Assembly: GCF_020164745.1 (NCBI RefSeq)
Contig: NZ_JAIUGV010000003.1
Span: 62,001-126,000 of the forward strand
DNA length: 64,000 nucleotides
Origin: Mesorhizobium sp. ES1-4
GTDB lineage: Bacteria; Pseudomonadota; Alphaproteobacteria; Rhizobiales; Rhizobiaceae
Reading direction: 5' to 3'
Below are positions 1 to 64,000 of the stretch, piece by piece. The translations under genes and the position numbers were made by a program. The notes below the pieces were generated by a model, which did no database searches, was not told where the DNA came from, and was given only the letters and a program-made list of their open reading frames with translations. The stretch's first letter is position 1. Each line of letters opens with the position of its first letter.

Positions 1-53
1 TCATGGCGGAGCGATGCCAGCGGCTGATCAAGGACCTTCTGGCCGGCAAGTGA
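1..53 (+). CDS. 3' end of an unidentified gene (partial)
   Basis: One forward frame is open from the window edge to a TGA at 51-53 and would end in LIKDLLAGK. Only about 17 codons are visible, so no family can be named. A second frame stays open to 73, so even the reading frame is uncertain. It lies just upstream of, and on the same strand as, two flavin monooxygenase genes and may belong to the same operon. Confidence 0.35.
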   Translation, partial: MAERCQRLIKDLLAGK

Positions 54-143
54 TGGCCTCGTGGCTCATCTGATCCGGTTGCCTTGCGTGAAAGCCAGCC
101 TAGGTTGGTAGCCGGATGGCTGCCATACGTCGCGGACAGCCAG

Positions 144-1139
144 ATGGGCCGCAAAATGCATCTCGCCGTTTCGCTCGACATTGCTTCCGCCGCAGGGGAG
201 GCCGGCCCGACATTCGGTGAGATAGCCGCATCGGTACGGAACGCGGAGAGGGCGGGTATCAACATGGTCATCATCTGCGACACCTTGCCGGGCGGCAAGC
301 GGTCGACCAGCCTGTTCGAGGCAACCACCCTCGTCGCCGCGCTGGCGACCGTGACCGAAAGGATCGGCCTCCTTGCCAGTGCCTCGACCGTCGCCCATCA
401 GCCCTACAATCTGGCGCGCCGCTTTGCCTCGCTCGACATCATCAGTCATGGCCGCGCCGGCTGGAACGCGACCATGACGCAGGCGCCAGGCGAAGCTGGC
501 AATTTCAGCCGGCCGCAAGGGTTCTCCGACGACGATTTTCGCCGCCGCACCGCGGAATATATCGGCATTGTCCAAGGGCTGTGGAACGGCTGGGATGCCG
601 ACGCGCTCGTGTTCGACAAGCGCGGCGGCCGCTTCCATGAGCCTGAAAAGATGCGCCTGCTCGACCACAAGGGCGAATTCTTCTCCGTGCGCGGCCCGCT
701 GAACGTCGCGCGCTCGCCGCAGGACACCCCGGTGCTGGCGCTGTCGGGTCTGTCGGAGCCCGACTTCGACATCGCTGCCCGCACCGCCGACGTCATCTTG
801 CTGGACGACGAGCCGTTCGAGGCCGCCAAAACACGCCACGACGAGCTGAAGCGCCGCGCTGCGACCAGCGGGCGCGACCCAGATGCCGTCAAGGTGCTGA
901 TGAACGTCTCCTTCAGCGCCGATGACAAACCCGCCACCGTCGCCGGCAGGATGGCGGACCGGTTCCAGTCGAAAGCCTGCGACGGATTCAACATCCAGCT
1001 GCCGGCGCGATCGTCCGCACTTGACGGTTTCGTCGATGGTGTCCTGCCGGAGTTGCGGCGGGGTGGCCTGTTTCGAGAGGGCTACAGCGGTACAATCCTG
1101 CGCTCCCATCTCGGGCTCGCAGTCGCAGGTGACCAATGA
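144..1139 (+). CDS. LLM-class flavin-dependent monooxygenase (NtaA/SnaA/DszA type), short form
   Basis: This is a luciferase-like, FMNH2-dependent monooxygenase of the nitrilotriacetate/pristinamycin/dibenzothiophene sulfone family. It uses reduced flavin from a partner reductase; the substrate is unknown. Visible hallmarks are the N-terminal KMHLAVSLD strand, HGRAGWNATMT in the barrel, a CDGFNIQLP strand and the C-terminal PELRRGGLF...LRSHLGL tail. The ATG at 144 gives about 331 residues; a TTG at 84 stays in frame but adds a segment unlike the family. The protein is roughly 100 residues shorter than its neighbour, mainly between the barrel core and the C-terminal tail. Its stop overlaps the next start by four bases (ATGA), so the two genes are translationally coupled paralogs that may act on related substrates. 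Confidence 0.8.
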   Translation: MGRKMHLAVSLDIASAAGEAGPTFGEIAASVRNAERAGINMVIICDTLPGGKRSTSLFEATTLVAALATVTERIGLLASASTVAHQPYNLARRFASLDIISHGRAGWNATMTQAPGEAGNFSRPQGFSDDDFRRRTAEYIGIVQGLWNGWDADALVFDKRGGRFHEPEKMRLLDHKGEFFSVRGPLNVARSPQDTPVLALSGLSEPDFDIAARTADVILLDDEPFEAAKTRHDELKRRAATSGRDPDAVKVLMNVSFSADDKPATVAGRMADRFQSKACDGFNIQLPARSSALDGFVDGVLPELRRGGLFREGYSGTILRSHLGLAVAGDQ

Positions 1140-2407
1140 CCGCCTCCCACCAGATGAAGCTCGGCGCCTTCCTGTGGGCGACCGGCCACCACATCGCCGC
1201 CTGGCGCCACCCTCAAGCGCATGTGACTGCCGGCATCGATATCGACCATTACATCCAGTTGGCGCGCACGGCTGAAGCGGCCAAGTTCGACATGATCTTC
1301 TGCGAGGACGCCGCCGGTCTGCGCGAGGCCAATATCAACATCGCCAGCCAGACCTCACGCTCGATCGGATTCGAGCCGATCAGCCTGCTTTCGGCTCTCG
1401 CTGTCCAGACCAGCCGCATCGGCCTCGTCTCCACGGCGTCGACCAGCTACAACGAACCTTACGGCCTGGCGCGGACTTTCCTGTCGCTCGACCATCTGAG
1501 CGGTGGGCGGGCCGGCTGGAACCTGGTCACATCAGCCAGCCCGATCGAAGCCGCCAATTTCGGCGCGACAGGCCTCAAGCCCCATGCCGACCGCTATGAG
1601 CGGGCACGCGAATTCGCCGAAGTGGTCACCGGGCTTTGGCACGGGGGGCCGTCCGGCCATGACGGCCAGAGCTTTTCAGTGCGCGATCCGCTCGACCTGC
1701 CGCGTTCGCCGCAGGGCGCACCTGTGATGGTGCAGGCCGGCGCCTCGGATGTCGGCCGCGACCTTGCTGCCCGCACTGCCGACCTGGTGTTCACGGCGGC
1801 ACAGACCTTCGAGGAAGCGAAGGCCTTCTATGACGACCTCAAAGGGCGCATGGCGGCCTATGGGCGTGAGCCCGACGACATCAAGATCATGCCCGGTGTC
1901 GCGCCCGTCGTGGCGGAAACCGAAGCCGAGGCCCGCGCGAAATTCGAGGAACTGCAGGAATTGATCCCCGATGATGTCGGCGTGGCGCTGCTGTCCAGCT
2001 ATCTCAGCATCGCCGACCTCTGGCGCTATCCGATCGACGGACCGCTGCCGGAACTGCCGGAGAGCGAAGGCATGCAAAGTCGGCAAGCGCTGGTCGTCGA
2101 GCAATCGCGCCGCGACGGGCTTTCCATCCGCCAGCTTGCCCGCCACTTCGCCGGCGCACGCGGCCATTGGCGCATCGTCGGCACAGCGGCGCAAGTCGCC
2201 GACGCGTTGCAGGAACGGTTCGAAGGCGGTGCCGCCGACGGCTTCAACGTCATGCCGTCTTACTTTCCCGGCGAACTCGATGCCTTTTGCACGCTGGTCG
2301 TTCCGGAGCTGCAGCGGCGCGGCCTGTTCCGCAAGGACTATGAGGGCCGCACGCTGCGCGAACATCTCGGCTTGAAACGGCCGGCTTGGCTGCCGGCGCA
2401 AGCTTAA
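1136..2407 (+). CDS. LLM-class flavin-dependent monooxygenase (NtaA/SnaA/DszA type)
   Basis: A full-length member (423 residues) of the FMNH2-dependent monooxygenase family that includes NtaA, SnaA and DszA. GGRAGWNLVTS around residue 125, AADGFNVMPSYFPGE near residue 370, and the terminal PELQRRGLFRKDY...LREHLGL are the family signature. The gene overlaps the preceding shorter paralog by four bases. Its stop codon (2405-2407) overlaps the stop of convergent xdhC (2404-2406) by two bases, so no room is left for a terminator between them. The substrate cannot be told; family members open or oxidise organosulfur, aminopolycarboxylate and N-heterocyclic compounds. The position beside a purine degradation locus is suggestive only. 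Confidence 0.85.
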   Translation: MTASHQMKLGAFLWATGHHIAAWRHPQAHVTAGIDIDHYIQLARTAEAAKFDMIFCEDAAGLREANINIASQTSRSIGFEPISLLSALAVQTSRIGLVSTASTSYNEPYGLARTFLSLDHLSGGRAGWNLVTSASPIEAANFGATGLKPHADRYERAREFAEVVTGLWHGGPSGHDGQSFSVRDPLDLPRSPQGAPVMVQAGASDVGRDLAARTADLVFTAAQTFEEAKAFYDDLKGRMAAYGREPDDIKIMPGVAPVVAETEAEARAKFEELQELIPDDVGVALLSSYLSIADLWRYPIDGPLPELPESEGMQSRQALVVEQSRRDGLSIRQLARHFAGARGHWRIVGTAAQVADALQERFEGGAADGFNVMPSYFPGELDAFCTLVVPELQRRGLFRKDYEGRTLREHLGLKRPAWLPAQA

Positions 2408-3408
2408 TTCGCCATTACCCTGCCATGGGAATGGTCGGCCCTTAAGGCCGGCCCGTGCACGACCAGCGCCGTCATGATCTCGGCGGCCGCCAGTGCGGCG
2501 ATGACCGGCGGACGCTTGTCCTTGACGGCGTCGCCGCCAATCGGCGAGACGAGGCGGGCGAATTCGGCCTCCGCGCCGCCCGCCGACTTCAGGTACCAGG
2601 TCCTGAACGTGGCTTTCTTGGTCTTCGAGCCGATCATGCCGACATAGGCCGCGTCGTCGCGTTTCAACGCTTCGGCGACGATCAGGAAATCCAGCGCATG
2701 GTCATGGGTGAGGATGGCGAAGGCGGTGCCGGCCGGAGCGTTGCGCACCTCGGCCTCGGGCATCGGCGTAAGCCGTGTCTCGACAGTTTCCGGCATGCCT
2801 TCCAGCGCCTCGGCGCGTGTCTCGATGACGACGCCATGCACGGGAAGGAGCGCAATCGCCGACGCGAGCGCCTGGCCGACATGGCCGCCGCCGAAGATGT
2901 AGACATGCGGCAGATGCGCTTCCTCGGCTTCCGCGGCCGCAACCAGTTCGGCGGCGAGTGCGGCATCGACCAGCCTGATCAGCACCTCGACCCGCCCGCC
3001 GCAGCACTGGCCGATTTCGGGTCCGAGCGGAACGTCAAGCGTGGCGCGGACTTCGTCGGCTTCGATGCGGGTTCCCCTCCCCCTTGAGGGGAGGGTGGCG
3101 GCGAAGCCGCCGGGTGGGGTCGTTGCGGCAGTGCTCGACACCCTTGCGGTGCCTCCTGCGAGGACCCCCCCTGGCCGCTTCGCGGCCATCTCCCCCTCGA
3201 GGGGGGAGATGAGCATCTGCCTTGCCTTGTCGATCGCCATGTATTCGAGCTGGCCGCCGCCGATCGTGCCGAAGATCGCCGCCGGCGAAACAAGCATGAA
3301 GGCGCCCTTCTCACGCGGCGTCGAGCCTTTTGTCCCGGCCACTTCGACCAGAGCGAGCCGGCCGGCGCCGCCAAGAAAGGCTTTCAGGCTTTGCACGTTC
3401 GAGTTCAT
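2404..3408 (-). CDS. xdhC: Xanthine dehydrogenase accessory protein XdhC with an in-frame repeat insertion
   Basis: XdhC binds and helps sulfurate the molybdenum cofactor and loads it into xanthine dehydrogenase. The N-terminal XdhC/CoxI domain is seen in GTIGGGQLEYMAIDKAR (about residues 47-63) and in GQCCGGRVEVL (about 133-143). The C-terminal Rossmann domain shows YIFGGGHVGQALA and, later, YVGMIGSKTK. At 334 residues it is longer than typical rhizobial XdhC because about 47 residues (67-113) are encoded by a GC-rich palindromic repeat that keeps the frame open. It is the last gene of the leftward uraH-xdhA-xdhB-xdhC group, 63 bp after xdhB. The domains on both sides look intact, so the protein is probably functional with an extra loop, though that is inference. 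Confidence 0.9.
   Translation of the reverse strand: MNSNVQSLKAFLGGAGRLALVEVAGTKGSTPREKGAFMLVSPAAIFGTIGGGQLEYMAIDKARQMLISPLEGEMAAKRPGGVLAGGTARVSSTAATTPPGGFAATLPSRGRGTRIEADEVRATLDVPLGPEIGQCCGGRVEVLIRLVDAALAAELVAAAEAEEAHLPHVYIFGGGHVGQALASAIALLPVHGVVIETRAEALEGMPETVETRLTPMPEAEVRNAPAGTAFAILTHDHALDFLIVAEALKRDDAAYVGMIGSKTKKATFRTWYLKSAGGAEAEFARLVSPIGGDAVKDKRPPVIAALAAAEIMTALVVHGPALRADHSHGRVMAN
3070..3210. repeat. Composite palindromic repeat inserted in frame in xdhC
   Basis: Two complementary arms of about 46 bp, each with its own inner palindromes (CCCTCCCCC/GGGGAGGG and GGCGG/CCGCC on one side, GGCCGC/GCGGCC and CTCCCCC/GGGGGGAG on the other), flank a 40-bp centre. The unit is about 141 bp, a multiple of three. 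On the xdhC strand it is translated as ISPLEGEM...PPGGFAATLPSRGRG, a stop-free peptide. The arms resemble the dispersed GC-rich intergenic palindromes of Mesorhizobium and relatives; a related element lies at 21219-21342. Exact ends are approximate. Confidence 0.75.
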
Positions 3409-3471
3409 GATTCACGGTTCCCGAAGAGGAAATATAGGCTTTTTCGGTCCGAATTGCACGTTTTGCCCGAT

Positions 3472-5838
3472 TCAGGCGCCAGCCTTGATCTCTGCTTTCA
3501 ACCGCTCGATCGCCATCAGCACGCGTTCGGGTGTCGCCGGCGCGTCGAGACGCGGGCAGATCTTGTGGCCTGCGACGCTGGCCACCGCATCCGACAGGGC
3601 GTGCAGCACCGCCATGCCATGCGGCAATGGCGGCTCGCCGACCGCCTTGGAGCGATGGATGGTCGGCTCATAAGCCTGCGACCAGTCGGTCAGCGCCACG
3701 TTGAAGACCTTCGGCCGATCCGACGCCAGCGGAATCTTGTATGTCGATGGTGCATGCGTGCGCAGCCGGCCCTTGTCGTCCCACCACAGCTCCTCGGTGG
3801 TCAGCCAGCCCATGCCCTGGATGAAGCCGCCCTCGACCTGGCCGATGTCGATGGCCCGGTTCAGCGAACGGCCGCAATCGTGCAGGATATCGGCGCGCTC
3901 GACGACATACTCGCCCGTCAGCGTGTCGACCGACACTTCCGCACAGGCCGCGCCATAGGCATAGTAATAGAAGGCGTGGCCCTGGCCCTTGCCGCGGTCC
4001 CAGTGGATCTTCGGCGTCTTGTAGAAGCCGGCGGCCGAGAGCTGCACACGCGCGACATAAGCCTGCTTGACCAGGTCGTTGAAGCTGACCTCCTGGTTGC
4101 CGACGCGCACCCGGTTGGGCAGGAACACCACCTGGTCGACAGGGATCTGATATCTCTCGGCGGCGAAGTCGGTCAGCCGCTGACGGATCTGGCGCGCCGC
4201 ATTCTGCGCCGCCATGCCGTTGAGGTCGGCGCCCGAGGACGCCGCGGTCGGCGCGGTGTTGGGCACCTTGGCGGTGGTGGTGGCGGTGATCTTCACGCGG
4301 TCGAGGTCGATCTGGAATTCCTCCGCCACGACCTGCGCGACCTTGAGGTGCAGGCCCTGGCCCATCTCGGTGCCGCCATGGTTCATGTGCACCGAACCAT
4401 CTGCATAGACATGCACCAGCGCCCCGGCCTGGTTGGACTCGGTCTTGGTGAAGGAGATGCCGAACTTGACCGGCGTCAGCGCCAGGCCGCGCTTGATGAA
4501 GCGGCTGTTGGCGTTGAACGCGGAAATCTCGCGACGGCGGCGCGCATAGCCGGCGCTCTCTTCCAGTTCCGCCACGATGCGCTGGATGATGCAGTCCTCG
4601 ACCTTCTGGTGATAGGGCGTGACGTTGCGGCCGCCGATCGCCTCCATCGGATCGTAGAAATTCAGCTTGCGGATTTCGAGCGGATCCTTGCCGACCGCGA
4701 AGGCGACCTCGTCGATGACCCGCTCGGCGCCGACCATGCCTTGCGGGCCGCCGAAGCCGCGAAAGGCGGTGTTGGACACGGTGTTGGTGAAGAGCGGCGC
4801 CGACTTGGCCAGCACCGCGGGATAGAAATAGGCGTTGTCGCAATGGAACAACGCACGATCGCCGACCGGCCCGGAAAGGTCGGCGGAAAAGCCGCAGCGC
4901 AATGCGTAGGTGAAGTCGACGCCGAGGATGTTGCCCTCGTCGTCGAAGCCGACCTCGTAGTCTATGGCGAAATCGTGCCGCTTGCCGGTGGCGGTCATGT
5001 CCTCGTCGCGGTCGAGCCGGATCTTGACCGCCCGCTTCAGCTTCTTGGCGGCGATGGCGGCGATCGCGGCGCACTGGTTGGCCTGCGTTTCCTTGCCGCC
5101 GAAGCCGCCGCCCATGCGGCGCACTTCCACCGTCACCGCGTTGCTCGGCACGCCAAGCGTGTGGGCGACCAGATGCTGCGTCTCGCTCGGCCCCTGGGTC
5201 GAACAGTAGACGGTCACCTCGTCGTCCTCGCCGGGGATGGCGAGCGACACCTGGCCTTCGAGGTAGAAATGGTCCTGGCCGCCAAGCCACATACGGTTCT
5301 TGATGCGGCGGGGCGCTGCCTTGATTGCCGCGGCCGCATCGCCACGCTTCAGGACCAGCGGCGTGGTCACCTGCTTGTCCTTCGTCGGATCAAGGTCCCA
5401 GATGTCGATCACGGCGGGAAGCTCGTCATACCCGATCCGGGCCAGGCGCGCGGCGCGCCTGGCTGCCTCGCGCGTCTCGGCAATCACAGCGAAGATAGGC
5501 TGGCCGAAGAACTGCACCTTGCCTTCCGCCAGCACTGGATCGTCATGCATGTTGCTTGGCGAGACATCGTTCTCACCCGGCACGTCTGCATAAGTCAGCA
5601 CGTCGACGACGCCAGGGGCCGCGCGCACCGCCGAGAGGTCGACGCTTTTCAGAACGCCATGCGCCACCCTGGACAGGCCAAGGCCGACATGCAGCGTGCC
5701 TGCCGGTTCCGGCATGTCGTCGATGTAGACGGCGCCACCGCTGACATGCTTGTGGGCGGAATCGTGCCGCTGGTCGGTAGCGACACCGCCGACGATCTTC
5801 TCGGCCTTGAGGTTGGGAGCAGCGTGCTTGTTCATCAT
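3472..5838 (-). CDS. xdhB: Xanthine dehydrogenase, molybdopterin-binding large subunit
   Basis: Large (Moco) subunit of xanthine dehydrogenase, which oxidises hypoxanthine to xanthine and xanthine to urate. The 788 residues cover the aldehyde oxidase/xanthine dehydrogenase a/b-hammerhead domain (about 25-140) and the Moco-binding domain. MGGGFGGKETQ, TAFRGFGGPQGM, GGTEMGQGLHLKV and the C-terminal KAVGEPPLPHG are visible; the last carries the catalytic glutamate of the family. Its start overlaps the end of xdhA by four bases, the usual arrangement for separately encoded rhizobial subunits. The cytoplasmic heterodimer depends on XdhC, encoded next. Confidence 0.95.
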   Translation of the reverse strand: MMNKHAAPNLKAEKIVGGVATDQRHDSAHKHVSGGAVYIDDMPEPAGTLHVGLGLSRVAHGVLKSVDLSAVRAAPGVVDVLTYADVPGENDVSPSNMHDDPVLAEGKVQFFGQPIFAVIAETREAARRAARLARIGYDELPAVIDIWDLDPTKDKQVTTPLVLKRGDAAAAIKAAPRRIKNRMWLGGQDHFYLEGQVSLAIPGEDDEVTVYCSTQGPSETQHLVAHTLGVPSNAVTVEVRRMGGGFGGKETQANQCAAIAAIAAKKLKRAVKIRLDRDEDMTATGKRHDFAIDYEVGFDDEGNILGVDFTYALRCGFSADLSGPVGDRALFHCDNAYFYPAVLAKSAPLFTNTVSNTAFRGFGGPQGMVGAERVIDEVAFAVGKDPLEIRKLNFYDPMEAIGGRNVTPYHQKVEDCIIQRIVAELEESAGYARRRREISAFNANSRFIKRGLALTPVKFGISFTKTESNQAGALVHVYADGSVHMNHGGTEMGQGLHLKVAQVVAEEFQIDLDRVKITATTTAKVPNTAPTAASSGADLNGMAAQNAARQIRQRLTDFAAERYQIPVDQVVFLPNRVRVGNQEVSFNDLVKQAYVARVQLSAAGFYKTPKIHWDRGKGQGHAFYYYAYGAACAEVSVDTLTGEYVVERADILHDCGRSLNRAIDIGQVEGGFIQGMGWLTTEELWWDDKGRLRTHAPSTYKIPLASDRPKVFNVALTDWSQAYEPTIHRSKAVGEPPLPHGMAVLHALSDAVASVAGHKICPRLDAPATPERVLMAIERLKAEIKAGA

Positions 5839-7313
5839 GCCGCCTCGCTGCGAGATACCTGGAATGGCGCCTTGGTGCCGGTGGTTTCGACAAAGAAGCG
5901 CAAGAGAAGATTACGCGCCGCCAGGGCGCGATATTCTGCGCTTGCCCGCATATCGGTCAGCGGCGTGAAATCCCTGGCGTATTCGGCCATTGCAGCCTCG
6001 ACCGTCTGTTCGATCCACGGCTTGCCCAGCAGTGCCTGTTCGACGGCCGACGCCCGCTTGGGCGTTGCCGCCATGCCGCCATAGGCGATGCGCACATCCT
6101 CGACCGTGCCGTCCTTGGCCAGCGTCAGGAAAAAGGCGCCGAGGGCCGCCGTGATGTCCTCGTCGCGGCGCTTTGTGACTTTGTAGACGGCAAACTTTGT
6201 GCCCTTGGCCAGCACCGGAACGTGGACGGCCTCTACGAACTCACCGGGCTGCCGGTCCTGCTTGCCATAGGCGATGAAGAAAGTCTCCAGCGGGATCGTG
6301 CGGCGCTTGTCGCCCTTGCGCAGCGTCAGCCGTGCGCCGAGCGCGATTAGGGGCGGCGGCGTGTCGCCGATCGGCGAGCCGTTGGCGACGTTGCCGCCGA
6401 TCGTGCCCATGTTGCGGACCTGTTCGCCGCCGATGCGGTCGAACAACGGCCCCAGCGCCGGGATGCGCTTCGACAGTGTCGAAAAGGCTTCGGTGTAGGT
6501 GACGCCGGCGCCGATCGATATGACGCCATTTTCTTCCGTGATGGTGCAAAGCCCCGGCAGATTGCCGATGAAGATCGCCGGCGAGATGTCGCGCATTTGC
6601 TTGGTCACCCACAGGCCGACGTCGGTCGACCCGGCGACGACTGTCGCGGTGGGCTCCTTCTCGAAGACAAAAGCGAAATCGTCGGCATCGGCCGGCACGA
6701 CTAGCCGTGTCCTGCCGGAGCCGATCTCGATCCTGGCGCCGTCGCGCAACGCCTGCAGCCGGGTCGCGATGTCCCGGCGCTCCGCCGCCAGCGGGTCCTT
6801 CGCCACCTTGCCATAGCTCGATATGGCATGCGCGGCGCGCATGATCGCCTCATAGCCGGTGCAGCGGCAGAGATTGCCTTGCAAGGCTTTCTCGATGGCC
6901 GCGTTCGACGGATCCGGTGACTTCATCCAGAGGCCGTAGAGCGACATGATGAAACCCGGCGTGCAGAATCCGCATTGCGAGCCATGGAAGTCGACCATCG
7001 CCTGCTGGACAGGATGCAACTGGCCAGCTTCGCGCAGATGCTCGACCGTTACGACATGGGTGCCGTCGAGCGAACCGAGGAAGCGGATGCAGGCATTGAC
7101 GCCTTCATAGACCAGCCCGCCGGCTGAAAGCTTGCCGACCAGCACGGTGCAGGCGCCGCAATCGCCCTCGGCGCATCCTTCCTTGGTGCCGCGCAGCGAA
7201 CGGTCGAGCCGCAGCCAGTCGAGCAAGGTCGCGTCGGGCGCGACGGGTGACAGCGCGACATCCCTGCCATTCAGAATGAAACGGATTTCGTTGCGGATGT
7301 TGACCTTGGCCAT
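5835..7313 (-). CDS. xdhA: Xanthine dehydrogenase, small subunit (2Fe-2S and FAD domains)
   Basis: Electron-transfer subunit of xanthine dehydrogenase. Two [2Fe-2S] clusters are bound by GCAEGDCGACTVLVG (about residues 45-60) and by CGFCTPGF plus NLCRCTGYEAI (about 112-155). The FAD domain follows, with VAGSTDVGLWV near residue 225 and GTIGGNVANGSPIGDTPP near residue 310, then a C-terminal CO-dehydrogenase flavoprotein domain. Electrons from the Moco subunit pass through the clusters to FAD and then NAD. The length of 492 residues fits bacterial XdhA. It starts three bases after uraH ends and overlaps xdhB by four bases, so the four leftward genes are probably one transcript. Confidence 0.95.
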   Translation of the reverse strand: MAKVNIRNEIRFILNGRDVALSPVAPDATLLDWLRLDRSLRGTKEGCAEGDCGACTVLVGKLSAGGLVYEGVNACIRFLGSLDGTHVVTVEHLREAGQLHPVQQAMVDFHGSQCGFCTPGFIMSLYGLWMKSPDPSNAAIEKALQGNLCRCTGYEAIMRAAHAISSYGKVAKDPLAAERRDIATRLQALRDGARIEIGSGRTRLVVPADADDFAFVFEKEPTATVVAGSTDVGLWVTKQMRDISPAIFIGNLPGLCTITEENGVISIGAGVTYTEAFSTLSKRIPALGPLFDRIGGEQVRNMGTIGGNVANGSPIGDTPPPLIALGARLTLRKGDKRRTIPLETFFIAYGKQDRQPGEFVEAVHVPVLAKGTKFAVYKVTKRRDEDITAALGAFFLTLAKDGTVEDVRIAYGGMAATPKRASAVEQALLGKPWIEQTVEAAMAEYARDFTPLTDMRASAEYRALAARNLLLRFFVETTGTKAPFQVSRSEAA

Positions 7314-7316
7314 GCC

Positions 7317-7691
7317 TCAGCTCCCCCTGTAGGTGGAATAGCCGTAGGGCGAGATCAACAATGGTACATGATAATGCACCGGCTCCGCCATGCCGAAGCG
7401 GATCGGCACGATGTCGAGGAAAGCAGGCTCCGGCAGCTTCGTGCCCTGGCGGCGCAGATAGTCGCCGGCCGCGAACACCAGTTCGTATTCGCCGGCGCGG
7501 AAGTCCGCGCCTGCCAGCAGCGGCGCGTCACAGCGGCCGTCCGCGTTGGTGACGACCGTCTTCAGAGGCGTGCGGGCAGCACCGTCGAGACGGTAGAGCG
7601 CGATCGACAATCCCGCCGCCGGCCTGCCGGTCGCGGTATCCAGGACATGGGTCGTCAAACGACCGCCATCGGCTTTCGACGTCTCTGCCAT
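7317..7691 (-). CDS. uraH: 5-hydroxyisourate hydrolase (transthyretin-like)
   Basis: Hydrolyses 5-hydroxyisourate, the product of urate oxidation, to OHCU. The 124-residue protein has the family's N-terminal [17 protein letters not shown] and the diagnostic C-terminal tetrapeptide YRGS, preceded by [14 protein letters not shown]. No signal peptide is seen, so it is cytoplasmic. It heads the leftward purine arm and is divergent from the allantoinase fusion gene, with about 210 bp between the two starts for both promoters. The next step, OHCU decarboxylation, is encoded as the C-terminal domain of that divergent gene. Confidence 0.95.
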
Positions 7692-7901
7692 TGGCCGCCT
7701 CCCACTTCCAGTTCGAGCGGATTGGCCGATGCCGCCAACGTTCGAACATTATCGATGAATTGTGCGCCAATTAAAGGCCATGCATAAGGTCCGGTCGAGC
7801 GGAGTGCGACAAAAACACTTTCAAAAATTTTCGGGGGAATGCGAGAAGCACCCTTTCGATATCCTGATCATGGTTCCGGTGATGCCGGGCGCGGAGGGAC
7901 G

Positions 7902-9320
7902 ATGCGTTACAGCAGGGACATGCGTGGCTACGGAGCCAATCCGCCGGATCCGAAATGGCCTGGCGGCGCACATGTCGCCGTGCAGTTCGTCGTCAACTAC
8001 GAGGAGGGCGGCGAGAACTGCGTGCTCCATGGCGACAAGGCTTCGGAAGCCTTCCTGTCTGAAATCGTCGGCGCAGCACCCTGGGTCGGCCAGCGCCACT
8101 GGAACATGGAATCGATCTACGAATACGGGGCGCGGGCCGGCTTCTGGCGGCTGCTGCGTCTGTTCAGCGAAGAGCAAGTGCCCGTGACCTGCTACGGTGT
8201 CGCCACGGCGCTCGCCCGCTCACCCGACCAGGTCGCGGCCATGCAGGAAGCCGGCTGGGAGATCGCCTCGCACGGGCTGAGATGGATCGACTACCGCGAC
8301 CACGGCGCCGAGGACGAGCGCGCCGACCTGGAAGCGGCGATCAAGCTGCACTACGAGGTGACCGGCCAGCGCCCGACGGGGTGGTATACGGGCCGCACAT
8401 CGGTCAACACGGTCCGGCTGGTGGCGGAGGAAGGCGGGTTCGACTACGTCTCGGACACCTATGACGACGAGCTGCCCTACTGGTTCGAGCATGAGCACGG
8501 CACGCAGCTCATCATCCCCTACACGCTCGACGCCAACGACATGCGCTTTGCCACGCCGCAAGGCTTCAACTCGGGCGACCAGTTCTTCGCCTATCTGAAG
8601 GACAGTTTTGATACGCTCTATGCCGAGGGCAAGGCAGGCAGGCCGCGCATGATGAACGTCGGGCTGCACTGCCGCCTCGTCGGGCGACCGGGCCGGGTGG
8701 CGGCGCTGAAGCGCTTCGTCGATTATGTCAAATCACACGACAAGGTCTGGCTGGCGCGGCGCATCGACATTGCCCGCCACTGGCAGGAGAACCATCCTTA
8801 CAGGCCGGCGGCACTCCGACCATCGAAGATGGAATTCGAGACCTTCGTTCACACCTTCGGCGGCGTTTTCGAACATTCACCCTGGATTGCCGAGCGGGCC
8901 TACGAGCTGGAGCTCGGCCCGGCGCACGACACGGCGGGGGGCCTGCACAATGCGCTCTGCCGCATCTTCCGTTCCGCCAGCGAGACCGAGCGGCTCGGCG
9001 TGCTCAACGCCCATCCCGACCTGGCCGGCAAGCTGGCCAAGGCCAAGCGGCTGACGGCGGAATCGACCAGGGAACAGGCTTCCGCCGGCCTCGACGCGCT
9101 GACCGACAAGGAACGCGAATTGTTCTCCAAGCTCAACGCCGCCTACGTCACCACCTTCGGCTTCCCCTTCATCATCGCGGTGAAGGGCAAGACAAAGGAG
9201 GAAATCCTCGCCGAATTCGAAGCCCGCATCGGCAACAGCCGCAGCGTCGAACTCGAAACCGCCTGCAAACAGGTCGAGCGCATCGCGCTGCTGCGCCTCA
9301 AGGACATGCTCCCACAATAG
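7902..9320 (+). CDS. puuE: Bifunctional allantoinase (PuuE type) / OHCU decarboxylase fusion
   Basis: Residues 1 to about 300 form a PuuE-type, metal-independent allantoinase of the polysaccharide deacetylase fold (AVQFVVNYEEGGE, YEYGARAGFWRLLR, EIASHGLRWIDY), which opens allantoin to allantoate. From about residue 308 to 472 the protein is an OHCU decarboxylase (UraD), with the HPDLAGKLA and STREQASAGLD motifs that hold the catalytic His and Glu. The fused enzyme would catalyse two consecutive steps, OHCU to (S)-allantoin to allantoate. The ATG at 7902 is chosen because GGAGGGA sits just upstream; an in-frame ATG at 7839 has poorer coding character. It is the first gene of the rightward purine operon. 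Confidence 0.93.
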   Translation: MRYSRDMRGYGANPPDPKWPGGAHVAVQFVVNYEEGGENCVLHGDKASEAFLSEIVGAAPWVGQRHWNMESIYEYGARAGFWRLLRLFSEEQVPVTCYGVATALARSPDQVAAMQEAGWEIASHGLRWIDYRDHGAEDERADLEAAIKLHYEVTGQRPTGWYTGRTSVNTVRLVAEEGGFDYVSDTYDDELPYWFEHEHGTQLIIPYTLDANDMRFATPQGFNSGDQFFAYLKDSFDTLYAEGKAGRPRMMNVGLHCRLVGRPGRVAALKRFVDYVKSHDKVWLARRIDIARHWQENHPYRPAALRPSKMEFETFVHTFGGVFEHSPWIAERAYELELGPAHDTAGGLHNALCRIFRSASETERLGVLNAHPDLAGKLAKAKRLTAESTREQASAGLDALTDKERELFSKLNAAYVTTFGFPFIIAVKGKTKEEILAEFEARIGNSRSVELETACKQVERIALLRLKDMLPQ

Positions 9321-9331
9321 GTTTGAACCCC

Positions 9332-10195
9332 ATGGATACGATCAGGATGCCCGAGCGCACCTATTATGCCCCACATGGCGGCCATTCCGGCCAGAGCGAG
9401 CTTCTGACCGGCCGCGCCGTCTTCACCGAGGCCTATGCCGTCATTCCCAAGGGCGTGATGCAGGATATCGTCACCAGCGCCTTGCCGTTCTGGGACAAGA
9501 CCCGCGTCTGGATCCTGTCGCGGCCGCTGTCCGGCTTCGCCGAGACGTTTTCGCAATACATCGTCGAGGTCGCGCCCGGTGGCGGCAGCGATCGGCCGGA
9601 GCCCGATGCCGGCGCCGAAGGCGCCCTGTTCGTGGTCGAGGGCGAACTCACGGTTCTGCTCGACGGCAAGAAGCATAGCTTGAGCCCCGGCGGCTTTGCT
9701 TTCCTGCCGCCGGCCAGCGGCTGGACGGTTCGCAACGAAGGCAGGACGGCTGTCCGCTTCCACTGGATACGCAAGGCTTATGAGGCGGTCGACGGCCTCG
9801 ATATCCCCGAGGCCTTCTTCACCGACGAACAGGAGATCGCGCCGACGCCGATGCCGGGCACCGAGGGCCGCTGGGCAACCACGCGGTTCGTCGATCCGGC
9901 CGATTTGCGCCACGACATGCATATGACCATCGTCACGCTGGAGCCCGGCGCGGTCATTCCTTTCGCCGAGACGCATGTCATGGAACACGGGCTCTATGTG
10001 CTCGAAGGCAAGGCGGTCTATCGGCTCAACCAGGACTGGGTCGAGGTCGAGGCGGGCGACTATATGTGGCTGCGCGCCTTCTGCCCGCAGGCCTGCTATG
10101 CCGGCGGCCCCGGCAAATTCCGCTATCTGCTCTACAAGGACGTCAACCGGCACGCCAAGCTCGGCGGGGCTGATATCGGCGGTCGCGCGCGGTGA
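9332..10195 (+). CDS. allE: (S)-ureidoglycine aminohydrolase (bicupin)
   Basis: Converts (S)-ureidoglycine to (S)-ureidoglycolate with release of ammonia. The roughly 287-residue protein has two cupin halves: the first around GALFVVEGELTVLLDGK, the second around VIPFAETHVMEHGLYVLEG, which carries the metal-binding His/Glu set. The terminal YMWLRAFCPQACYAGG is typical of YlbA/AllE. The ATG at 9332 is preferred over a TTG at 9323. It follows the allantoinase fusion by 11 bases and overlaps allA by four bases. Its substrate would come from an allantoate amidohydrolase that is not encoded in this window. Confidence 0.9.
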   Translation: MDTIRMPERTYYAPHGGHSGQSELLTGRAVFTEAYAVIPKGVMQDIVTSALPFWDKTRVWILSRPLSGFAETFSQYIVEVAPGGGSDRPEPDAGAEGALFVVEGELTVLLDGKKHSLSPGGFAFLPPASGWTVRNEGRTAVRFHWIRKAYEAVDGLDIPEAFFTDEQEIAPTPMPGTEGRWATTRFVDPADLRHDMHMTIVTLEPGAVIPFAETHVMEHGLYVLEGKAVYRLNQDWVEVEAGDYMWLRAFCPQACYAGGPGKFRYLLYKDVNRHAKLGGADIGGRAR

Positions 10196-10698
10196 CCCGC
10201 ATCGTCGCGCGGCCGCTGACCCGTGAGGCGTTTGCCGAATTCGGCGACGTCATCGACATGGGCGGCGACAATCACTATCCGATCAATGGCGGCAAGGCAG
10301 AGCGCTACCACGATTTGGCCACTGCGCAAGCAACAGGGCCGAATGCCCGCGTGCTGATCTCGATGGTGCGCGGCACCCCTTACGAGCTGCCGCTGAAGCT
10401 GACCATGGTCGAGCGTCATCCCTTGGGCAGCCAGGCCTTCATCCCGCTGTCGCCGCGTCCGTTCCTGGTCGTGGTCTGCCATGACGGCAAGGAGGGGCCG
10501 GGCGAGCCGCATGCCTTCATCACCGCACCGGGACAAGGCATCAACTATTCCCGCAACCTCTGGCATGGCGTGCTGACGCCGCTCGGCGAGGCACAGGACT
10601 TCCTGATCGTCGACCGCGGCGGCGACGGCTCCAACCTCGAGGAATTCCATTTCTCGCACGCCTACGAGATCCACCTCCCCGACGAGAGCTTTTCATGA
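10192..10698 (+). CDS. allA: Ureidoglycolate lyase
   Basis: Splits (S)-ureidoglycolate into glyoxylate and urea, the last carbon-releasing step of the allantoin pathway. The 168-residue protein shows the family's N-terminal ARPLTREAFAEFGDVIDM, VERHPLGSQAFIPL in the middle and INYSRNLWHGVLTPL near residue 118. It starts with GTG inside the end of allE (GTGA overlap) and itself overlaps the next gene (ATGA). That coupling supports one polycistronic transcript from the allantoinase fusion through the deaminase. Confidence 0.93.
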   Translation: MTRIVARPLTREAFAEFGDVIDMGGDNHYPINGGKAERYHDLATAQATGPNARVLISMVRGTPYELPLKLTMVERHPLGSQAFIPLSPRPFLVVVCHDGKEGPGEPHAFITAPGQGINYSRNLWHGVLTPLGEAQDFLIVDRGGDGSNLEEFHFSHAYEIHLPDESFS

Positions 10699-11288
10699 CC
10701 GAAATTTCGCTGATCGACCGCCTGCTCGACGTCATCGAGCACGACATCGTGCCGAAGACACAAGAAGGCGTCGCCCATGGCAACAAGCTGTTCGGCGCGG
10801 CGATCCTGCGCAAGGACGACCATTCGCTGGTACTGGCCGAGACCAACAACGAGATGGAGAACCCGCTCTGGCATGGCGAGGTGCATTGCCTGAAGCGTTT
10901 TTACGAGATGCCCAAGGCCGAACGTGTCGACACGAAAGACGCGATCTTCATCGCCACGCACGAGCCCTGTTCACTCTGCCTGTCGGCGATCACCTGGACC
11001 GGCTTCGACAATTTCTACTACCTGTTCAGCCACGAGGATTCCCGCGACAGTTTCGCCATCCCGCACGATCTCAAAATCCTGAAAGAGGTCTTCACCCTCG
11101 ACCCCGGCGGCTACAATGCCGAGAATGCCTATTGGAAGAGCTTTTCCATCCGCCGGCTGGTGCGGGCGCTGCCCGAGGCCGAACGCCGGCGGCTGGAAGC
11201 GCGCATCGGGACCATCTCGGCGCGCTACGACGAACTGTCCGGCGCCTACCAGGCGAGCAAGGCCGAGAACGACATCCCGCTGAACTGA
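10695..11288 (+). CDS. Cytidine/guanine deaminase-superfamily protein, likely base or nucleoside deaminase
   Basis: A zinc-dependent deaminase of the CDA fold, 197 residues. The catalytic set is readable: HGEVHCL near residue 60 (zinc ligand His plus proton-shuttling Glu) and EPCSLCLSAI near residue 95 (two Cys ligands). The C-terminal 80 residues, with YWKSFSIRRLVRALPEAER, are not a common CDA tail. It is the last gene of the purine operon, so a role in deaminating guanine or another N-heterocycle to feed xanthine dehydrogenase is attractive but is inference. Guanine deaminase of the GuaD type is the nearest known alternative. Confidence 0.75.
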   Translation: MTEISLIDRLLDVIEHDIVPKTQEGVAHGNKLFGAAILRKDDHSLVLAETNNEMENPLWHGEVHCLKRFYEMPKAERVDTKDAIFIATHEPCSLCLSAITWTGFDNFYYLFSHEDSRDSFAIPHDLKILKEVFTLDPGGYNAENAYWKSFSIRRLVRALPEAERRRLEARIGTISARYDELSGAYQASKAENDIPLN

Positions 11289-11372
11289 CGCGGATTGACC
11301 AGCCGAATTCGTTGGCTGGCCCACGACGAGGTCCCATGGACTTCATCATGTGGCGATGTTGGAGTTCGCCGC

Positions 11373-13358
11373 ATGAAAACTGTCACCGATTTCCCCCGCA
11401 AGGTCGTCGAATTTCCGGATATGGGCATCGTCATGCCCGATGGCTGTCGGCTGTCGGCGCGGGTGTGGATGCCGGAGGATGCCGGCGATGACCCGGTGCC
11501 GGCGATCCTCGAACACTTGCCCTACCGCAAGCGCGACGGCACGATCTTTCGCGATCAGCTGACGCATCCCTATTTCGCCGGCCATGGCTACGCCGCGATC
11601 CGCGTCGACATGCGCGGCAATGGCGATTCCGAAGGGCTGATGGACGACGAATATTCCGAGCAGGAACTGCAGGACGCCTGTGATGTCATCGCCTGGGCGG
11701 CGGCGCAGCCCTGGTGCAACGGCAATGTCGGCATGATGGGGATTTCCTGGGGCGGCTTCAATTGCCTGCAGGTGGCGGCCAAGCAGCCGCCGGCGCTCAA
11801 AGCGGTGATCAGCCTGTGCTCGACCGTCGACCGTTATGCCGACGACATCCACTACAAGGGCGGCTGCCTTTTGAACGAGAATTTTGGCTGGGCCTCGACC
11901 ATGCTGTCCTATTCGTCGAGGCCGCCGGACCCGCTGATCGCCGGCGACAACAGATGGCGCGACCTCTGGATGACCCGGCTGGAGAACCTGGCCTTCATGG
12001 CGCCGCTGTGGCTCGGCCACCAGCATCGCGACACCTATTGGAAGCGCGGTTCGATCTGCGAGGATTTCTCCGCCATCAAGGCAGCGGTGCTGTCGATCGG
12101 CGGCTGGCACGACGGCTACCGCAACACGATCTCGCACCTCGTGACCAACATTCAGGCGCCGGTCAAAGGCATCGTTGGTCCCTGGATTCACAAATACCCG
12201 CATTATGCCGGACCCAAGCCAGCCATCGGCTTCCTCCAGGAAGCCTTGCGCTGGTGGGATCGCTGGCTGAAAGGCGCCGAGACCGGCGTCGAGGCCGATC
12301 CCGACTACCGCGCCTATGTGATGGACAGCGTGCGTCCCGCCCGCTGGCATCCGGAGCGGCCCGGCCGCTGGGTAGCCGAGCAGAAGTGGCCGTCGTCCAA
12401 CATAACGACTGAAGCGATCGAACTCATTTCGGCAGACGCAGGGTCTACAACCGTGGCTTCGCCGCAGACCTGTGGACTTGCCGGCGGCGAATACTTTCCC
12501 TTCACCTTCGGGCCTGAATTGCCCGGCGACCAGCGCCCTGATGATGCGCTGTCGGGGTGTTTCGACCAGCCTGAGCTTACCAAGCCGATCGAGATCGTCG
12601 GCGCGCCGGAGCTCGAGATCCAGCTTGCCTCCGATCGGCCCCAGGCCAACATCGCGGTGCGCCTTTGCGACGTGCATCCCGACGGCGCCTCCGAGCTTAT
12701 TTCCTATGGCGTGCTCAACCTGACGCACCGCAACTCGCATGAATTCCCCGAGGCGTTGATCCCCGGGCAGACAGTTTCGGCGCGCGTCGTGCTCGATCAA
12801 TGCGCCTACCGCGTGCCGGCAGGCCACCGTCTGCGCGTCGCCGTTTCGACCGCCTACTGGCCCGCCATCTGGCCCTCGCCTGAGCCGGTACAACTGACCT
12901 TGTCGGCTGCCACGCTATCGGTGCCGCTGCGCCTGCTGGCGACAGGCAACGAAGCAGTCTTCGCCGAGCCGGAAGGTGCCGCGCCCTGGGCGACCGAGAC
13001 GGTTCGGCCCGCCAATTCCGAACGCCATGTCGACCGCGACGAAAAGACCGGAATTGTCACGCTTTCGATAACGGACGACTTCGGCGAAGTGCGCGATCTC
13101 GACCACGGCCTGGTCAACGGCAGCATTGTGCGCGAGACCTGGACGATCCATCCTGACGATCCCCTGTCGGCCTCTGGGAAAACACACTGGACGCAAACCC
13201 TGTCGCGAAATGGATGGTCGGTCCGTACCGAGACATGGGCGCGCATGCGGTCGGACGCGCAAAATTTCATCATCAGCGCCAGAATCGAGGCCTATGAGGG
13301 CGAAAAACTCGTCTTCGAGCGCGATTTCGACGAGAATGTCCCGCGCGCGCTTGTTTGA
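11373..13358 (+). CDS. CocE/NonD-family hydrolase (X-Pro dipeptidyl-peptidase fold)
   Basis: An alpha/beta hydrolase of the cocaine esterase/glutaryl-acylase group, about 661 residues. The nucleophile elbow is GISWGGF; GGWHDGY and GPWIHKYPHY fit the usual Asp and His positions. A C-terminal jelly-roll domain (about residues 400-560) starts after the repeated PERPGRW region and includes GHRLRVAVSTAYWP. The ATG at 11373 follows a TTGGAG sequence; an in-frame start at 11295 is possible but weaker. It lies between the purine operon and a peptide-type ABC transporter, so it may cleave a peptide or amide taken up by that transporter. No export signal is obvious. Confidence 0.85.
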   Translation: MKTVTDFPRKVVEFPDMGIVMPDGCRLSARVWMPEDAGDDPVPAILEHLPYRKRDGTIFRDQLTHPYFAGHGYAAIRVDMRGNGDSEGLMDDEYSEQELQDACDVIAWAAAQPWCNGNVGMMGISWGGFNCLQVAAKQPPALKAVISLCSTVDRYADDIHYKGGCLLNENFGWASTMLSYSSRPPDPLIAGDNRWRDLWMTRLENLAFMAPLWLGHQHRDTYWKRGSICEDFSAIKAAVLSIGGWHDGYRNTISHLVTNIQAPVKGIVGPWIHKYPHYAGPKPAIGFLQEALRWWDRWLKGAETGVEADPDYRAYVMDSVRPARWHPERPGRWVAEQKWPSSNITTEAIELISADAGSTTVASPQTCGLAGGEYFPFTFGPELPGDQRPDDALSGCFDQPELTKPIEIVGAPELEIQLASDRPQANIAVRLCDVHPDGASELISYGVLNLTHRNSHEFPEALIPGQTVSARVVLDQCAYRVPAGHRLRVAVSTAYWPAIWPSPEPVQLTLSAATLSVPLRLLATGNEAVFAEPEGAAPWATETVRPANSERHVDRDEKTGIVTLSITDDFGEVRDLDHGLVNGSIVRETWTIHPDDPLSASGKTHWTQTLSRNGWSVRTETWARMRSDAQNFIISARIEAYEGEKLVFERDFDENVPRALV

Positions 13359-13512
13359 GTGCTGAAATCGTTGGTCCAAATACGACGTGCGATTTACGCC
13401 ACGGCATGTCGCATTCGGTCTTGCTTACCGCTTTCCCTTGCGGTCATTATTCCCTTTAATAAGAAGCAAGAAAATCGACCGCAGAGTCGACCCAACAGAG
13501 TGAGGAACTCAA

Positions 13513-15099
13513 ATGTCAAATGAACTGGAATTCCTTAGCCGGCGCGTCGCGTCCGGCAAACTGAGCCGTCGTGATTTCCTTGGCCGTGCGGCAGCGCTCG
13601 GCATCGCCGCGCCCTTCGCCAACGCATTGCTTTCGAGCGCGGCGCGGGCGGCAGGACCGGTCAAGGGCGGCACGCTGAAGGCCGGCCTGGTCGGCGGCGA
13701 ATCCACCAACAGCCTCGATCCGGCGCTGATGATGACGCAGGTTCCGTTCGCCTTCGGCAAGTGCTGGGGCGAAATGATCGTCGAGCTGTCGCCGGAAGGC
13801 AAGCTTGAGAACCGCATCGCCGAGGACATCGGCTCGTCCAAGGACGCCAAGGTGTGGACGCTGAAGATTCGTGACGGCGTCGAATTCCACAACGGCAAGA
13901 CGGTGACCGCCGAGGACGTGGCCGCCACGCTCGAACGCCATTCGGACGAGAAATCGAAATCCGGCGCGCTCGGCTACATGAAGGGCATCGACACCATCAA
14001 GGCCAGCGGCAAGGAAGTGGTGCTGACGCTGAAGGAGGCCAATGCCGATCTTCCCTACCTGCTCAGCGATTATCACCTGATCGTCCAGCCCAATGGCGGC
14101 AAGGACAAGCCCGATGCCGGCATCTCGGCAGGACCATACGTGGTCAAGACCAACGAGCCCGGCGTGCGCCATGGTGGCGAACGCTTCGCCAATTACTGGC
14201 AGGGCGACAAGATGGGCCATGCCGACCAGATCGAGGTCATCGTCATCAACGACGCCACCGCCCGCACGGCGGCGCTGCAGGGCGGCCAGGTCAACATGAT
14301 CAACCGCGTCGAGCCGAAGATCGTCGACCTGATCAAGCGCGTTCCGGGCGTCACCATCCGCAATCATGCCGGCCCCGGCCACTACGTGTTCATCATGCAT
14401 TGCAACACGGCGCCGTTCGACAACAACGACCTCAGGATGGCGCTGAAGCTGGCGATCGACCGCGAGGAGATGCTGAACAAGGTGCTGCGCGGCTACGGGT
14501 CGCTCGGCAACGACTTCCCGATCAACGCGTCCTATCCGCTGTTCACCGAGATCGAGCAGCGCAAGTACGACCCCGACAAGGCCAAGTTCCACTACAAGAA
14601 GTCGGGTCACGACGGCACCGTGCTGCTCAGGACCTCGGACGTGGCCTTCCCGGGCGCTGTCGATGCGTCCCAGCTCTTCCAGCAGAGCGCGGCCAAGGCC
14701 GGCATCAAGATCGAGCTCAAGCGCGAGCCTGGCGACGGCTACTGGAACGAGGTCTGGAACAAGCAGCCGTTCTGCGCCTCCTACTGGGGCGGCCGCTCGA
14801 CCCAGGACCAGATGTATTCGACCGCTTATCTGTCGACCGCGGATTGGAATGACACGCGTTTCAAGCGCCCGGACTTCGACAAGCTGGTGCTGGCGGCGCG
14901 CGCCGAACTCGATGAGGCCAAGCGCAAGCAGATGTACCACGACATGGCTGTCATGGTGCGCGACGAAGGCGGCCTGATCCTGCCGATGTTCAACCAGTTC
15001 ATCGACGCGACCGGCGCCAAGGTCGAAGGCTGGGTGGACGACCCGCATCAGGAGCTCATGAACGGCTACGCCCTGGCGAAGTGCTGGCTGCAGGCCTGA
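13513..15099 (+). CDS. ABC transporter substrate-binding protein, family 5 (peptide type), Tat-exported
   Basis: Periplasmic binding protein of the DppA/OppA family (528 residues). A twin-arginine signal is clear: LSRRDFLGRAAALG with the arginines at residues 19-20, followed by a hydrophobic stretch and ARAA. The mature part has ESTNSLDPALMMTQ, RDGVEFHNGKTVTAEDVAATLERH and NDLRMALKLAIDREEML, all typical of SBP_bac_5. It precedes two permease genes and a double ATPase and has a close paralog after them (18688-20277). Peptides or opine-like compounds are the usual ligands of this family; the real ligand is not known. Confidence 0.93.
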   Translation: MSNELEFLSRRVASGKLSRRDFLGRAAALGIAAPFANALLSSAARAAGPVKGGTLKAGLVGGESTNSLDPALMMTQVPFAFGKCWGEMIVELSPEGKLENRIAEDIGSSKDAKVWTLKIRDGVEFHNGKTVTAEDVAATLERHSDEKSKSGALGYMKGIDTIKASGKEVVLTLKEANADLPYLLSDYHLIVQPNGGKDKPDAGISAGPYVVKTNEPGVRHGGERFANYWQGDKMGHADQIEVIVINDATARTAALQGGQVNMINRVEPKIVDLIKRVPGVTIRNHAGPGHYVFIMHCNTAPFDNNDLRMALKLAIDREEMLNKVLRGYGSLGNDFPINASYPLFTEIEQRKYDPDKAKFHYKKSGHDGTVLLRTSDVAFPGAVDASQLFQQSAAKAGIKIELKREPGDGYWNEVWNKQPFCASYWGGRSTQDQMYSTAYLSTADWNDTRFKRPDFDKLVLAARAELDEAKRKQMYHDMAVMVRDEGGLILPMFNQFIDATGAKVEGWVDDPHQELMNGYALAKCWLQA

Positions 15100-15115
15100 G
15101 TTCGGCTTTGCAGAG

Positions 15116-16075
15116 ATGTCTTCACCTATCCTGAAACTAATTGCCCAGCGCATTGCGCTGGGCATCATCCTTCTTTTGGCCATATCGGTCCTGATCTTCG
15201 CCGGCACGCAGATTCTGCCCGGCGACGTCGCGCAAGCCATCCTGGGACAATCGGCGACCCCGGAGTCGCTCGCCAATCTGCGCGAGCAGCTTGGGCTCAA
15301 CGACCCGGCCTATATCAGGTATTTCCATTGGCTCGGCGGCGTGCTGACCGGTGACCTCGGCACCGCGATGTCGAGCGGCCAGGACATAGCAACCTCGATC
15401 AAGGGCAGGCTGTGGAACACGCTGTTCCTCGCTTTCTGGGCGGCGATCGTGGCCGTGCCGCTGGCGATAGCGCTCGGTCTGACCGCCGTGCGCTACCGCA
15501 ATGGCTGGGTCGACAAGCTTATCTCCGGCCTGGCGCTCGCCTCGACCTCCTTCCCGGAATTCTTCATCGGTTATCTCCTGGTCTATTTCTTCGCCGTGAA
15601 ATGGCAGATCTTCCCCGCCATCTCCACCGTCTATGAGGGCATGCCATTCGGCGAACGCATGCAGGCCATCGCGCTGCCGGCCACGGCGCTGACACTGGTG
15701 GTGCTCGCCCACATGATGCGCATGACCCGCGCGGCGATCCTCAACGTCATGCAGTCGGCTTATGTCGAGACCGCGGAACTCAAGGGGCTTTCAGCCTTCT
15801 CCGTCATCCGCAAACATGCCTTCCCGAACGCGATCGCGCCGATCATCAATGTCGTCATGCTGAACCTCGCCTACCTCATCGTCGGCGTGGTCGTGGTCGA
15901 GGTCATCTTCGTCTATCCGGGCATGGGACAGTATCTGGTCGACCACGTCACCAAGCGCGACGTGCCCGTGGTGCAGGCGGTCGGCCTGATCTTCGCCGCC
16001 GTCTACATCAGCCTCAACATCATCGCGGACATAGCGGCGATCGTCGCCAATCCGCGTCTCAGACATCCAAAGTGA
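15116..16075 (+). CDS. ABC transporter permease, DppB type
   Basis: Inner-membrane permease of the peptide/nickel class, 319 residues, with an N-terminal helix (LIAQRIALGIILLLAISVLI) and five further hydrophobic segments. GQSATPESLANLREQLGLNDP after the first helix and the cytoplasmic coupling loop around ETAELKGLSAFSVIRKHAFPNA are family hallmarks. It starts 16 bases after the binding-protein gene and precedes the DppC-type partner by 10 bases. Confidence 0.93.
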   Translation: MSSPILKLIAQRIALGIILLLAISVLIFAGTQILPGDVAQAILGQSATPESLANLREQLGLNDPAYIRYFHWLGGVLTGDLGTAMSSGQDIATSIKGRLWNTLFLAFWAAIVAVPLAIALGLTAVRYRNGWVDKLISGLALASTSFPEFFIGYLLVYFFAVKWQIFPAISTVYEGMPFGERMQAIALPATALTLVVLAHMMRMTRAAILNVMQSAYVETAELKGLSAFSVIRKHAFPNAIAPIINVVMLNLAYLIVGVVVVEVIFVYPGMGQYLVDHVTKRDVPVVQAVGLIFAAVYISLNIIADIAAIVANPRLRHPK

Positions 16076-16085
16076 GGGGGCGGGC

Positions 16086-16910
16086 ATGCTCGATATAAAA
16101 CGCATTCCCATCCCCGCCTTGCTCGGCCTGGTGCTGACCGCCCTGTTCGTGCTCGCGGCAATCCTCGCACCGTGGATTTCGCCGCACGACAATGCCGAAA
16201 TCGTCGGCGATGTCTGGGAACCGATGTCGGCGGCGCATTGGCTGGGCACCGACAATCTCGGCCGCGATCTGCTGTCGCGCATGATCTTCGGCGCCCGCAT
16301 CACCTTGTTCATCGCCGTGCTTGCCACCGCGCTGTCGTTCTCGCTCGGCGCCATACTGGGCTTTTCGGCCGCGGTGTTCGGCGGCTGGTTCGATACGATC
16401 TTGTCGCGCCTCGTCGATCTCCTGATGTCGATCCCGACACTGATCATGGCCCTGGTCGTGCTGTCGGTTCTGCCGACCAATTTGGTGACACTGATCCTGG
16501 TGATGGGCATCCTCGATTCGACGCGCGTCTATCGCCTGGCGCGTGCGGTCGCCGTCGACATCAACGTCATGGACTATGTCGAGGCCGCCAAGCTGCGCGG
16601 CGAAGGCAGCGCCTGGATCATCTTCCGCGAAATCCTGCCGAATGCGCTGTCGCCGCTGGTCTCGGAGCTCGGCCTGCGCTTCATCTACGCGGTGCTGTTC
16701 CTGTCGACGCTGTCCTTCCTCGGCCTCGGCGTGCAACCGCCAGACGCCGACTGGGGCGGCATGGTCAAGGAAAACAAGGACGGCATCGTCTTCGGCATCG
16801 CCGCCGCGCTTATTCCCGCGGCCGCGATCGCGGCCCTGGCAATTTCCGTCAATCTCGTTGCCGACTGGGTGCTGAACCGCACGACAAGCCTGAAGGGAGG
16901 ACGCGGCTGA
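16086..16910 (+). CDS. ABC transporter permease, DppC type
   Basis: Second permease of the same importer, 274 residues. After the first helix it has HWLGTDNLGRDLLSRMIFGAR, the DppC/OppC signature, and the EAA-like coupling loop EAAKLRGEGSAWIIFREILPNA near residue 165. The stop overlaps the ATG of the ATPase gene by one base (TGATG), so the genes are translationally coupled. Confidence 0.93.
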   Translation: MLDIKRIPIPALLGLVLTALFVLAAILAPWISPHDNAEIVGDVWEPMSAAHWLGTDNLGRDLLSRMIFGARITLFIAVLATALSFSLGAILGFSAAVFGGWFDTILSRLVDLLMSIPTLIMALVVLSVLPTNLVTLILVMGILDSTRVYRLARAVAVDINVMDYVEAAKLRGEGSAWIIFREILPNALSPLVSELGLRFIYAVLFLSTLSFLGLGVQPPDADWGGMVKENKDGIVFGIAAALIPAAAIAALAISVNLVADWVLNRTTSLKGGRG

Positions 16911-18565
16911 TGACCGACGGCAAGGCAAAGTCGACCCCTCTGCTCGACATCCGCAATTTGCGCATCGAGGCGACGGTCTATCCGCCTGGAGAAGCGCCGA
17001 AGACCATCACGCTGGTCCACGACGTGTCGCTGACACTGGAGAAGGGCAAGGTGCTCGGCCTGATCGGCGAATCCGGTGCCGGCAAATCGACCATCGGCCT
17101 GTCGGCCATGGGATATGGCCGTGGCGGCGTGCGCATCACCGGTGGCGAAGTCATCCTCAACGGCCGCGATATCCTCAAGGGCGGCAAGGAAGGGTTCCGC
17201 AAGCTGCGCGGCCGCGAGGTCTGCTATGTCGCGCAGTCGGCGGCAGCTGCTTTCAATCCGGCGCACAGGCTGATGGACCAGGTGGTGGAAGCCACGCTGC
17301 TGCACGGAACGGCGACACGGGCGGAGGCGGAGAAACGCGCGATCGCGCTGTTCAAGAAGCTCAGCCTGCCCAATCCGGAAACCATCGGCGAACGCTTTCC
17401 GCACCAGGTGTCGGGTGGCCAGTTGCAGCGTGTGATGACGGCGATGGCGCTGTGCTCGGAGCCTGACCTGATCGTCTTCGACGAACCGACCACCGCACTC
17501 GACGTGACGACGCAGATCGACGTGCTGTCGGCGATCAAGGACGCCATCCGCGATACCCATGTCGCGGCGCTCTACATCACCCACGACCTTGCCGTCGTTG
17601 CCCAGGTCTCGGACGAGATCATGGTGCTGCGCCACGGCCGGCTGGTCGAATGGGGCGGCACCCGCCAGATCATCAAGGAGCCGCGCCAGGAATACACCAA
17701 CGCGCTGGTCTCGGTGCACGAGATCGAGCATGCCGAACAGAACCCCGGCGCGACGCCGTTCCTGTCGGTCAAGAACGTCACCGCGGCCTATGGCGGCGGC
17801 CAGGTGAAGGTGCTCAAGAACGTTTCGGTCGACATCTATCCGGGCCAGACGCTGGCCGTGGTTGGCGAGTCCGGTTCCGGCAAGTCGACGCTGGCGCGCG
17901 CCATCACGGGCCTGTTGCCGCCCGAACAGGGCACGGTGACCTTCGATGGACGCCCGCTGGCCAACCGGCTTGCCGACCGGCCCAAGGAGGACCTGCGCCA
18001 ATTGCAGATGATCTACCAGATGGCGGACGTGGCGATGAACCCGCGCCAGACCGTCGGCACCATCATCGGCCGGCCGCTCGAATTCTATTTCGGCATCCGC
18101 GGCAGGGAACGCGACCGGCGTGTGGCCGAATTGCTTGACGAGATCGAGATGGGCAAGGGCTTCGTCGACCGCTATCCGGCCGAGCTTTCGGGGGGCCAGA
18201 AGCAGCGCGTGTGCATCGCCCGCTCGCTCGCGGCCAAGCCGAAGCTGATCATCTGCGACGAGGTGACATCGGCTCTCGACCCGTTGGTGGCCAACGGCAT
18301 CCTCAAGCTGCTGCTCAACCTGCAGCAGCATGAAAAGGTCGCCTACCTGTTCATTACCCACGATCTGGCGACGGTGAAGTCGATCGCCGATTCGATCGCG
18401 GTGATGTACCGCGGCGAGGTGGTGCGCTACGGCTCCAAGAGCAAGGTGCTCACACCGCCCTTCGACGCCTATACCGACCTGCTGCTGTCGTCCGTTCCGG
18501 AAATGGAGATCGGCTGGCTGGAGAAGGCGATCAAGGGGCGGCGCATGGCCAGCGCGGGGAACTAG
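16910..18565 (+). CDS. ABC transporter ATP-binding protein, fused DppD-DppF type
   Basis: A single 551-residue protein holds both ATPases of the importer. The first half has Walker A GESGAGKST (about residue 60), signature VSGGQLQRV and Walker B DLIVFDEPTTALD. The second half has Walker A GESGSGKST (about residue 323), signature LSGGQKQRV and Walker B KLIICDEVTSALD. Most Dpp/Opp systems encode the two ATPases separately; the fused form is a known variant. The ATG at 16910 is fixed by overlap with the DppC stop. A much longer open frame upstream overlaps dppC and is not the real start. Confidence 0.92.
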   Translation: MTDGKAKSTPLLDIRNLRIEATVYPPGEAPKTITLVHDVSLTLEKGKVLGLIGESGAGKSTIGLSAMGYGRGGVRITGGEVILNGRDILKGGKEGFRKLRGREVCYVAQSAAAAFNPAHRLMDQVVEATLLHGTATRAEAEKRAIALFKKLSLPNPETIGERFPHQVSGGQLQRVMTAMALCSEPDLIVFDEPTTALDVTTQIDVLSAIKDAIRDTHVAALYITHDLAVVAQVSDEIMVLRHGRLVEWGGTRQIIKEPRQEYTNALVSVHEIEHAEQNPGATPFLSVKNVTAAYGGGQVKVLKNVSVDIYPGQTLAVVGESGSGKSTLARAITGLLPPEQGTVTFDGRPLANRLADRPKEDLRQLQMIYQMADVAMNPRQTVGTIIGRPLEFYFGIRGRERDRRVAELLDEIEMGKGFVDRYPAELSGGQKQRVCIARSLAAKPKLIICDEVTSALDPLVANGILKLLLNLQQHEKVAYLFITHDLATVKSIADSIAVMYRGEVVRYGSKSKVLTPPFDAYTDLLLSSVPEMEIGWLEKAIKGRRMASAGN

Positions 18566-18687
18566 CCATCCAGCGGTCCGCCAGCCAGGGGGAGATGGCG
18601 GCCGTCATCGGCATGCAACACTAGGGCGCCAAACGTCCTTCGGGCGGACGCCACAGGTGTAACGTTGTTTTCAACAAGGGGTAGGAC

Positions 18688-20277
18688 ATGAAGACTGAAC
18701 TCGACCATCTCGCTCAACTCGCCGGGCAGGGCCGGATATCACGCCGCGACTTCCTCGGCCGCACCGCTGCACTGGGTGTGTCGGCGGCGCTGGCAACGAC
18801 GCTGGCCGGGAAGGCCTTCGCGCAGAGCCCGGTCAAGGGCGGCATCATCAAGGCCGGCCTGCAGGGCGGTGAATCCACCAACAGCCTCGACCCGGCGCTG
18901 AACCTCAGCCAGGTGACCTACAATTTCGGCAAGCAGTGGGGCGAATTCCTTGTCCGCCTGACGCCGGAAGGTGGCGTCGAGAACCTGATCGCGCAGGAGA
19001 TCGGTGCCTCCGCGGACGCCAAGACCTGGACCATCAAGGTGCGCGACGGTATCGAATTCCACAATGGCAAGACCGTAACCGCGGAGGATATTGCCGCCAC
19101 GCTCGAGCGCCACGCCGACGAGAAGTCGAAGTCGGGAGCATTGGGCGTGCTGAAGAACATCAAGACTATCAAGCCCAGTGGCAAGGAGGTGGTCGTCACG
19201 CTCGGCGACGCCGACGCCGACTTCCCCTATCTGATGGCCGACTATCACCTCGTCATCCAGCCGAACGGCGGCAAGGACAACCCCAATGCCGGCATCAGCG
19301 CCGGCCCCTACAAGGTGACCGTCAACCAGCCGGGCGTGCGCCATGGCGGCGAGCGCTTCGCCAATTACTGGCGCGGCGACAAGGCCGGCCACGCCGACCA
19401 GATCGAGATCATCGTCATCAACGACGCCACCGCACGGCTTGCCGCGCTGCAGGGCGGCCAGGTCCACCTGATCAACCGTGTCGAGCCGAAAGTGGTCGAT
19501 CTGGTCAAGCGCATCCCCGGCGTCACCATCGAGAACGTGTCGGGGCGCGGCTACTACCCGTTCAACATGTTCTGCGACACGGCTCCCTTCGACAACAATG
19601 ACCTGCGCATGGCGCTGAAGCTTGCCATGGACCGCGACGAGTTGTTGGAAAAGATCCTGCGCGGGTACGGCTCGGTCGGCAACGACTTCCCCATCAACGA
19701 GGCCTATCCGCTGTTTTCCGCCGACATCGAGCAGCGCAAGTTCGATCCGGAAAAGGCTGCATCCCTTTACAAGAAGTCGGGCCATAGCGGCTCCATCCTG
19801 CTGCGCACGTCGGATGTCGCCTTCCCCGGTGCCGTCGACGCCGCCCAGCTCTACCAGCAGAGCGCGGCCAAAGCCGGCATCAAGATCGAGATCAAGCGCG
19901 AACCCGGCGACGGCTACTGGTCCGAAGTCTGGAACAAGCAGCCCTTCTCGCTCTCCTACTGGGGCGGCCGCCCGACGCAGGACCAGATGTATTCCACCGG
20001 CTACGTCTCGACCGCCGACTGGAACGACACGCGCTTCAAGCGGCCGGAGTTCGACAAGATGCTGTTCACGGCCCGTGCCGAACTCGACCAGGCCAAGCGC
20101 AAGGCGATCTATCACGACATGGCCGTGCTGATGCGCGACGAAGGCGGATTGATGGTGCCCTTCTTCAACCAGTTCATCGACGCCGCCGCCACCAACAAGA
20201 TCAGCGGCTGGGTCAAGAACCCGAACGGCGAAATGATGGACGGTTATGCGCTGGGCGAATGCTGGCTGAACGCCTGA
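18688..20277 (+). CDS. Second ABC transporter substrate-binding protein, family 5, Tat-exported
   Basis: A paralog of the 13513-15099 protein of nearly equal length (529 residues) with the same architecture. The Tat motif is ISRRDFLGRTAALG, arginines at 19-20. ESTNSLDPALNLSQ, RDGIEFHNGKTVTAEDIAATL and SYWGGRPTQDQMYSTGYVS match the first copy almost residue for residue, so the pair arose by a fairly recent duplication. It lies 123 bp downstream of the ATPase and is followed by a strong hairpin, which probably closes the operon. The two proteins may widen or split ligand specificity for one shared transporter. Confidence 0.93.
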   Translation: MKTELDHLAQLAGQGRISRRDFLGRTAALGVSAALATTLAGKAFAQSPVKGGIIKAGLQGGESTNSLDPALNLSQVTYNFGKQWGEFLVRLTPEGGVENLIAQEIGASADAKTWTIKVRDGIEFHNGKTVTAEDIAATLERHADEKSKSGALGVLKNIKTIKPSGKEVVVTLGDADADFPYLMADYHLVIQPNGGKDNPNAGISAGPYKVTVNQPGVRHGGERFANYWRGDKAGHADQIEIIVINDATARLAALQGGQVHLINRVEPKVVDLVKRIPGVTIENVSGRGYYPFNMFCDTAPFDNNDLRMALKLAMDRDELLEKILRGYGSVGNDFPINEAYPLFSADIEQRKFDPEKAASLYKKSGHSGSILLRTSDVAFPGAVDAAQLYQQSAAKAGIKIEIKREPGDGYWSEVWNKQPFSLSYWGGRPTQDQMYSTGYVSTADWNDTRFKRPEFDKMLFTARAELDQAKRKAIYHDMAVLMRDEGGLMVPFFNQFIDAAATNKISGWVKNPNGEMMDGYALGECWLNA

Positions 20278-20297
20278 CATCCGTCTCATATTGAAAA

Positions 20298-20326
20298 GCG
20301 CCGCGTGTCCGAACGACACGCGGCGC
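20298..20326 (+). terminator. Hairpin after the second binding-protein gene
   Basis: A perfect 12-bp stem (GCGCCGCGTGTC with its complement) around a 5-base loop begins 21 bases after the binding-protein stop. The downstream sequence ATTCGTTT is only moderately T-rich, so it could be a terminator or a 3'-end stabilising hairpin. It sits 22 bases before the start of the phosphodiesterase-like gene. Confidence 0.65.
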
Positions 20327-20347
20327 ATTCGTTTCGACCACAATCGC

Positions 20348-21199
20348 ATGGAGCAGTCCGTGGCGCTCAACACCAAGCTTCTGCTGATCATCCTCGATGG
20401 CGTTCCCTACCGGAACTGGCGCCGGCTGATGGGCAATCTCGAGGGCTGGGTGCAGTCGGGCGCGGCGCGGGTGTGGAAGATGCGCTCGGTGCTGCCGTCG
20501 ACCTCGGCCTGCTGCTATGCCTCGATCCACACCGGCGTGCCGCCGCAGGTGCACGGCATCCTGTCCAACGAGAACCGGTTCCGCGTCGGGCAGCCCGACA
20601 TCTTCTCGGAAGTCAGCAAGGCCGGCGGCAAGACGGGTGCCGTCACCCATTCCTACTGGTCCGAATTCTTCCGGTCCTACCCGTTCGACCTGGTCGAAGA
20701 CATGGAATATGACGAGCCTGGCGGGCCGATCACCCATGGCCGCTTCCACACCATGACCGGCTACAATCTCAAGAACCAGATGACGCCGAGTGACGTCGAC
20801 CTGTTCGCGACGCTGACCATGCTCACCCGGCGCCACGGCATCGACTACGGCATCCTGCACACCTGCACGCTGGACTCGATGGGCCACCGTTTCGGCCATG
20901 ACTGCCACGAGATGGACCATGCCTGCTACGCCATGGACGGCATGCTGGCGGCCTTCCTGCCGGGCTGGCTTGAGGCCGGCTACGAGGTCATGGTCACCGC
21001 CGACCACGGCCAGACCGACCGCGGCCACCATGGCGGCCGTGACGACGAGATGCAGGATTTCGCCCTGTACTATTTCGGGCAGGGTAAAGGGCCGGAAGCC
21101 GATATGCTGCTCGACCAGTTGCAACTGGCGCCGACGGTTTTGAGCCGACTGGGCGTCCCGGCACCGGCGACTATGAAGGCCAGGCCGTTTCTGGTGTGA
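20348..21199 (+). CDS. Alkaline-phosphatase-superfamily phosphodiesterase (type I PDE/NPP-like)
   Basis: A 283-residue protein of the alkaline phosphatase/nucleotide pyrophosphatase superfamily. Metal-site motifs are readable: LLIILDGVPYRNW at the N-terminus, LPSTSACCYASIHTG with the likely nucleophile, CTLDSMGHRFGHD and VTADHGQTDRGHH for the His/Asp ligands. There is no signal peptide, unusual for a superfamily often exported. The ATG at 20348 lies in frame downstream of the hairpin; earlier codons overlap the stem. It closes the transporter region and may release phosphate or a nucleotide from an imported compound, but the substrate is unknown. Confidence 0.8.
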   Translation: MEQSVALNTKLLLIILDGVPYRNWRRLMGNLEGWVQSGAARVWKMRSVLPSTSACCYASIHTGVPPQVHGILSNENRFRVGQPDIFSEVSKAGGKTGAVTHSYWSEFFRSYPFDLVEDMEYDEPGGPITHGRFHTMTGYNLKNQMTPSDVDLFATLTMLTRRHGIDYGILHTCTLDSMGHRFGHDCHEMDHACYAMDGMLAAFLPGWLEAGYEVMVTADHGQTDRGHHGGRDDEMQDFALYYFGQGKGPEADMLLDQLQLAPTVLSRLGVPAPATMKARPFLV

Positions 21200-21218
21200 G
21201 CGGGAGCCGTGACGTTGG

Positions 21219-21342
21219 CACTCCCCTCTCCCGTCCCTGTACGGGGTAAGGGTGCGGAAACGTTGAATATGCCCCCTCAACGCCGGTGCTGCCCCTCATC
21301 CGCCTGCCGGCACCTCCTCCCCGTGCAACGGGGAGAAGGGAG
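21219..21342. repeat. GC-rich intergenic palindromic repeat
   Basis: Between the phosphodiesterase and sigma-factor genes lies a composite element with C-rich and G-rich arms (CACTCCCCTCTCCCG at one end; CTCCTCCCCGTGCAACGGGG and GAGAAGGGA at the other) and a CCCCTCATCCGCCTGCCGG segment. This resembles the dispersed palindromes common between genes in Mesorhizobium and related Rhizobiales. It has no coding potential and resembles the unit found inside xdhC. Confidence 0.65.
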
Positions 21343-21456
21343 GCTCTGGCCACGTCCCCGCTCTTCGGCTAGCCTCCGTGAATTCCCTGGCGGAGGATGA
21401 ACCTTTTTGGGCCCTTCAGCGACAGAGCAGACAGGAGCCAGGCGGCTCAACCGGCC

Positions 21457-22023
21457 ATGACGGCGGCGACGGATACCGACCGCGCGCTTGTCGACCGGGT
21501 CGCGAAGGGCGACCGGGCCGCCGTCAGGCTCCTGTTCATGCGTCATCACGCGCGGATCTACCGCTTCGTGGCGCGCCAGACGGGATCGGAAATGATGGCT
21601 GACGATATCGCGAACGAGGTGTTCCTCGAACTGTGGCGCCAGGCGCCGAACTTCGAAGGGCGCTCCGAAGTCTCGACATGGCTGCTCGGCATCGCCCGCT
21701 TCAAGGCGCTCTCCCTGCTGCGCAAGAAGAAGGAAGACTGGATCGACGACGAGGCCGCCGCCGCGGTGCCCGACAGCGCCGACACGCCGGAAGTCGTGAC
21801 CATGAAGGAAGACAAGGCCGCCGCCTTGCGCCGCCTCATCGACGCCTTGGCCGAGGAGCACCGCACGGTGATCGATCTTGCCTATTATCAGGGGCAATCG
21901 GTGACCGAGATCGCAGCGGTGCTCGACATTCCGGTCGCGACCGTCAAGACCCGGATGTTCTACGCCCGCAAGAAACTCGGCGAAGCCCTGAAGGCCGCCG
22001 GCTACGACAGGGGGTGGCCATGA
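21457..22023 (+). CDS. ECF-type RNA polymerase sigma factor
   Basis: A sigma-70 family factor of the extracytoplasmic-function group, about 188 residues from this ATG. Region 2 is seen in FMRHHARIYRFVARQTG and DDIANEVFLELW, with STWLLGIARFKALSLLR following. Region 4 is LAEEHRTVIDLAYYQGQ plus the helix-turn-helix TEIAAVLDIPVATVKTRM. An in-frame ATG at 21397 has GGAGG directly against it, too close for a normal ribosome site, and the codons between the two starts are less GC-rich, so 21457 is preferred but not certain. It overlaps the anti-sigma gene by four bases. Confidence 0.92.
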   Translation: MTAATDTDRALVDRVAKGDRAAVRLLFMRHHARIYRFVARQTGSEMMADDIANEVFLELWRQAPNFEGRSEVSTWLLGIARFKALSLLRKKKEDWIDDEAAAAVPDSADTPEVVTMKEDKAAALRRLIDALAEEHRTVIDLAYYQGQSVTEIAAVLDIPVATVKTRMFYARKKLGEALKAAGYDRGWP

Positions 22024-22688
22024 GCGCCGCTGAAAAGATGTCGCGCCGCGACGAAATGGAAACGTTGCTGCCCTTCTACCTGAACGGCTCGCTCGAAGGT
22101 TCGGATCTGGAAGCCATCGAAGAATGGCTGGCCAACGATCCGGCGGCACTTGCCGCGCTTGGCGAGGCGGAAGCCGAGTTCTCAGGCACGTCGGCCGCCA
22201 ACGAGGCGATCCGCCCACCGGCCGATGCGCTCAGCCGCTTCGCCAAGGCGCTGGACGCGCAGGCAGGCCCGGCACGGACGCCCGCGAGCGCGTCCTGGCT
22301 GGCCCAGGCCTGGGCCCGCTTCATGGCGGTGCCGGTCGGCGTTGCGTGGGCAGCGGCGGCGGTCCTGCTGGCCTTGATCGCGGTGCAGTCGCTGGTGCAG
22401 CCTGGCGGCAAGGGCGGTAATTTCGAGATCGCGGGCACCGAAGACGAGCTGGCGAAGATGCCGTTCGTATTGGTCAAATTCAAGCCTGACGCAAGGATGG
22501 CCGATATCGCCGGCTTCCTCGACACCAACAAGCTCAAGATCATCGGCGGACCGACCGCAGAAGGCGTCTTCAGGCTCGCCATTCCGGCGACGACAGCCGC
22601 CGATTACGAGAAAGCGCGCGGCCTTATTGCCGCCCAGCCTTTCGCGGAGACTGTGATCGAGGGAAGGAAACCCGTTGATGGCGGCTGA
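22020..22688 (+). CDS. Membrane-anchored anti-sigma factor with an unusual C-terminal domain
   Basis: A 222-residue protein with a cytoplasmic N-terminal part (METLLPFYLNGSLEGSDLEAIEEWLANDP, the anti-sigma helical pattern, without a zinc His-Cys-Cys set), one membrane helix around residues 108-125 (VGVAWAAAAVLLALIAVQSL) and a periplasmic domain of about 85 residues. That domain, FVLVKFKPDARMADIAGFLD and onward to FRLAIPA, looks like a subtilisin-propeptide (I9-like) fold. It is translationally coupled to the sigma gene upstream and overlaps the subtilase gene by 11 bases. It probably holds the sigma factor at the membrane until a signal releases it. Confidence 0.85.
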   Translation: MSAAEKMSRRDEMETLLPFYLNGSLEGSDLEAIEEWLANDPAALAALGEAEAEFSGTSAANEAIRPPADALSRFAKALDAQAGPARTPASASWLAQAWARFMAVPVGVAWAAAAVLLALIAVQSLVQPGGKGGNFEIAGTEDELAKMPFVLVKFKPDARMADIAGFLDTNKLKIIGGPTAEGVFRLAIPATTAADYEKARGLIAAQPFAETVIEGRKPVDGG

Positions 22689-24117
22689 GGCGGTCATTCG
22701 ATTTGCGGCTATCCTGGCTGCGGTGTTGACAACCACCGCCGCGCCTGCGTCGGCGCAAAACAACGATGCCATTTCCGGCCGGACGAAAATCGATTGTAAC
22801 AACGGGGCCAATGCGACGGCGGCCGACTGCGCCAGGGGCGGCGGCAACACCAAGGGCGGGTCAGTCGCGGCCCAGGCCGGCGCCGTTTTTCTGCCCGCCT
22901 TGATCATCGACCTCTTCCCCAACCCGGTCGCCCCTCCCGCACCCGCGCCGACGCCACGGCCGGAGCCCGCGACACCTCCTGGAGGCAACCAGGCCGGCCC
23001 GCCGCCGAGTGGCCCGACCGTCTCGCCGACCGATCTCATCACCGTCCAGCCGCCGCGCGCCGTGACCGGCGAGTTCGTGCCCGACGAGGTGCTGGTGACC
23101 GTCGATGGCGACGCGGGCGCCGTGCAGCAGATCGCGGCCTCCTTCGGCCTCGAAGTGCGCTCGCAGCGCCAATCCCGCCTGCTCGGCACCACGCTGGTGC
23201 GGTTCGGCATTCCCGACGGCCGCCCGGTCGGCGTCGTGCTGGCGCAACTCGCCGCCGACGGCCGCACGCAACGCCGCGAGCCCAACCATATCTACTCGCT
23301 GCAGCAGGCGGCCGGCATCGTCAACTATGCCTTCGACCGCATCGTGCTCGACGCCAAACAGGCCAGCGGCGAGAACGTCCGCATCGCCGTCATCGATACC
23401 GGCATCGACGACACCAATCCGGCTCTGGCCGGAGTCATCGCCGCGCAGTTCGACGCCATGCCCGACGTGCCTATCGAAAAGCGCGACCATGGCACTTCGG
23501 TCGATGGGCTGATCGCCGGCGTCGGCGCGCTCGAAGGCATGGCGCCGGGCGCGCAGATCTACCACGCGCGCGCCTTCGAGAGCGGCAAGTCGACCATGGA
23601 CGTCATCCTGACGGCGCTCGACTGGGCAGCGGACCAGAATGTCAGCATCGTCAACATGAGCTTCGTCGGCCCGAAGAACGACCTGCTCGGCACCGCCTGC
23701 CGCAACGCGCGCGCTCTCGGCATGGTGCTGGTCGCTGCCGCAGGCAACAACGGACCGAAGGCGCCCTATGGCTATCCGGCCGCCTTCGACGGCGTCATTG
23801 CGGTGACGGCCACCGATGCCAGGGACGGGCTGATGCCGCAGGCCAATCGTGGCGCCTATGTCTTCATCTCGGCGCCGGGCGTCGAGATGGTGGCGCCGAG
23901 CGGCGCCGGCTCCGACGTCGTCACTGGAACCTCCTTCGCCGCGGCGATCGTGTCAGGCGCCATTGCCAATCTCATCCATGCTGCGCCCAACCGCTCGGCC
24001 GACGACATCGAGAAGGCGCTGGCGGAATCGGCGAAAGATCTCGGCCCCAAGGGGCGCGACAACGACTTCGGCTTTGGATTGCTGGATATCAAGGCGGCCG
24101 GGGCAGCGAAGGAATAA
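22678..24117 (+). CDS. Secreted S8-family serine protease (subtilase)
   Basis: An exported subtilisin-like protease of about 479 residues. A signal peptide (hydrophobic run ending in APASAQ) is followed by a low-complexity segment rich in Pro/Gly, then a propeptide-like domain (VPDEVLVTVDGDAGAVQQIA, about residues 120-200). The catalytic domain carries the triad: Asp in IAVIDTGIDDTNP, His in DHGTSVDGLIAG and Ser in VTGTSFAAAIVSG. The oxyanion Asn lies in AAAGNNGPKAPYG. It is the third gene of an overlapping sigma/anti-sigma/protease operon, which suggests envelope-stress or surface-processing control. The ATG at 22678 follows GAGGGAAGG. Confidence 0.92.
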   Translation: MAAEAVIRFAAILAAVLTTTAAPASAQNNDAISGRTKIDCNNGANATAADCARGGGNTKGGSVAAQAGAVFLPALIIDLFPNPVAPPAPAPTPRPEPATPPGGNQAGPPPSGPTVSPTDLITVQPPRAVTGEFVPDEVLVTVDGDAGAVQQIAASFGLEVRSQRQSRLLGTTLVRFGIPDGRPVGVVLAQLAADGRTQRREPNHIYSLQQAAGIVNYAFDRIVLDAKQASGENVRIAVIDTGIDDTNPALAGVIAAQFDAMPDVPIEKRDHGTSVDGLIAGVGALEGMAPGAQIYHARAFESGKSTMDVILTALDWAADQNVSIVNMSFVGPKNDLLGTACRNARALGMVLVAAAGNNGPKAPYGYPAAFDGVIAVTATDARDGLMPQANRGAYVFISAPGVEMVAPSGAGSDVVTGTSFAAAIVSGAIANLIHAAPNRSADDIEKALAESAKDLGPKGRDNDFGFGLLDIKAAGAAKE

Positions 24118-24160
24118 CTTCCGAAGGGCGGACAGAAAGCCTTGCGCAGGTATGGACGCT

Positions 24161-25183
24161 TCATGCCGGCGCCCCCGCCACCGACCCTCTCACCACCAGA
24201 TCCACCGGCCAGACCTCGCCGCGAGCCCCCTCCTCGAGGCCGGATATGCGCGCCGCCAGCCGCTCGGCGACGCGGGCGCCGGCGAGACGGATGGACGAGC
24301 GCGTCGTGGACAGCGGCACGGAAAAATTCTCCGGCTTCAGCCAGGGAAAGACATCGTCATGGGCAATCAGCGAGACGTCGCCGGGAATGCCGAGGCCAAG
24401 GTCGCGCACCGCGCGCACGACGCCGAGCGCCATGATCAGGCTGGAGCAGGCGATTGCCGTCGGGGCGCCGTCCTGTTCGAGCAGGCGCCGGGTCGCGCGA
24501 TAGCCATTCTCTTCTGTCATGACGACGGAGCAGACATGGCGATCTTCCAATCTGAGGCCGCTTGCGGCCAGCGCCTGGCGCATGCCGAGCTCGCGATGAA
24601 TGGCGAAGGTTTCCCTGTCGTCGCCGTTGATCAGCGCCAGCCGCCGGTGGCCGAGTTGCACGAGCAGCCGGGCTGCCTCCTGGAAAGCGCCCTCATTGTC
24701 GATATCGAGATAGGGATACTCGAAATCCGAGCCCTCGCTGCGGCCATGGACGATGAAGGGGATGCCCAGCGTATTGACCAGCGCCACGCGACGGTCGGCG
24801 GGCCTGGGCGAGGAGATGTAGACGGCATCGACCTGCCGGTTGGCGACAATACGCCGGTAGGTCGTCTCCTGGTCGTCGACGTCGGCCGGCGACAGCACCA
24901 GGTCAAGATCGTGCGAGCGGGCATAGTCGCCGAGGCCGGACAGGAATTCGACGAAATGCGGATCGATGTCGACGGCGGCGCCCGTCGGCAGGACGTAACC
25001 GATCATGCCCGACTTGCCGGTTGCCAGCCGCCGCGCGCTCGGATTGGGGCGATAGCCATGGCGCTTGGCTGCGTCCATGACACGCCTGCGTGTCTCCTCA
25101 TTGACCTCCGGATAGCCATTCAGTGCCCGGCTGACCGTGGTCTGCGAGAGCGCCAGCATTTGCGCGAGCTGCCTGAGGTTCAC
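24161..25183 (-). CDS. aglR: LacI-family repressor, alpha-glucoside locus regulator
   Basis: A 340-residue LacI/GalR regulator. The N-terminal helix-turn-helix is NLRQLAQMLALSQTTVSRAL, followed by the hinge helix RPNPSARRLATGKS. The rest is a periplasmic-binding-like sensor domain (HRRLALINGDDRE, DVSLIAHDDV). The GTG at 25183 is chosen because GGAG lies eight bases upstream and because translation from it begins exactly at the helix-turn-helix; an open frame continues upstream but is non-coding. It is divergent from aglE and has an operator only about 20 bp before its own start, so it probably represses itself as well as the transporter operon. Confidence 0.92.
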   Translation of the reverse strand: MNLRQLAQMLALSQTTVSRALNGYPEVNEETRRRVMDAAKRHGYRPNPSARRLATGKSGMIGYVLPTGAAVDIDPHFVEFLSGLGDYARSHDLDLVLSPADVDDQETTYRRIVANRQVDAVYISSPRPADRRVALVNTLGIPFIVHGRSEGSDFEYPYLDIDNEGAFQEAARLLVQLGHRRLALINGDDRETFAIHRELGMRQALAASGLRLEDRHVCSVVMTEENGYRATRRLLEQDGAPTAIACSSLIMALGVVRAVRDLGLGIPGDVSLIAHDDVFPWLKPENFSVPLSTTRSSIRLAGARVAERLAARISGLEEGARGEVWPVDLVVRGSVAGAPA

Positions 25184-25200
25184 AAAGTTCTCCAATTCCC

Positions 25201-25214
25201 TCAAAGCGCTTTTA
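25201..25214. promoter_or_regulatory. LacI-type operator, aglR-proximal
   Basis: TCAAAGCGCTTTTA contains the 10-bp perfect palindrome AAAGCGCTTT with the central CG typical of LacI-family sites. It lies about 20 bp upstream of the aglR start, well placed for autorepression. Confidence 0.7.
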
Positions 25215-25421
25215 AATTGAATCGACCCAAGGATGACAAGGGCATGGCTGTTCCGTGGCAACCATAGGCGGGGTTGGGACGGATTTGATACAGTAAATTG
25301 CTGCTGCACTGCCAAAAAAGCTTGCTGCGGTGCACTTTTTGAAGATGAGCACCGATCGTTAAATCGATTAGTTTGCCGCCCCTCTTGACTTCCAGCAGAT
25401 TCAATGGCGAGATCGAAAAAG

Positions 25422-25435
25422 CCAAAGCGCTTTGG
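25422..25435. promoter_or_regulatory. LacI-type operator, aglE-proximal
   Basis: CCAAAGCGCTTTGG is a perfect 14-bp palindrome with the same core as the site near aglR. It lies 111 bp upstream of the aglE start. Two identical cores flanking the region suggest one regulator, AglR, possibly with looping between sites. Confidence 0.75.
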
Positions 25436-25546
25436 AAGACTCTTCAAAAGGTTGCGGTTCCCTTGCGACTGAGTCACAGTCCTGCGGCGTCGGCGGGCGG
25501 AATGGAGGTTCCGTCCGGTATGTGTGACCCACTGGGAGGAATACCG

Positions 25547-26902
25547 ATGAAGAAGATGCTTTTGCTGGGCGTTGCGTCTGCCGCGTTCGCCCTGAGCGCG
25601 CCCGCGCATGCCGAACTGAAGTTCAAGCCCGGCGAAGATCAGCGCTTTCACTGGGCGAACTACGACGATCTCAAGAAAGTCGACCTCAAGGGTGAGACCC
25701 TGACCATCTTCGGGCCTTGGCGCGGCGAGGACGAGACGCTTGTCCGGTCGGTGCTCGATTATTTCTCCGAAGCGACCGGGGCGGAGGTCAAATACTCCTC
25801 GTCCGAGAACTACGAGCAGCAGATCGTCATCGACACCCAGGCCGGCAGCCCGCCGAACATCGCCGTCCTGCCGCAGCCGGGCCTCATCCAGGACCTGGCT
25901 TCCAAGGGCGTGCTGACCCCGCTGGGCGACGACGTCGCGGCCTGGATCAAGGAAAACTACGCCGCCGGCGACTCCTGGGCCAAACTCGGCACCTATACGG
26001 GCAAGGACGGCAAGTCGGGCTTCTATGCCTTTCCCTACAAGATCGACGTGAAAGGGCTGGTCTGGTACTCGCCCGACAATTTCGACCAAGCCGGCTACAA
26101 AGTGCCGAAGACCCAGGAGGAACTGGCAGACCTCGAAAAGAAGATCATCGCCGATGGCGGCACGCCGTGGTGCATCGGGCTTGGCTCCGGCGGTGCGACC
26201 GGCTGGCCGGCGACCGACTGGGTCGAGGACATCATGCTGAGGACGCAGCCGCCCGAAGTTTACGACAAGTGGGTCAAGAACGAGATCCCGTTCACCGATC
26301 CGGCAGTGGTCAACGCCATCGATATCTTCGGCAAGATCGCCACCGACGACAAGATGGTGGACGGCGGCGCCAAGGCGGTGGCCGCGACCGACTTCCGCGA
26401 CAGCCCAAAGGGCCTCTTTACCGTGCCGCCGAAGTGCTACATGCATCATCAGGCATCGTTCATCCCCTCCTTCTTTCCCGAAGGCGTGAAGCTTGGCCAG
26501 GATGCGGACTTCTTCCCCTACCCGCCTTACGCCTCCAAGCCGGAACTCGGGACGCCGCTTGAAGTTGCCGGAACGCTGGTGATGATCACCAAGGATTCCA
26601 AGGCGTCGCGCGAGTTCATCAAGTTCCTCGAGATGCCGCTCGCGCATGAATTGTGGATGGCGCAGAAGAGCTTCGTCACGCCCTTCAAGGGCGCCAACAA
26701 GGACGCCTATGGCAGCGATGCGCTGAAGAAGCAGGGCGAGATCCTGGTCGGGGCGACGACAGTCCGCTTCGACGGCTCCGACCTGATGCCCGGCAAGATC
26801 GGCGCCGGCTCGTTCTGGACCGGCATGATCGATCTGGTCGGCGGCAAGTCCGCCAAGGATGTCGCCGCCGACATCCAGAAGAGTTGGGACGCCATCAAGT
26901 AG
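25547..26902 (+). CDS. aglE: Alpha-glucoside ABC transporter, periplasmic binding protein
   Basis: Binding protein of the Agl importer for sucrose, maltose, trehalose and related alpha-glucosides. The 451-residue precursor has a Sec signal (KKMLLLGVASAAFALSAPAHA). The mature family-1 solute-binding fold includes LTIFGPWRGEDETLVRSVL, GSPPNIAVLPQPGLIQDLA and ATGWPATDWVEDIML. The ATG at 25547 is fixed by GGGAGGA seven bases upstream. The gene order aglE-F-G-A-K after a divergent aglR is the one known from Sinorhizobium. A stable hairpin follows before aglF. Confidence 0.93.
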   Translation: MKKMLLLGVASAAFALSAPAHAELKFKPGEDQRFHWANYDDLKKVDLKGETLTIFGPWRGEDETLVRSVLDYFSEATGAEVKYSSSENYEQQIVIDTQAGSPPNIAVLPQPGLIQDLASKGVLTPLGDDVAAWIKENYAAGDSWAKLGTYTGKDGKSGFYAFPYKIDVKGLVWYSPDNFDQAGYKVPKTQEELADLEKKIIADGGTPWCIGLGSGGATGWPATDWVEDIMLRTQPPEVYDKWVKNEIPFTDPAVVNAIDIFGKIATDDKMVDGGAKAVAATDFRDSPKGLFTVPPKCYMHHQASFIPSFFPEGVKLGQDADFFPYPPYASKPELGTPLEVAGTLVMITKDSKASREFIKFLEMPLAHELWMAQKSFVTPFKGANKDAYGSDALKKQGEILVGATTVRFDGSDLMPGKIGAGSFWTGMIDLVGGKSAKDVAADIQKSWDAIK

Positions 26903-26999
26903 GACCGAACGGGGCGAGCTTCGTTTCCACGCAATTCCGGGCGGAAAATCGTGACACAGCTTTCCTGGAATTGCTCTCGACCTTCCTGATCCTCCTACT

Positions 27000-27023
27000 G
27001 GGTCCGGGCTACGGCCCGGATCC
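27000..27023 (+). promoter_or_regulatory. Stable cUACGg hairpin between aglE and aglF
   Basis: A 10-bp stem (GGGTCCGGGC with its near-complement, one G-T pair) closes on the tetraloop TACG between C and G, that is cUACGg, a member of the very stable UNCG class. It lies 98 bases after the aglE stop. Hairpins here in sugar-transporter operons often protect the binding-protein mRNA end. A poly-T tail is missing, so it is probably not a terminator. Confidence 0.6.
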
Positions 27024-27136
27024 GACCGGCGGCGCACGCCGGAAGCCTTCGCGTTTCGATTGTTCCGAACAACTCGCAAGTCGGTGCACCCGACCGCCGG
27101 TATTTGCCGGCAGGTCATGCGCAGGGAGAGGGACCC

Positions 27137-28150
27137 ATGGCGGCTCAGATTTTCTCGGCCATATTCGTCATCATCATCGGCGTCGGCGGCTGTGTCGCCT
27201 ATTTTTGGGGCGCCAACAAACTGCTCGACATGACCTTCCCCTCACGCGGGGTCTCCGGTACGGCCGCCGTCAACAATCTGCGTCGGCAGGGGCTGGTGCG
27301 GCCGTGGCTGTTCGTCGGCCCGGCGCTGATCATTCTCACCATCTACCTGATCTACCCGGTGATCGCGACACTGTGGCTCTCCTTCCTCGACCGCGGCGGC
27401 ACCAGTTTCGTCGGGCTCGCCAATTACGAGTGGGCCTTGCGCGATGAGGATCTCCGACGCTCGATCCTGAACAACCTCCTCTGGCTGGCGGTGGTGCCGG
27501 CATCCTGTACCTTCCTCGGCCTGATCATTGCCGTGCTCACCGACAAGATCTGGTGGGGCACGATCGCCAAGAGCCTGATCTTCCTGCCGCTGGCCATCTC
27601 CTTTGTCGGCGCCAGCGTGATCTGGAAGTTCATTTACGAATATCGCGGCGAGGGCCAGGTGCAGATCGGCCTGCTCAACGCAATCATCCAGCACTTCGGC
27701 GGCCAGCCGCAGGTGTGGATATCGCTGCCGTTCTGGAACAACTTCTTCCTGATGATCATCCTGATCTGGATTCAGACCGGCTTTGCCATGGTCATCCTGT
27801 CCTCGGCGCTGCGCGGCATTCCGGAGGAGACGCTGGAGGCCGCGGTGATCGACGGCGCCAACCCGTTCCAGATCTTCTGGAAGATCATGGTGCCGCAGAT
27901 CTGGGGCACCATCGCCGTCGTCTGGACCACGATCACCATCCTGGTGCTCAAGGTGTTCGACATCGTGCTGACCATGACCAACGGCCAATGGAACAGCCAG
28001 GTTCTGGCCAATCTGATGTTCGACTGGATGTTCAGGGGCGGCGGCGATTTCGGCCGCGGCGCCACGATCGCCATCATCATCATGATCGCGGTCATCCCGA
28101 TCATGGTCTGGAACATCCGCCAGGCGAACAAAGAGACGGGAGGGCACTGA
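27137..28150 (+). CDS. aglF: Alpha-glucoside ABC transporter permease, MalF-like
   Basis: Membrane permease of 337 residues with six or more hydrophobic segments, beginning with FSAIFVIIIGVGGCVAYFW. The coupling loop is EETLEAAVIDGANPFQIFWKIMVPQ (near residue 230), the EAA motif of carbohydrate ABC permeases. The ATG at 27137 follows GGGAGAGGGAC. The gene ends one base before aglG starts. Together with AglG it forms the channel energised by AglK. Confidence 0.93.
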   Translation: MAAQIFSAIFVIIIGVGGCVAYFWGANKLLDMTFPSRGVSGTAAVNNLRRQGLVRPWLFVGPALIILTIYLIYPVIATLWLSFLDRGGTSFVGLANYEWALRDEDLRRSILNNLLWLAVVPASCTFLGLIIAVLTDKIWWGTIAKSLIFLPLAISFVGASVIWKFIYEYRGEGQVQIGLLNAIIQHFGGQPQVWISLPFWNNFFLMIILIWIQTGFAMVILSSALRGIPEETLEAAVIDGANPFQIFWKIMVPQIWGTIAVVWTTITILVLKVFDIVLTMTNGQWNSQVLANLMFDWMFRGGGDFGRGATIAIIIMIAVIPIMVWNIRQANKETGGH

Positions 28151-28151
28151 G

Positions 28152-29306
28152 ATGGCCGTCGCGACCGGAAATTCATTCGCCAGCCGTTTCGGCATCCACA
28201 TAGCGGTGCTGGTCTTCGTTGCCATCTGGACGATTCCGACGCTCGGCATCCTGGTCTCGTCGCTGCGTGACAAGGACCAGATCGTCGCCTCGGGCTGGTG
28301 GAATTCGTTCGCCAGTTCCAGCCAGACCGAGGCCGGGCGCCTGCCGCCCGCCTCGGCGCAGACCCAGAAGGACGGCAAGTTCGTTCTCGAGGGCAACATC
28401 TTCGGGGACAGCGCCAAGCGCAACATCAGCGCCTTCGGCGTCAAGGCAGCGGCGCCGACGGAATACCCGGCCAGCACATCGGCAGACCTCGGCGACGGCG
28501 TGACCCTGCAGGTCAATGCCGACGGCAGCTTCGTCATGGCATCGCCCAAGGCCTTCGAAGGCGATCGCGGCCAGCGCATCTACTACGCCTCGTCGGCGCC
28601 GCCAAAATTCACCACCGACAACTATCACACCGTGCTGTTCTCGGAAGGCATCGGCCGCTCGTTCATGAATTCGCTGACCGTCACCATCCCGGCGACGGTC
28701 ATCCCGATCCTGATCGCCGCCTTCGCCGCCTATGCCCTGGCCTGGATGCGGTTTCCCGGCCGGGCGCTGCTGATCGCGGTCATCATCGGCCTCCTGGTGG
28801 TGCCGCTGCAGATGTCGCTGATCCCGCTGCTCAAGCTCTATAACGGTGTCGGTACATTCTTCGGGGTGCCATCGAAAACCTATCTCGGCATATGGCTGGC
28901 GCATACCGGCTTCGGCCTGCCCTTCGCCATCTACCTGTTGCGCAGCTATATCGCCGGCCTGCCGCGCGAGATCATGGAATCGGCGCGCATCGACGGCGCC
29001 AGCGATTTCGAGATCTTCGTCAAGATCGTGCTGCCGCTGTCCTTCCCCGTGCTAGCCTCGTTCGCCATCTTCCAGTTCCTGTGGGTATGGAACGATCTGC
29101 TGGTGGCAATGGTTTTCCTCGGGACGGCGCCCGATCAGATCGTGCTGACGGCCAAGCTCAATGCGCTGCTCGGCTCGCGTGGCGGCAACTGGGAGATCCT
29201 GACGACATCGGCCTTCATCACCATCATCGTGCCGCTGATCGTCTTCTTCTCGCTGCAGCGCTATTTCGTCCGCGGGCTGCTGGCCGGCTCGGTGAAAGGA
29301 GGTTGA
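28152..29306 (+). CDS. aglG: Alpha-glucoside ABC transporter permease, MalG-like, with a large periplasmic loop
   Basis: Permease of 384 residues. After the first helix (IHIAVLVFVAIWTIPTLGIL) there is a hydrophilic segment of about 115 residues, rich in Ser, Ala and Gly and ending near NYHTVLFSEGIG. Five further helices and the coupling loop PREIMESARIDGASDFEIF follow. The long loop is much larger than in E. coli MalG and probably lies in the periplasm; it seems to be a feature of AglG-type proteins. It starts two bases after the aglF stop and ends four bases before aglA. Confidence 0.92.
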   Translation: MAVATGNSFASRFGIHIAVLVFVAIWTIPTLGILVSSLRDKDQIVASGWWNSFASSSQTEAGRLPPASAQTQKDGKFVLEGNIFGDSAKRNISAFGVKAAAPTEYPASTSADLGDGVTLQVNADGSFVMASPKAFEGDRGQRIYYASSAPPKFTTDNYHTVLFSEGIGRSFMNSLTVTIPATVIPILIAAFAAYALAWMRFPGRALLIAVIIGLLVVPLQMSLIPLLKLYNGVGTFFGVPSKTYLGIWLAHTGFGLPFAIYLLRSYIAGLPREIMESARIDGASDFEIFVKIVLPLSFPVLASFAIFQFLWVWNDLLVAMVFLGTAPDQIVLTAKLNALLGSRGGNWEILTTSAFITIIVPLIVFFSLQRYFVRGLLAGSVKGG

Positions 29307-29310
29307 GACA

Positions 29311-30975
<1,665 letters not shown>

Positions 30976-31006
30976 AAACATCTGTGGAATCACTGGGAGG
31001 GAACCA

Positions 31007-32119
31007 ATGGCCGATGTCAATTTGAGACAAGTGAAGAAGTCCTACGGCAATCTCAATATTCTCCACGGTATCGACCTCGACATCAAATCGGGCGAGTTCA
31101 TCGTCTTCGTCGGCCCGTCGGGCTGCGGCAAGTCGACCTTGCTGCGCTCGATCGCCGGGCTCGAGGAAATCACGTCGGGTGAATTGAAGATCGACGGCCA
31201 GGTGGTCAACGACGTGCCGCCGTCGAAGCGCGGCATCGCCATGGTGTTCCAGTCCTACGCGCTCTATCCGCACATGACCGTCTACGACAACATGGCCTTC
31301 TCGATGAAGATCGGCAAGGAAAGCAAGGCAGAGATCGACAAGCGGGTGCGGCAGGCCGCGGAGATCCTGCAGCTGACCAAATATCTCGACCGCCTGCCCA
31401 AGGCGATGTCGGGCGGCCAGCGCCAGCGTGTCGCCATCGGCCGCGCCATCGTACGCAATCCGAAGGTATTCCTGTTCGACGAACCGCTGTCGAACCTTGA
31501 CGCGGCCCTGCGCGTCGCCACGCGCATCGAGATCGCCAAGCTCAAGGAATCGATGCCCAACACGACCATGATCTATGTCACGCACGACCAGGTCGAGGCG
31601 ATGACGCTTGCGGACCGCATCGTGGTGCTGAAGGACGGCCACATCGAGCAGGTCGGCACGCCAATGGATCTCTACAAGAACCCCGGCAACCTCTTCGTCG
31701 CCCAGTTCATCGGCTCACCGGCCATGAACATCCTGCCGGCGACGATCGACAAGACGGGCAATCCGACCATCATCAGCCATGTCGGCGGCCGCAAGGCGAC
31801 GGTGCCGATCGCGACGCCTGCCTCGGCGAAGGCAGCAGCGATCAGCTTCGGCGTGCGGCCGGAAAATCTCGCGATCGCCAGCGGTACGGACTATCTGTTC
31901 GAGGGAACGGTCGATTATGTCGAGCAGCTCGGCGAGGTCCAGCTTGTCTATGTCGACATCGGCCGGGCCGATCTGCCGCTGGTGACCAAGCTGCCGGGCA
32001 ATGTCGAGGTCAAGCGCGGCTCGACGCTGCGGCTGACCGCCGATGCCGGCGACCTTCACATTTTCGATGCGGACGGTCGCTCCTTTGCCCTCCACGAAGC
32101 CGAAGCAAAGGCGGCCTGA
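31007..32119 (+). CDS. aglK: Alpha-glucoside ABC transporter ATP-binding protein
   Basis: ATPase of the sugar importer, 370 residues, of the MalK/UgpC type. Walker A is GPSGCGKST (about residue 38), the Q-loop is AMVFQSYALYPHMTVYDN, the signature is MSGGQRQRVAIGRAIVR and Walker B is KVFLFDEPLSNLDA. The C-terminal TOBE/MalK regulatory domain (about residues 235-360) ends in HIFDADGRSFALHE. A GGGAGGGA ribosome site precedes the ATG. It is the last gene of the agl operon and converges on the DUF680-type genes. Confidence 0.93.
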   Translation: MADVNLRQVKKSYGNLNILHGIDLDIKSGEFIVFVGPSGCGKSTLLRSIAGLEEITSGELKIDGQVVNDVPPSKRGIAMVFQSYALYPHMTVYDNMAFSMKIGKESKAEIDKRVRQAAEILQLTKYLDRLPKAMSGGQRQRVAIGRAIVRNPKVFLFDEPLSNLDAALRVATRIEIAKLKESMPNTTMIYVTHDQVEAMTLADRIVVLKDGHIEQVGTPMDLYKNPGNLFVAQFIGSPAMNILPATIDKTGNPTIISHVGGRKATVPIATPASAKAAAISFGVRPENLAIASGTDYLFEGTVDYVEQLGEVQLVYVDIGRADLPLVTKLPGNVEVKRGSTLRLTADAGDLHIFDADGRSFALHEAEAKAA

Positions 32120-32196
32120 GAGCAACCGTTCTCGACGACGCGAAGAAGGGCGGCGGGCATGGCCCCCCCCCCTTCCAGGTAGATCGCCCAGGCTGG

Positions 32197-32445
32197 TTAG
32201 TTGTTGCCGAAGAGATTGCGATCGGCACCCTGATGAGCCGGCTTCTGGACGTCGCCGGACGAATTGAGCAGCTTGTAGACGGGCGAGTCGCTGTTGCGGA
32301 TCGAACCCGTATGTGACCTATCGATACCGACAGCCGACGAAGCAGTGGGCTGATTGGCGCCATCGGAGCCATAGTTGTCACTGCCGGCGAAGGCGCTGCC
32401 GGAGAGAGCCAGAACGGTGGCGGCAGCAATGAGAATCTTGTTCAT
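32197..32445 (-). CDS. DUF680-type small secreted protein, copy 1
   Basis: An 82-residue protein of unknown function. The signal peptide MNKILIAAATVLALSGSAFA is followed by GSDNYGSDGANQ, and the C-terminus is GADRNLFGNN. Both ends match the two neighbours, while the middle is longer and different (VYKLLNSSGDV). The pattern fits DUF680, short exported proteins described mainly in Mesorhizobium. AGGAGT lies nine bases before the ATG. No catalytic residues or cysteines are seen, so a structural or envelope role is only a guess. Confidence 0.75.
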   Translation of the reverse strand: MNKILIAAATVLALSGSAFAGSDNYGSDGANQPTASSAVGIDRSHTGSIRNSDSPVYKLLNSSGDVQKPAHQGADRNLFGNN

Positions 32446-32512
32446 TTCAAATACTCCTGATGTCTTGGAATTCCACGAGCGGCGGGCAAGCCCGCCACCC
32501 GCGGACAGGCCG

Positions 32513-32719
32513 TTAACGGCCGAAGAGGTTGCGATCGCTGCCCTGCTGGACAGGCGTCTGTGTGGCCGGAGCCGACTTGCCGATCGACGCAGTGTTCGAA
32601 TTGTCGGTCGAAGTGACAGCCGCCTGGTTGGCGCTGTTGGAACCGTAATTGTCACTGCCGGCAAACGCGCTGCCGGAGAGGGCCAGGACGGCGGCGGCAG
32701 CAATGAGGATCTTGTTCAT
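32513..32719 (-). CDS. DUF680-type small secreted protein, copy 2
   Basis: A 68-residue paralog. The signal peptide is nearly identical to copy 1 (MNKILIAAAAVLALSGSAFA), then GSDNYGSNSANQAAVTSTD and a C-terminus GSDRNLFGR. It has its own AGGAGT ribosome site, and the gap to copy 1 is 67 bp, so the genes may be co-transcribed leftward. Near-identity of the first 30 residues at DNA level points to tandem duplication. Function unknown. Confidence 0.77.
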   Translation of the reverse strand: MNKILIAAAAVLALSGSAFAGSDNYGSNSANQAAVTSTDNSNTASIGKSAPATQTPVQQGSDRNLFGR

Positions 32720-32789
32720 TTTAGGTACTCCTGAATTCGTGGCATCCACCGGCGCGGCAGGTCGCCCGCCGCGAGCCGGGGATCGGCTG

Positions 32790-32990
32790 TTAGTTGTTGC
32801 CGAAGAGGTTGTAATCGGCGCCCTGGGCTGGCTTCTGAGCAACCGGCTCCGACTTGTTGGTCGAAGCGGTGTACGAGCTGTCGACGGTCGCAGCGGGGAC
32901 GGCAGTGCTCGAACCGTAATGGTCGCTACCAGCGAAGGCGCTGCCGGAAATGGCCAGAAGGGCGGCGGCAGTAAGAACAATCTTTTTCAT
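32790..32990 (-). CDS. DUF680-type small secreted protein, copy 3
   Basis: A 66-residue paralog and the first gene of the leftward trio. The signal peptide is MKKIVLTAAALLAISGSAFA, followed by GSDHYGSSTAVPAATVDSS, with the C-terminal GADYNLFGNN shared with copy 1. It is more diverged from copies 1 and 2 than they are from each other. GGAGT precedes the ATG. The upstream 510 bp has no gene and may hold the promoter of all three. Function unknown. Confidence 0.75.
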   Translation of the reverse strand: MKKIVLTAAALLAISGSAFAGSDHYGSSTAVPAATVDSSYTASTNKSEPVAQKPAQGADYNLFGNN

Positions 32991-33500
32991 TTTGGGGACT
33001 CCAGTATTTTTCCGTCCGTCTAGCGGCGTGTCTTGGGATTGAAAATCGCGTCGTTCGGACAGCCCCGATGTGGGAGAGCCCACCGGCCGTTTCCAATCAC
33101 GAAGTTGTTCCGCGTGGCCCATGAATCCACCACTTGAAATTGTACCAGAGCTTTCCACTCCAGTTATTTTTCTCTTTTATATCAGCCGGTTATGCAAACC
33201 CGACGCCTCGGCCGGCAGCCATGCCAGAGGCTCGGCGTTCACAGCGTCCTGCACGCACCGTCAACAGAAACGAACCGTTCGGTTCGATTTTAGAATCCGC
33301 TAATAGTCACTTTTTGAAACCGTTAACCCTTTTTGCCCCGGCAAGGGGGTTGAAAACGACGCCGCGAGGCTGGCGGCAAAAGCCGCTTCCAACGGCCGCG
33401 CGTTGTCGGGACGGTCGGGCCTGCGTGTCGCGCCGCATGGATGCGATGTCGCTTTCATGCCGATGTCGCAAACCTTGTCGTGATTAGATCACGCCATCTC
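32991..33500. other. Gene-free region upstream of the DUF680 trio and the riboswitch
   Basis: About 510 bp with lower GC and no convincing open frame on either strand. It should hold the leftward promoter for the small secreted proteins and the rightward promoter for the riboswitch transcript. The only clear structure is the palindrome at 33271-33286. T-rich stretches around 33165-33180 and 33308-33335 stand out from the local base use. Confidence 0.6.
33271..33286. promoter_or_regulatory. Orphan palindrome resembling a TetR-type operator
   Basis: CGAACCGTTCGGTTCG is a perfect 16-bp palindrome with the AACCG-NN-CGGTT layout often bound by TetR-family repressors. No TetR gene is near. It could control the DUF680 trio (281 bp away on the minus strand), or be a leftover of a lost regulator gene. 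Confidence 0.45.
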
Positions 33501-33670
33501 AGGTGCCGCTGCGTGACGATGGAGCGGAGAATTGGGAAGCCGGTCAGATTCCGGCGCTGCCCCCGCAACGGTGGTGGAGTTCAAGTCGCAACGGGAGACC
33601 ACTGGGCGAAAGCCTGGGAAGGTGTCGCGATGGTCCGCAGGGACAACTCCAGAGCCCGGAAACCAGCCCG
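33501..33670 (+). promoter_or_regulatory. Cobalamin (B12) riboswitch
   Basis: The conserved core blocks occur in the right order: GGTGCCGCTGCG at the 5' side, GGGAAGCCGGT...ATTCCGG and CGCTGCCCCCGCAACGGT (33534-33572), CCACTGGGCGAAAGCCTGGG with AAGG after it (33599-33622), and the B12 box AGCCCGGAAACCAGCCC (33653-33669). The leader continues to the gbcA-like start at 33801. CTGTCC at 33723-33728 can pair with GGACAG in the ribosome site (33792-33797) and competes with a CCGGC/GCCGG hairpin at 33727-33741, which suggests translational control. B12 riboswitches normally switch genes off when adenosylcobalamin is plentiful. Confidence 0.93.
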
Positions 33671-33800
33671 AGATCGCTAGAACTCGACTGATCGCGGTGG
33701 GCGGTCAAGAGGCGGATGGCGTCTGTCCGGCTTTTCGCCGGCCCGCGCTCAGTCCTTCCTCCATCACCACCAGTTCAGTCCTTGAAAATGAGGACAGGAC

Positions 33801-35048
33801 ATGGACGCGCGCAACGACATGCTGAGGCTCCTGAACAGCCGCAGACAGGGCTTTTCGCTGGAACAGCCCTTTTATACCGACCCGGACTACTTCAAGCTGG
33901 ACATGGAGCTGATCTGGTATCGCGACTGGCTGTTCATCGGCCATGATTGCGAATTGCCGAAGCCGGGAAGCTTCATCACCGTGCAGATCGGCGACTATCC
34001 GGTCGTGCTGGTGCGCGACCAGCAGGGCAAGATCAATGCCTTCCACAACTCCTGCCGCCACCGCGGCAGCCGCGTCTGCAATACGGATAAGGGTATGGCC
34101 GCCAAACTGGTCTGTCCCTATCACCAGTGGACCTACGAGCTCGACGGCCGGCTGTTGTTCGCCCGCCAGATGGCCGATGGGTTCGACAAGACCCAGTTCG
34201 GGCTCAAGCCCGTCGCCTGCGAAAGTGTCGCCGGCTATGTCTTCATCTGCCTGGCGAAGGAGCCCGCCGACTTCGCGCCGATGCGGGCGATGATCGAGCC
34301 CTATCTCCAGCCGCACCGGCTCGGCGAGGCCAAGATCGCCTTCGAGAGCACGATCATCGAGAAGGGCAACTGGAAGCTGGTCTGGGAAAACAACCGCGAA
34401 TGCTACCACTGCGCGGGAAATCATCCGGAGCTGTGCAAGACCTTCCCGGAAGCACCGACCGTGACCGGCGTGCAAGGCGCGGACAGCGATCCGGAGATGC
34501 TGGCGCACTGGGCGAGGTGCGAGGCTCTCGGCCTGCCGAGCAAGTTCCGCATCGACCCCGCCGGGCAATACCGCGCCACCCGCGCGCCGCTGCTGCGCGA
34601 CGCCCAGAGCTACACGATGACGGGCAAGCGGGCGGTGAAGAAGAACCTGTCCGACAGCGTGTCGGCCGACCGCATCGGCACGTTGATGCATTATCACTAT
34701 CCGACGACCTGGAACCATATCCTGATCGACCATGCCGTCACCTTCCGCGTGCTGCCGGTCAGCGCCACCGAAACGGCGGTGACGACGAAATGGCTGGTGC
34801 ACAAGGACGCGGTCGAGGGCGTCGACTACGATCTGGCCGAACTTACCCATGTCTGGACCGAAACCAACGACCAGGACCGCCGCATCGTCGAGGAGAACGC
34901 CTTCGGGATCCTGTCGCCGGCCTACGAGCCCGGCCCGTATTCGGAGCTGCATGAAGGCGGCGTGATTCAGTTCGTCGACTGGTATGCCCGCTTCATCGGC
35001 CCGCGCCTTGCCGATGACGGCAGGCCGGCCCTGCGCAGCGTTGCCTAG
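33801..35048 (+). CDS. gbcA: Rieske-type oxygenase, glycine betaine monooxygenase alpha subunit-like
   Basis: A ring-hydroxylating-type oxygenase of 415 residues. The Rieske [2Fe-2S] cluster ligands are CRHRGSRVC and CPYHQWTY (about residues 85-112). The mononuclear iron site is NNRECYHCAGNHPEL near residue 200. GbcA-type enzymes remove a methyl group from glycine betaine, giving dimethylglycine and formaldehyde; stachydrine or carnitine oxygenases are related alternatives. It starts 131 bases after a cobalamin riboswitch, so expression should rise when B12 is scarce. The reductase partner is encoded next, after a 68-bp gap holding a palindromic repeat. A cysteine in the iron motif (YHC) is typical of this subfamily. 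Confidence 0.85.
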   Translation: MDARNDMLRLLNSRRQGFSLEQPFYTDPDYFKLDMELIWYRDWLFIGHDCELPKPGSFITVQIGDYPVVLVRDQQGKINAFHNSCRHRGSRVCNTDKGMAAKLVCPYHQWTYELDGRLLFARQMADGFDKTQFGLKPVACESVAGYVFICLAKEPADFAPMRAMIEPYLQPHRLGEAKIAFESTIIEKGNWKLVWENNRECYHCAGNHPELCKTFPEAPTVTGVQGADSDPEMLAHWARCEALGLPSKFRIDPAGQYRATRAPLLRDAQSYTMTGKRAVKKNLSDSVSADRIGTLMHYHYPTTWNHILIDHAVTFRVLPVSATETAVTTKWLVHKDAVEGVDYDLAELTHVWTETNDQDRRIVEENAFGILSPAYEPGPYSELHEGGVIQFVDWYARFIGPRLADDGRPALRSVA

Positions 35049-35096
35049 CGCATGGCGCCCAAAAGTGTTCAGCGGTTTTGGGATTACGCCATGCGC
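35048..35096. repeat. Rhizobial palindromic element between gbcA and gbcB
   Basis: The arms GCGCATGGCG-CCCAAAA and TTTTGGG-ATTA-CGCCATGCGC pair, with only a four-base bulge, around the loop GTGTTCAGCGG. CCCAAAAGTGT...AGCGGTTTTGGG is a sequence seen over and over in intergenic regions of Rhizobiales. It begins at the last base of gbcA and forms a strong hairpin in the operon mRNA. Confidence 0.7.
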
Positions 35097-35116
35097 AAAA
35101 TGAAAAGGACAAGGGG

Positions 35117-36226
35117 ATGAACGCGATGACGGATCTTGGCCTCTATCGCCATCTCGACCAGATGGCGCCCTGGAACGACAGGCTGCAGGTGCTGGAAGTG
35201 ACCGGCGTCACCGACGAGGCGCCCGGCGTCAAAACCTTCACTTTCCGATCCGACAACCAGACCTGGTTCCGCTACAAACCCGGCCAGTTCGTGACGCTGG
35301 AGTTGCCGACAGCAGACGGACCGCTGATGCGCACCTACACGCTGTCGTCGTCGCCGTCGCGGCCGTTTTCGATCGCGGTGACGGTGAAGGCGCAGGCGGA
35401 CAGCATCGGCACACGCTGGATGTTCGATCACCTGACGCCGGGCTCGCACGTCAAGGCCTATGGACCGGGCGGCGACTTCTCGCTGCACAGCCATCCGGCG
35501 GCGAAATATCTGTTCATCTCGGCCGGTTCTGGCGTAACGCCGATGATGTCGATGCTGCGCTGGCTGAACGACTGCGCGCCATGGACCGATGTCGGTTTCG
35601 TCAACTGCGCGCGGCGCCCGGAAGAGATCATCTTCCGCAAGGAGCTTGAACTGCTCGGCGGCCACATGCCGGGCCTGTCACTCGGCTTCATGATCGAGGA
35701 GCGGTCGAGCCGCGAGGGCTGGTACGGCCATATGGGCCGCATCGACGCCATCCGGCTGCCGCTGCTGGCGCCCGATTTCCGCGAACGCGAAATCTTCTGC
35801 TGCGGTCCAGACCCTTTCATGCGCGCCGTGCGTGGCATGCTGGAAGCCGCCGGCTTCGACATGGCGAAATACCACCAGGAGAGCTTCGCCGCACCGGTGG
35901 TGGAGGAAATCCCGGCGCCATTCGCGGCGCCGGCGCAGGACGGTGTGGCTGTCCCCATAGAAGCCGCGACGCCGATCCGCTTCGCGCTTTCGGACGTCGA
36001 CGCCGAATGCGTCGCCGGCCAGACCGTGCTGCAGACGGCGCGCGCCTCGGGCGTGCGGATACCGGCGGCCTGCGAATTCGGCCTGTGCGGAACCTGCAAG
36101 GTGAAGAAGCTCGCCGGCGCTGTCGAGATGAGCCACAATGGCGGCATCCTCGATCACGAGATCGATGATGGTTTCATCCTGGCCTGCTGCTCCAGGCCGC
36201 TATCGGCATTGGAAATCGAGGCGTGA
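35117..36226 (+). CDS. gbcB: Rieske oxygenase reductase, glycine betaine monooxygenase beta subunit-like
   Basis: Electron-transfer partner of the oxygenase upstream, about 369 residues. A ferredoxin-NADP reductase domain binds FAD (LMRTYTLSSSPS) and NAD(P)H (YLFISAGSGVTPMMSML, then FCCGPDPFMRAV). A C-terminal plant-type [2Fe-2S] ferredoxin domain has CEFGLCGTCKVKKL and a last Cys pair in LACCSRPL. The ATG at 35117 follows AAGGACAAGGGG. The FNR-ferredoxin order matches GbcB. With the riboswitch, the gene pair looks like a B12-responsive demethylation operon. Confidence 0.87.
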   Translation: MNAMTDLGLYRHLDQMAPWNDRLQVLEVTGVTDEAPGVKTFTFRSDNQTWFRYKPGQFVTLELPTADGPLMRTYTLSSSPSRPFSIAVTVKAQADSIGTRWMFDHLTPGSHVKAYGPGGDFSLHSHPAAKYLFISAGSGVTPMMSMLRWLNDCAPWTDVGFVNCARRPEEIIFRKELELLGGHMPGLSLGFMIEERSSREGWYGHMGRIDAIRLPLLAPDFREREIFCCGPDPFMRAVRGMLEAAGFDMAKYHQESFAAPVVEEIPAPFAAPAQDGVAVPIEAATPIRFALSDVDAECVAGQTVLQTARASGVRIPAACEFGLCGTCKVKKLAGAVEMSHNGGILDHEIDDGFILACCSRPLSALEIEA

Positions 36227-36357
36227 TGCCGAACTGATCGCGGAATAGTCGGCACCTCGCCAGCACAGCTTGCCTTGCCAACGAAGAACCGAGCGTTTAC
36301 AGGCGTTGTTGGTGGAAGCAGTCCTGCTGGCGGGCAGGAATGTAACGCGGGGCAACA

Positions 36358-36789
36358 ATGAAGCATGATTCCCATGCCTATGCGGTTGCGAGCCGGGATA
36401 TCGTTTTCGAATCCTTCGATGGCGAGGCCGTGGTTCTCAACCTTGCGAACGGCAAATATTTCGGCTTCTCCGATTCCGGCAGCAAGGCATGGCAGGCGCT
36501 TTCATCCGGAGTGGATGCCCAGGCTCTGATCGGGCTGGCCGCGGGCGGCTCGACAATAGGCCAGGCCGAGCTCGAACACTTCATATCGCAGTTGCTCGAA
36601 CTGGGTTTGCTGGTGCGTTCTGAAGCAACGGCGCAGCCATTGCCAGGCGAATTGCCCGCCGGGCTTGCCGCCACGAACGAGCCGCTCAATGTCAGCATTC
36701 ACGACGACCTCGCCGACCTGATCGTCGTCGATCCCATCCATGAGGTCGAGGAACCCCTTGGCTGGCCGGCGGTCAAGCAGGCTTCCTGA
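36358..36789 (+). CDS. PqqD-like protein of an HprK-like kinase cluster
   Basis: A 143-residue protein. Residues about 10-90 fit the PqqD fold (SRDIVFESFDGEAVVLNLANG, then KYFGFSDSGSKAWQAL and a C-terminal helix around ISQLLELGLLV). PqqD-like domains bind leader peptides in peptide-modification systems, but related proteins also occur beside HprK-like kinases in polysaccharide-type loci. The last 50 residues are acidic and unusual. It is the first gene of a five-gene set and starts 131 bp after gbcB, in a stretch with no small precursor-peptide frame. Function unknown; the call rests on the pattern and the neighbour. Confidence 0.75.
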   Translation: MKHDSHAYAVASRDIVFESFDGEAVVLNLANGKYFGFSDSGSKAWQALSSGVDAQALIGLAAGGSTIGQAELEHFISQLLELGLLVRSEATAQPLPGELPAGLAATNEPLNVSIHDDLADLIVVDPIHEVEEPLGWPAVKQAS

Positions 36790-36822
36790 AGCGCCGGCCG
36801 CTGCCGTGATGGAAGGCGCTTG

Positions 36823-37872
36823 ATGCCGCGCGTCACGCTCGAAACCTTGCCCGATTATGCCCGGTATGTCATCGCCGCCGCTGAAGGCGCGGCCTCGCGC
36901 TATCCGACCACACGAAAGGTTCGCCTGCCCTGGCTGGAACTGACCGCGCATCTGGGTCACGGCGTGCTTGCCGATGCACTGAGCCACGCATTCGTGGAGG
37001 CCGTGCATGATCAGCCGGAACCGTCCGCGTGCCGCATCTTCATCGCCCATCCCGGCATCGATGGCATTCCGGAGCCGGCGCGATGGGGCGACGCGCATTT
37101 TACCGAGCACGGCTTTGCCAAACGGCTCGCCGAAGCCGGCTTGCGCGGGCATTATTTCCACGACCTGGATTTCTGGCAGGTCTACGATCCGCAGCGTCGC
37201 GTTGGCGTGCAGCTGATGGCCTCGGCCGATGCCTTTCCGCCCTGGGAGCCGGGGGCACCGCTGCGCGTCTTCCTGCATTGGGAATATGCCGCGCGCGGCA
37301 TGCGGCTGACCCATGCCGGCACGCTCGGCGCCGGCGGCAAGGGTATCCTGCTTGCCGGCTCGGGCGGGGCCGGCAAATCCGGCACCGTCGCCGCTGGCCT
37401 GCTCAACGGGCTCGACAGTGTCGGCGACGATTATGTGCTGATCGATCTCGCCGGAGGCGTGACCGCGCGGCCCCTTTTCTCGACGCTGAAGCAGGACGCG
37501 CACGGTTTCGCGCGGCTGGGCCTGCAACAGCGGCTAACGGCGCAAGGCCCGCTGAACTGGCAGGGCAAGCACACGTTTCACATCGAGGGCATCGCGCCCA
37601 GGCCGGTGCCCATGATGCTGGACATCGTCGCGCTGGTGGTGCCACATATCAGCGGTGGCGGAGCAAGTTCGATTATGCCGATGTCGCGCAGGGATGCCAT
37701 GATTGCCTTGGCGCCGTCCGGCATCGCGCAGATGCCGGGCGAGCGTGAAAGCGGCTTTCGCTTCTTCAGCGATCTCACCCGCCTGCTGCCGTGCTACCGT
37801 CTGTCGCTGGGGACGCAGCCTCGGGAGATCGCCAGCACGATCGAGGATTTCCTGACACGAGGCGCCTGGTGA
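36823..37872 (+). CDS. HprK-like kinase (HprK-related kinase A type)
   Basis: A 349-residue protein related to HPr kinase. The P-loop LLAGSGGAGKSGTVA lies near residue 180, and SVGDDYVLIDL follows as a Walker B-like strand. True HprK, encoded separately at 48122, has the same order but is much shorter. The N-terminal 165 residues are not recognised. It follows the PqqD-like gene by 33 bases and overlaps the first glycosyltransferase by four bases. HprK-like kinases beside PqqD-like and nucleotidyltransferase-fold proteins form a recurrent uncharacterised gene set. The substrate of the kinase, if active, is unknown. Confidence 0.78.
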   Translation: MPRVTLETLPDYARYVIAAAEGAASRYPTTRKVRLPWLELTAHLGHGVLADALSHAFVEAVHDQPEPSACRIFIAHPGIDGIPEPARWGDAHFTEHGFAKRLAEAGLRGHYFHDLDFWQVYDPQRRVGVQLMASADAFPPWEPGAPLRVFLHWEYAARGMRLTHAGTLGAGGKGILLAGSGGAGKSGTVAAGLLNGLDSVGDDYVLIDLAGGVTARPLFSTLKQDAHGFARLGLQQRLTAQGPLNWQGKHTFHIEGIAPRPVPMMLDIVALVVPHISGGGASSIMPMSRRDAMIALAPSGIAQMPGERESGFRFFSDLTRLLPCYRLSLGTQPREIASTIEDFLTRGAW

Positions 37873-38621
37873 AGCTCAGCGTGATCATGCCTGTGTACAA
37901 TCGCGAGCGCTATGTCGTCCCGGCGCTGAGCTCGCTGATCAGGCAGCGCGCTGACGCCGATCTCGACATCATCGTCATCGACGACGGTTCGACCGATGGC
38001 TCGGCCGAGGCCGTGCGCGCGATGATGGGAGATCATTCCTGCATCCGGCTGTTCCAGCAAGAGAACATGGGAGTGACGCGGGCGCGCAACAGCGGGCTCA
38101 GGCAGCTGAAGCCTGAAGCAGAACTCGTGTCGTTCCTCGATTCGGACGACATCTCGCCAGCCGGGCGCTTCAAGGCCGATGTCGAGCTTTTCCGCAAGTA
38201 TCCCGATCTCGATCTGACCTATTCGAGGATGATGCTGGTCGACAAGATCGACGACGGGACCCTGGAGCCCACTGCGGACAGCAACAGCATCACGGTTCGC
38301 GGCATTCATCTGTCGGCGGCGATCTTCGCGCGCCGCCTCGTCGCGCGCATAGGCGATTTCGACGAGGACTTCGTTCAGGCCGAAGACACCGACTACCTGC
38401 TGCGCGGCTTTGAGCTTGGGCCCAGATACGTGCTTCCCGACACGGTTGCGCTCTATTACAGACGGCATGCGGGCAACATGACGAGGCAGGAGGGCGTCCA
38501 GTCGCGGGAATTCCTGCGCGCCATCTACAAATCCATGAAACGGCGCAAGGCCGACCCGTCGCTGCGGCCGATCGAAGGTATCTTCGAGCTCGACAAGCTT
38601 TCAGATTGGCGTTCCCTGTGA
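37869..38621 (+). CDS. Glycosyltransferase family 2 protein
   Basis: A GT-A fold glycosyltransferase of 250 residues. KLSVIMPVYNRERYVVPAL at the start, IIVIDDGSTDGSAEAV near residue 37 and the metal-binding SFLDSDDISPAGR near residue 95 are the family pattern. QAEDTDYLLRGFELG fits the ED acceptor motif. The GTG at 37869 is used: it lies in a GTGA overlap with the HprK-like stop. No membrane helix, so it is probably cytoplasmic or peripheral. Donor and acceptor sugars cannot be told. Confidence 0.88.
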   Translation: MKLSVIMPVYNRERYVVPALSSLIRQRADADLDIIVIDDGSTDGSAEAVRAMMGDHSCIRLFQQENMGVTRARNSGLRQLKPEAELVSFLDSDDISPAGRFKADVELFRKYPDLDLTYSRMMLVDKIDDGTLEPTADSNSITVRGIHLSAAIFARRLVARIGDFDEDFVQAEDTDYLLRGFELGPRYVLPDTVALYYRRHAGNMTRQEGVQSREFLRAIYKSMKRRKADPSLRPIEGIFELDKLSDWRSL

Positions 38622-39298
38622 TGAGCGGATACGGCGTCGTCATACCGGCCTTCAACGCCAGCGGCACCATCGCGAAGACGCTGCAATCGGTCGCGGCTCA
38701 GACGGTGCGGCCGGAGCTGGTGGTGATCGTCGACGACGGATCAACCGACGATCTCGCCGCGGCGATCGGTGGAACGAACCTGCCGCTGCAGCTGCTGCGC
38801 CAGGCAAATGCCGGCCCGGGCAGCGCGACGACCAGAGGCATCGCCGCGCTGTCGACGCCGTTCATCGCAACGCTCGACGCCGACGATCTGTGGCTGCCGA
38901 CCAAGATCGAGGACCAGCTTGCATATCTGCGAGGATTGCCCAGAACGTCGGGCGTCTTCTGCCATTTGCGAAACTTCCGCAATGACCAGCCCGATGCGAC
39001 CGAGGACGCCGCCGTGCCCGGCTGGTCGCGGAGCACGATGCTGATCCGGCGCGAGGTCGCCGAGACCGTCGGACCCGTCGTCGATCCGCCGGGCGGCCGC
39101 GGCGAAATGATCGACTGGATCGCGCGGGCACGCGAGGCTGGGTTTGCGCTCGACATGATGGACGAGGTGCTGGCGCTGCGCCGCATCAGGCCTGGTAGCC
39201 TGTCCTACGGGCGCGATGCGGCGCGCGACCGCGGCTATCTCGAAGTGGCGCGACTGGCCATGCTGCGGCGAGCTCGGAACAAGGCCGGCGCGGGCTGA
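38621..39298 (+). CDS. Second glycosyltransferase family 2 protein
   Basis: A 225-residue GT2 protein. YGVVIPAFNASGTIAKTL, LVVIVDDGSTDDLAAAI and the DxD-like ATLDADDLWLPTKIE are clear. It is diverged from the preceding glycosyltransferase and shorter at its C-terminus. The ATG at 38621 shares one base with the previous stop, and its own stop shares one base with the next ATG. Such tight packing points to one translation unit and a shared pathway. Confidence 0.88.
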   Translation: MSGYGVVIPAFNASGTIAKTLQSVAAQTVRPELVVIVDDGSTDDLAAAIGGTNLPLQLLRQANAGPGSATTRGIAALSTPFIATLDADDLWLPTKIEDQLAYLRGLPRTSGVFCHLRNFRNDQPDATEDAAVPGWSRSTMLIRREVAETVGPVVDPPGGRGEMIDWIARAREAGFALDMMDEVLALRRIRPGSLSYGRDAARDRGYLEVARLAMLRRARNKAGAG

Positions 39299-40827
39299 TG
39301 ACGCGCATTCGCCGCATCAGCAGACGCTTCCCGGACTATGGCTGGTCCTGGCCGACGGGCGGGCTCGACCAGTTGCTCAAGGCCGCCCTTCTTGCCGATG
39401 ACGACGCGGCCGCCGGTCAAGCGATGCAGTGGCTGAGTGCGAACGACATCGATCTCGTCTCTTTCAGGGAGCATCGGCTGCTGGCTGCGATCTGCGACCG
39501 GTTCGGCCGGAAACTGGCCGGCCATTCCGCCTATCCACGTCTTGTCGGTCTGCAAAAGATGCTGTGGACCAAGTCGCGCATGGCGATGCGCGAGGCCGAA
39601 CCGACGCTGCAGGCGATGACGGACGCCGGATGCCTCGTGATGCTGATCAAGGGCGCCAGCCGCATCGCCTTGAACGCATCGGCACAGCGCGGCCGGGTGG
39701 CGCACGACATCGACATATTGGTGCGGCCGCGGGACATGCCGGCGGCGTTCGACGTGCTGCGCGACAGCGACTGGCAGATCGCCACCGGGGTGAGCCCGCA
39801 ATATCTGAGGACAAGACTGGCCTCGCTGCGGTCGATGAACTTCTTCAAGGGCAGTTATGGCGACATCGATCTGCACCAGCTTGCGTATGACGGTTCGCAG
39901 CAAAGCGACGAGGACGACCTGGCGATCTGGCGGCGGGCGGAGGCGGCCGAATTCAGCGGTGTCGGCGTGCTGGTGCCGTCGCCCGCGGACCGCATCGCGC
40001 TCGCCATCGCGCATGGCGGGCTCGACGCCCACACGCACAGCGATTGGCTGGTCGATTGCGCAGTGGCCATTCGCGCCGGCGACGTCGACTGGGACGTGTT
40101 CCTCGATGTTGTCGCCAGGCGCGGCCTTGCCGTCGCCGCGGCGGTGGCGCTCTCCTACCTTGCGCTCGATATCGGCGTGGCGGTGCCGGACAGGGTGCTG
40201 GCGCGCGTGCTGGACATGGCCGACCGCACCGGCCTTTCGCGCTGGTCGGCGGTGCTGCAGGCCAAGCCGCGAACCGATTTCGGCAGGCTGACCTGGCTGT
40301 CTCGCGGCTTTGCCAAGCAATTGCGGCTGAGACGCAAGGGCGGCCGGCTGCGGCAGGAGCCATCCGCCAAGGCGTGGCGCGGCAAGGCATGGAGTGGCAA
40401 GACATGGAGTGGCAAGACATGGAGTGGCAAGACATGGCGCGGCGGGCCGTCCGGCGGCGAGCCGCTGGAAAGATCGTCGCCCCCGGTCTTCTCGCAGACC
40501 ATACCTTGCCCGCCCACGGTGGGGGAAATGATGCTGGACATCACGGTCAGGATCAGCGTTCCGCCGGTCCGGCGCCGTATCGAAATGGAGATCAACGAGG
40601 ATGACGGCCACGTCGCGCGTCTGCGTGCCATGGCCATCAGCCGCTCTGGTGGGGAAAGAGTGCTGCGCTTTCGCGGCAAGGTTACATTCGACGGCCGGCA
40701 GCATGTCTTGACGCTGGAGGCGCGGCCATCGCGGCAATTCCGCCAATGGGATGATCAGGCGACTGTCGCCGCCTACGGCGCATTGCCGTTCCATCTGGTC
40801 TCGGCGACCTTTTCGGCGATCGGCTGA
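39298..40827 (+). CDS. Nucleotidyltransferase-fold protein (uncharacterised family) with a repeat region
   Basis: A 509-residue protein of the uncharacterised nucleotidyltransferase family found beside HprK-like and PqqD-like genes. The N-terminal part (about 1-330) has LVMLIKGASRIALN and VAHDIDILVRPRDMPAAFDVL, the likely DxD metal site, then DIDLHQLAYDG. Residues 359-383 are five copies of a (A/T)W(S/R)GK pentapeptide encoded by a 15-bp tandem repeat. The C-terminal 100 residues form an unrelated beta-rich segment (MMLDITVRISVPPVRRRIE). It is the last gene of the cluster. No activity can be assigned; the repeat could be a flexible linker. Confidence 0.8.
   Translation: MTRIRRISRRFPDYGWSWPTGGLDQLLKAALLADDDAAAGQAMQWLSANDIDLVSFREHRLLAAICDRFGRKLAGHSAYPRLVGLQKMLWTKSRMAMREAEPTLQAMTDAGCLVMLIKGASRIALNASAQRGRVAHDIDILVRPRDMPAAFDVLRDSDWQIATGVSPQYLRTRLASLRSMNFFKGSYGDIDLHQLAYDGSQQSDEDDLAIWRRAEAAEFSGVGVLVPSPADRIALAIAHGGLDAHTHSDWLVDCAVAIRAGDVDWDVFLDVVARRGLAVAAAVALSYLALDIGVAVPDRVLARVLDMADRTGLSRWSAVLQAKPRTDFGRLTWLSRGFAKQLRLRRKGGRLRQEPSAKAWRGKAWSGKTWSGKTWSGKTWRGGPSGGEPLERSSPPVFSQTIPCPPTVGEMMLDITVRISVPPVRRRIEMEINEDDGHVARLRAMAISRSGGERVLRFRGKVTFDGRQHVLTLEARPSRQFRQWDDQATVAAYGALPFHLVSATFSAIG
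40372..40446. repeat. 15-bp tandem repeat (5 units) inside the nucleotidyltransferase gene
   Basis: Five in-frame 15-bp units; the inner ones read ACATGGAGTGGCAAG. Units 3 and 4 are identical, and the others differ at a few bases. Each encodes five residues with an invariant Trp, so unit gain or loss would not shift the frame. Confidence 0.9.
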
Positions 40828-40923
40828 GTTATCAGCGTTCACCGGTCAGGCCGCACGAGCGGATCAAGCTCCCGATGGACACCTTGCGAAAACAGCCCAG
40901 GGCAGAGTCGCGGCAATCGTTCC

Positions 40924-42150
40924 CTATGGCGATGATGTCTGGCCGTCAGCTATCGTCGAGGCAAGGCTCCCGCGTTCGCGGGCTCTTATGTCGGCAAGCA
41001 TCCATGCCGACAGGGACAAGGGCACCAACACGCCGATGCCAAGCCCGATACCGTTCACCAGATGGGCGATGGCGGGGTAGAGCCAGATGAGTGCCAGGAA
41101 AATCCGGGGCGTGTCGGCGCGCGCCGAAAACAGGTAGGCCACGGCAACGGCAAGACCGACCGTGTCGTAGCTGTAGCCGTAAGGCGTCGCGACCGTTGCC
41201 AGCACGGCGGTAAGGACCACTCTTTCGCCGTGCTCGACCTGCCGCCGAGGCAGCCAGACCCAGACGCTGGCGCAGATTGCGGCAAAGGTCGCAACGGCTT
41301 GCATCGCATAGGATACCGTCAGCCCGGCGCCGAATGCACGCGCCAGGAAGAACATGGTTGCGGCGTTGGCCTGATAGGCTTGCGGAAAGGGTGCCTCCAG
41401 GATCGCTGTCATCAGGGGACGGGTTTGGGTCCAGAACAGATGCCAGACGTCGAATCCGAGCAAGAGCCCGGTCAACATGAACAGCGCGGCCGATGACAGG
41501 GCCGCGGCGGCGATGGCGCGCCAGTTGCCGCTGGCCAGCAGGCAGAACGGCACCAGAATGCCCAGATGCGGCTTGGTCGTCAGCAAGCCGAACAGCAGCC
41601 CGGCCAGGATTGGCCGTTTTGGCACCACGGCCAGCCCGCCGATAAGAAGAGCGGTGGTAAGGGCGCCGTTCTGGCCGAAGATGGCGTTGATGAAGACGGC
41701 CGGGCATACAAGAACGGCCGCTTCGGCCGCTGTGCCCAGTTTCAGCGGCCGCACCGCCAGCCACAGGCAGAAGACAGTGCCGAAAGTCCAGATGACATAG
41801 GCCGGGAAGATCGGCAGCAGCGCCAGCGGCGCACCGAAGATCAGGATGCTGGGCGGGTAGCTCCATTCCTGGTTGGGAAGATCGGGCGAAAACATCCGCC
41901 GCAAGGCCGCGCGATAGCTGTCGACGTCAAACAGCCAGGCCACATGGCCGTCGAGCGCCATGCGTCCACCGGCCCACAGATTGGTGAAATCCCAATAAGG
42001 CAGCCGGTCACTGAGTTCGGAGAAGCCGTGCTCGTCGAAGGTCCACAAGGCAAAATGGTAGCGCAGTCCGATCAGAATTCCCGTGCACAGCACAAGTGCC
42101 GCGAAACGGAAATCGGATCGATTGCGGGCATTCTGATCGGCCTGTGCCAT
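40924..42150 (-). CDS. GT87-like (DUF2029) membrane glycosyltransferase
   Basis: A polytopic membrane protein of 408 residues with about ten hydrophobic segments. YWDFTNLWAGGRMALDG in the first large loop and EWSYPPSILIFGAPLALLP near residue 95 are typical of the polyprenol-phosphate-dependent mannosyltransferase-like DUF2029 family. LTTKPHLGILVPFCLL near residue 190 also fits. Catalysis would use a lipid-linked sugar on the periplasmic side. It is convergent with the five-gene cluster, 96 bp from its end. A link to the two GT2 genes is plausible but unproven. Confidence 0.82.
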   Translation of the reverse strand: MAQADQNARNRSDFRFAALVLCTGILIGLRYHFALWTFDEHGFSELSDRLPYWDFTNLWAGGRMALDGHVAWLFDVDSYRAALRRMFSPDLPNQEWSYPPSILIFGAPLALLPIFPAYVIWTFGTVFCLWLAVRPLKLGTAAEAAVLVCPAVFINAIFGQNGALTTALLIGGLAVVPKRPILAGLLFGLLTTKPHLGILVPFCLLASGNWRAIAAAALSSAALFMLTGLLLGFDVWHLFWTQTRPLMTAILEAPFPQAYQANAATMFFLARAFGAGLTVSYAMQAVATFAAICASVWVWLPRRQVEHGERVVLTAVLATVATPYGYSYDTVGLAVAVAYLFSARADTPRIFLALIWLYPAIAHLVNGIGLGIGVLVPLSLSAWMLADIRARERGSLASTIADGQTSSP

Positions 42151-42205
42151 TGTGCTGTTTCCGAGACCCTGTCCGCCTTGATAAGCGAGGCGCGTTAAGA
42201 TCGGC

Positions 42206-42835
42206 TTATTTGGAGGTGTCGTCGGGCTTCGTTACCCGCCGCAGCGTCAGATTGATCCTGCCGCCGTTCTTGAGCAGCGCCGAGGTCGAAGGGTAGATGC
42301 GGTCGACGCCATGAAAGGCAAGACGGCCCTCGCCGCCAAGCACGACGACATCGCCGCTTTTCAGCCTGAACGATTTGGTGGCGCCATCGCGCGTTGTCTG
42401 GCCGACCCTGAACAGACAGTCGTCACCCAGCGAGATCGAGACGACGGGTGCCGAGAAATCGGCTTCGTCTCGATCCTGATGCAGGCCCATCTTCGCGTCA
42501 GGCGTGTAGAAGTTGATCAGGCAGGCCTCCGGCGGCTCCGGATAGCCCGACACCTGCCGCCACAGGTCGAGCAGACTGTCGGGGATGGGCGGCCATGGCT
42601 CCGCGGTCAGCGGATGCGTCGGCTGGTAGCGATAGCCGCGTTCCTTGTCGGTGACCCAGCCGAGCGGACCGCAATTGGTCATGCGCACGCTCATCTCCTT
42701 GCCGGTCCGCGGCATGGCCGGCACGAACAGCGGCGCTCGCTGGACGATGCTCCTCACCTCGTCGACCAGCGTCTCCTGGACGGCGCGGGAGAGATGGGCC
42801 GGCATGTGGCGGACGCCTTTGGGCAGAACGAGCAT
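42206..42835 (-). CDS. alkB: Alpha-ketoglutarate-dependent DNA/RNA dealkylase AlkB
   Basis: Fe(II)/2-oxoglutarate dioxygenase that removes methyl groups from 1-methyladenine and 3-methylcytosine. The 209-residue protein has the iron ligands HQDRDEADF (HxD) and FHGVDR, the 2-oxoglutarate-binding RINLTLRRV, and NFYTPDAKMGLHQD leading into the site. The upstream PLGWVTDKERGYRY matches the AlkB nucleotide lid. The ATG at 42835 has GAGGTGAG just upstream; a GTG at 42847 is an alternative. The gene stands alone, 55 bp downstream of the GT87-like start region on the same strand. Confidence 0.93.
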   Translation of the reverse strand: MLVLPKGVRHMPAHLSRAVQETLVDEVRSIVQRAPLFVPAMPRTGKEMSVRMTNCGPLGWVTDKERGYRYQPTHPLTAEPWPPIPDSLLDLWRQVSGYPEPPEACLINFYTPDAKMGLHQDRDEADFSAPVVSISLGDDCLFRVGQTTRDGATKSFRLKSGDVVVLGGEGRLAFHGVDRIYPSTSALLKNGGRINLTLRRVTKPDDTSK

Positions 42836-43026
42836 GGATTGGCTCACCTCGCGAACATTCTGAGCCGCAAGATGCCACCATCATACGCACGGGGCGACCC
42901 GAAAAGCCCGTGTCGATGTCAACAAAATTGCCGAAGCGGGAAGGGGTAAATCGCCTTCCCGAATTCGCCAAAAGCGGTGGACGGATAAGGAATGGAAGCC
43001 GGTTTGTACACGGGCCGTTGTGTTGC

Positions 43027-43464
43027 TCAATCGTTCTCCACCCGGCCGCGCAGCTTCTTGATCGTGCCGCGTCCCGCCTTGCTCTTCAGCCGGCGCTCGA
43101 CCGCACCCTTGGACGGCCTTGTCTTCTTGCGCGGCGGTGGCGGCGGTTCGGCGGCCTTGGCCACCAGGGCGGTGAGCCTGGCCCGTGCATCGGCGCGGTT
43201 CTGTTCCTGCGTGCGGAAGCGGCCGGCCTCGATGACGATGACGCCGTCCTTGGTGGCGCGCTGGCCGGCAAGTTTTATGACCCGCTCGCGCACGCGGTCC
43301 GACAGGCCCTCCGCGTTTTGCGCGTCGAAGCGAAGCTGCACCGCCGTCGCCACCTTGTTGACGTTCTGGCCGCCGGGACCGGACGAGCGGATGAAATCCT
43401 CGTGCAGGTCGCCCGGGTGGATCACGGCCTCGCCTGATATGATGATGTCGTCGTCGATCGGCAT
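43027..43464 (-). CDS. arfB: Ribosome rescue hydrolase ArfB (YaeJ-like)
   Basis: A 145-residue codon-independent peptidyl-tRNA hydrolase that frees ribosomes stalled at mRNA ends. The catalytic GGQ lies in SSGPGGQNVNKVATAV near residue 28. The C-terminal tail is rich in Lys, Arg and Pro (PPPPPRKKTRPSKGAVERRL), which enters the mRNA channel in this family. The ATG at 43464 gives MPIDDDIIISG, the usual N-terminus; an upstream in-frame start would read through the pckA terminator and is rejected. Confidence 0.93.
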   Translation of the reverse strand: MPIDDDIIISGEAVIHPGDLHEDFIRSSGPGGQNVNKVATAVQLRFDAQNAEGLSDRVRERVIKLAGQRATKDGVIVIEAGRFRTQEQNRADARARLTALVAKAAEPPPPPRKKTRPSKGAVERRLKSKAGRGTIKKLRGRVEND

Positions 43465-43488
43465 GCCGCAGTCATGGCGCGGCGCACC

Positions 43489-43521
43489 GAAAAAGAAAAG
43501 GCCCGATCGAAACCGGGCCTT
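43489..43521 (-). terminator. Rho-independent terminator of pckA
   Basis: On the minus strand an 8-bp stem (AAGGCCCG/CGGGCCTT) with an 8-base loop is followed at once by TTTTCTTTTTC. It lies 38 bases after the pckA stop and just upstream of the arfB start, so it separates the two genes. Confidence 0.9.
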
Positions 43522-43559
43522 CAACGGTGCCGAGCGATGATGCTCAGCGATTAGGGCGG

Positions 43560-45185
<1,626 letters not shown>

Positions 45186-45527
45186 TGGTGACCCTTTTCA
45201 AGATTTGCCGCATCTTTGCCGGCATATCCGGCACGCCTGCCAAGCAGGCCATGATGGTCAGAACCAGAAAAGCCGAATGATATCAAATCATTAATCGATT
45301 TAAATATTTTGAAAGTTGTTTAAATCGTTTATATATGCAAAAAGTCTGGTGGTTGCCCAAAGGATTGGCGGCGCTCGTTCGTCCAATCCGTGTCGAGGTA
45401 GGATTGTGGCCGCCGGCACGCCGCTCGTGACAGCGGACAAGGCCTATGCCACATTTTGTACCTAATTTGTCCTGCAAAAGCCCCTTCTCTACGACAGAAG
45501 GGACAGCTCATGAGGGAGCCGCTTGAA
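45186..45527. promoter_or_regulatory. pckA-chvI divergent control region
   Basis: This 342-bp stretch has no gene. Its middle (about 45275-45345) is sharply AT-rich against a GC-rich background and carries a 9-bp inverted repeat at 45296-45327. It should hold the pckA and chvI promoters. GAGGGAG, about 10 bases before 45528, serves chvI. Confidence 0.65.
45296..45327. promoter_or_regulatory. 9-bp inverted repeat upstream of pckA
   Basis: CGATTTAAA (45296-45304) and TTTAAATCG (45319-45327) are perfect inverted repeats with a 14-base spacer, in the AT-rich block about 110 bp upstream of pckA. This spacing would suit a dimeric regulator binding one or two helical turns. Confidence 0.45.
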
Positions 45528-46229
45528 ATGGCAACAATCGCGCTTGTCGATGACGACCGCAACATTCTGACGTCGGTGTCGATCGCCCTCGAATCCGAGG
45601 GGTATCGTGTCGAGACCTACACGGATGGTGCGTCCGCGCTGGAAGGCCTGGCGGCCCGTCCGCCAAATCTCGCCATCCTCGACATCAAGATGCCGCGCAT
45701 GGACGGCATGGAGCTTCTGCGCCGGATGCGCCAGAAATCCGACCTGCCGGTGATCTTCCTGACCTCCAAGGACGACGAGATCGATGAATTGTTCGGCCTC
45801 AAGATGGGCGCCGACGACTTCATCCGCAAACCGTTCTCGCAGCGCCTGCTGGTCGAGCGGGTGCGCGCCGTGTTGCGCCGTGCCAGCGCCCGCGAGGCCG
45901 CGGCAAAAGCGCCCAGCCAGCAGGCCCGCTCGCTCGAGCGCGGCCAGCTCGTCATGGACCAGGAACGCCATACCTGCACCTGGAAGGGCGAGCCGGTGAC
46001 GCTCACCGTCACGGAGTTCCTGATCCTGCATTCGCTGGCGCAACGCCCCGGCGTCGTAAAAAGCCGTGATGCGCTGATGGATTCGGCCTATGATGAGCAG
46101 GTCTATGTCGATGACCGCACGATCGACAGCCACATCAAGCGGCTGCGCAAGAAGTTCAAGGCTGTCGATGACGACTTCGAGATGATCGAAACCCTTTACG
46201 GAGTCGGATACCGGTTCCGCGAAGCATAA
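45528..46229 (+). CDS. chvI: Response regulator ChvI
   Basis: OmpR-type response regulator of the ChvG-ChvI system, which controls exopolysaccharide, acid and envelope stress genes and is needed for symbiosis or virulence in rhizobia and agrobacteria. The receiver domain has the acidic pocket VDDDRNI, the phosphoacceptor Asp52 in [10 protein letters not shown] and the Lys in [10 protein letters not shown]. The winged-helix DNA-binding domain covers about residues 130-233 and ends in [13 protein letters not shown]. The ATG at 45528 ([10 protein letters not shown]) matches known ChvI starts; ATG 45510 is a possible alternative with six more residues. It precedes chvG by 83 bp. Confidence 0.95.
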
Positions 46230-46312
46230 TTCGATGTATGTCGAGCAGAAGCAGTCCCAGGCCCGGGACCGCGACATGCGTCAACCCAAGGACTAGCGGG
46301 AGCTGCTATTCG

Positions 46313-48097
46313 ATGGCAGTGGAAGCACAGCGAACAAGACCGGCGGGCGCTGCCAGGCGGCCGTCGCGCATCATGCCGTCCTTCGTGTCGAAATTCACGG
46401 TGCCGATGCGCCGATTCCTCGGCCACCATATCTTTTCCAGCCTGACGCGGCGCATCCTGTTCCTCAATCTCGCCGGGCTGGCGGTGCTCGTCACCGGCAT
46501 CCTCTACCTCAACACCTTCCGCGACGGGTTGATCGACGCGCGGGTCGAAAGCCTGATGACGCAGGGCGAGATCATCGCCGGCGCCATCGCGGCGTCGGCG
46601 ACGGTCGAGACGGATTCGATCAGCATCGACCCGGAGAAGCTGCTCGAGCTGCAGGCCGGCGAAAGCCTGGGACCTGGCTCGGACCAGCTCGACAATCTGG
46701 ATTTTCCGATCAATCCCGAGCGCGTGGCGCCGGTGCTGCGGCGGCTGATCTCGCCGACCCGCACCCGCGCCCGCATCTATGACCGCGACGCCAACCTGCT
46801 GCTCGATTCGCGGCATCTCTATTCGCGTGGCCAGATCCTGCGCTACGATCTGCCACCGGTCGACGAGGAAGAGCCCGACCTTGTCGAGCGCATCCAGAAG
46901 TTCATCTTCGACTTCTTCCGCAACACCGACCTGCCGGTCTATCACGAGCAGCCGGGCGGCAACGGTGCCGCCTTTCCGGAAGTGGTCAAGGCGCTGACCG
47001 GCAGCCCGTCCACCATCGTGCGCGTCTCGGAACAGGGCGAGCAGATCGTCTCGGTGGCGGTGCCGATCCAGCGTTTTCGCGCCGTTCTGGGTGTGCTGAT
47101 GCTGTCGACCGAAGGCGGCGATATCGACAAGATCGTCGCCGCCGAACGCAAGGCGATCCTGCGCGTCTTCGGCATCGCGGCGCTCGTCACGGCCATCCTG
47201 TCGATGCTCCTGGCCTCCACCATCGCCAATCCGCTGCGGCGTCTGTCGGCGGCGGCGGTGCGGGTCAGGCGCGGCGTCAAGAGCCGCGAGGAAATCCCCG
47301 ATTTCTCCGACCGCCAGGACGAGATCGGCAATCTGTCGGTCGCCGTGCGCGAGATGACCAACGCGCTTTACGCGCGCATCGAGGCGATCGAGAGTTTCGC
47401 CGCCGACGTTTCGCATGAGCTGAAGAACCCGCTGACGTCGCTGCGCAGCGCTGTCGAAACATTGCCGCTGGCGAAGAATGATACCTCGCGCGCGCGTCTG
47501 ATGGAGATCATCCAGCATGACGTCAAACGGCTGGATCGCCTCATCACCGACATTTCCGACGCCTCGCGCCTCGATGCTGAATTGGCGCGCGAAGATGCCG
47601 GCACCGTCGACTTGAAGAAATTCGTCACCGACCTCATCGCTGTCTCGCGTGAAGCGACGCGCAACAAGAAAGCGGTCGAGATCGAGCTCAAGGTTGCCAA
47701 GCTGCCGCAGGGCGCCAAGGGCTATGTCGTCGTCGGCCATGATCTGCGCATCGGCCAGGTCATCACCAATCTGATCGAGAACGCCCGATCCTTCGTGCCC
47801 GAGGACCATGGCCACATCAGCCTGTCGCTGGCGCGCGCCGGCAAGTTCAACATCCTGACCGTCGACGACAATGGGCCCGGCATCCGCGCCGACAACATCG
47901 ACCGCATCTTCGAACGCTTTTATACCGACCGGCCCGCGGGCGAGGCGTTCGGCCAGAATTCGGGCCTTGGCCTGTCGATCTCCAGGCAGATCGTCGAGGC
48001 CCATGGCGGCACGCTGACCGCCGAAAACATTCCCGGCACCAAGCCCGGCGAGATCAAGGGCGCGCGCTTCGTCGTGACGCTCCCGGCCGAGGGATGA
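46313..48097 (+). CDS. chvG: Sensor histidine kinase ChvG (ExoS)
   Basis: Membrane sensor kinase of 594 residues, the expected length. The first helix is IFSSLTRRILFLNLAGLAVL, then a periplasmic domain of about 220 residues, a second helix VFGIAALVTAILSMLLAS and a HAMP domain. The H-box is FAADVSHELKNPLTSLR with His368. N, G1 and G2 boxes are visible as NLIENARSF, DDNGPGI and NSGLGLSISRQIVEAHGG. In Sinorhizobium its periplasmic domain is bound by the inhibitor ExoR; exoR is not in this window. The ATG at 46313 is chosen over an earlier in-frame codon because GCGGGAG lies just upstream. Confidence 0.95.
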   Translation: MAVEAQRTRPAGAARRPSRIMPSFVSKFTVPMRRFLGHHIFSSLTRRILFLNLAGLAVLVTGILYLNTFRDGLIDARVESLMTQGEIIAGAIAASATVETDSISIDPEKLLELQAGESLGPGSDQLDNLDFPINPERVAPVLRRLISPTRTRARIYDRDANLLLDSRHLYSRGQILRYDLPPVDEEEPDLVERIQKFIFDFFRNTDLPVYHEQPGGNGAAFPEVVKALTGSPSTIVRVSEQGEQIVSVAVPIQRFRAVLGVLMLSTEGGDIDKIVAAERKAILRVFGIAALVTAILSMLLASTIANPLRRLSAAAVRVRRGVKSREEIPDFSDRQDEIGNLSVAVREMTNALYARIEAIESFAADVSHELKNPLTSLRSAVETLPLAKNDTSRARLMEIIQHDVKRLDRLITDISDASRLDAELAREDAGTVDLKKFVTDLIAVSREATRNKKAVEIELKVAKLPQGAKGYVVVGHDLRIGQVITNLIENARSFVPEDHGHISLSLARAGKFNILTVDDNGPGIRADNIDRIFERFYTDRPAGEAFGQNSGLGLSISRQIVEAHGGTLTAENIPGTKPGEIKGARFVVTLPAEG

Positions 48098-48121
48098 TCG
48101 CCGATCATCAGGGATCGCGAC

Positions 48122-48568
48122 ATGCCGCCTGACAACGCTCACGCGACGGCGCTGCTGATCGGCGAGCGCGGCATCTTCATCACCGGGTCATCCGGGTCGG
48201 GTAAGACAACGCTGGCGCTGACGCTGATCGGCCACTGCCTGCCGCGCGGATTGTTCTCGCGGCTCGTCGGCGACGATCAGCTCTTCGTCGAAGCCCATGC
48301 GGGGCGGCTGGTGTGCCGTGCGCCCGCCACCATCCAGGGTCTGGCCGAAGTGCCGGGACTTGGGCCACGGCCGCTGCCCTTCGAGCCAGCCTGCGTCGTC
48401 GACCTGCATGTGCGGCTGTTGCCGCCGGCGGAAATCCTACGCTTCCAGGAGGTCGCCAGCGGCGACATCGCCGGCTGCGCGGTGGCGCGCATCGATGTCG
48501 CCGAGCGCAATGTCGCAGCGGCGCTGCCTGCCGTGATGGCGCGGTTGTCGATCTCGCCTTTTTTATGA
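48122..48568 (+). CDS. hprK: HPr kinase/phosphorylase, short alphaproteobacterial form
   Basis: Phosphorylates HPr on a regulatory serine. The 148 residues cover only the C-terminal kinase domain; the N-terminal domain of Gram-positive HprK is missing, as usual in alphaproteobacteria. The P-loop is ITGSSGSGKTTLALTLIG near residue 22, then LVGDDQLFVEA and PATIQGLAEVPGLG. It lies 24 bp after chvG and upstream of the EIIA and HPr genes, so it probably tunes the regulatory PTS. Confidence 0.92.
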   Translation: MPPDNAHATALLIGERGIFITGSSGSGKTTLALTLIGHCLPRGLFSRLVGDDQLFVEAHAGRLVCRAPATIQGLAEVPGLGPRPLPFEPACVVDLHVRLLPPAEILRFQEVASGDIAGCAVARIDVAERNVAAALPAVMARLSISPFL

Positions 48569-48732
48569 TCCGCCCGGGTTTTTTTGCTGCAATGCGTCAA
48601 AATGGCATGCGCCGTCGCAATTTTGGGCTTGTCAACGGGCCGCGCGTCGACAAGATAGCGCTCCCGCCGCCTGGAATGGCTGGCGAACATAAAATGCGCC
48701 TGTGAAGCGGCGATGACGGGAGCCACCAGAGA

Positions 48733-49134
48733 ATGATCGGACTCGTGCTTGTAACGCACGGTCAACTGGCCACCGAGTTCCGACATGCCGTCGAACATGT
48801 CGTCGGGCCACAAGACAATTTCGAAACCGTGGCGATCGGTGCCGATGACGATATGGAGCAGCGTCGCCGCGACATCGTCGACGCGGTCGCCCGTGTCGAC
48901 ACAGGGGCAGGCGTGATCGTGCTGACCGACATGTTCGGCGGCACGCCATCCAACCTCGCCATCTCGGTGATGGAGTCCGGCCGCACCGAAGTGATCGCCG
49001 GCATGAACCTGCCGATGCTGATCAAGCTGTCGTCGATCCGCAAGGGCGACAACATGGCGGCCGCGCTTGACGAGGCGCAAGCCGCTGGCCGCAAATACAT
49101 CAATGTCGCCAGTCAGCTTCTGAGCAGCAAATGA
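48733..49134 (+). CDS. manX: PTS EIIA component, mannose family (regulatory)
   Basis: A 133-residue phosphocarrier with the active His9 in MIGLVLVTHGQLATEF and the DMFGGTPSNLAISVM segment of EIIA-Man. No EIIB or EIIC gene is present, so this is a regulatory rather than sugar-transporting PTS, as in other rhizobia. Its stop overlaps the HPr gene by four bases. Phosphate would pass from EI-Ntr through HPr. Confidence 0.92.
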   Translation: MIGLVLVTHGQLATEFRHAVEHVVGPQDNFETVAIGADDDMEQRRRDIVDAVARVDTGAGVIVLTDMFGGTPSNLAISVMESGRTEVIAGMNLPMLIKLSSIRKGDNMAAALDEAQAAGRKYINVASQLLSSK

Positions 49135-49427
49135 ACGCGATATCCCCGGAAAAAGACCAGATCGTCCGGGAGTTTCCAATCGTCAACCAGCGCGGCCTGC
49201 ACGCGCGCGCTTCGGCGAAATTCGTTCAGCTTGCCAGCGGTTTCAATGCTTCCGTCCATGTCGAGAAGGACGGCGTCCAAGTCGGCGGCACGTCGATCAT
49301 GGGCCTGATGATGCTGGCTGCCAGCCCGGGATACTCGATCCGTGTCACCGCCAGCGGCCCGGAGGCGCTCGAGGTCATGGATGCGCTGGAGCAGCTTGTC
49401 GCCTCCCGTTTCGGCGAAGAGTGCTGA
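49131..49427 (+). CDS. ptsH: Phosphocarrier protein HPr
   Basis: A 98-residue HPr. The phosphorylated His24 is in QRGLHARASAKFVQL, and the regulatory-serine region is GTSIMGLMMLAAS. It has a short N-terminal extension compared with E. coli HPr, and the ATG overlaps the EIIA stop (ATGA). Phosphorylation of the serine would come from HprK encoded upstream. In rhizobia this set links carbon state to ChvG/ChvI and to succinate-mediated control. Confidence 0.94.
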   Translation: MNAISPEKDQIVREFPIVNQRGLHARASAKFVQLASGFNASVHVEKDGVQVGGTSIMGLMMLAASPGYSIRVTASGPEALEVMDALEQLVASRFGEEC

Positions 49428-49458
49428 TCCCGAAGCTCGCGCTCTGGGACATGCACGA

Positions 49459-49474
49459 ATAAAGATTTCTTTAT
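49459..49474. promoter_or_regulatory. Palindrome upstream of ahcY, possible SahR-type operator
   Basis: ATAAAGATTTCTTTAT is an inverted repeat with seven of eight half-site positions matched, in an AT-rich patch 126 bp before ahcY. ArsR-family SahR regulators bind similar AT-rich palindromes upstream of ahcY in Proteobacteria. Assignment to SahR is inference. Confidence 0.45.
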
Positions 49475-49491
49475 ATCCCATTGTCGTCCGA

Positions 49492-49513
49492 GGCCTGATC
49501 TGCTAGTCAGGCC
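49492..49513 (+). terminator. Hairpin between ptsH and ahcY
   Basis: GGCCTGA and TCAGGCC form a perfect 7-bp stem around an 8-base loop, 64 bases after the ptsH stop. No T-tract follows, so it may be a weak or Rho-assisted terminator, or part of the ahcY leader. Confidence 0.35.
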
Positions 49514-49600
49514 GGCAATTCGCGCCCTTGGAAAGGTCTTCCGGCACGGGCGCATCCGCTAACAATTCGCACGCAAAACAATTCGCATCGGAGCACTGCC

Positions 49601-51001
49601 ATGACGGGTAGCAAGGACTATGTGGTCGCCGACATCTCGCTTGCCGGCTGGGGCCGCAAGGAACTCGATATCGCCGAAACCGAAATGCCGGGCCTGATGG
49701 CCTGCCGCGAGGAGTTCGGCGCCAAGAAGCCGCTCAAGGGCGCGCGCATCACCGGCTCGCTGCACATGACCATCCAGACCGCGGTGCTGATCGAAACGCT
49801 GAAGACCCTCGGTGCCGATATCCGCTGGGCTTCCTGCAACATCTTCTCGACCCAGGATCATGCGGCCGCGGCCATCGCCGAGGCAGGCATTCCGGTCTTC
49901 GCCGTCAAGGGCGAGAGCCTCGAGCAGTACTGGGACTACACCGACAGGATTTTCCAGTGGGCCGACGGCGGCCTCTCCAACATGATCCTCGATGATGGCG
50001 GCGACGCCACCATGTACATCCTGATCGGCGCCCGCGCCGAGGCCGGCGAGGACGTGTTGTCCAATCCGCAGAGCGAGGAAGAGGAATATTTCTACGCCCA
50101 GGTCAAGAAGCGCCTGAAGGCCTCGCCCGGCTTCTTCACCAAGCAGAGGGAAGCGATCCGCGGCGTCACGGAAGAGACGACCACCGGCGTCAACCGGCTC
50201 TACCAGTTGCAGAAGAAGGGCCTGCTGCCCTTCCCGGCCATCAACGTCAACGACTCGGTCACCAAATCCAAGTTCGACAACAAATATGGCTGCAAGGAAT
50301 CGCTGGTCGACGGCATCCGCCGCGGCACCGACACGATGATGGCCGGCAAGGTCGCGGTCGTCTGCGGCTATGGCGACGTCGGCAAGGGTTCGTCCGCCTC
50401 GCTCAAGGGCGCCGGCGCCCGCGTCAAGGTCACCGAGGTCGACCCGATCTGCGCCCTGCAGGCGGCGATGGACGGCTTTGAAGTCGTCACGCTGGAAGAT
50501 GCGGCTCCGACCGCCGACATCGTCATCACCACCACCGGCAACAAGGATGTCGTCACCCTCGACCATATGCGCTCGATGAAGGACATGGTGATCGTCGGCA
50601 ACATCGGCCACTTCGACAACGAGATCCAGGTGGCGTCGCTGCGCAATCTGAAATGGACCAATGTCAAGCCGCAGGTCGACATGATCACCTTCCCGGACGG
50701 CAAGCGGATGATCCTGCTGTCGGAAGGCCGCCTGCTCAATCTCGGCAACGCGACCGGCCATCCGAGCTTCGTCATGTCGGCGTCCTTCACCAACCAGGTG
50801 CTGGCGCAGATCGAGCTGTTCACCAAGGGCGAGCAGTACCAGAACCAGGTCTATGTGCTGCCCAAGCATCTCGACGAGAAGGTCGCGCGGCTGCATCTCG
50901 ACAAGCTTGGCGCCCGGTTGACCGAACTGTCGGGTGAGCAAGCCGCCTATATCGGCGTCACGCCGCAGGGTCCGTTCAAGCCGGAACACTACCGCTATTA
51001 A
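49601..51001 (+). CDS. ahcY: S-adenosylhomocysteinase
   Basis: Splits S-adenosylhomocysteine to adenosine and homocysteine, keeping methylation reactions going. The 466 residues match the long bacterial form. [29 protein letters not shown] and the NAD-binding [20 protein letters not shown] (near residue 255) are clear, as is the C-terminal [13 protein letters not shown] lies nine bases before the ATG. It ends in a strong terminator and stands as its own transcription unit. Confidence 0.97.
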
Positions 51002-51031
51002 CCAAAGCTAGATTTACTACTAGATATTGAC

Positions 51032-51066
51032 GCCGGGCGATTGACTTTTCGCCCGGCTTTATTTTT
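51032..51066 (+). terminator. Rho-independent terminator of ahcY
   Basis: An 8-bp stem (GCCGGGCG/CGCCCGGC) with a 10-base loop is followed by TTTATTTTT. It begins 31 bases after the ahcY stop and closes that unit before divL. Confidence 0.92.
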
Positions 51067-51189
51067 GCGCCGAATGATTCTTCACGCCGATTCCAGCAAG
51101 CGCTATTGTTGTGATTCGCGGGTCCGGGGACGAGGATCGGTGCACGCATCAGGGCGGTCTTGCATTCAGGCGGCGAAGAGGACCAAGAC

Positions 51190-53739
51190 ATGCCGGGGGA
51201 TAACCCGCTTCACGCGGGAAAGGCCGTTTCCGGCGGCCATGACGATTCGAGGACCATGGGCTCCGCCCCGCGAGGCGAGCGCCTTTCGTGGCGCGCCCGC
51301 ATGGGATTGGTCCTTGCCGGCTCCGCTCTTGCCTGGCCCTTGGCGGTCGCGCATGCCCAGGCCGCCGGCGCCGCGGTGGCCAGCCTTTCGATCAGCACCA
51401 TCGAGGTCGTGCAACTGGCCGTGTTCGTCGGCGTGACGGGCACGGCATTCCTGTCCGCCATCGTTCTGATCCGCGAGCGGGCGCGCACCTCGGCGGAGAA
51501 TGTCGAGCTGAGAAGCCGCGTCGCCGACATCAGCGCGGCGTTGCGGCGTTCGGAAGCACTGCTCAATTTGCGCGATCAGCGTGTCGTCGTCTGGGCCCAG
51601 GAAAACAAGAAACCCGAACTCATCGGCACGTTGCCGATCGAAAGCGGCGCGCCGGAGGAACGGGCCGCGTTCCTGGCTTTCGGCCGCTGGCTGATGCCGC
51701 GTTCGGCGGCGGCACTAGAGCATGCCGTGGCGGGCTTGCGCGAAAAAGGCAGGCCGTTCGACCTGGTGTTGGAATCCCAGGCCGGCGCTCCACTGGAAGT
51801 GCATGGCCGCAAGAGCGCTGCCCATGTGCTGGTGCGGTTTGTTTCGCTTTCCGAGACGCAGCGCAGCCAGGCCCGGCTCAAGATCGACAACCAGCGGCTG
51901 GCCATCGACCATGACACGATGATCGGGCTGCTTGAGGCCCTGAAGATGCCGGCATGGCTGCGTGACGAGCACGGCCGCCTGAAATGGGTCAACCGGGCCT
52001 ATGCCGACGCCGTCGAAGCCGAGAGCGCGGAAGCGGCCGTGCGCGACGCCAAGGAATTTCTGGGCGGCCAGGCGCGCGACGCCATCGCCGCGCAGCACAA
52101 ATCGCATCCCGTGTTCGAACAGTCGCTTTCGACCGTGATCGAAGGGGACCGCCGCGTGTTCGCCGTGACCGACTTTGCCGGCGCCGACGGTTCGGCCGGC
52201 CTTGCCTGCGACACCAGCGCCATCGAGGCCATCCGCGGTGAATATGAGCGGACCGTGCGCAGCCACGCCGATACGCTCGACCAACTCAACACCGCGGTCG
52301 CCATCTTCGACACCGACGAGAAGCTGCGCTTCTTCAACCAGGCTTTCCAGAAGCTGTGGGGGCTCGACAGCGGCTTCCTGCACAGCGCGCCCGACAACGC
52401 CCTCTTGCTCGACCGTCTGCGCAGCGAGGGCAAGATCGCCGAACAGCCGGAATGGCGGCGCTGGAAGGAAGGCCTGCTCGGCGCCTACCGTGCGGTCGAA
52501 TCTCAGGAACACTGGTGGCACCTGCCGGACGGCAAGACGATCCGCGTCGTCGCCAACCCGCAACCCAAGGGCGGCGTCACCTGGGTGTTCGAGAACCTGA
52601 CGGAGAAGATGGATCTCGAAAGCCGCTACCGCACCGCGGTTCGGGTCCAGGGCGAAACGCTCGACAACCTCGCCGAAGGCGTCGCGGTGTTCGGCCCTGA
52701 CGGCCGGCTGCGCCTGTCGAACCCTGCCTTTGCCACGCTGTGGGGATTGGACAAAGAAGCCGCCAAGCCCAATGTGCACGTATCGGCCATACGCGAGCTC
52801 TGCGACCGGCAAGCGGTCGAGAGCCCCTGGCCCGGCTTCGTCGCCGCCATCACCGGCTTCGACGACGAGCGCCGCGAGCGCCACGGCCAGACCGAACTCA
52901 ACAACGGCGCCGTGCTGCGCTACGCCGTGATCCCGCTGCCCAACGGGCAAGTGATGATGACCTTCGTCGACGTCACCGATAGCGTCCATGTCGAACGCGC
53001 GCTCAAGGACAGGAACGAGGCGCTCGAGAAATCAGACCAGCTCAAGAACGAATTCGTCCAGCATGTGTCCTACGAACTGCGTTCGCCGCTGACCAACATC
53101 ATCGGCTTCACCGAACTGCTGTCGCTGCCGGCGACCGGCCCGTTGACGCAGAAGCAGCGCGAATATGTCGAGCATGTCGGCTCGTCCTCGTCGGTGCTGC
53201 TGACCATCGTCAACGACATACTCGACCTGGCGACGGTCGATGCCGGCATCATGCAGCTCGACATTTCCGAAGTGCATGTCGACCGCACCATCGCGGCCGC
53301 CGCCGAGTTGGTCGCCGACCGGCTGGAGGAGCATTCGATCCGGCTCGCGGTCGACGCCGCCGCGGCGCCGAAGACCTTCCATGGCGACGAAACCCGCATC
53401 CGCCAGATCCTCTACAACCTGCTGAGCAACGCCGCCAATTACGCGCCGGAGGCCAGCACCATCCGGCTGGCCTGCCGCCAGTTGGCGGACGGAGTCGAGT
53501 TCTCGGTTCACGATGACGGCCCCGGCATGCCGCCCGACGTGCTCGATTCGGTGTTCCGCCGCTTCGAGCCGCGCGCCAATGGCGGCCGCCGGCGCGGCGC
53601 TGGCCTCGGCCTGTCGATCGTCAAGAGCTTTGTCGAACTGCATGGCGGCGCCGTTCGCATCGAAACCGGCAAGGACAAGGGCACGACGGTCATCTGCACC
53701 TTCCCCGACATGCCGGGTATCCGCGCAGCGGCCGAGTAG
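51190..53739 (+). CDS. divL: DivL-type pseudo-histidine kinase with PAS domains
   Basis: A membrane-anchored cell-cycle kinase homolog of about 849 residues. Two N-terminal hydrophobic segments (around WPLAVAHAQAAGAAVASL and VVQLAVFVGVTGTAFLSAIV) precede PAS-like domains with AIFDTDEKLRFFNQAF and AVFGPDGRLRLSNPAF. The H-box reads FVQHVSYELRSPLTNIIGF: Tyr628 stands where kinases have His, the hallmark of DivL. NLLSNAANYAPE, DDGPGMPPDVL and GAGLGLSIVKSFVELHGG form the ATP-binding domain. In Caulobacter DivL works with CckA and DivK to control CtrA. GAAGAGGA precedes the ATG at 51190. It lies 8 bp before tsaE. Confidence 0.92.
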   Translation: MPGDNPLHAGKAVSGGHDDSRTMGSAPRGERLSWRARMGLVLAGSALAWPLAVAHAQAAGAAVASLSISTIEVVQLAVFVGVTGTAFLSAIVLIRERARTSAENVELRSRVADISAALRRSEALLNLRDQRVVVWAQENKKPELIGTLPIESGAPEERAAFLAFGRWLMPRSAAALEHAVAGLREKGRPFDLVLESQAGAPLEVHGRKSAAHVLVRFVSLSETQRSQARLKIDNQRLAIDHDTMIGLLEALKMPAWLRDEHGRLKWVNRAYADAVEAESAEAAVRDAKEFLGGQARDAIAAQHKSHPVFEQSLSTVIEGDRRVFAVTDFAGADGSAGLACDTSAIEAIRGEYERTVRSHADTLDQLNTAVAIFDTDEKLRFFNQAFQKLWGLDSGFLHSAPDNALLLDRLRSEGKIAEQPEWRRWKEGLLGAYRAVESQEHWWHLPDGKTIRVVANPQPKGGVTWVFENLTEKMDLESRYRTAVRVQGETLDNLAEGVAVFGPDGRLRLSNPAFATLWGLDKEAAKPNVHVSAIRELCDRQAVESPWPGFVAAITGFDDERRERHGQTELNNGAVLRYAVIPLPNGQVMMTFVDVTDSVHVERALKDRNEALEKSDQLKNEFVQHVSYELRSPLTNIIGFTELLSLPATGPLTQKQREYVEHVGSSSSVLLTIVNDILDLATVDAGIMQLDISEVHVDRTIAAAAELVADRLEEHSIRLAVDAAAAPKTFHGDETRIRQILYNLLSNAANYAPEASTIRLACRQLADGVEFSVHDDGPGMPPDVLDSVFRRFEPRANGGRRRGAGLGLSIVKSFVELHGGAVRIETGKDKGTTVICTFPDMPGIRAAAE

Positions 53740-53747
53740 CGCGCTCG

Positions 53748-55259
53748 ATGACGGAGCCGGTGCTGGAGCGTTTGCTCGCCGATGAGACCCAGACGGCGCG
53801 GCTGGGCGAGGACCTGGCGCTGGCGCTGCGCGCGGGCGACGTGCTGGCGCTCAAGGGTGATCTCGGCGCCGGCAAGTCGACGCTGGCAAGAGCACTGATC
53901 CGAACGCTGGCCGATGATGCCGGTCTCGAAGTGCCAAGCCCGACCTTCACGCTGGTGCAGAGCTACGATACGCGCGTCCCGGTCCATCATTTCGATCTCT
54001 ATCGCCTCTCCTCGGCGGCCGAACTGGACGAACTCGGCTTCGAGGAGGCGCTGGCGCAAGGTGCCGCCCTGGTCGAATGGCCGGAACGGGCTGAGGGCTA
54101 TCTGCCCAAGGCGGCGGTGCTGATCGAACTCGTCCAGCACGGCGAGGGCCGGCTGGCTCGCCTTTCGGGGCAAGGCGCGACATTCGACCGTGTCGCGCGC
54201 TCGCTGGCCATGCGCGCCTTCCTCGACGGCGCCGGCTGGGGGCAAGCGCTGCGCCGGCATTTCATCGGCGATGCCTCGGCGCGTTCCTACGAGATCGTGT
54301 CGCTTGCCGGCGAGGCGCCGCGCGTGCTGATGAACTCGCCGCGGCTGGTGCTCGGCCCTCCCGTGCGCGACGGCAAACCCTATGCCGTGATCGCCCACAC
54401 CGCGCAGTCGGTGTCCGCCTTCGTCGCCATCGACCGTGCGATGCTGGCCGCCGGGGTCGCTGTGCCCAGGATCGACGCGCAGAATCTCGACCAGGGTTTC
54501 CTGTTGCTCGAGCATCTGGGCTCGGAAGGCTTCCTCGCCGGCAATGGCGAGCCGGTCGCCGAACGGTATGAGGCGGCGGCCGAACTGCTTGCCATGATGC
54601 ACGGCAAGGCCTGGCCTCACCGCATGGAGGCGGCTCCCGGCGTCGTCCATGACGTGCCGCCCTTCGATCGCGACGCCATGCTGATCGAAGCGGACCTGCT
54701 GATCGACTGGTACGTGCCGGCGATATCGGGCGGCCCGGCGAGCGGCGCGCTGCGTTCCGGCTACCACGGGAAATGGAATGCGCTTCTCGACCGGTTGCAA
54801 GGCAGCGAATACACGCTGATGCTGCGCGACTTCCACTCGCCCAACATCATCTGGCGCAGCGAGCGGTCGGGCTTCGACCGGCTCGGCATCGTCGACATAC
54901 AGGACGCGCTGATCGGGCCTTCGGCCTATGACGTCGCCTCGCTGGCCATGGACGCCCGCGTCACGATCCCGCCCGACATCGAACAGCGTACGCTCGCTGC
55001 CTATGTCGCCGCCCGCCAGGCCGCCGGTCCATTTGACAAGGCCGCCTTCCTGGAAGCCTATGCAATCATGGCGGCGCAGCGCAATTCCAAGATCCTCGGC
55101 ATTTTCGTGCGTCTCGAAAAGCGCGACGGCAAGCCTTATTATCTCAAGCACCTGCCGCGCATCCGCGACTATCTCAGGCGGGCGCTGTCACATCCCGCGC
55201 TCGCCGACTTGCGGGATTTCTACAGCGCGCACGGGCTGCTGGAGGAACGAAAGCTGTGA
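53748..55259 (+). CDS. Fusion of TsaE (tRNA t6A ATPase) and AmgK-like sugar kinase
   Basis: A 503-residue two-domain protein. Residues 1 to about 150 are TsaE: P-loop GDLGAGKST (37-45), PSPTFTLVQSYDT and FDLYRLSSAAELDELGFEE. TsaE energises the t6A37 tRNA modification complex. Residues about 165-503 are an aminoglycoside-phosphotransferase-like kinase with LMLRDFHSPNIIWR and GIVDIQDALIGPSAYD, matching AmgK, which phosphorylates MurNAc or GlcNAc at the anomeric position. The next gene is murU, its partner in peptidoglycan recycling. The fusion recurs in Rhizobiales; why the two jobs are joined is unknown. Confidence 0.9.
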   Translation: MTEPVLERLLADETQTARLGEDLALALRAGDVLALKGDLGAGKSTLARALIRTLADDAGLEVPSPTFTLVQSYDTRVPVHHFDLYRLSSAAELDELGFEEALAQGAALVEWPERAEGYLPKAAVLIELVQHGEGRLARLSGQGATFDRVARSLAMRAFLDGAGWGQALRRHFIGDASARSYEIVSLAGEAPRVLMNSPRLVLGPPVRDGKPYAVIAHTAQSVSAFVAIDRAMLAAGVAVPRIDAQNLDQGFLLLEHLGSEGFLAGNGEPVAERYEAAAELLAMMHGKAWPHRMEAAPGVVHDVPPFDRDAMLIEADLLIDWYVPAISGGPASGALRSGYHGKWNALLDRLQGSEYTLMLRDFHSPNIIWRSERSGFDRLGIVDIQDALIGPSAYDVASLAMDARVTIPPDIEQRTLAAYVAARQAAGPFDKAAFLEAYAIMAAQRNSKILGIFVRLEKRDGKPYYLKHLPRIRDYLRRALSHPALADLRDFYSAHGLLEERKL

Positions 55260-55984
55260 CGACCAGACCGGACACCGCCATCGTCCTAGCCGCGGGGCTC
55301 GGCAAGCGCATGCGGCCGATCACCGACACCATCCCCAAGCCTCTGGTCCGCATCGCCGGCAAGACGCTGCTCGACTGGGGCCTCGACAGCCTGGCAGCCG
55401 CTGGCGTCGGCAAGGCCGTGGTCAACGTCCATTATCTTCCCGAACAGATCATCGCCCATGTCGCCGCGCGGCGCGCGCCGCACATTGTCATTTCCGACGA
55501 GAGCGACCGGCTGCTCGATTCCGCCGGCGGCATCGTCAAGGCACTGCCGGAACTCGGCCAACAGCCGTTCTACATCCTCAACGCCGACACATTCTGGATC
55601 GACCAGGGTCCGCTCAATCTAGGCCGCCTCGCCCTTGCATGGGACGCTGCGAAAATGGATATTCTGCTGATGCTGGCGGATCTCCATCAGGCGACAGGAC
55701 ACTGTGGCAGCACCGATTTCCTGGTGGCGCCGGATGGTGCCTTGCGGCGTTCAAAAGGCGATCCCACGGGCCTGATCTATGCCGGCGCCGCGATAATCCA
55801 TCCGCGCCTGTTCATGGACGCATCCGCCGAACCGCATTCGCTCAACGCCTATTTCGACAAGGCGATTGCCGCCGGCCGCCTGTTCGGCATGCCGATGCAT
55901 GGCCCCTGGATAACCGTCGGCACGCCCGATGCCATTGCGCTCGCCGAAGACGCGGTGGCCGGTGCACTCATCGAGTCGCAATGA
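55256..55984 (+). CDS. murU: Nucleotidyltransferase, MurU-like (MurNAc-1-P uridylyltransferase)
   Basis: A 242-residue sugar-1-phosphate nucleotidyltransferase. The signature AIVLAAGLGKRMRPIT with IPKPLV and the metal-site NADTFWIDQGP are clear. After AmgK it would turn MurNAc-1-phosphate into UDP-MurNAc, bypassing de novo synthesis and fosfomycin-sensitive MurA. It overlaps the kinase gene by four bases and addB by four bases, so it is cotranslated with both. Other NTP-transferases share the fold, and the call relies partly on the AmgK neighbour. Confidence 0.88.
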   Translation: MTTRPDTAIVLAAGLGKRMRPITDTIPKPLVRIAGKTLLDWGLDSLAAAGVGKAVVNVHYLPEQIIAHVAARRAPHIVISDESDRLLDSAGGIVKALPELGQQPFYILNADTFWIDQGPLNLGRLALAWDAAKMDILLMLADLHQATGHCGSTDFLVAPDGALRRSKGDPTGLIYAGAAIIHPRLFMDASAEPHSLNAYFDKAIAAGRLFGMPMHGPWITVGTPDAIALAEDAVAGALIESQ

Positions 55985-58900
55985 GCGGCTCAAGCCGCGT
56001 TTTTTCCATTCCGCCCGGAGCGCCGTTTTTGCCGACGCTTGCCGAGGCGCTGCTTGCCGGCCGCCTTGTCCCCGGGTTTCGTTTCGACGGCGGCCCGCTC
56101 GCCCTGGCCGATGTCACCATCTATGTGCCGACGCGCCGCGCCGCACGCGCCTTGCGCGGCGTCTTCGTCGACAGCCTGAGGGCGCGTGGCGGCGGCGGTT
56201 CGGCGATCCTGCCGGTGATCCGCCCGCTCGGCGAATTCGACGAAGATGAGGCCACGTTCGATGCCGAGCCGTCGGCGGCAATCGATCTTGCGCCGCCGAT
56301 CGCCGCCACCGAACGGCTGTTGCTGCTGACGCCACTGGTGCGGGCGTGGAAGCGCCGGATGCCCGCCCACGTCGCGGCCCTCTTTGCCGAGGAGATTGTC
56401 GTCCCGGCTTCCACCGCGGACGCGATCTGGCTGGCGCGCGATCTGGCCGGCCTGATGGACGAGATCGAGACGGAAGGCACTGATTGGGCCAAACTCGCCG
56501 GCCTGGTGAGCGGGAACCTTGCCGGATGGTGGCAGGTGACGCTCGAATTCCTCGGCATCGTCACCGATGCCTGGCCGAAATTCCTCGAAGAGAGCAACCG
56601 CTCCAATCCAGCCGCGCATCGCAGCGCCCTGATCCGTGCCGAAGCGGCGCGGCTGCGGCGCAATACGCCCGCCGGACCGGTCATAGCGGCGGGATCCACC
56701 GGCTCTATCCCCGCCACGGCCGAACTGCTTGCGACCATTGCCGGCCTTTCCGGTGGTGCCATCGTTCTGCCCGGGTTCGACCGGACGCTGGACGACGCAT
56801 CCTTCCAGGCGCTCGTGGCGCCCGGCGCACGTCCAGCCGTGCTTGGACATCCGCAATACGGACTGGCGAAGCTGATCGGCAAGATTGGCGTGTTGCGCGG
56901 CGATATCGAAGAGATCGGTGCGGCCGAGCCGAAGCTCGCGCTCCGTGCGGCCCTTGTCGGCGAGGCCCTGCGGCCGGCCGAGACCACCGAATTGTGGGCC
57001 GAAACGCGCCCCGGGTTCCCGGCGTCCGACATCACCGGCGCGTTTGGCGACGTGGCGCTGCTCGAGGCGGCGAGCGAACGCGACGAGGCCGTCGCGATCG
57101 CCGTGGCGCTCAAGCGCGCCGTCGAAGAGCCCGGCCAGAGAGCCGCGCTCGTCACCGGAGACCGCGCCCTGGCACGTCGCGTCAGCGTCGAACTCAAGCG
57201 CTTCGGTGTCGTCGCGGACGATTCCGGCGGCACGCCTCTCTCCAGCACGCCGGCAGCCAGCCTGCTCAGGCTGGCGCTTGAAGCGGTGTTCCGGCCGGGA
57301 GATCCTGTCGGCCTGTTGTCGCTGCTCAAGCATCCCCTGCTTGGCCTTGGTCTTGAGAGGCCCGATGTGCGCCACGCGGCGGAACTGGTCGAACTGGTGG
57401 CGCTGCGCGGCGGCACCGGCCGCCCCGATATCGCTTCGCTGCCGGATCTTTTCGAGGCGCGCCTCACCGGCCTGGGCGGCGACAGCCGGCCGCCCTTCTG
57501 GTTTGCCCGGCTGACCGTGCGCTCCATCGAGAATGCGCGGACCCTTCTGGCACGCCTGGCTGAAGCGCTGGCACCGCTTACGGCGTTTCGCGGCCAAGCG
57601 GAAGCCGATCTTGCCGCGCTGGTCGAGGCCAGTGTCGTTGCCCTGGAAAATCTCGGCCGTTCCGCCGAAGGCGGCCTCGGGGACCTCTACGCCGGCGACG
57701 CCGGCGAAAAGCTCGCCGAACTGCTGCGCGGCCTGGTCGCGGCCTCGGCGCCGCTTTCGTTCGAGACAATCGAATGGCCTGACGTGATGGGGGCGCTGAT
57801 CGCGCCCGAGACCGTCAAGCCGGCGCAAGGCAGCGACAGGAACATCGCCATCTGGGGCGCGCTGGAAGCCCGGCTCCAAGATGTCGACACGCTGGTCATA
57901 GGCGGGCTCAACGAAGGTGTGTGGCCTCGCAAGGCGGAGAGCGACCGCTTCATGTCGCGGATGATGAAGACCGGCATCGACCTCGAACCGCCGGAGCGGC
58001 GCATCGGTCTTGCCGCGCATGACTTCCAGATGGCCATGGGCGCCAGGAAGGTGTTGCTGGCGCGCTCGGCGCGTGCCGGCGACGCGCCCGCGGTGCCGTC
58101 GCGCTGGTTGCAGCGGCTGCTCACCTTCATCGGCAACGACCAGGCGGCAGCGCTGCGCCGGCGCGGCGATGAATTGCTGGCCTGGGCGCGCGCGCTCGAC
58201 ACCGGGCCGAAGCGGGATTTCGCGCCGCGGCCACAGCCGAAGCCGCCGCTTCCGGTGCGCCCAACGCAGTTTTCGGTCACCGAGATCGAGACGTTGCGCC
58301 GCGACCCCTACGCCATCTATGCCCGGAGGATCCTTGGCCTGATGCCGCTCGATCCGCTTATCCGCGATCCCGGTGCGGCCGAGCGCGGCACGCTGTTTCA
58401 CGCCATCCTGCATCTCTTCTCGTCGGAAGTGGCCGACCCGCGCGCGCGGGACGCGCTGGCAGGCCTCATCGCCGCCGGACGCGCCTGTTTTGCCGAGGCG
58501 GCGCTTCCGGCCGATGTCGAGGCGGTGTGGTGGCCGCGTTTCGAAAAACTCGCCGCCAATATCATCGAATGGGAGCGCACGCGCGCCGATGCGGTGATGC
58601 GGCGTCACGCCGAGGAGAGAGCGGGGAAGACCCTGGTCGGCCAGTCCGGCGTGACGCTGTCCGGCTATGCCGACCGGGTCGACCTGCTGGCCGGCGGCAT
58701 GGCCGATATTCTGGACTACAAGACCGGTTCCTCGCCCTCCAAGGCGCAAGCGCATACGCTGCTGGCGCCTCAGCTGGCGCTGGAAGGCGCGCTGCTCAGG
58801 CGCGGCGCCTTCCGGGATCTCGGCGCACGCGAACCCTCGCAACTGGCCTTCATCAGGCTGAAGCCGAATGGCGAGGTGTTCGAAGAGTCCATACTCGAAC

Positions 58901-59115
58901 ACAATCGCCAGCCACGCACCGCCGCCGATCTCGCCGAGGAGGCCTGGGCGCGGCTGGAGAAATTGCTGATCCATTATGCCGACCCGGCGACCGGCTATTT
59001 GTCGCGCGCGCTGCCGTTTCGCGAAGGCGAAACCGATGGCGACTACGACCATCTCGCCCGCGTGCTCGAATGGTCGGCCGGGGGAGACGCCGCGGATGAG
59101 GGAGGGGAGGCATGA
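55981..59115 (+). CDS. addB: Double-strand break repair protein AddB
   Basis: Subunit of the AddAB helicase-nuclease that processes DNA ends for recombination. The 1044-residue alphaproteobacterial form starts SGSSRVFSIPPGAPFLPTLA and has VYVPTRRAARALRGVF in the inactivated helicase part. The C-terminal nuclease domain shows ERGTLFHAILHLFS, SGYADRVDLLAGG and MADILDYKTGSS, the DYK catalytic motif. The ATG at 55981 overlaps the murU stop; an open frame continues upstream but lies in murU. It overlaps addA by four bases. Confidence 0.94.
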   Translation: MSGSSRVFSIPPGAPFLPTLAEALLAGRLVPGFRFDGGPLALADVTIYVPTRRAARALRGVFVDSLRARGGGGSAILPVIRPLGEFDEDEATFDAEPSAAIDLAPPIAATERLLLLTPLVRAWKRRMPAHVAALFAEEIVVPASTADAIWLARDLAGLMDEIETEGTDWAKLAGLVSGNLAGWWQVTLEFLGIVTDAWPKFLEESNRSNPAAHRSALIRAEAARLRRNTPAGPVIAAGSTGSIPATAELLATIAGLSGGAIVLPGFDRTLDDASFQALVAPGARPAVLGHPQYGLAKLIGKIGVLRGDIEEIGAAEPKLALRAALVGEALRPAETTELWAETRPGFPASDITGAFGDVALLEAASERDEAVAIAVALKRAVEEPGQRAALVTGDRALARRVSVELKRFGVVADDSGGTPLSSTPAASLLRLALEAVFRPGDPVGLLSLLKHPLLGLGLERPDVRHAAELVELVALRGGTGRPDIASLPDLFEARLTGLGGDSRPPFWFARLTVRSIENARTLLARLAEALAPLTAFRGQAEADLAALVEASVVALENLGRSAEGGLGDLYAGDAGEKLAELLRGLVAASAPLSFETIEWPDVMGALIAPETVKPAQGSDRNIAIWGALEARLQDVDTLVIGGLNEGVWPRKAESDRFMSRMMKTGIDLEPPERRIGLAAHDFQMAMGARKVLLARSARAGDAPAVPSRWLQRLLTFIGNDQAAALRRRGDELLAWARALDTGPKRDFAPRPQPKPPLPVRPTQFSVTEIETLRRDPYAIYARRILGLMPLDPLIRDPGAAERGTLFHAILHLFSSEVADPRARDALAGLIAAGRACFAEAALPADVEAVWWPRFEKLAANIIEWERTRADAVMRRHAEERAGKTLVGQSGVTLSGYADRVDLLAGGMADILDYKTGSSPSKAQAHTLLAPQLALEGALLRRGAFRDLGAREPSQLAFIRLKPNGEVFEESILEHNRQPRTAADLAEEAWARLEKLLIHYADPATGYLSRALPFREGETDGDYDHLARVLEWSAGGDAADEGGEA

Positions 59116-62100
59116 AGAAGGCCTATCCGATCCCGACCGATACGGCGTCGAGCCAGGCCCGCGCCGCCGATCCCGGCAATTCCGCCTGGGTGTCGGCCAA
59201 CGCGGGATCGGGCAAAACCCATGTGCTTGCCCAGCGTGTCATCCGGCTGCTGCTCAACGGCACCGACCCGTCGAAGATCCTGTGCCTGACCTATACGCGC
59301 GCCGCGGCCGCCAACATGTCGAACCGGGTTTTCTCGACGCTGTCGGACTGGACCGCCCTCGGCGACGCCGAGCTGGCCGCCAAGATCGAGGCGCTGGAGG
59401 GGCGCCGGCCTGATCGCGACACCATGCGCAGAGCCCGCCGGCTGTTCGCCGAGGCGCTGGAGACGCCCGGCGGCCTGAAGATCCAGACCATTCATGCCTT
59501 CTGCGAATCGGTGCTGCACCAGTTCCCGCTGGAAGCCAACATCCCGGCCCATTTCGAAATGCTCGACAATCAGATGGAGGCCTCGCTTTTTGCCGCCGCG
59601 CGCCGCGAGATGATTTCCGCCGCCGGCGACAGGAGCCTGGCGGAGGCCTTCGCCACTGTCCTGGAACGCGGCGGCGAAGCCGGTCTCGACGCCCTGCTCG
59701 GCGAGATCGTGCGCAAGCGCGACGGGTTGCGCCAATTCCTCGATGCCGTCGGGCGTGATGGCTTCCAGCCCTTGTTCGATGAATTCCATTTCCGCCCCGG
59801 TCTGACCGCCGAAGAACTGGCGGGATCGATATGGCCGCTGCCCGGCTTCCTGCCGGACTATTTCGCCGGCTTTGCCCAGGTCGCCGAAGCCACCGACGCC
59901 AGATCGGTGTTGAACAACATCCTGCCCTACGCGCGTCAGGCCTTTGCCGAGAGCGATCCTCTGCGCCGGCTGCAACTGCTGGCAAGAGCCTTTCTCAAGA
60001 CCGATGGCGCCCCCTACGAGCCGGCAAACGCCTTCAAGAAAGCGCTGGTCGACCGGCTGCCGGACCTGGCCGAACGCTATCTCTTTGCGGCCCGCGCCAT
60101 CATGGAGACCGCCGACCGGCTGGCGCTGTTCCGGATGCTGGAAGGCACTCGCGCGGCCTTGACCATCGCCGACTGGCTGATCGCGCGCTACGAAGTGCTC
60201 AAACGCAGCCGAGGTTTTCTCGACTTCAACGACCTGATCACCCGCACGGTGAACCTTCTGGCGCGGCCCGATGCCGGTCCGTGGGTGCAGTACAAGCTCG
60301 ACCAGGGCATCGATCACATCCTGCTCGACGAGGCGCAGGACACCAGCCCGGATCAATGGGAGGTGGTGAAGCGGCTGGCGGAAGAATTCTTTGCCGGCTT
60401 TGGCGCTCGCGAGCGGGTCCATCGCACGGTCTTCGCCGTCGGCGACGAGAAGCAGTCGATCTATTCCTTCCAGGGGGCCGCTCCGGATTCTTTCGCCGAC
60501 AGCCGGCTGCTGTTCGCCGGGCGGGTACGCGACGCCGAGGCGTCCTTCGCCGACCTCAAGCTGACCTGGTCGTTCCGATCTACGGACGATGTGCTGGCCG
60601 CCGTCGACCGCGTCTTTGCCGATCCAATCGTGCGGCGCGGCATCAGTCACGATCCAGATCCGCTTAACCACAAGGCGATCCGCAGCGATGCGCCGGGCTA
60701 TGTCGAGGTGTGGCCGTCGATCAGTGCAGAGGCCATCGACGAGCCAGACGACTGGACGCAAGCCATCGACCATGCCCACGCGCCGGCGGTGCGCGTCGCC
60801 GAGAATGTCGCGGCCACCATCGCCGGCTGGATCGGCAAGGGCGAGATCATCGAGGGCCGAGGCAAGCGGCTGCGGCCGGGCGACGTGCTGGTGCTGGTGC
60901 GCAAGCGCGACAGCTTCGTCCACGCGCTGACCCGCGCGCTCAAGCGCCGCGACATCCCGGTTGCCGGCGCAGACCGGCTGAGCCTGCCGGGGCACATCGC
61001 GGTCAAGGACCTGATCGCGCTCGGCCACCTGCTGATCCAGCCGCACGACGACCTGTCGCTCGCCGCCGTCCTGCGCAGCCCGATCTTCGACCTGCCGGAG
61101 GAGACGTTGTTCACGCTCGCCGCGCAGAGACCGCCCGGCGTGTCGCTGGCGGCATCGCTGCGCCAGCATGCCGGCGAAAGCGAAGCGCTCGCGGCGATCG
61201 CCGCGCGGCTCGACGCCTGGGCAGACGAGGCCGCCTTCAAGCCGGTATTCGAATTCTATGCCGCCCTGCTGGCGCGCGATGGCGTGCGCCGCAGGATGAT
61301 CGCGAGGCTCGGGCCGGAAGCCGGCGATATTCTCGACGAGTTCCTGAGCTTCTGCCTCGCCGAGGAGCGGACCGGCCTGCCCGGGCTGGAAGCCTTCCTG
61401 TCGACGCTGGAAAACGCCGGACCCGAGATCAAGCGCGAGATGGACCAGACCCGCGACGAGGTCCGGGTGATGACCGTGCACGCGGCCAAGGGCCTGGAGG
61501 CGCCGGTGGTGTTCCTGGTCGACGGCGGTTCCGCCCCGTTCAGCGACCAGCATCTGCCGCGCCTGATGCCTTTCGACGGCTCGGGCCGGCATTGGGACGG
61601 CAAGGGCTATCTCTGGCGTTCGGCCAGCGACGTCGCCAACGGCTTCTCGAAGACGGCAGCCGCGAGGGCACGTGAACTCGCCGACGACGAGTACCGCCGG
61701 CTGCTCTATGTCGGCATGACGCGCGCCGAGGACCGGCTTGTCGTCTGCGGCTATCACGGCAAGCGGGCGCCGAACGCCGGCACCTGGCATTCGATCGTCA
61801 GCCGCGCGCTGAGCGGCGTGCCCGAGAGCGAGCAGCGCCCGCATCCAGCCGGCGGCGAGCCTGTCTACCGTTTCCAAGTCACCAAACTGCCGCCGGTTGC
61901 ACCTAGTCCGGGCGAGCAGGCGCGGCAGGCCGATGCTTTCGGTCCATTGCCGGCCGGCCTGTTCCGGCCCCTGCCGCCTTTCGAGGACCTGCCGCGTCCC
62001 TTGTCGCCGTCGGGCGCCTCGGCGCTGATCGAGGAAGGCAAGGAAGCGGTGGTCGACAAGGCCTCGCCGGTGCTGGACGCCGATGCCGAGCCGGGTTTTG

Positions 62101-62618
62101 CCGTGCTGCGCGGGCTCGCCTTGCACAAACTGCTGCAGATGTTGCCCGGCATCGCCGAGGGCGAACGCCAAAATGCGGCAGGGCGTTACCTCGCCCGAAC
62201 AGGTGCGGCATGGCCGCAGGCCGAGCGCGAAAAGGCCCTGGCTTCGGTCATGGCTATTCTCACCGACCCCGGCCTCGGCCAGTTGTTCGCTCCGTCGTCG
62301 CGTGCCGAGGTCGCCATCATGGGCAGCCTGGAAGTCAAGGGCAAGATCCGCTCCATCTCCGGCAAGATCGACCGGCTTGCGGTGACCACGGATACGGTCT
62401 CGATCGTCGACTACAAAACCAACCGGCCAGCTCCTGCTTCCCTGGCCGAGGTTCCCGCCGCCTATCTGCTTCAGCTCGCGCTCTATCGCGCCCTGCTGCA
62501 GCCGCTCTATCCCGGACGGGAGGTCAAGGCGGCCCTGCTGTTCACCGAAGCGCCAAGACTGATCGAGCTGCCGGCCCGGGCCATGGACGACGCCCTTGCC
62601 CGACTCACGGGAGCGTGA
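59112..62618 (+). CDS. addA: Double-strand break repair helicase-nuclease AddA
   Basis: UvrD/Rep-type helicase and nuclease of 1168 residues, partner of AddB. Walker A is [16 protein letters not shown] near residue 33. [12 protein letters not shown] is motif [16 protein letters not shown] motif III and [20 protein letters not shown] motif V, with [13 protein letters not shown] as motif VI. The C-terminal RecB-like nuclease has [12 protein letters not shown] and [11 protein letters not shown]. AddAB acts in the cytoplasm on double-strand ends with RecA. trxA follows after 74 bp. Confidence 0.95.
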
Positions 62619-62692
62619 CACAAGAACTGCTTGAAGAAGGGCGCGATAACCACCACATTTGGTGCGGCGAAAAATTTCGAAAGGACTTCCGC

Positions 62693-63016
62693 ATGACCAC
62701 CGTCAAGGTCGACAAGAACAATTTCCAGGCCGATGTGCTCAATGCCCAGGTACCGGTCGTGGTCGATTTCTGGGCGGAGTGGTGCGGCCCTTGCAAGATG
62801 ATCGCACCGGCGCTCGAGGACATCGCCACCGAACTCGGCGCCAAGGTCAAGATCGCCAAGCTCAACATCGACGAGAATCCCGAACTGGCTGCCGAATACG
62901 GTGTGCGCTCGATCCCGACACTGATGATCTTCAAGGGCGGCGAACGCGCTGACATCAAGGTCGGCGCCGCACCCAAGACCGCGCTGTCGCACTGGATCAA
63001 CGGCAATCTCGCCTGA
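62693..63016 (+). CDS. trxA: Thioredoxin 1
   Basis: A 107-residue thioredoxin with the WCGPCK active site (Cys31 and Cys34) in [18 protein letters not shown]. The cis-proline lies in [14 protein letters not shown]. It reduces protein disulfides with NADPH through thioredoxin reductase. The ATG at 62693 follows GAAAGGAC. It ends in a clear terminator. The addA-trxA-folC neighbourhood is common in Rhizobiales. Confidence 0.96.
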
Positions 63017-63040
63017 TACTATCCGAATTCGAAGCATTGA

Positions 63041-63067
63041 GCCCGGCTATCGATCGCCGGGCTTTTT
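63041..63067 (+). terminator. Rho-independent terminator of trxA
   Basis: A 7-bp stem (GCCCGGC/GCCGGGC) around TATCGATC is followed by TTTTT. It starts 25 bases after the trxA stop. Confidence 0.92.
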
Positions 63068-63150
63068 GTTGGCGTCATCGGTGCGCCGCTCTGGCCCTCA
63101 CATCGGGGCACTCCATGTCCTCTGTTGGCAGCAGAACCAGGGAGAGAGAA

Positions 63151-63432
63151 ATGACCGGATCCGCCAAGGCCACAGTGTTCATCGACAATGAGCGCGTCAT
63201 CGTCACCGAATACCGCTTCCAGCCGGGAGACAACACCGGCTGGCATCGCCACGGCCACGACTATGTCGTCGTGCCGCTGATGGACGGCAAGCTAAAGCTG
63301 GTGACCAAGGACGGAGAAACCTTCGCCGAGATGAAGAAGGGGTCGCCCTATTTCCGCAAGGAGGGCGTCGAACACGACGTCATCAGCGCCAATGAGGGCG
63401 AATACGCCTTTATCGAGATCGAGCTGAAGTAA
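63151..63432 (+). CDS. Small cupin-domain protein
   Basis: A 93-residue single-cupin protein. YRFQPGDNTGWHRHGHDYVV carries the first cupin motif with three histidines, and YFRKEGVEHDVISANEG carries the second. The metal site therefore looks complete, but the substrate is unknown; small cupins of this type include isomerases and regulatory binders. The ATG at 63151 has GGGAGAGAG upstream; an in-frame ATG at 63115 is weaker. It is convergent with folC, with 15 bp between the stops. Confidence 0.82.
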   Translation: MTGSAKATVFIDNERVIVTEYRFQPGDNTGWHRHGHDYVVVPLMDGKLKLVTKDGETFAEMKKGSPYFRKEGVEHDVISANEGEYAFIEIELK

Positions 63433-63447
63433 GACGCCGAAGCTCCC

Positions 63448-64000
63448 TCAGGTCGGCGGCGTGCCGTTTTCCGCCAGCACCGCCCCGGCCAGATAGAGCG
63501 ACCCGCCGATCAGGATACGCGGCGGCGGGCCGTCCCAGGTGTCGCGCAGCAGCATCAGGGCGCTGGCGACGGAACTCACCGGCTCGGCCGTCAGCCCGGC
63601 TTCCGTGGCGCGGACGGCCAGTTCGTCGTTCGGCACGCCGGCGTCGCTCTGGCTCACCGGCACCGTGTAGACATGCCTGACCAGGCCCTTGAAGGCGCGG
63701 AAATAGCCGCTCTGGTCCTTGGTGTTGATCATACCCGAAATGAGGAAGAGCGGGCGCGGGTTTCTTTCCTCCTGCTCGGCCAGCGCTTCGGCAACGACCA
63801 CGCCGGCGCCCGGATTGTGGCCGCCGTCGAGCCAGATGTCGGCGCCCTTCGGCGCCAGTTCCGCCAGCCGGCCCTGCGCCAGTTTCTGCATGCGGCCTGG
63901 CCAGGCGACGTTGGTCATCGCCTTCTCGGCGGCGCGGTGGCTGACCTCGAAGCCGGCGGCCTTGACCGCGGCAATGGCGGCCGCCGCATTGGCGAACTGA
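63448..64000 (-). CDS. folC: Folylpolyglutamate synthase/dihydrofolate synthase, 3' part
   Basis: C-terminal part of FolC, which joins glutamate to dihydropteroate and to folates. ISDHRAAEKA-like residues near the window edge read EVSHRAAEKAMTNVAWPGR, followed by DIWLDGGHNPGAGVVVAEAL, the Mur-ligase C-domain signature, and RPLFLISGMINTKDQSGYF. The gene runs past position 64000, so about 184 codons are visible and the start and ATP-binding domain are missing. It ends ILIGGSLYLAGAVLAENGT, typical of FolC. Confidence 0.93.
   Translation of the reverse strand, partial: QFANAAAAIAAVKAAGFEVSHRAAEKAMTNVAWPGRMQKLAQGRLAELAPKGADIWLDGGHNPGAGVVVAEALAEQEERNPRPLFLISGMINTKDQSGYFRAFKGLVRHVYTVPVSQSDAGVPNDELAVRATEAGLTAEPVSSVASALMLLRDTWDGPPPRILIGGSLYLAGAVLAENGTPPT

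Follow-up and report, generated by a model that had tools for sequence, protein, structure and literature searches.

The five genes between positions 36358 and 40827 of the window (the whole 64,000-nucleotide stretch of Mesorhizobium sp. ES1-4 DNA analysed here) are best explained as a RiPP-like cassette for a glyco- or phospho-peptide, one where recognition domain and precursor form a single protein. We give this reading a probability of about 0.45. The answer to the missing precursor gene probably lies inside the first gene, A, whose product is, judging from sequence comparison and a predicted model, a lasso-type RRE fused to a C-terminal tail of about 35 residues.

All five genes are on the forward strand. 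Gene A (36358..36789, 143 aa; RRE, PqqD-like, domain and tail) is followed after 33 bp by B (36823..37872, 349 aa; HprK/PEPCK-fold kinase), which overlaps the GT2 glycosyltransferase gene C (37869..38621, 250 aa) by 4 bp. C shares 1 bp with a second GT2 gene, D (38621..39298, 225 aa), and D shares 1 bp with E (39298..40827, 509 aa), which encodes a nucleotidyltransferase-fold protein. From this spacing the sequence-only reading had proposed a single unit, and its family assignments agree with profile scores and AlphaFold2 folds. C and D matched the GT2 family PF00535 with 81.8 and 74.9 bits (cut-off 23.3), and E matched PF14907 with 72.7 bits (cut-off 31.2). A PDB search with E gave no match; its gene contains a 15-bp tandem repeat (40381-40437). 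Neither a peptidase nor an exporter was found in a Pfam scan of the five operon proteins. The identical gene set is present in further genomes of the order Rhizobiales, so the operon is more than a chance arrangement; such joint conservation was what the sequence-only reading had suggested looking for by neighbourhood comparison. These data confirm that A to E form a real operon and that the gene assignments hold. In related loci the C-type GT2 occurs in up to four copies, and some loci have the D type alone. Going by record titles, the cassette apparently spans at least a dozen phyla, and the gene set appears to be widespread and unstudied.

A DNA block upstream of A on the forward strand (36275..36308, TTGCCAACGAAGAACCGAGCGTTTACAGGCGTTG) is common to the Mesorhizobium relatives. 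By eye, it is complete in 8 of 11 relatives, partial in L038 and absent from L036 and L158. It is possibly the operon promoter; scanning the forward strand at this position for the sigma-70 consensus gave no hit. A reverse-strand ORF at 36154-36375 was matched in 11/11 relatives, yet it runs into coding ends and into the conserved block upstream of A, where several frames look alike on both strands. It was therefore rejected as a gene and taken as regulatory.

The RRE domain of A occupies residues 7 to 88 approximately. The match to PqqD (PF05402) was borderline, about 23.1-23.7 bits in two scans straddling the cut-off of 23.4. In profile comparisons, positions 9-88 of the A family matched the lasso RREs TbiB1 (5e-18), 9x90 (4e-12), TfuB1 (1e-9) and 9x8z (3e-7). 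The AlphaFold2 model of A has the bbb-aaa winged-helix RRE fold akin to PqqD and lasso B1 proteins, and it superposed on TbiB1 (Z 10.1, rmsd 2.1, 80 residues aligned) and TfuB1 (Z 9.6, rmsd 2.0, 81 aligned). Peptide modification, already the leading idea of the sequence-only reading, stays the leading idea here. Among the matches listed, 62 of 85 A relatives matched an NCBIfam lasso PqqD model; the A profile itself spans the tail, so that a match to it alone is no proof of an RRE in each member. The model also contains a strand at residues 112-115 (block mean pLDDT 85), a suggestive hint only that the RRE might bind this segment as a leader peptide, and residues 121-143 are weakly modelled (pLDDT 59-71).

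The tail comprises residues 107-143 (36676..36786, forward strand) and is proposed to act as an in-cis leader and core. Its consensus is [FY]xxPx[LV]Ex[YF]xDMxDLLLLDP[IV]H[DE]V(x3-4)GWP, the DP[IV]H[DE]V...GWP block of A lying at residues 125-137. Among 12 Mesorhizobium sequences, dN/dS was lowest in the tail (0.095), followed by the RRE (0.167) and the linker (0.334); in this genus the tail is under tighter constraint than the RRE. The tail was found only as the C-terminal part of a longer protein, and among the tails collected no gene encodes fewer than 116 aa, two genes cut by contig ends (L093, L172) excepted. The cross-phylum set was gathered by scanning DNA for a tail pattern that itself demands D, P, H, V and GWP, and the matches listed are a lower bound. 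Ten hits of the pattern are, judging by their sequence, presumably DNA polymerase I; filtering on k-mer similarity and minimum length left 110 of 130 tails. Across 85 sequences (among the matches listed) the RRE has one invariant column and the tail has seven, all seven being imposed by the retrieval pattern. Among the listed matches, the columns that were not imposed are also well kept: D at -8 in 98/110, [YF] at -10 in 99/110 and P at -15 in 82/110.

A motif of the form [YFW]xxPx[LVIFM] starts exactly at -18 in 67 of the 110 listed tails. When it was allowed anywhere from -40 to -11, 68 tails contained it, against a mean of 3.6 and a maximum of 11 in 1000 shuffles. The remaining 43/110 listed tails have no aromatic-xxP motif at -18, and the ES1-4 operon copy is one of those without it (N at -18, P at -16, L at -15). 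The tail motif fits the one reported for lasso RREs (PMC12710340) and LPP RREs (PMC13381572). In most lineages, the ES1-4 operon excepted, the tail opens with the leader-peptide motif to which lasso RREs bind. No Ser/Thr position is fixed: among the listed tails, T/S occurs at -9 in 56/110 and S/T follows GWP in 54/110, and some S, T or Y is found from -10 on in 97/110. For the HprK-like RiPP kinases described in the accessible literature, the acceptor is Ser. A "core" that is near-constant across phyla is unusual for a RiPP, and a docking motif would look alike.

The presence of the tail is linked to that of GT2 genes. Kinase-anchored loci had the tail in 21 of 22 cases with a GT2 and in 0 of 11 without (Fisher 6e-8, counted by hand, relatedness ignored), and an Asn synthase lay within four genes in 8 of these 11 tail-less, GT2-less loci. 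The table is based on 40 regions, mostly top-ranked, fetched out of 61 kinase places; left out were regions in which no kinase was called (4/40: L043, L051, L072, L075) and kinase rows with no RRE within four genes (4/37: L042, L063, L068, L070). A simple custom gene caller gave a bonus to tail-ending ORFs in the later analyses, those of contingency and fusions included; without this bonus it also called the A gene in each of the 22 GT2 rows. In locus L047, GT2s are present and the tail is degenerate. In 107 tail stretches of up to 8 kb (among the matches listed, some cut by contig or stretch ends), B was undetected in 16 and a C/D-type GT2 in 24, and an ABC exporter was found in 22. The MsbA, CydD and TAP-like models each scored below their own cut-offs and did not define an exporter subtype. 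Natural fusions were also observed: L227 encodes three RRE units and a kinase in a single 800-aa protein, and other loci encode kinase-GT2, kinase-GT2-GT2, kinase-X3 and ABC exporter-GT2 proteins. One residue of the tail tracks the enzymes present: M stands at -1 in 7/10 loci with X3 vs 4/99 without (relatedness ignored). The association of A at -1 with X4 was weak (3/4 vs 18/105, p 0.02), and none was seen between ABC genes and the leader motif (p 0.34) or between GT4 and spacing (p 0.15).

The search for a separate precursor covered positions 33000-44000, where 113 small ORFs of 25-150 aa were found, 28 of which lie for the most part outside called genes. A [YFW]xxPx-type motif is present in three of these 28, and none is plausible. 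The sequence-only statement that no precursor gene is visible thus stands for a separate gene nearby, but it missed the leader-plus-core-like tail of A. Across the whole ES1-4 genome, the full A profile found tails in two cassettes only.

B is predicted to be an HprK/PEPCK-fold kinase. Pfam gave nothing significant for it (Zeta_toxin at E 0.058, Hpr_kinase_C at E 0.12); its AlphaFold2 model has the PEPCK fold (vs PEPCK 1xkv, Z 17.0, rmsd 4.8, 304 aligned) and its family profile matched an HprK chain at 9e-10. H164 and G184-K185 of the P-loop are invariant in 56 B sequences, and D202 and D203 are kept in at least 90%; we take H164, G184-K185 and D202-D203 to be catalytic residues.

The fused-precursor reading builds on the gene content, the predicted RRE and kinase folds, the conservation and motif of the tail, its linkage to GT2 genes, the natural fusions and the precedents of pseudomycoidin and LPP; from these we infer in-cis docking, the tail as acceptor and the order of the reactions. 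Against it speak the lack of a fixed Ser/Thr in the tail, the near-constant core, the ES1-4 copy without the aromatic-xxP motif, the weakly modelled end of A, the degenerate tail of L047, the tail stretches in which B or a C/D-type GT2 was undetected and the absence of peptidase and exporter genes among the five. The N-terminal RRE of A would bind the leader-like start of the tail in cis, by analogy with lasso RREs, which bind YxxPxL in trans, and would present the DP[IV]H[DE]V...GWP block, which is conserved. B would phosphorylate the substrate, E might attach a sugar or nucleotide to the phosphate, as PsmN does for pseudomycoidin, and C and D could lengthen or decorate the glycan. The sequence-only reading had the PqqD-like protein possibly chaperone a substrate for the kinase or the transferase; a hub role of this kind is plausible. 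A wider version, which we find doubtful, is that of a RiPP-like class in at least 12 bacterial phyla whose precursor is permanently fused to the RRE and whose near-invariant DP[IV]H[DE]V...GWP segment anchors strain-specific phosphoglycans, which would make it the ribosomal "primer" of a glycopeptide or cofactor that is itself conserved.

The near-constant DPIH...GWP block, the lack of a fixed hydroxyl residue, the co-variation with the X3 enzyme set and the tails without the motif at -18, that of ES1-4 included, would also suit a tail that serves for docking or autoinhibition and brings the kinase and the GT2s to A, while the true peptide, encoded elsewhere in the genome, binds the RRE in trans. 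We consider this rather unlikely: no credible separate precursor was present among the 28 small ORFs in 33000-44000, the genome-wide search with the full A profile found tails in two cassettes only and the RRE-binding motif lies in the tail of most lineages. Less likely still is a role of the cassette in making or modifying a cell-surface polysaccharide or glycolipid, with A and B as regulator or scaffold and no peptide product. The lasso-type RRE of A, by sequence and fold, argues against it, as do HprK/RRE pairs of the same order that adjoin Asn synthases in lasso-like clusters (e.g. L056 in the ES1-4 genome) and the absence of a lipid-linked initiating transferase from the 25 commonest of 62 families in 13 wide loci. 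It would account for the GT2 matches of 28/99 operon proteins from these 13 loci and for the polysaccharide pyruvyl transferase, epimerase and ABC exporters of some cassettes, and the accessible part of PMC13381572 places LPP loci within capsular polysaccharide loci.

The sequence-only reading had pointed to the HPr-rel-A system. B scored 27.1 bits against TIGR04352 (HprK_rel_A; cut-off 200), the ES1-4 genome had no TIGR04352 match at 1e-40, and A had no match to TIGR04353 at E<=1; on these curated cut-offs, membership of the operon is ruled out. The two share the trio of kinase, PqqD and NTP_transf_5-like protein. A nucleotidyltransferase-fold partner, which we take to be an HPr-rel-A feature, adjoins true members and is represented here by E. 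That the operon is merely a divergent HPr-rel-A system is very improbable, even with the same A-B-E trio and 55/56 B proteins matching TIGR04352 at E<=1e-3. True members exceed 200 bits; in seven loci above the cut-off the A profile found a PqqD-like gene in three, each time ending right after the RRE (92-107 aa, tail-less), and no GT2 was detected (1.5-kb flanks, simple gene calls). TIGR04353 was weakly matched by 8/85 A relatives among the matches listed (best 2.1e-5). SynChlorMet (ScmC/ScmD, names from NCBIfam) likewise pairs HprK-like and PqqD-like proteins, but B reached only 13.4 bits against ScmC (cut-off 125).

According to the accessible part of one survey (PMC12710340), 21% of PF05402 matches are longer than a bare RRE and have no other Pfam annotation. 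One large cross-phylum group of such long PqqD-like proteins is now defined by a C-terminal motif and accompanied by a recurring set of enzymes, and its proposed role can be tested. Should the tail prove to be the substrate, fusing RRE and precursor would be a novel route to RiPPs, would explain some RRE clusters without a precursor gene, and would point to a product with a core that Clostridia and Mesorhizobium have in common. Among the matches listed from mainly open-access literature, accessible in part (including PMC7470986 and PMC10352776), no tailed PqqD or RRE-precursor fusion is described.

The closest known systems are the LPP and pseudomycoidin pathways, here as described in the accessible parts of the sources. 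LPPs (linear polyphosphorylated peptides; LppA/K/B/S/D/N) combine an RRE, an HprK and an NTP transferase (PMC13381572, 2026), a trio that the operon also has, and they share with its relatives glycosyltransferase-rich loci, an ABC exporter in some cassettes and, for most relatives of A, the [YF]xxPx[LV]-type leader motif. Peculiar to LPPs are a separate precursor, a phosphorylated Ser, a variable C terminus and a SpI peptidase; no precursor of the type YxxPxVLxHQxIxFETxxS was found among the 28 small ORFs in 33000-44000, and no SpI-type leader peptidase among the five operon and ten flanking proteins scanned. In pseudomycoidin and paeninodin (PsmK, PsmN, PadeK), a lasso-type RRE is accompanied by an HprK-like kinase and a nucleotidyltransferase homologue that places a hexose on phospho-Ser, PsmK/PsmN phosphorylating Ser before the hexose is added (PMC9266682, PMC8498205). 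Unlike these pathways, the operon lacks a separate precursor, and no Asn-synthetase-like cyclase or B2 peptidase was found in the same fifteen proteins. Compared with LPPs, it has a precursor-like tail fused to the RRE, a near-constant core and GT2s as regular members.

Gene calls on the window reproduced the positions and spacing that the sequence-only reading had given for five genes, all on the + strand: A (36358–36789), B (36823–37872), C (37869–38621), D (38621–39298) and E (39298–40827). Pfam and NCBIfam profile searches likewise confirmed its families: A resembles PqqD and B HprK, both C and D belong to GT2, and E to PF14907. B is predicted to adopt the complete PEPCK fold (304 residues aligned at rmsd 4.8 and 13% identity, Z 17.0), and residues H164, GK184-185 and DD202-203 are conserved. 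The E gene holds a 15-bp tandem repeat (40381–40437, 3.8 copies, 97% match). Because E measures 509 aa in the window versus 479–491 aa in seven Mesorhizobium relatives, this repeat is possibly a coding minisatellite in expansion. A GT87-family glycosyltransferase gene (40924–42150, − strand) is convergent with the operon. The operon is preceded by a Rieske oxygenase/reductase pair (33801–36226), which starts about 115 bp downstream of a cobalamin riboswitch (33484–33685, + strand, 104 bits) and is a surprising B12 riboswitch target.

Matches to B at E≤0.001 were found in 40 of 297 genomes of the order. Eight of the genomes were the own genome or labelled as same genus, and 4 of them had a strong match (E below 1e-170), so the distribution within the genus is patchy. 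Gene neighbourhoods were compared in 40 regions fetched out of 61 places with a B match, and A and B occurred repeatedly with D, E and as many as four C-type GT2 genes, in an order that is sometimes rearranged; the cassette is conserved. The own genome (6.46 Mb, window included) carries a second, shorter cassette (C42:157000-175000) with a tailed RRE, a kinase and a fused double GT2, beside which the E gene is absent. Contig C7 of the same genome holds RRE/HprK pairs without the tail, among them a cluster with two Asn synthases.

The tail (residues 107–143 of A, with a conserved block at 125–137) emerged from the alignment of A proteins, where this C-terminal segment is far more conserved than the remainder. 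A nucleotide pattern encoding DP[IV]H[DE]V..GWP, run on the species-genome collection, matched at least 120 stretches, with the motif in frame in 118 among the matches listed. Ten of these, from Variovorax, Acidovorax and one 'Proteobacteria' record, are presumably DNA polymerase I, judged by sequence. The other 108 are A-like proteins with the motif near the C terminus, except in L141, where it is internal to a longer fusion protein. By our assignment from the names in record titles, a large share of which denote metagenome bins, the A-like proteins listed fall in Pseudomonadota, Bacillota, Bacteroidota, Actinomycetota, Chloroflexota, Cyanobacteria, Planctomycetota, Verrucomicrobiota, Acidobacteriota, Gemmatimonadota, Nitrospirota, Cloacimonadota and Chlamydiota. 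Tailed RRE genes also occur in metagenome records titled Klebsiella pneumoniae (L106) and Akkermansia muciniphila (L099), titles that are possibly misassigned.

Judged from its residues, the tail resembles a leader followed by a core. Dereplication left 110 tails, in which columns not imposed by the pattern are conserved upstream of the block: P at −15 (82), [YF] at −10 (99), D at −8 (98), [ML] at −7 (97), [DE] at −5 (96) and [LI] at −4 (102). The motif [YFW]xxPx[LVIFM] begins exactly at −18 in 67 of the 110; shuffled sequences gave on average 3.6 occurrences across the entire region. Both the profile and the fold of the predicted model assign the RRE of A to the lasso B1 type; lasso RREs are reported to bind YxxP (PMC12710340), more fully [Y/W]xxPx[L/V/I/F/A] (PMC13381572). 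The leader reading is weaker for the window lineage, since the window tail lacks the aromatic residue and its Pro is shifted by one position. In the AlphaFold2 model of A (85-sequence alignment, pLDDT 87, pTM 0.77), a strand at residues 112–115 directly follows the leader position and would occupy the groove of A's own RRE; mean pLDDT is 85 for the stretch of the model that contains this strand and 59–71 for residues 121–143. A comparison of 12 sequences from Mesorhizobium gave the tail the lowest dN/dS (0.095, versus 0.167 in the RRE and 0.334 in the linker).

Presence of the tail is associated with glycosyltransferases. In 33 kinase-anchored loci that have an RRE no more than four genes away, counted by hand and allowing T or S after DPxH[DE], it was present in 21 of 22 with a C/D-type GT2 versus 0 of 11 without (p 6e-8, relatedness ignored). 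Asn synthase lay within four genes in 8 of those 11, and one locus, L060, combines tail, GT2 and Asn synthase. Stretches of up to 8 kb around 107 listed tails contained a B homologue in 91 cases, a C/D-type GT2 in 83, an E homologue in 51 and an ABC exporter-like gene in 22; restricting the count to the 42 tails flanked by 3 kb or more on each side gave B 38, C type 34, D type 34, E 27 and ABC 11. The 99 operon proteins of 13 wider loci included GT2 (28), PqqD (12), NTP_transf_5 (9) and ABC exporters (5), with no HprK family among the 25 commonest of the 62 families matched. Two further families recur in tail cassettes, X3 (~365 aa, e.g. L060:8878-9984) and X4 (~390 aa, e.g. L085:2250-3422); members tested had no Pfam match. 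Clusters elsewhere also contain a pyruvyl transferase, an epimerase, GT4 and a protein that weakly matches sulfotransferases, which suggests that a glycan is decorated.

Fusions join kinase to GT2 (L102, L109, L229), to two GT2 (L179, L233) or to X3 (L078), and ABC exporter to GT2 (L052, L089). An 800-aa Terriglobia protein (L227:9086-11488) links three tandem RRE units to an HprK kinase in an open reading frame. Its first tail is full; units 2 (FSQPVL) and 3 (FHVEVYRDMEELM) keep the leader-like part, the DPxH..GWP core being absent. M stands at −1 in 7 of 10 loci with X3 versus 4 of 99 without, and the tail therefore varies with the enzymes, although common ancestry may account for part of this association.

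Together, these results are best explained by an in-cis precursor system, in which the RRE of A would bind the leader-like start of its own tail and present the core-like segment; a role as in-cis substrate is the leading but hypothetical reading for the tail. No Ser/Thr is fixed in the columns of the 110 tails, and some S, T or Y occurs from −10 onward in 97. Hence either a different residue serves as acceptor (D, H, [DE] and W are retained in the block), the position of the site varies, or the kinase does not act on the tail. LppK of the linear polyphosphorylated peptide family is reported to place several phosphates on a single Ser (PMC13381572). Across the class, 289 genomes were searched and 7 had loci above the HPr-rel-A cut-off; the A profile found no PqqD at four of these loci and, unlike A, a PqqD without tail in all three others. 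The window operon is a new variant of the RRE/HprK/nucleotidyltransferase systems.
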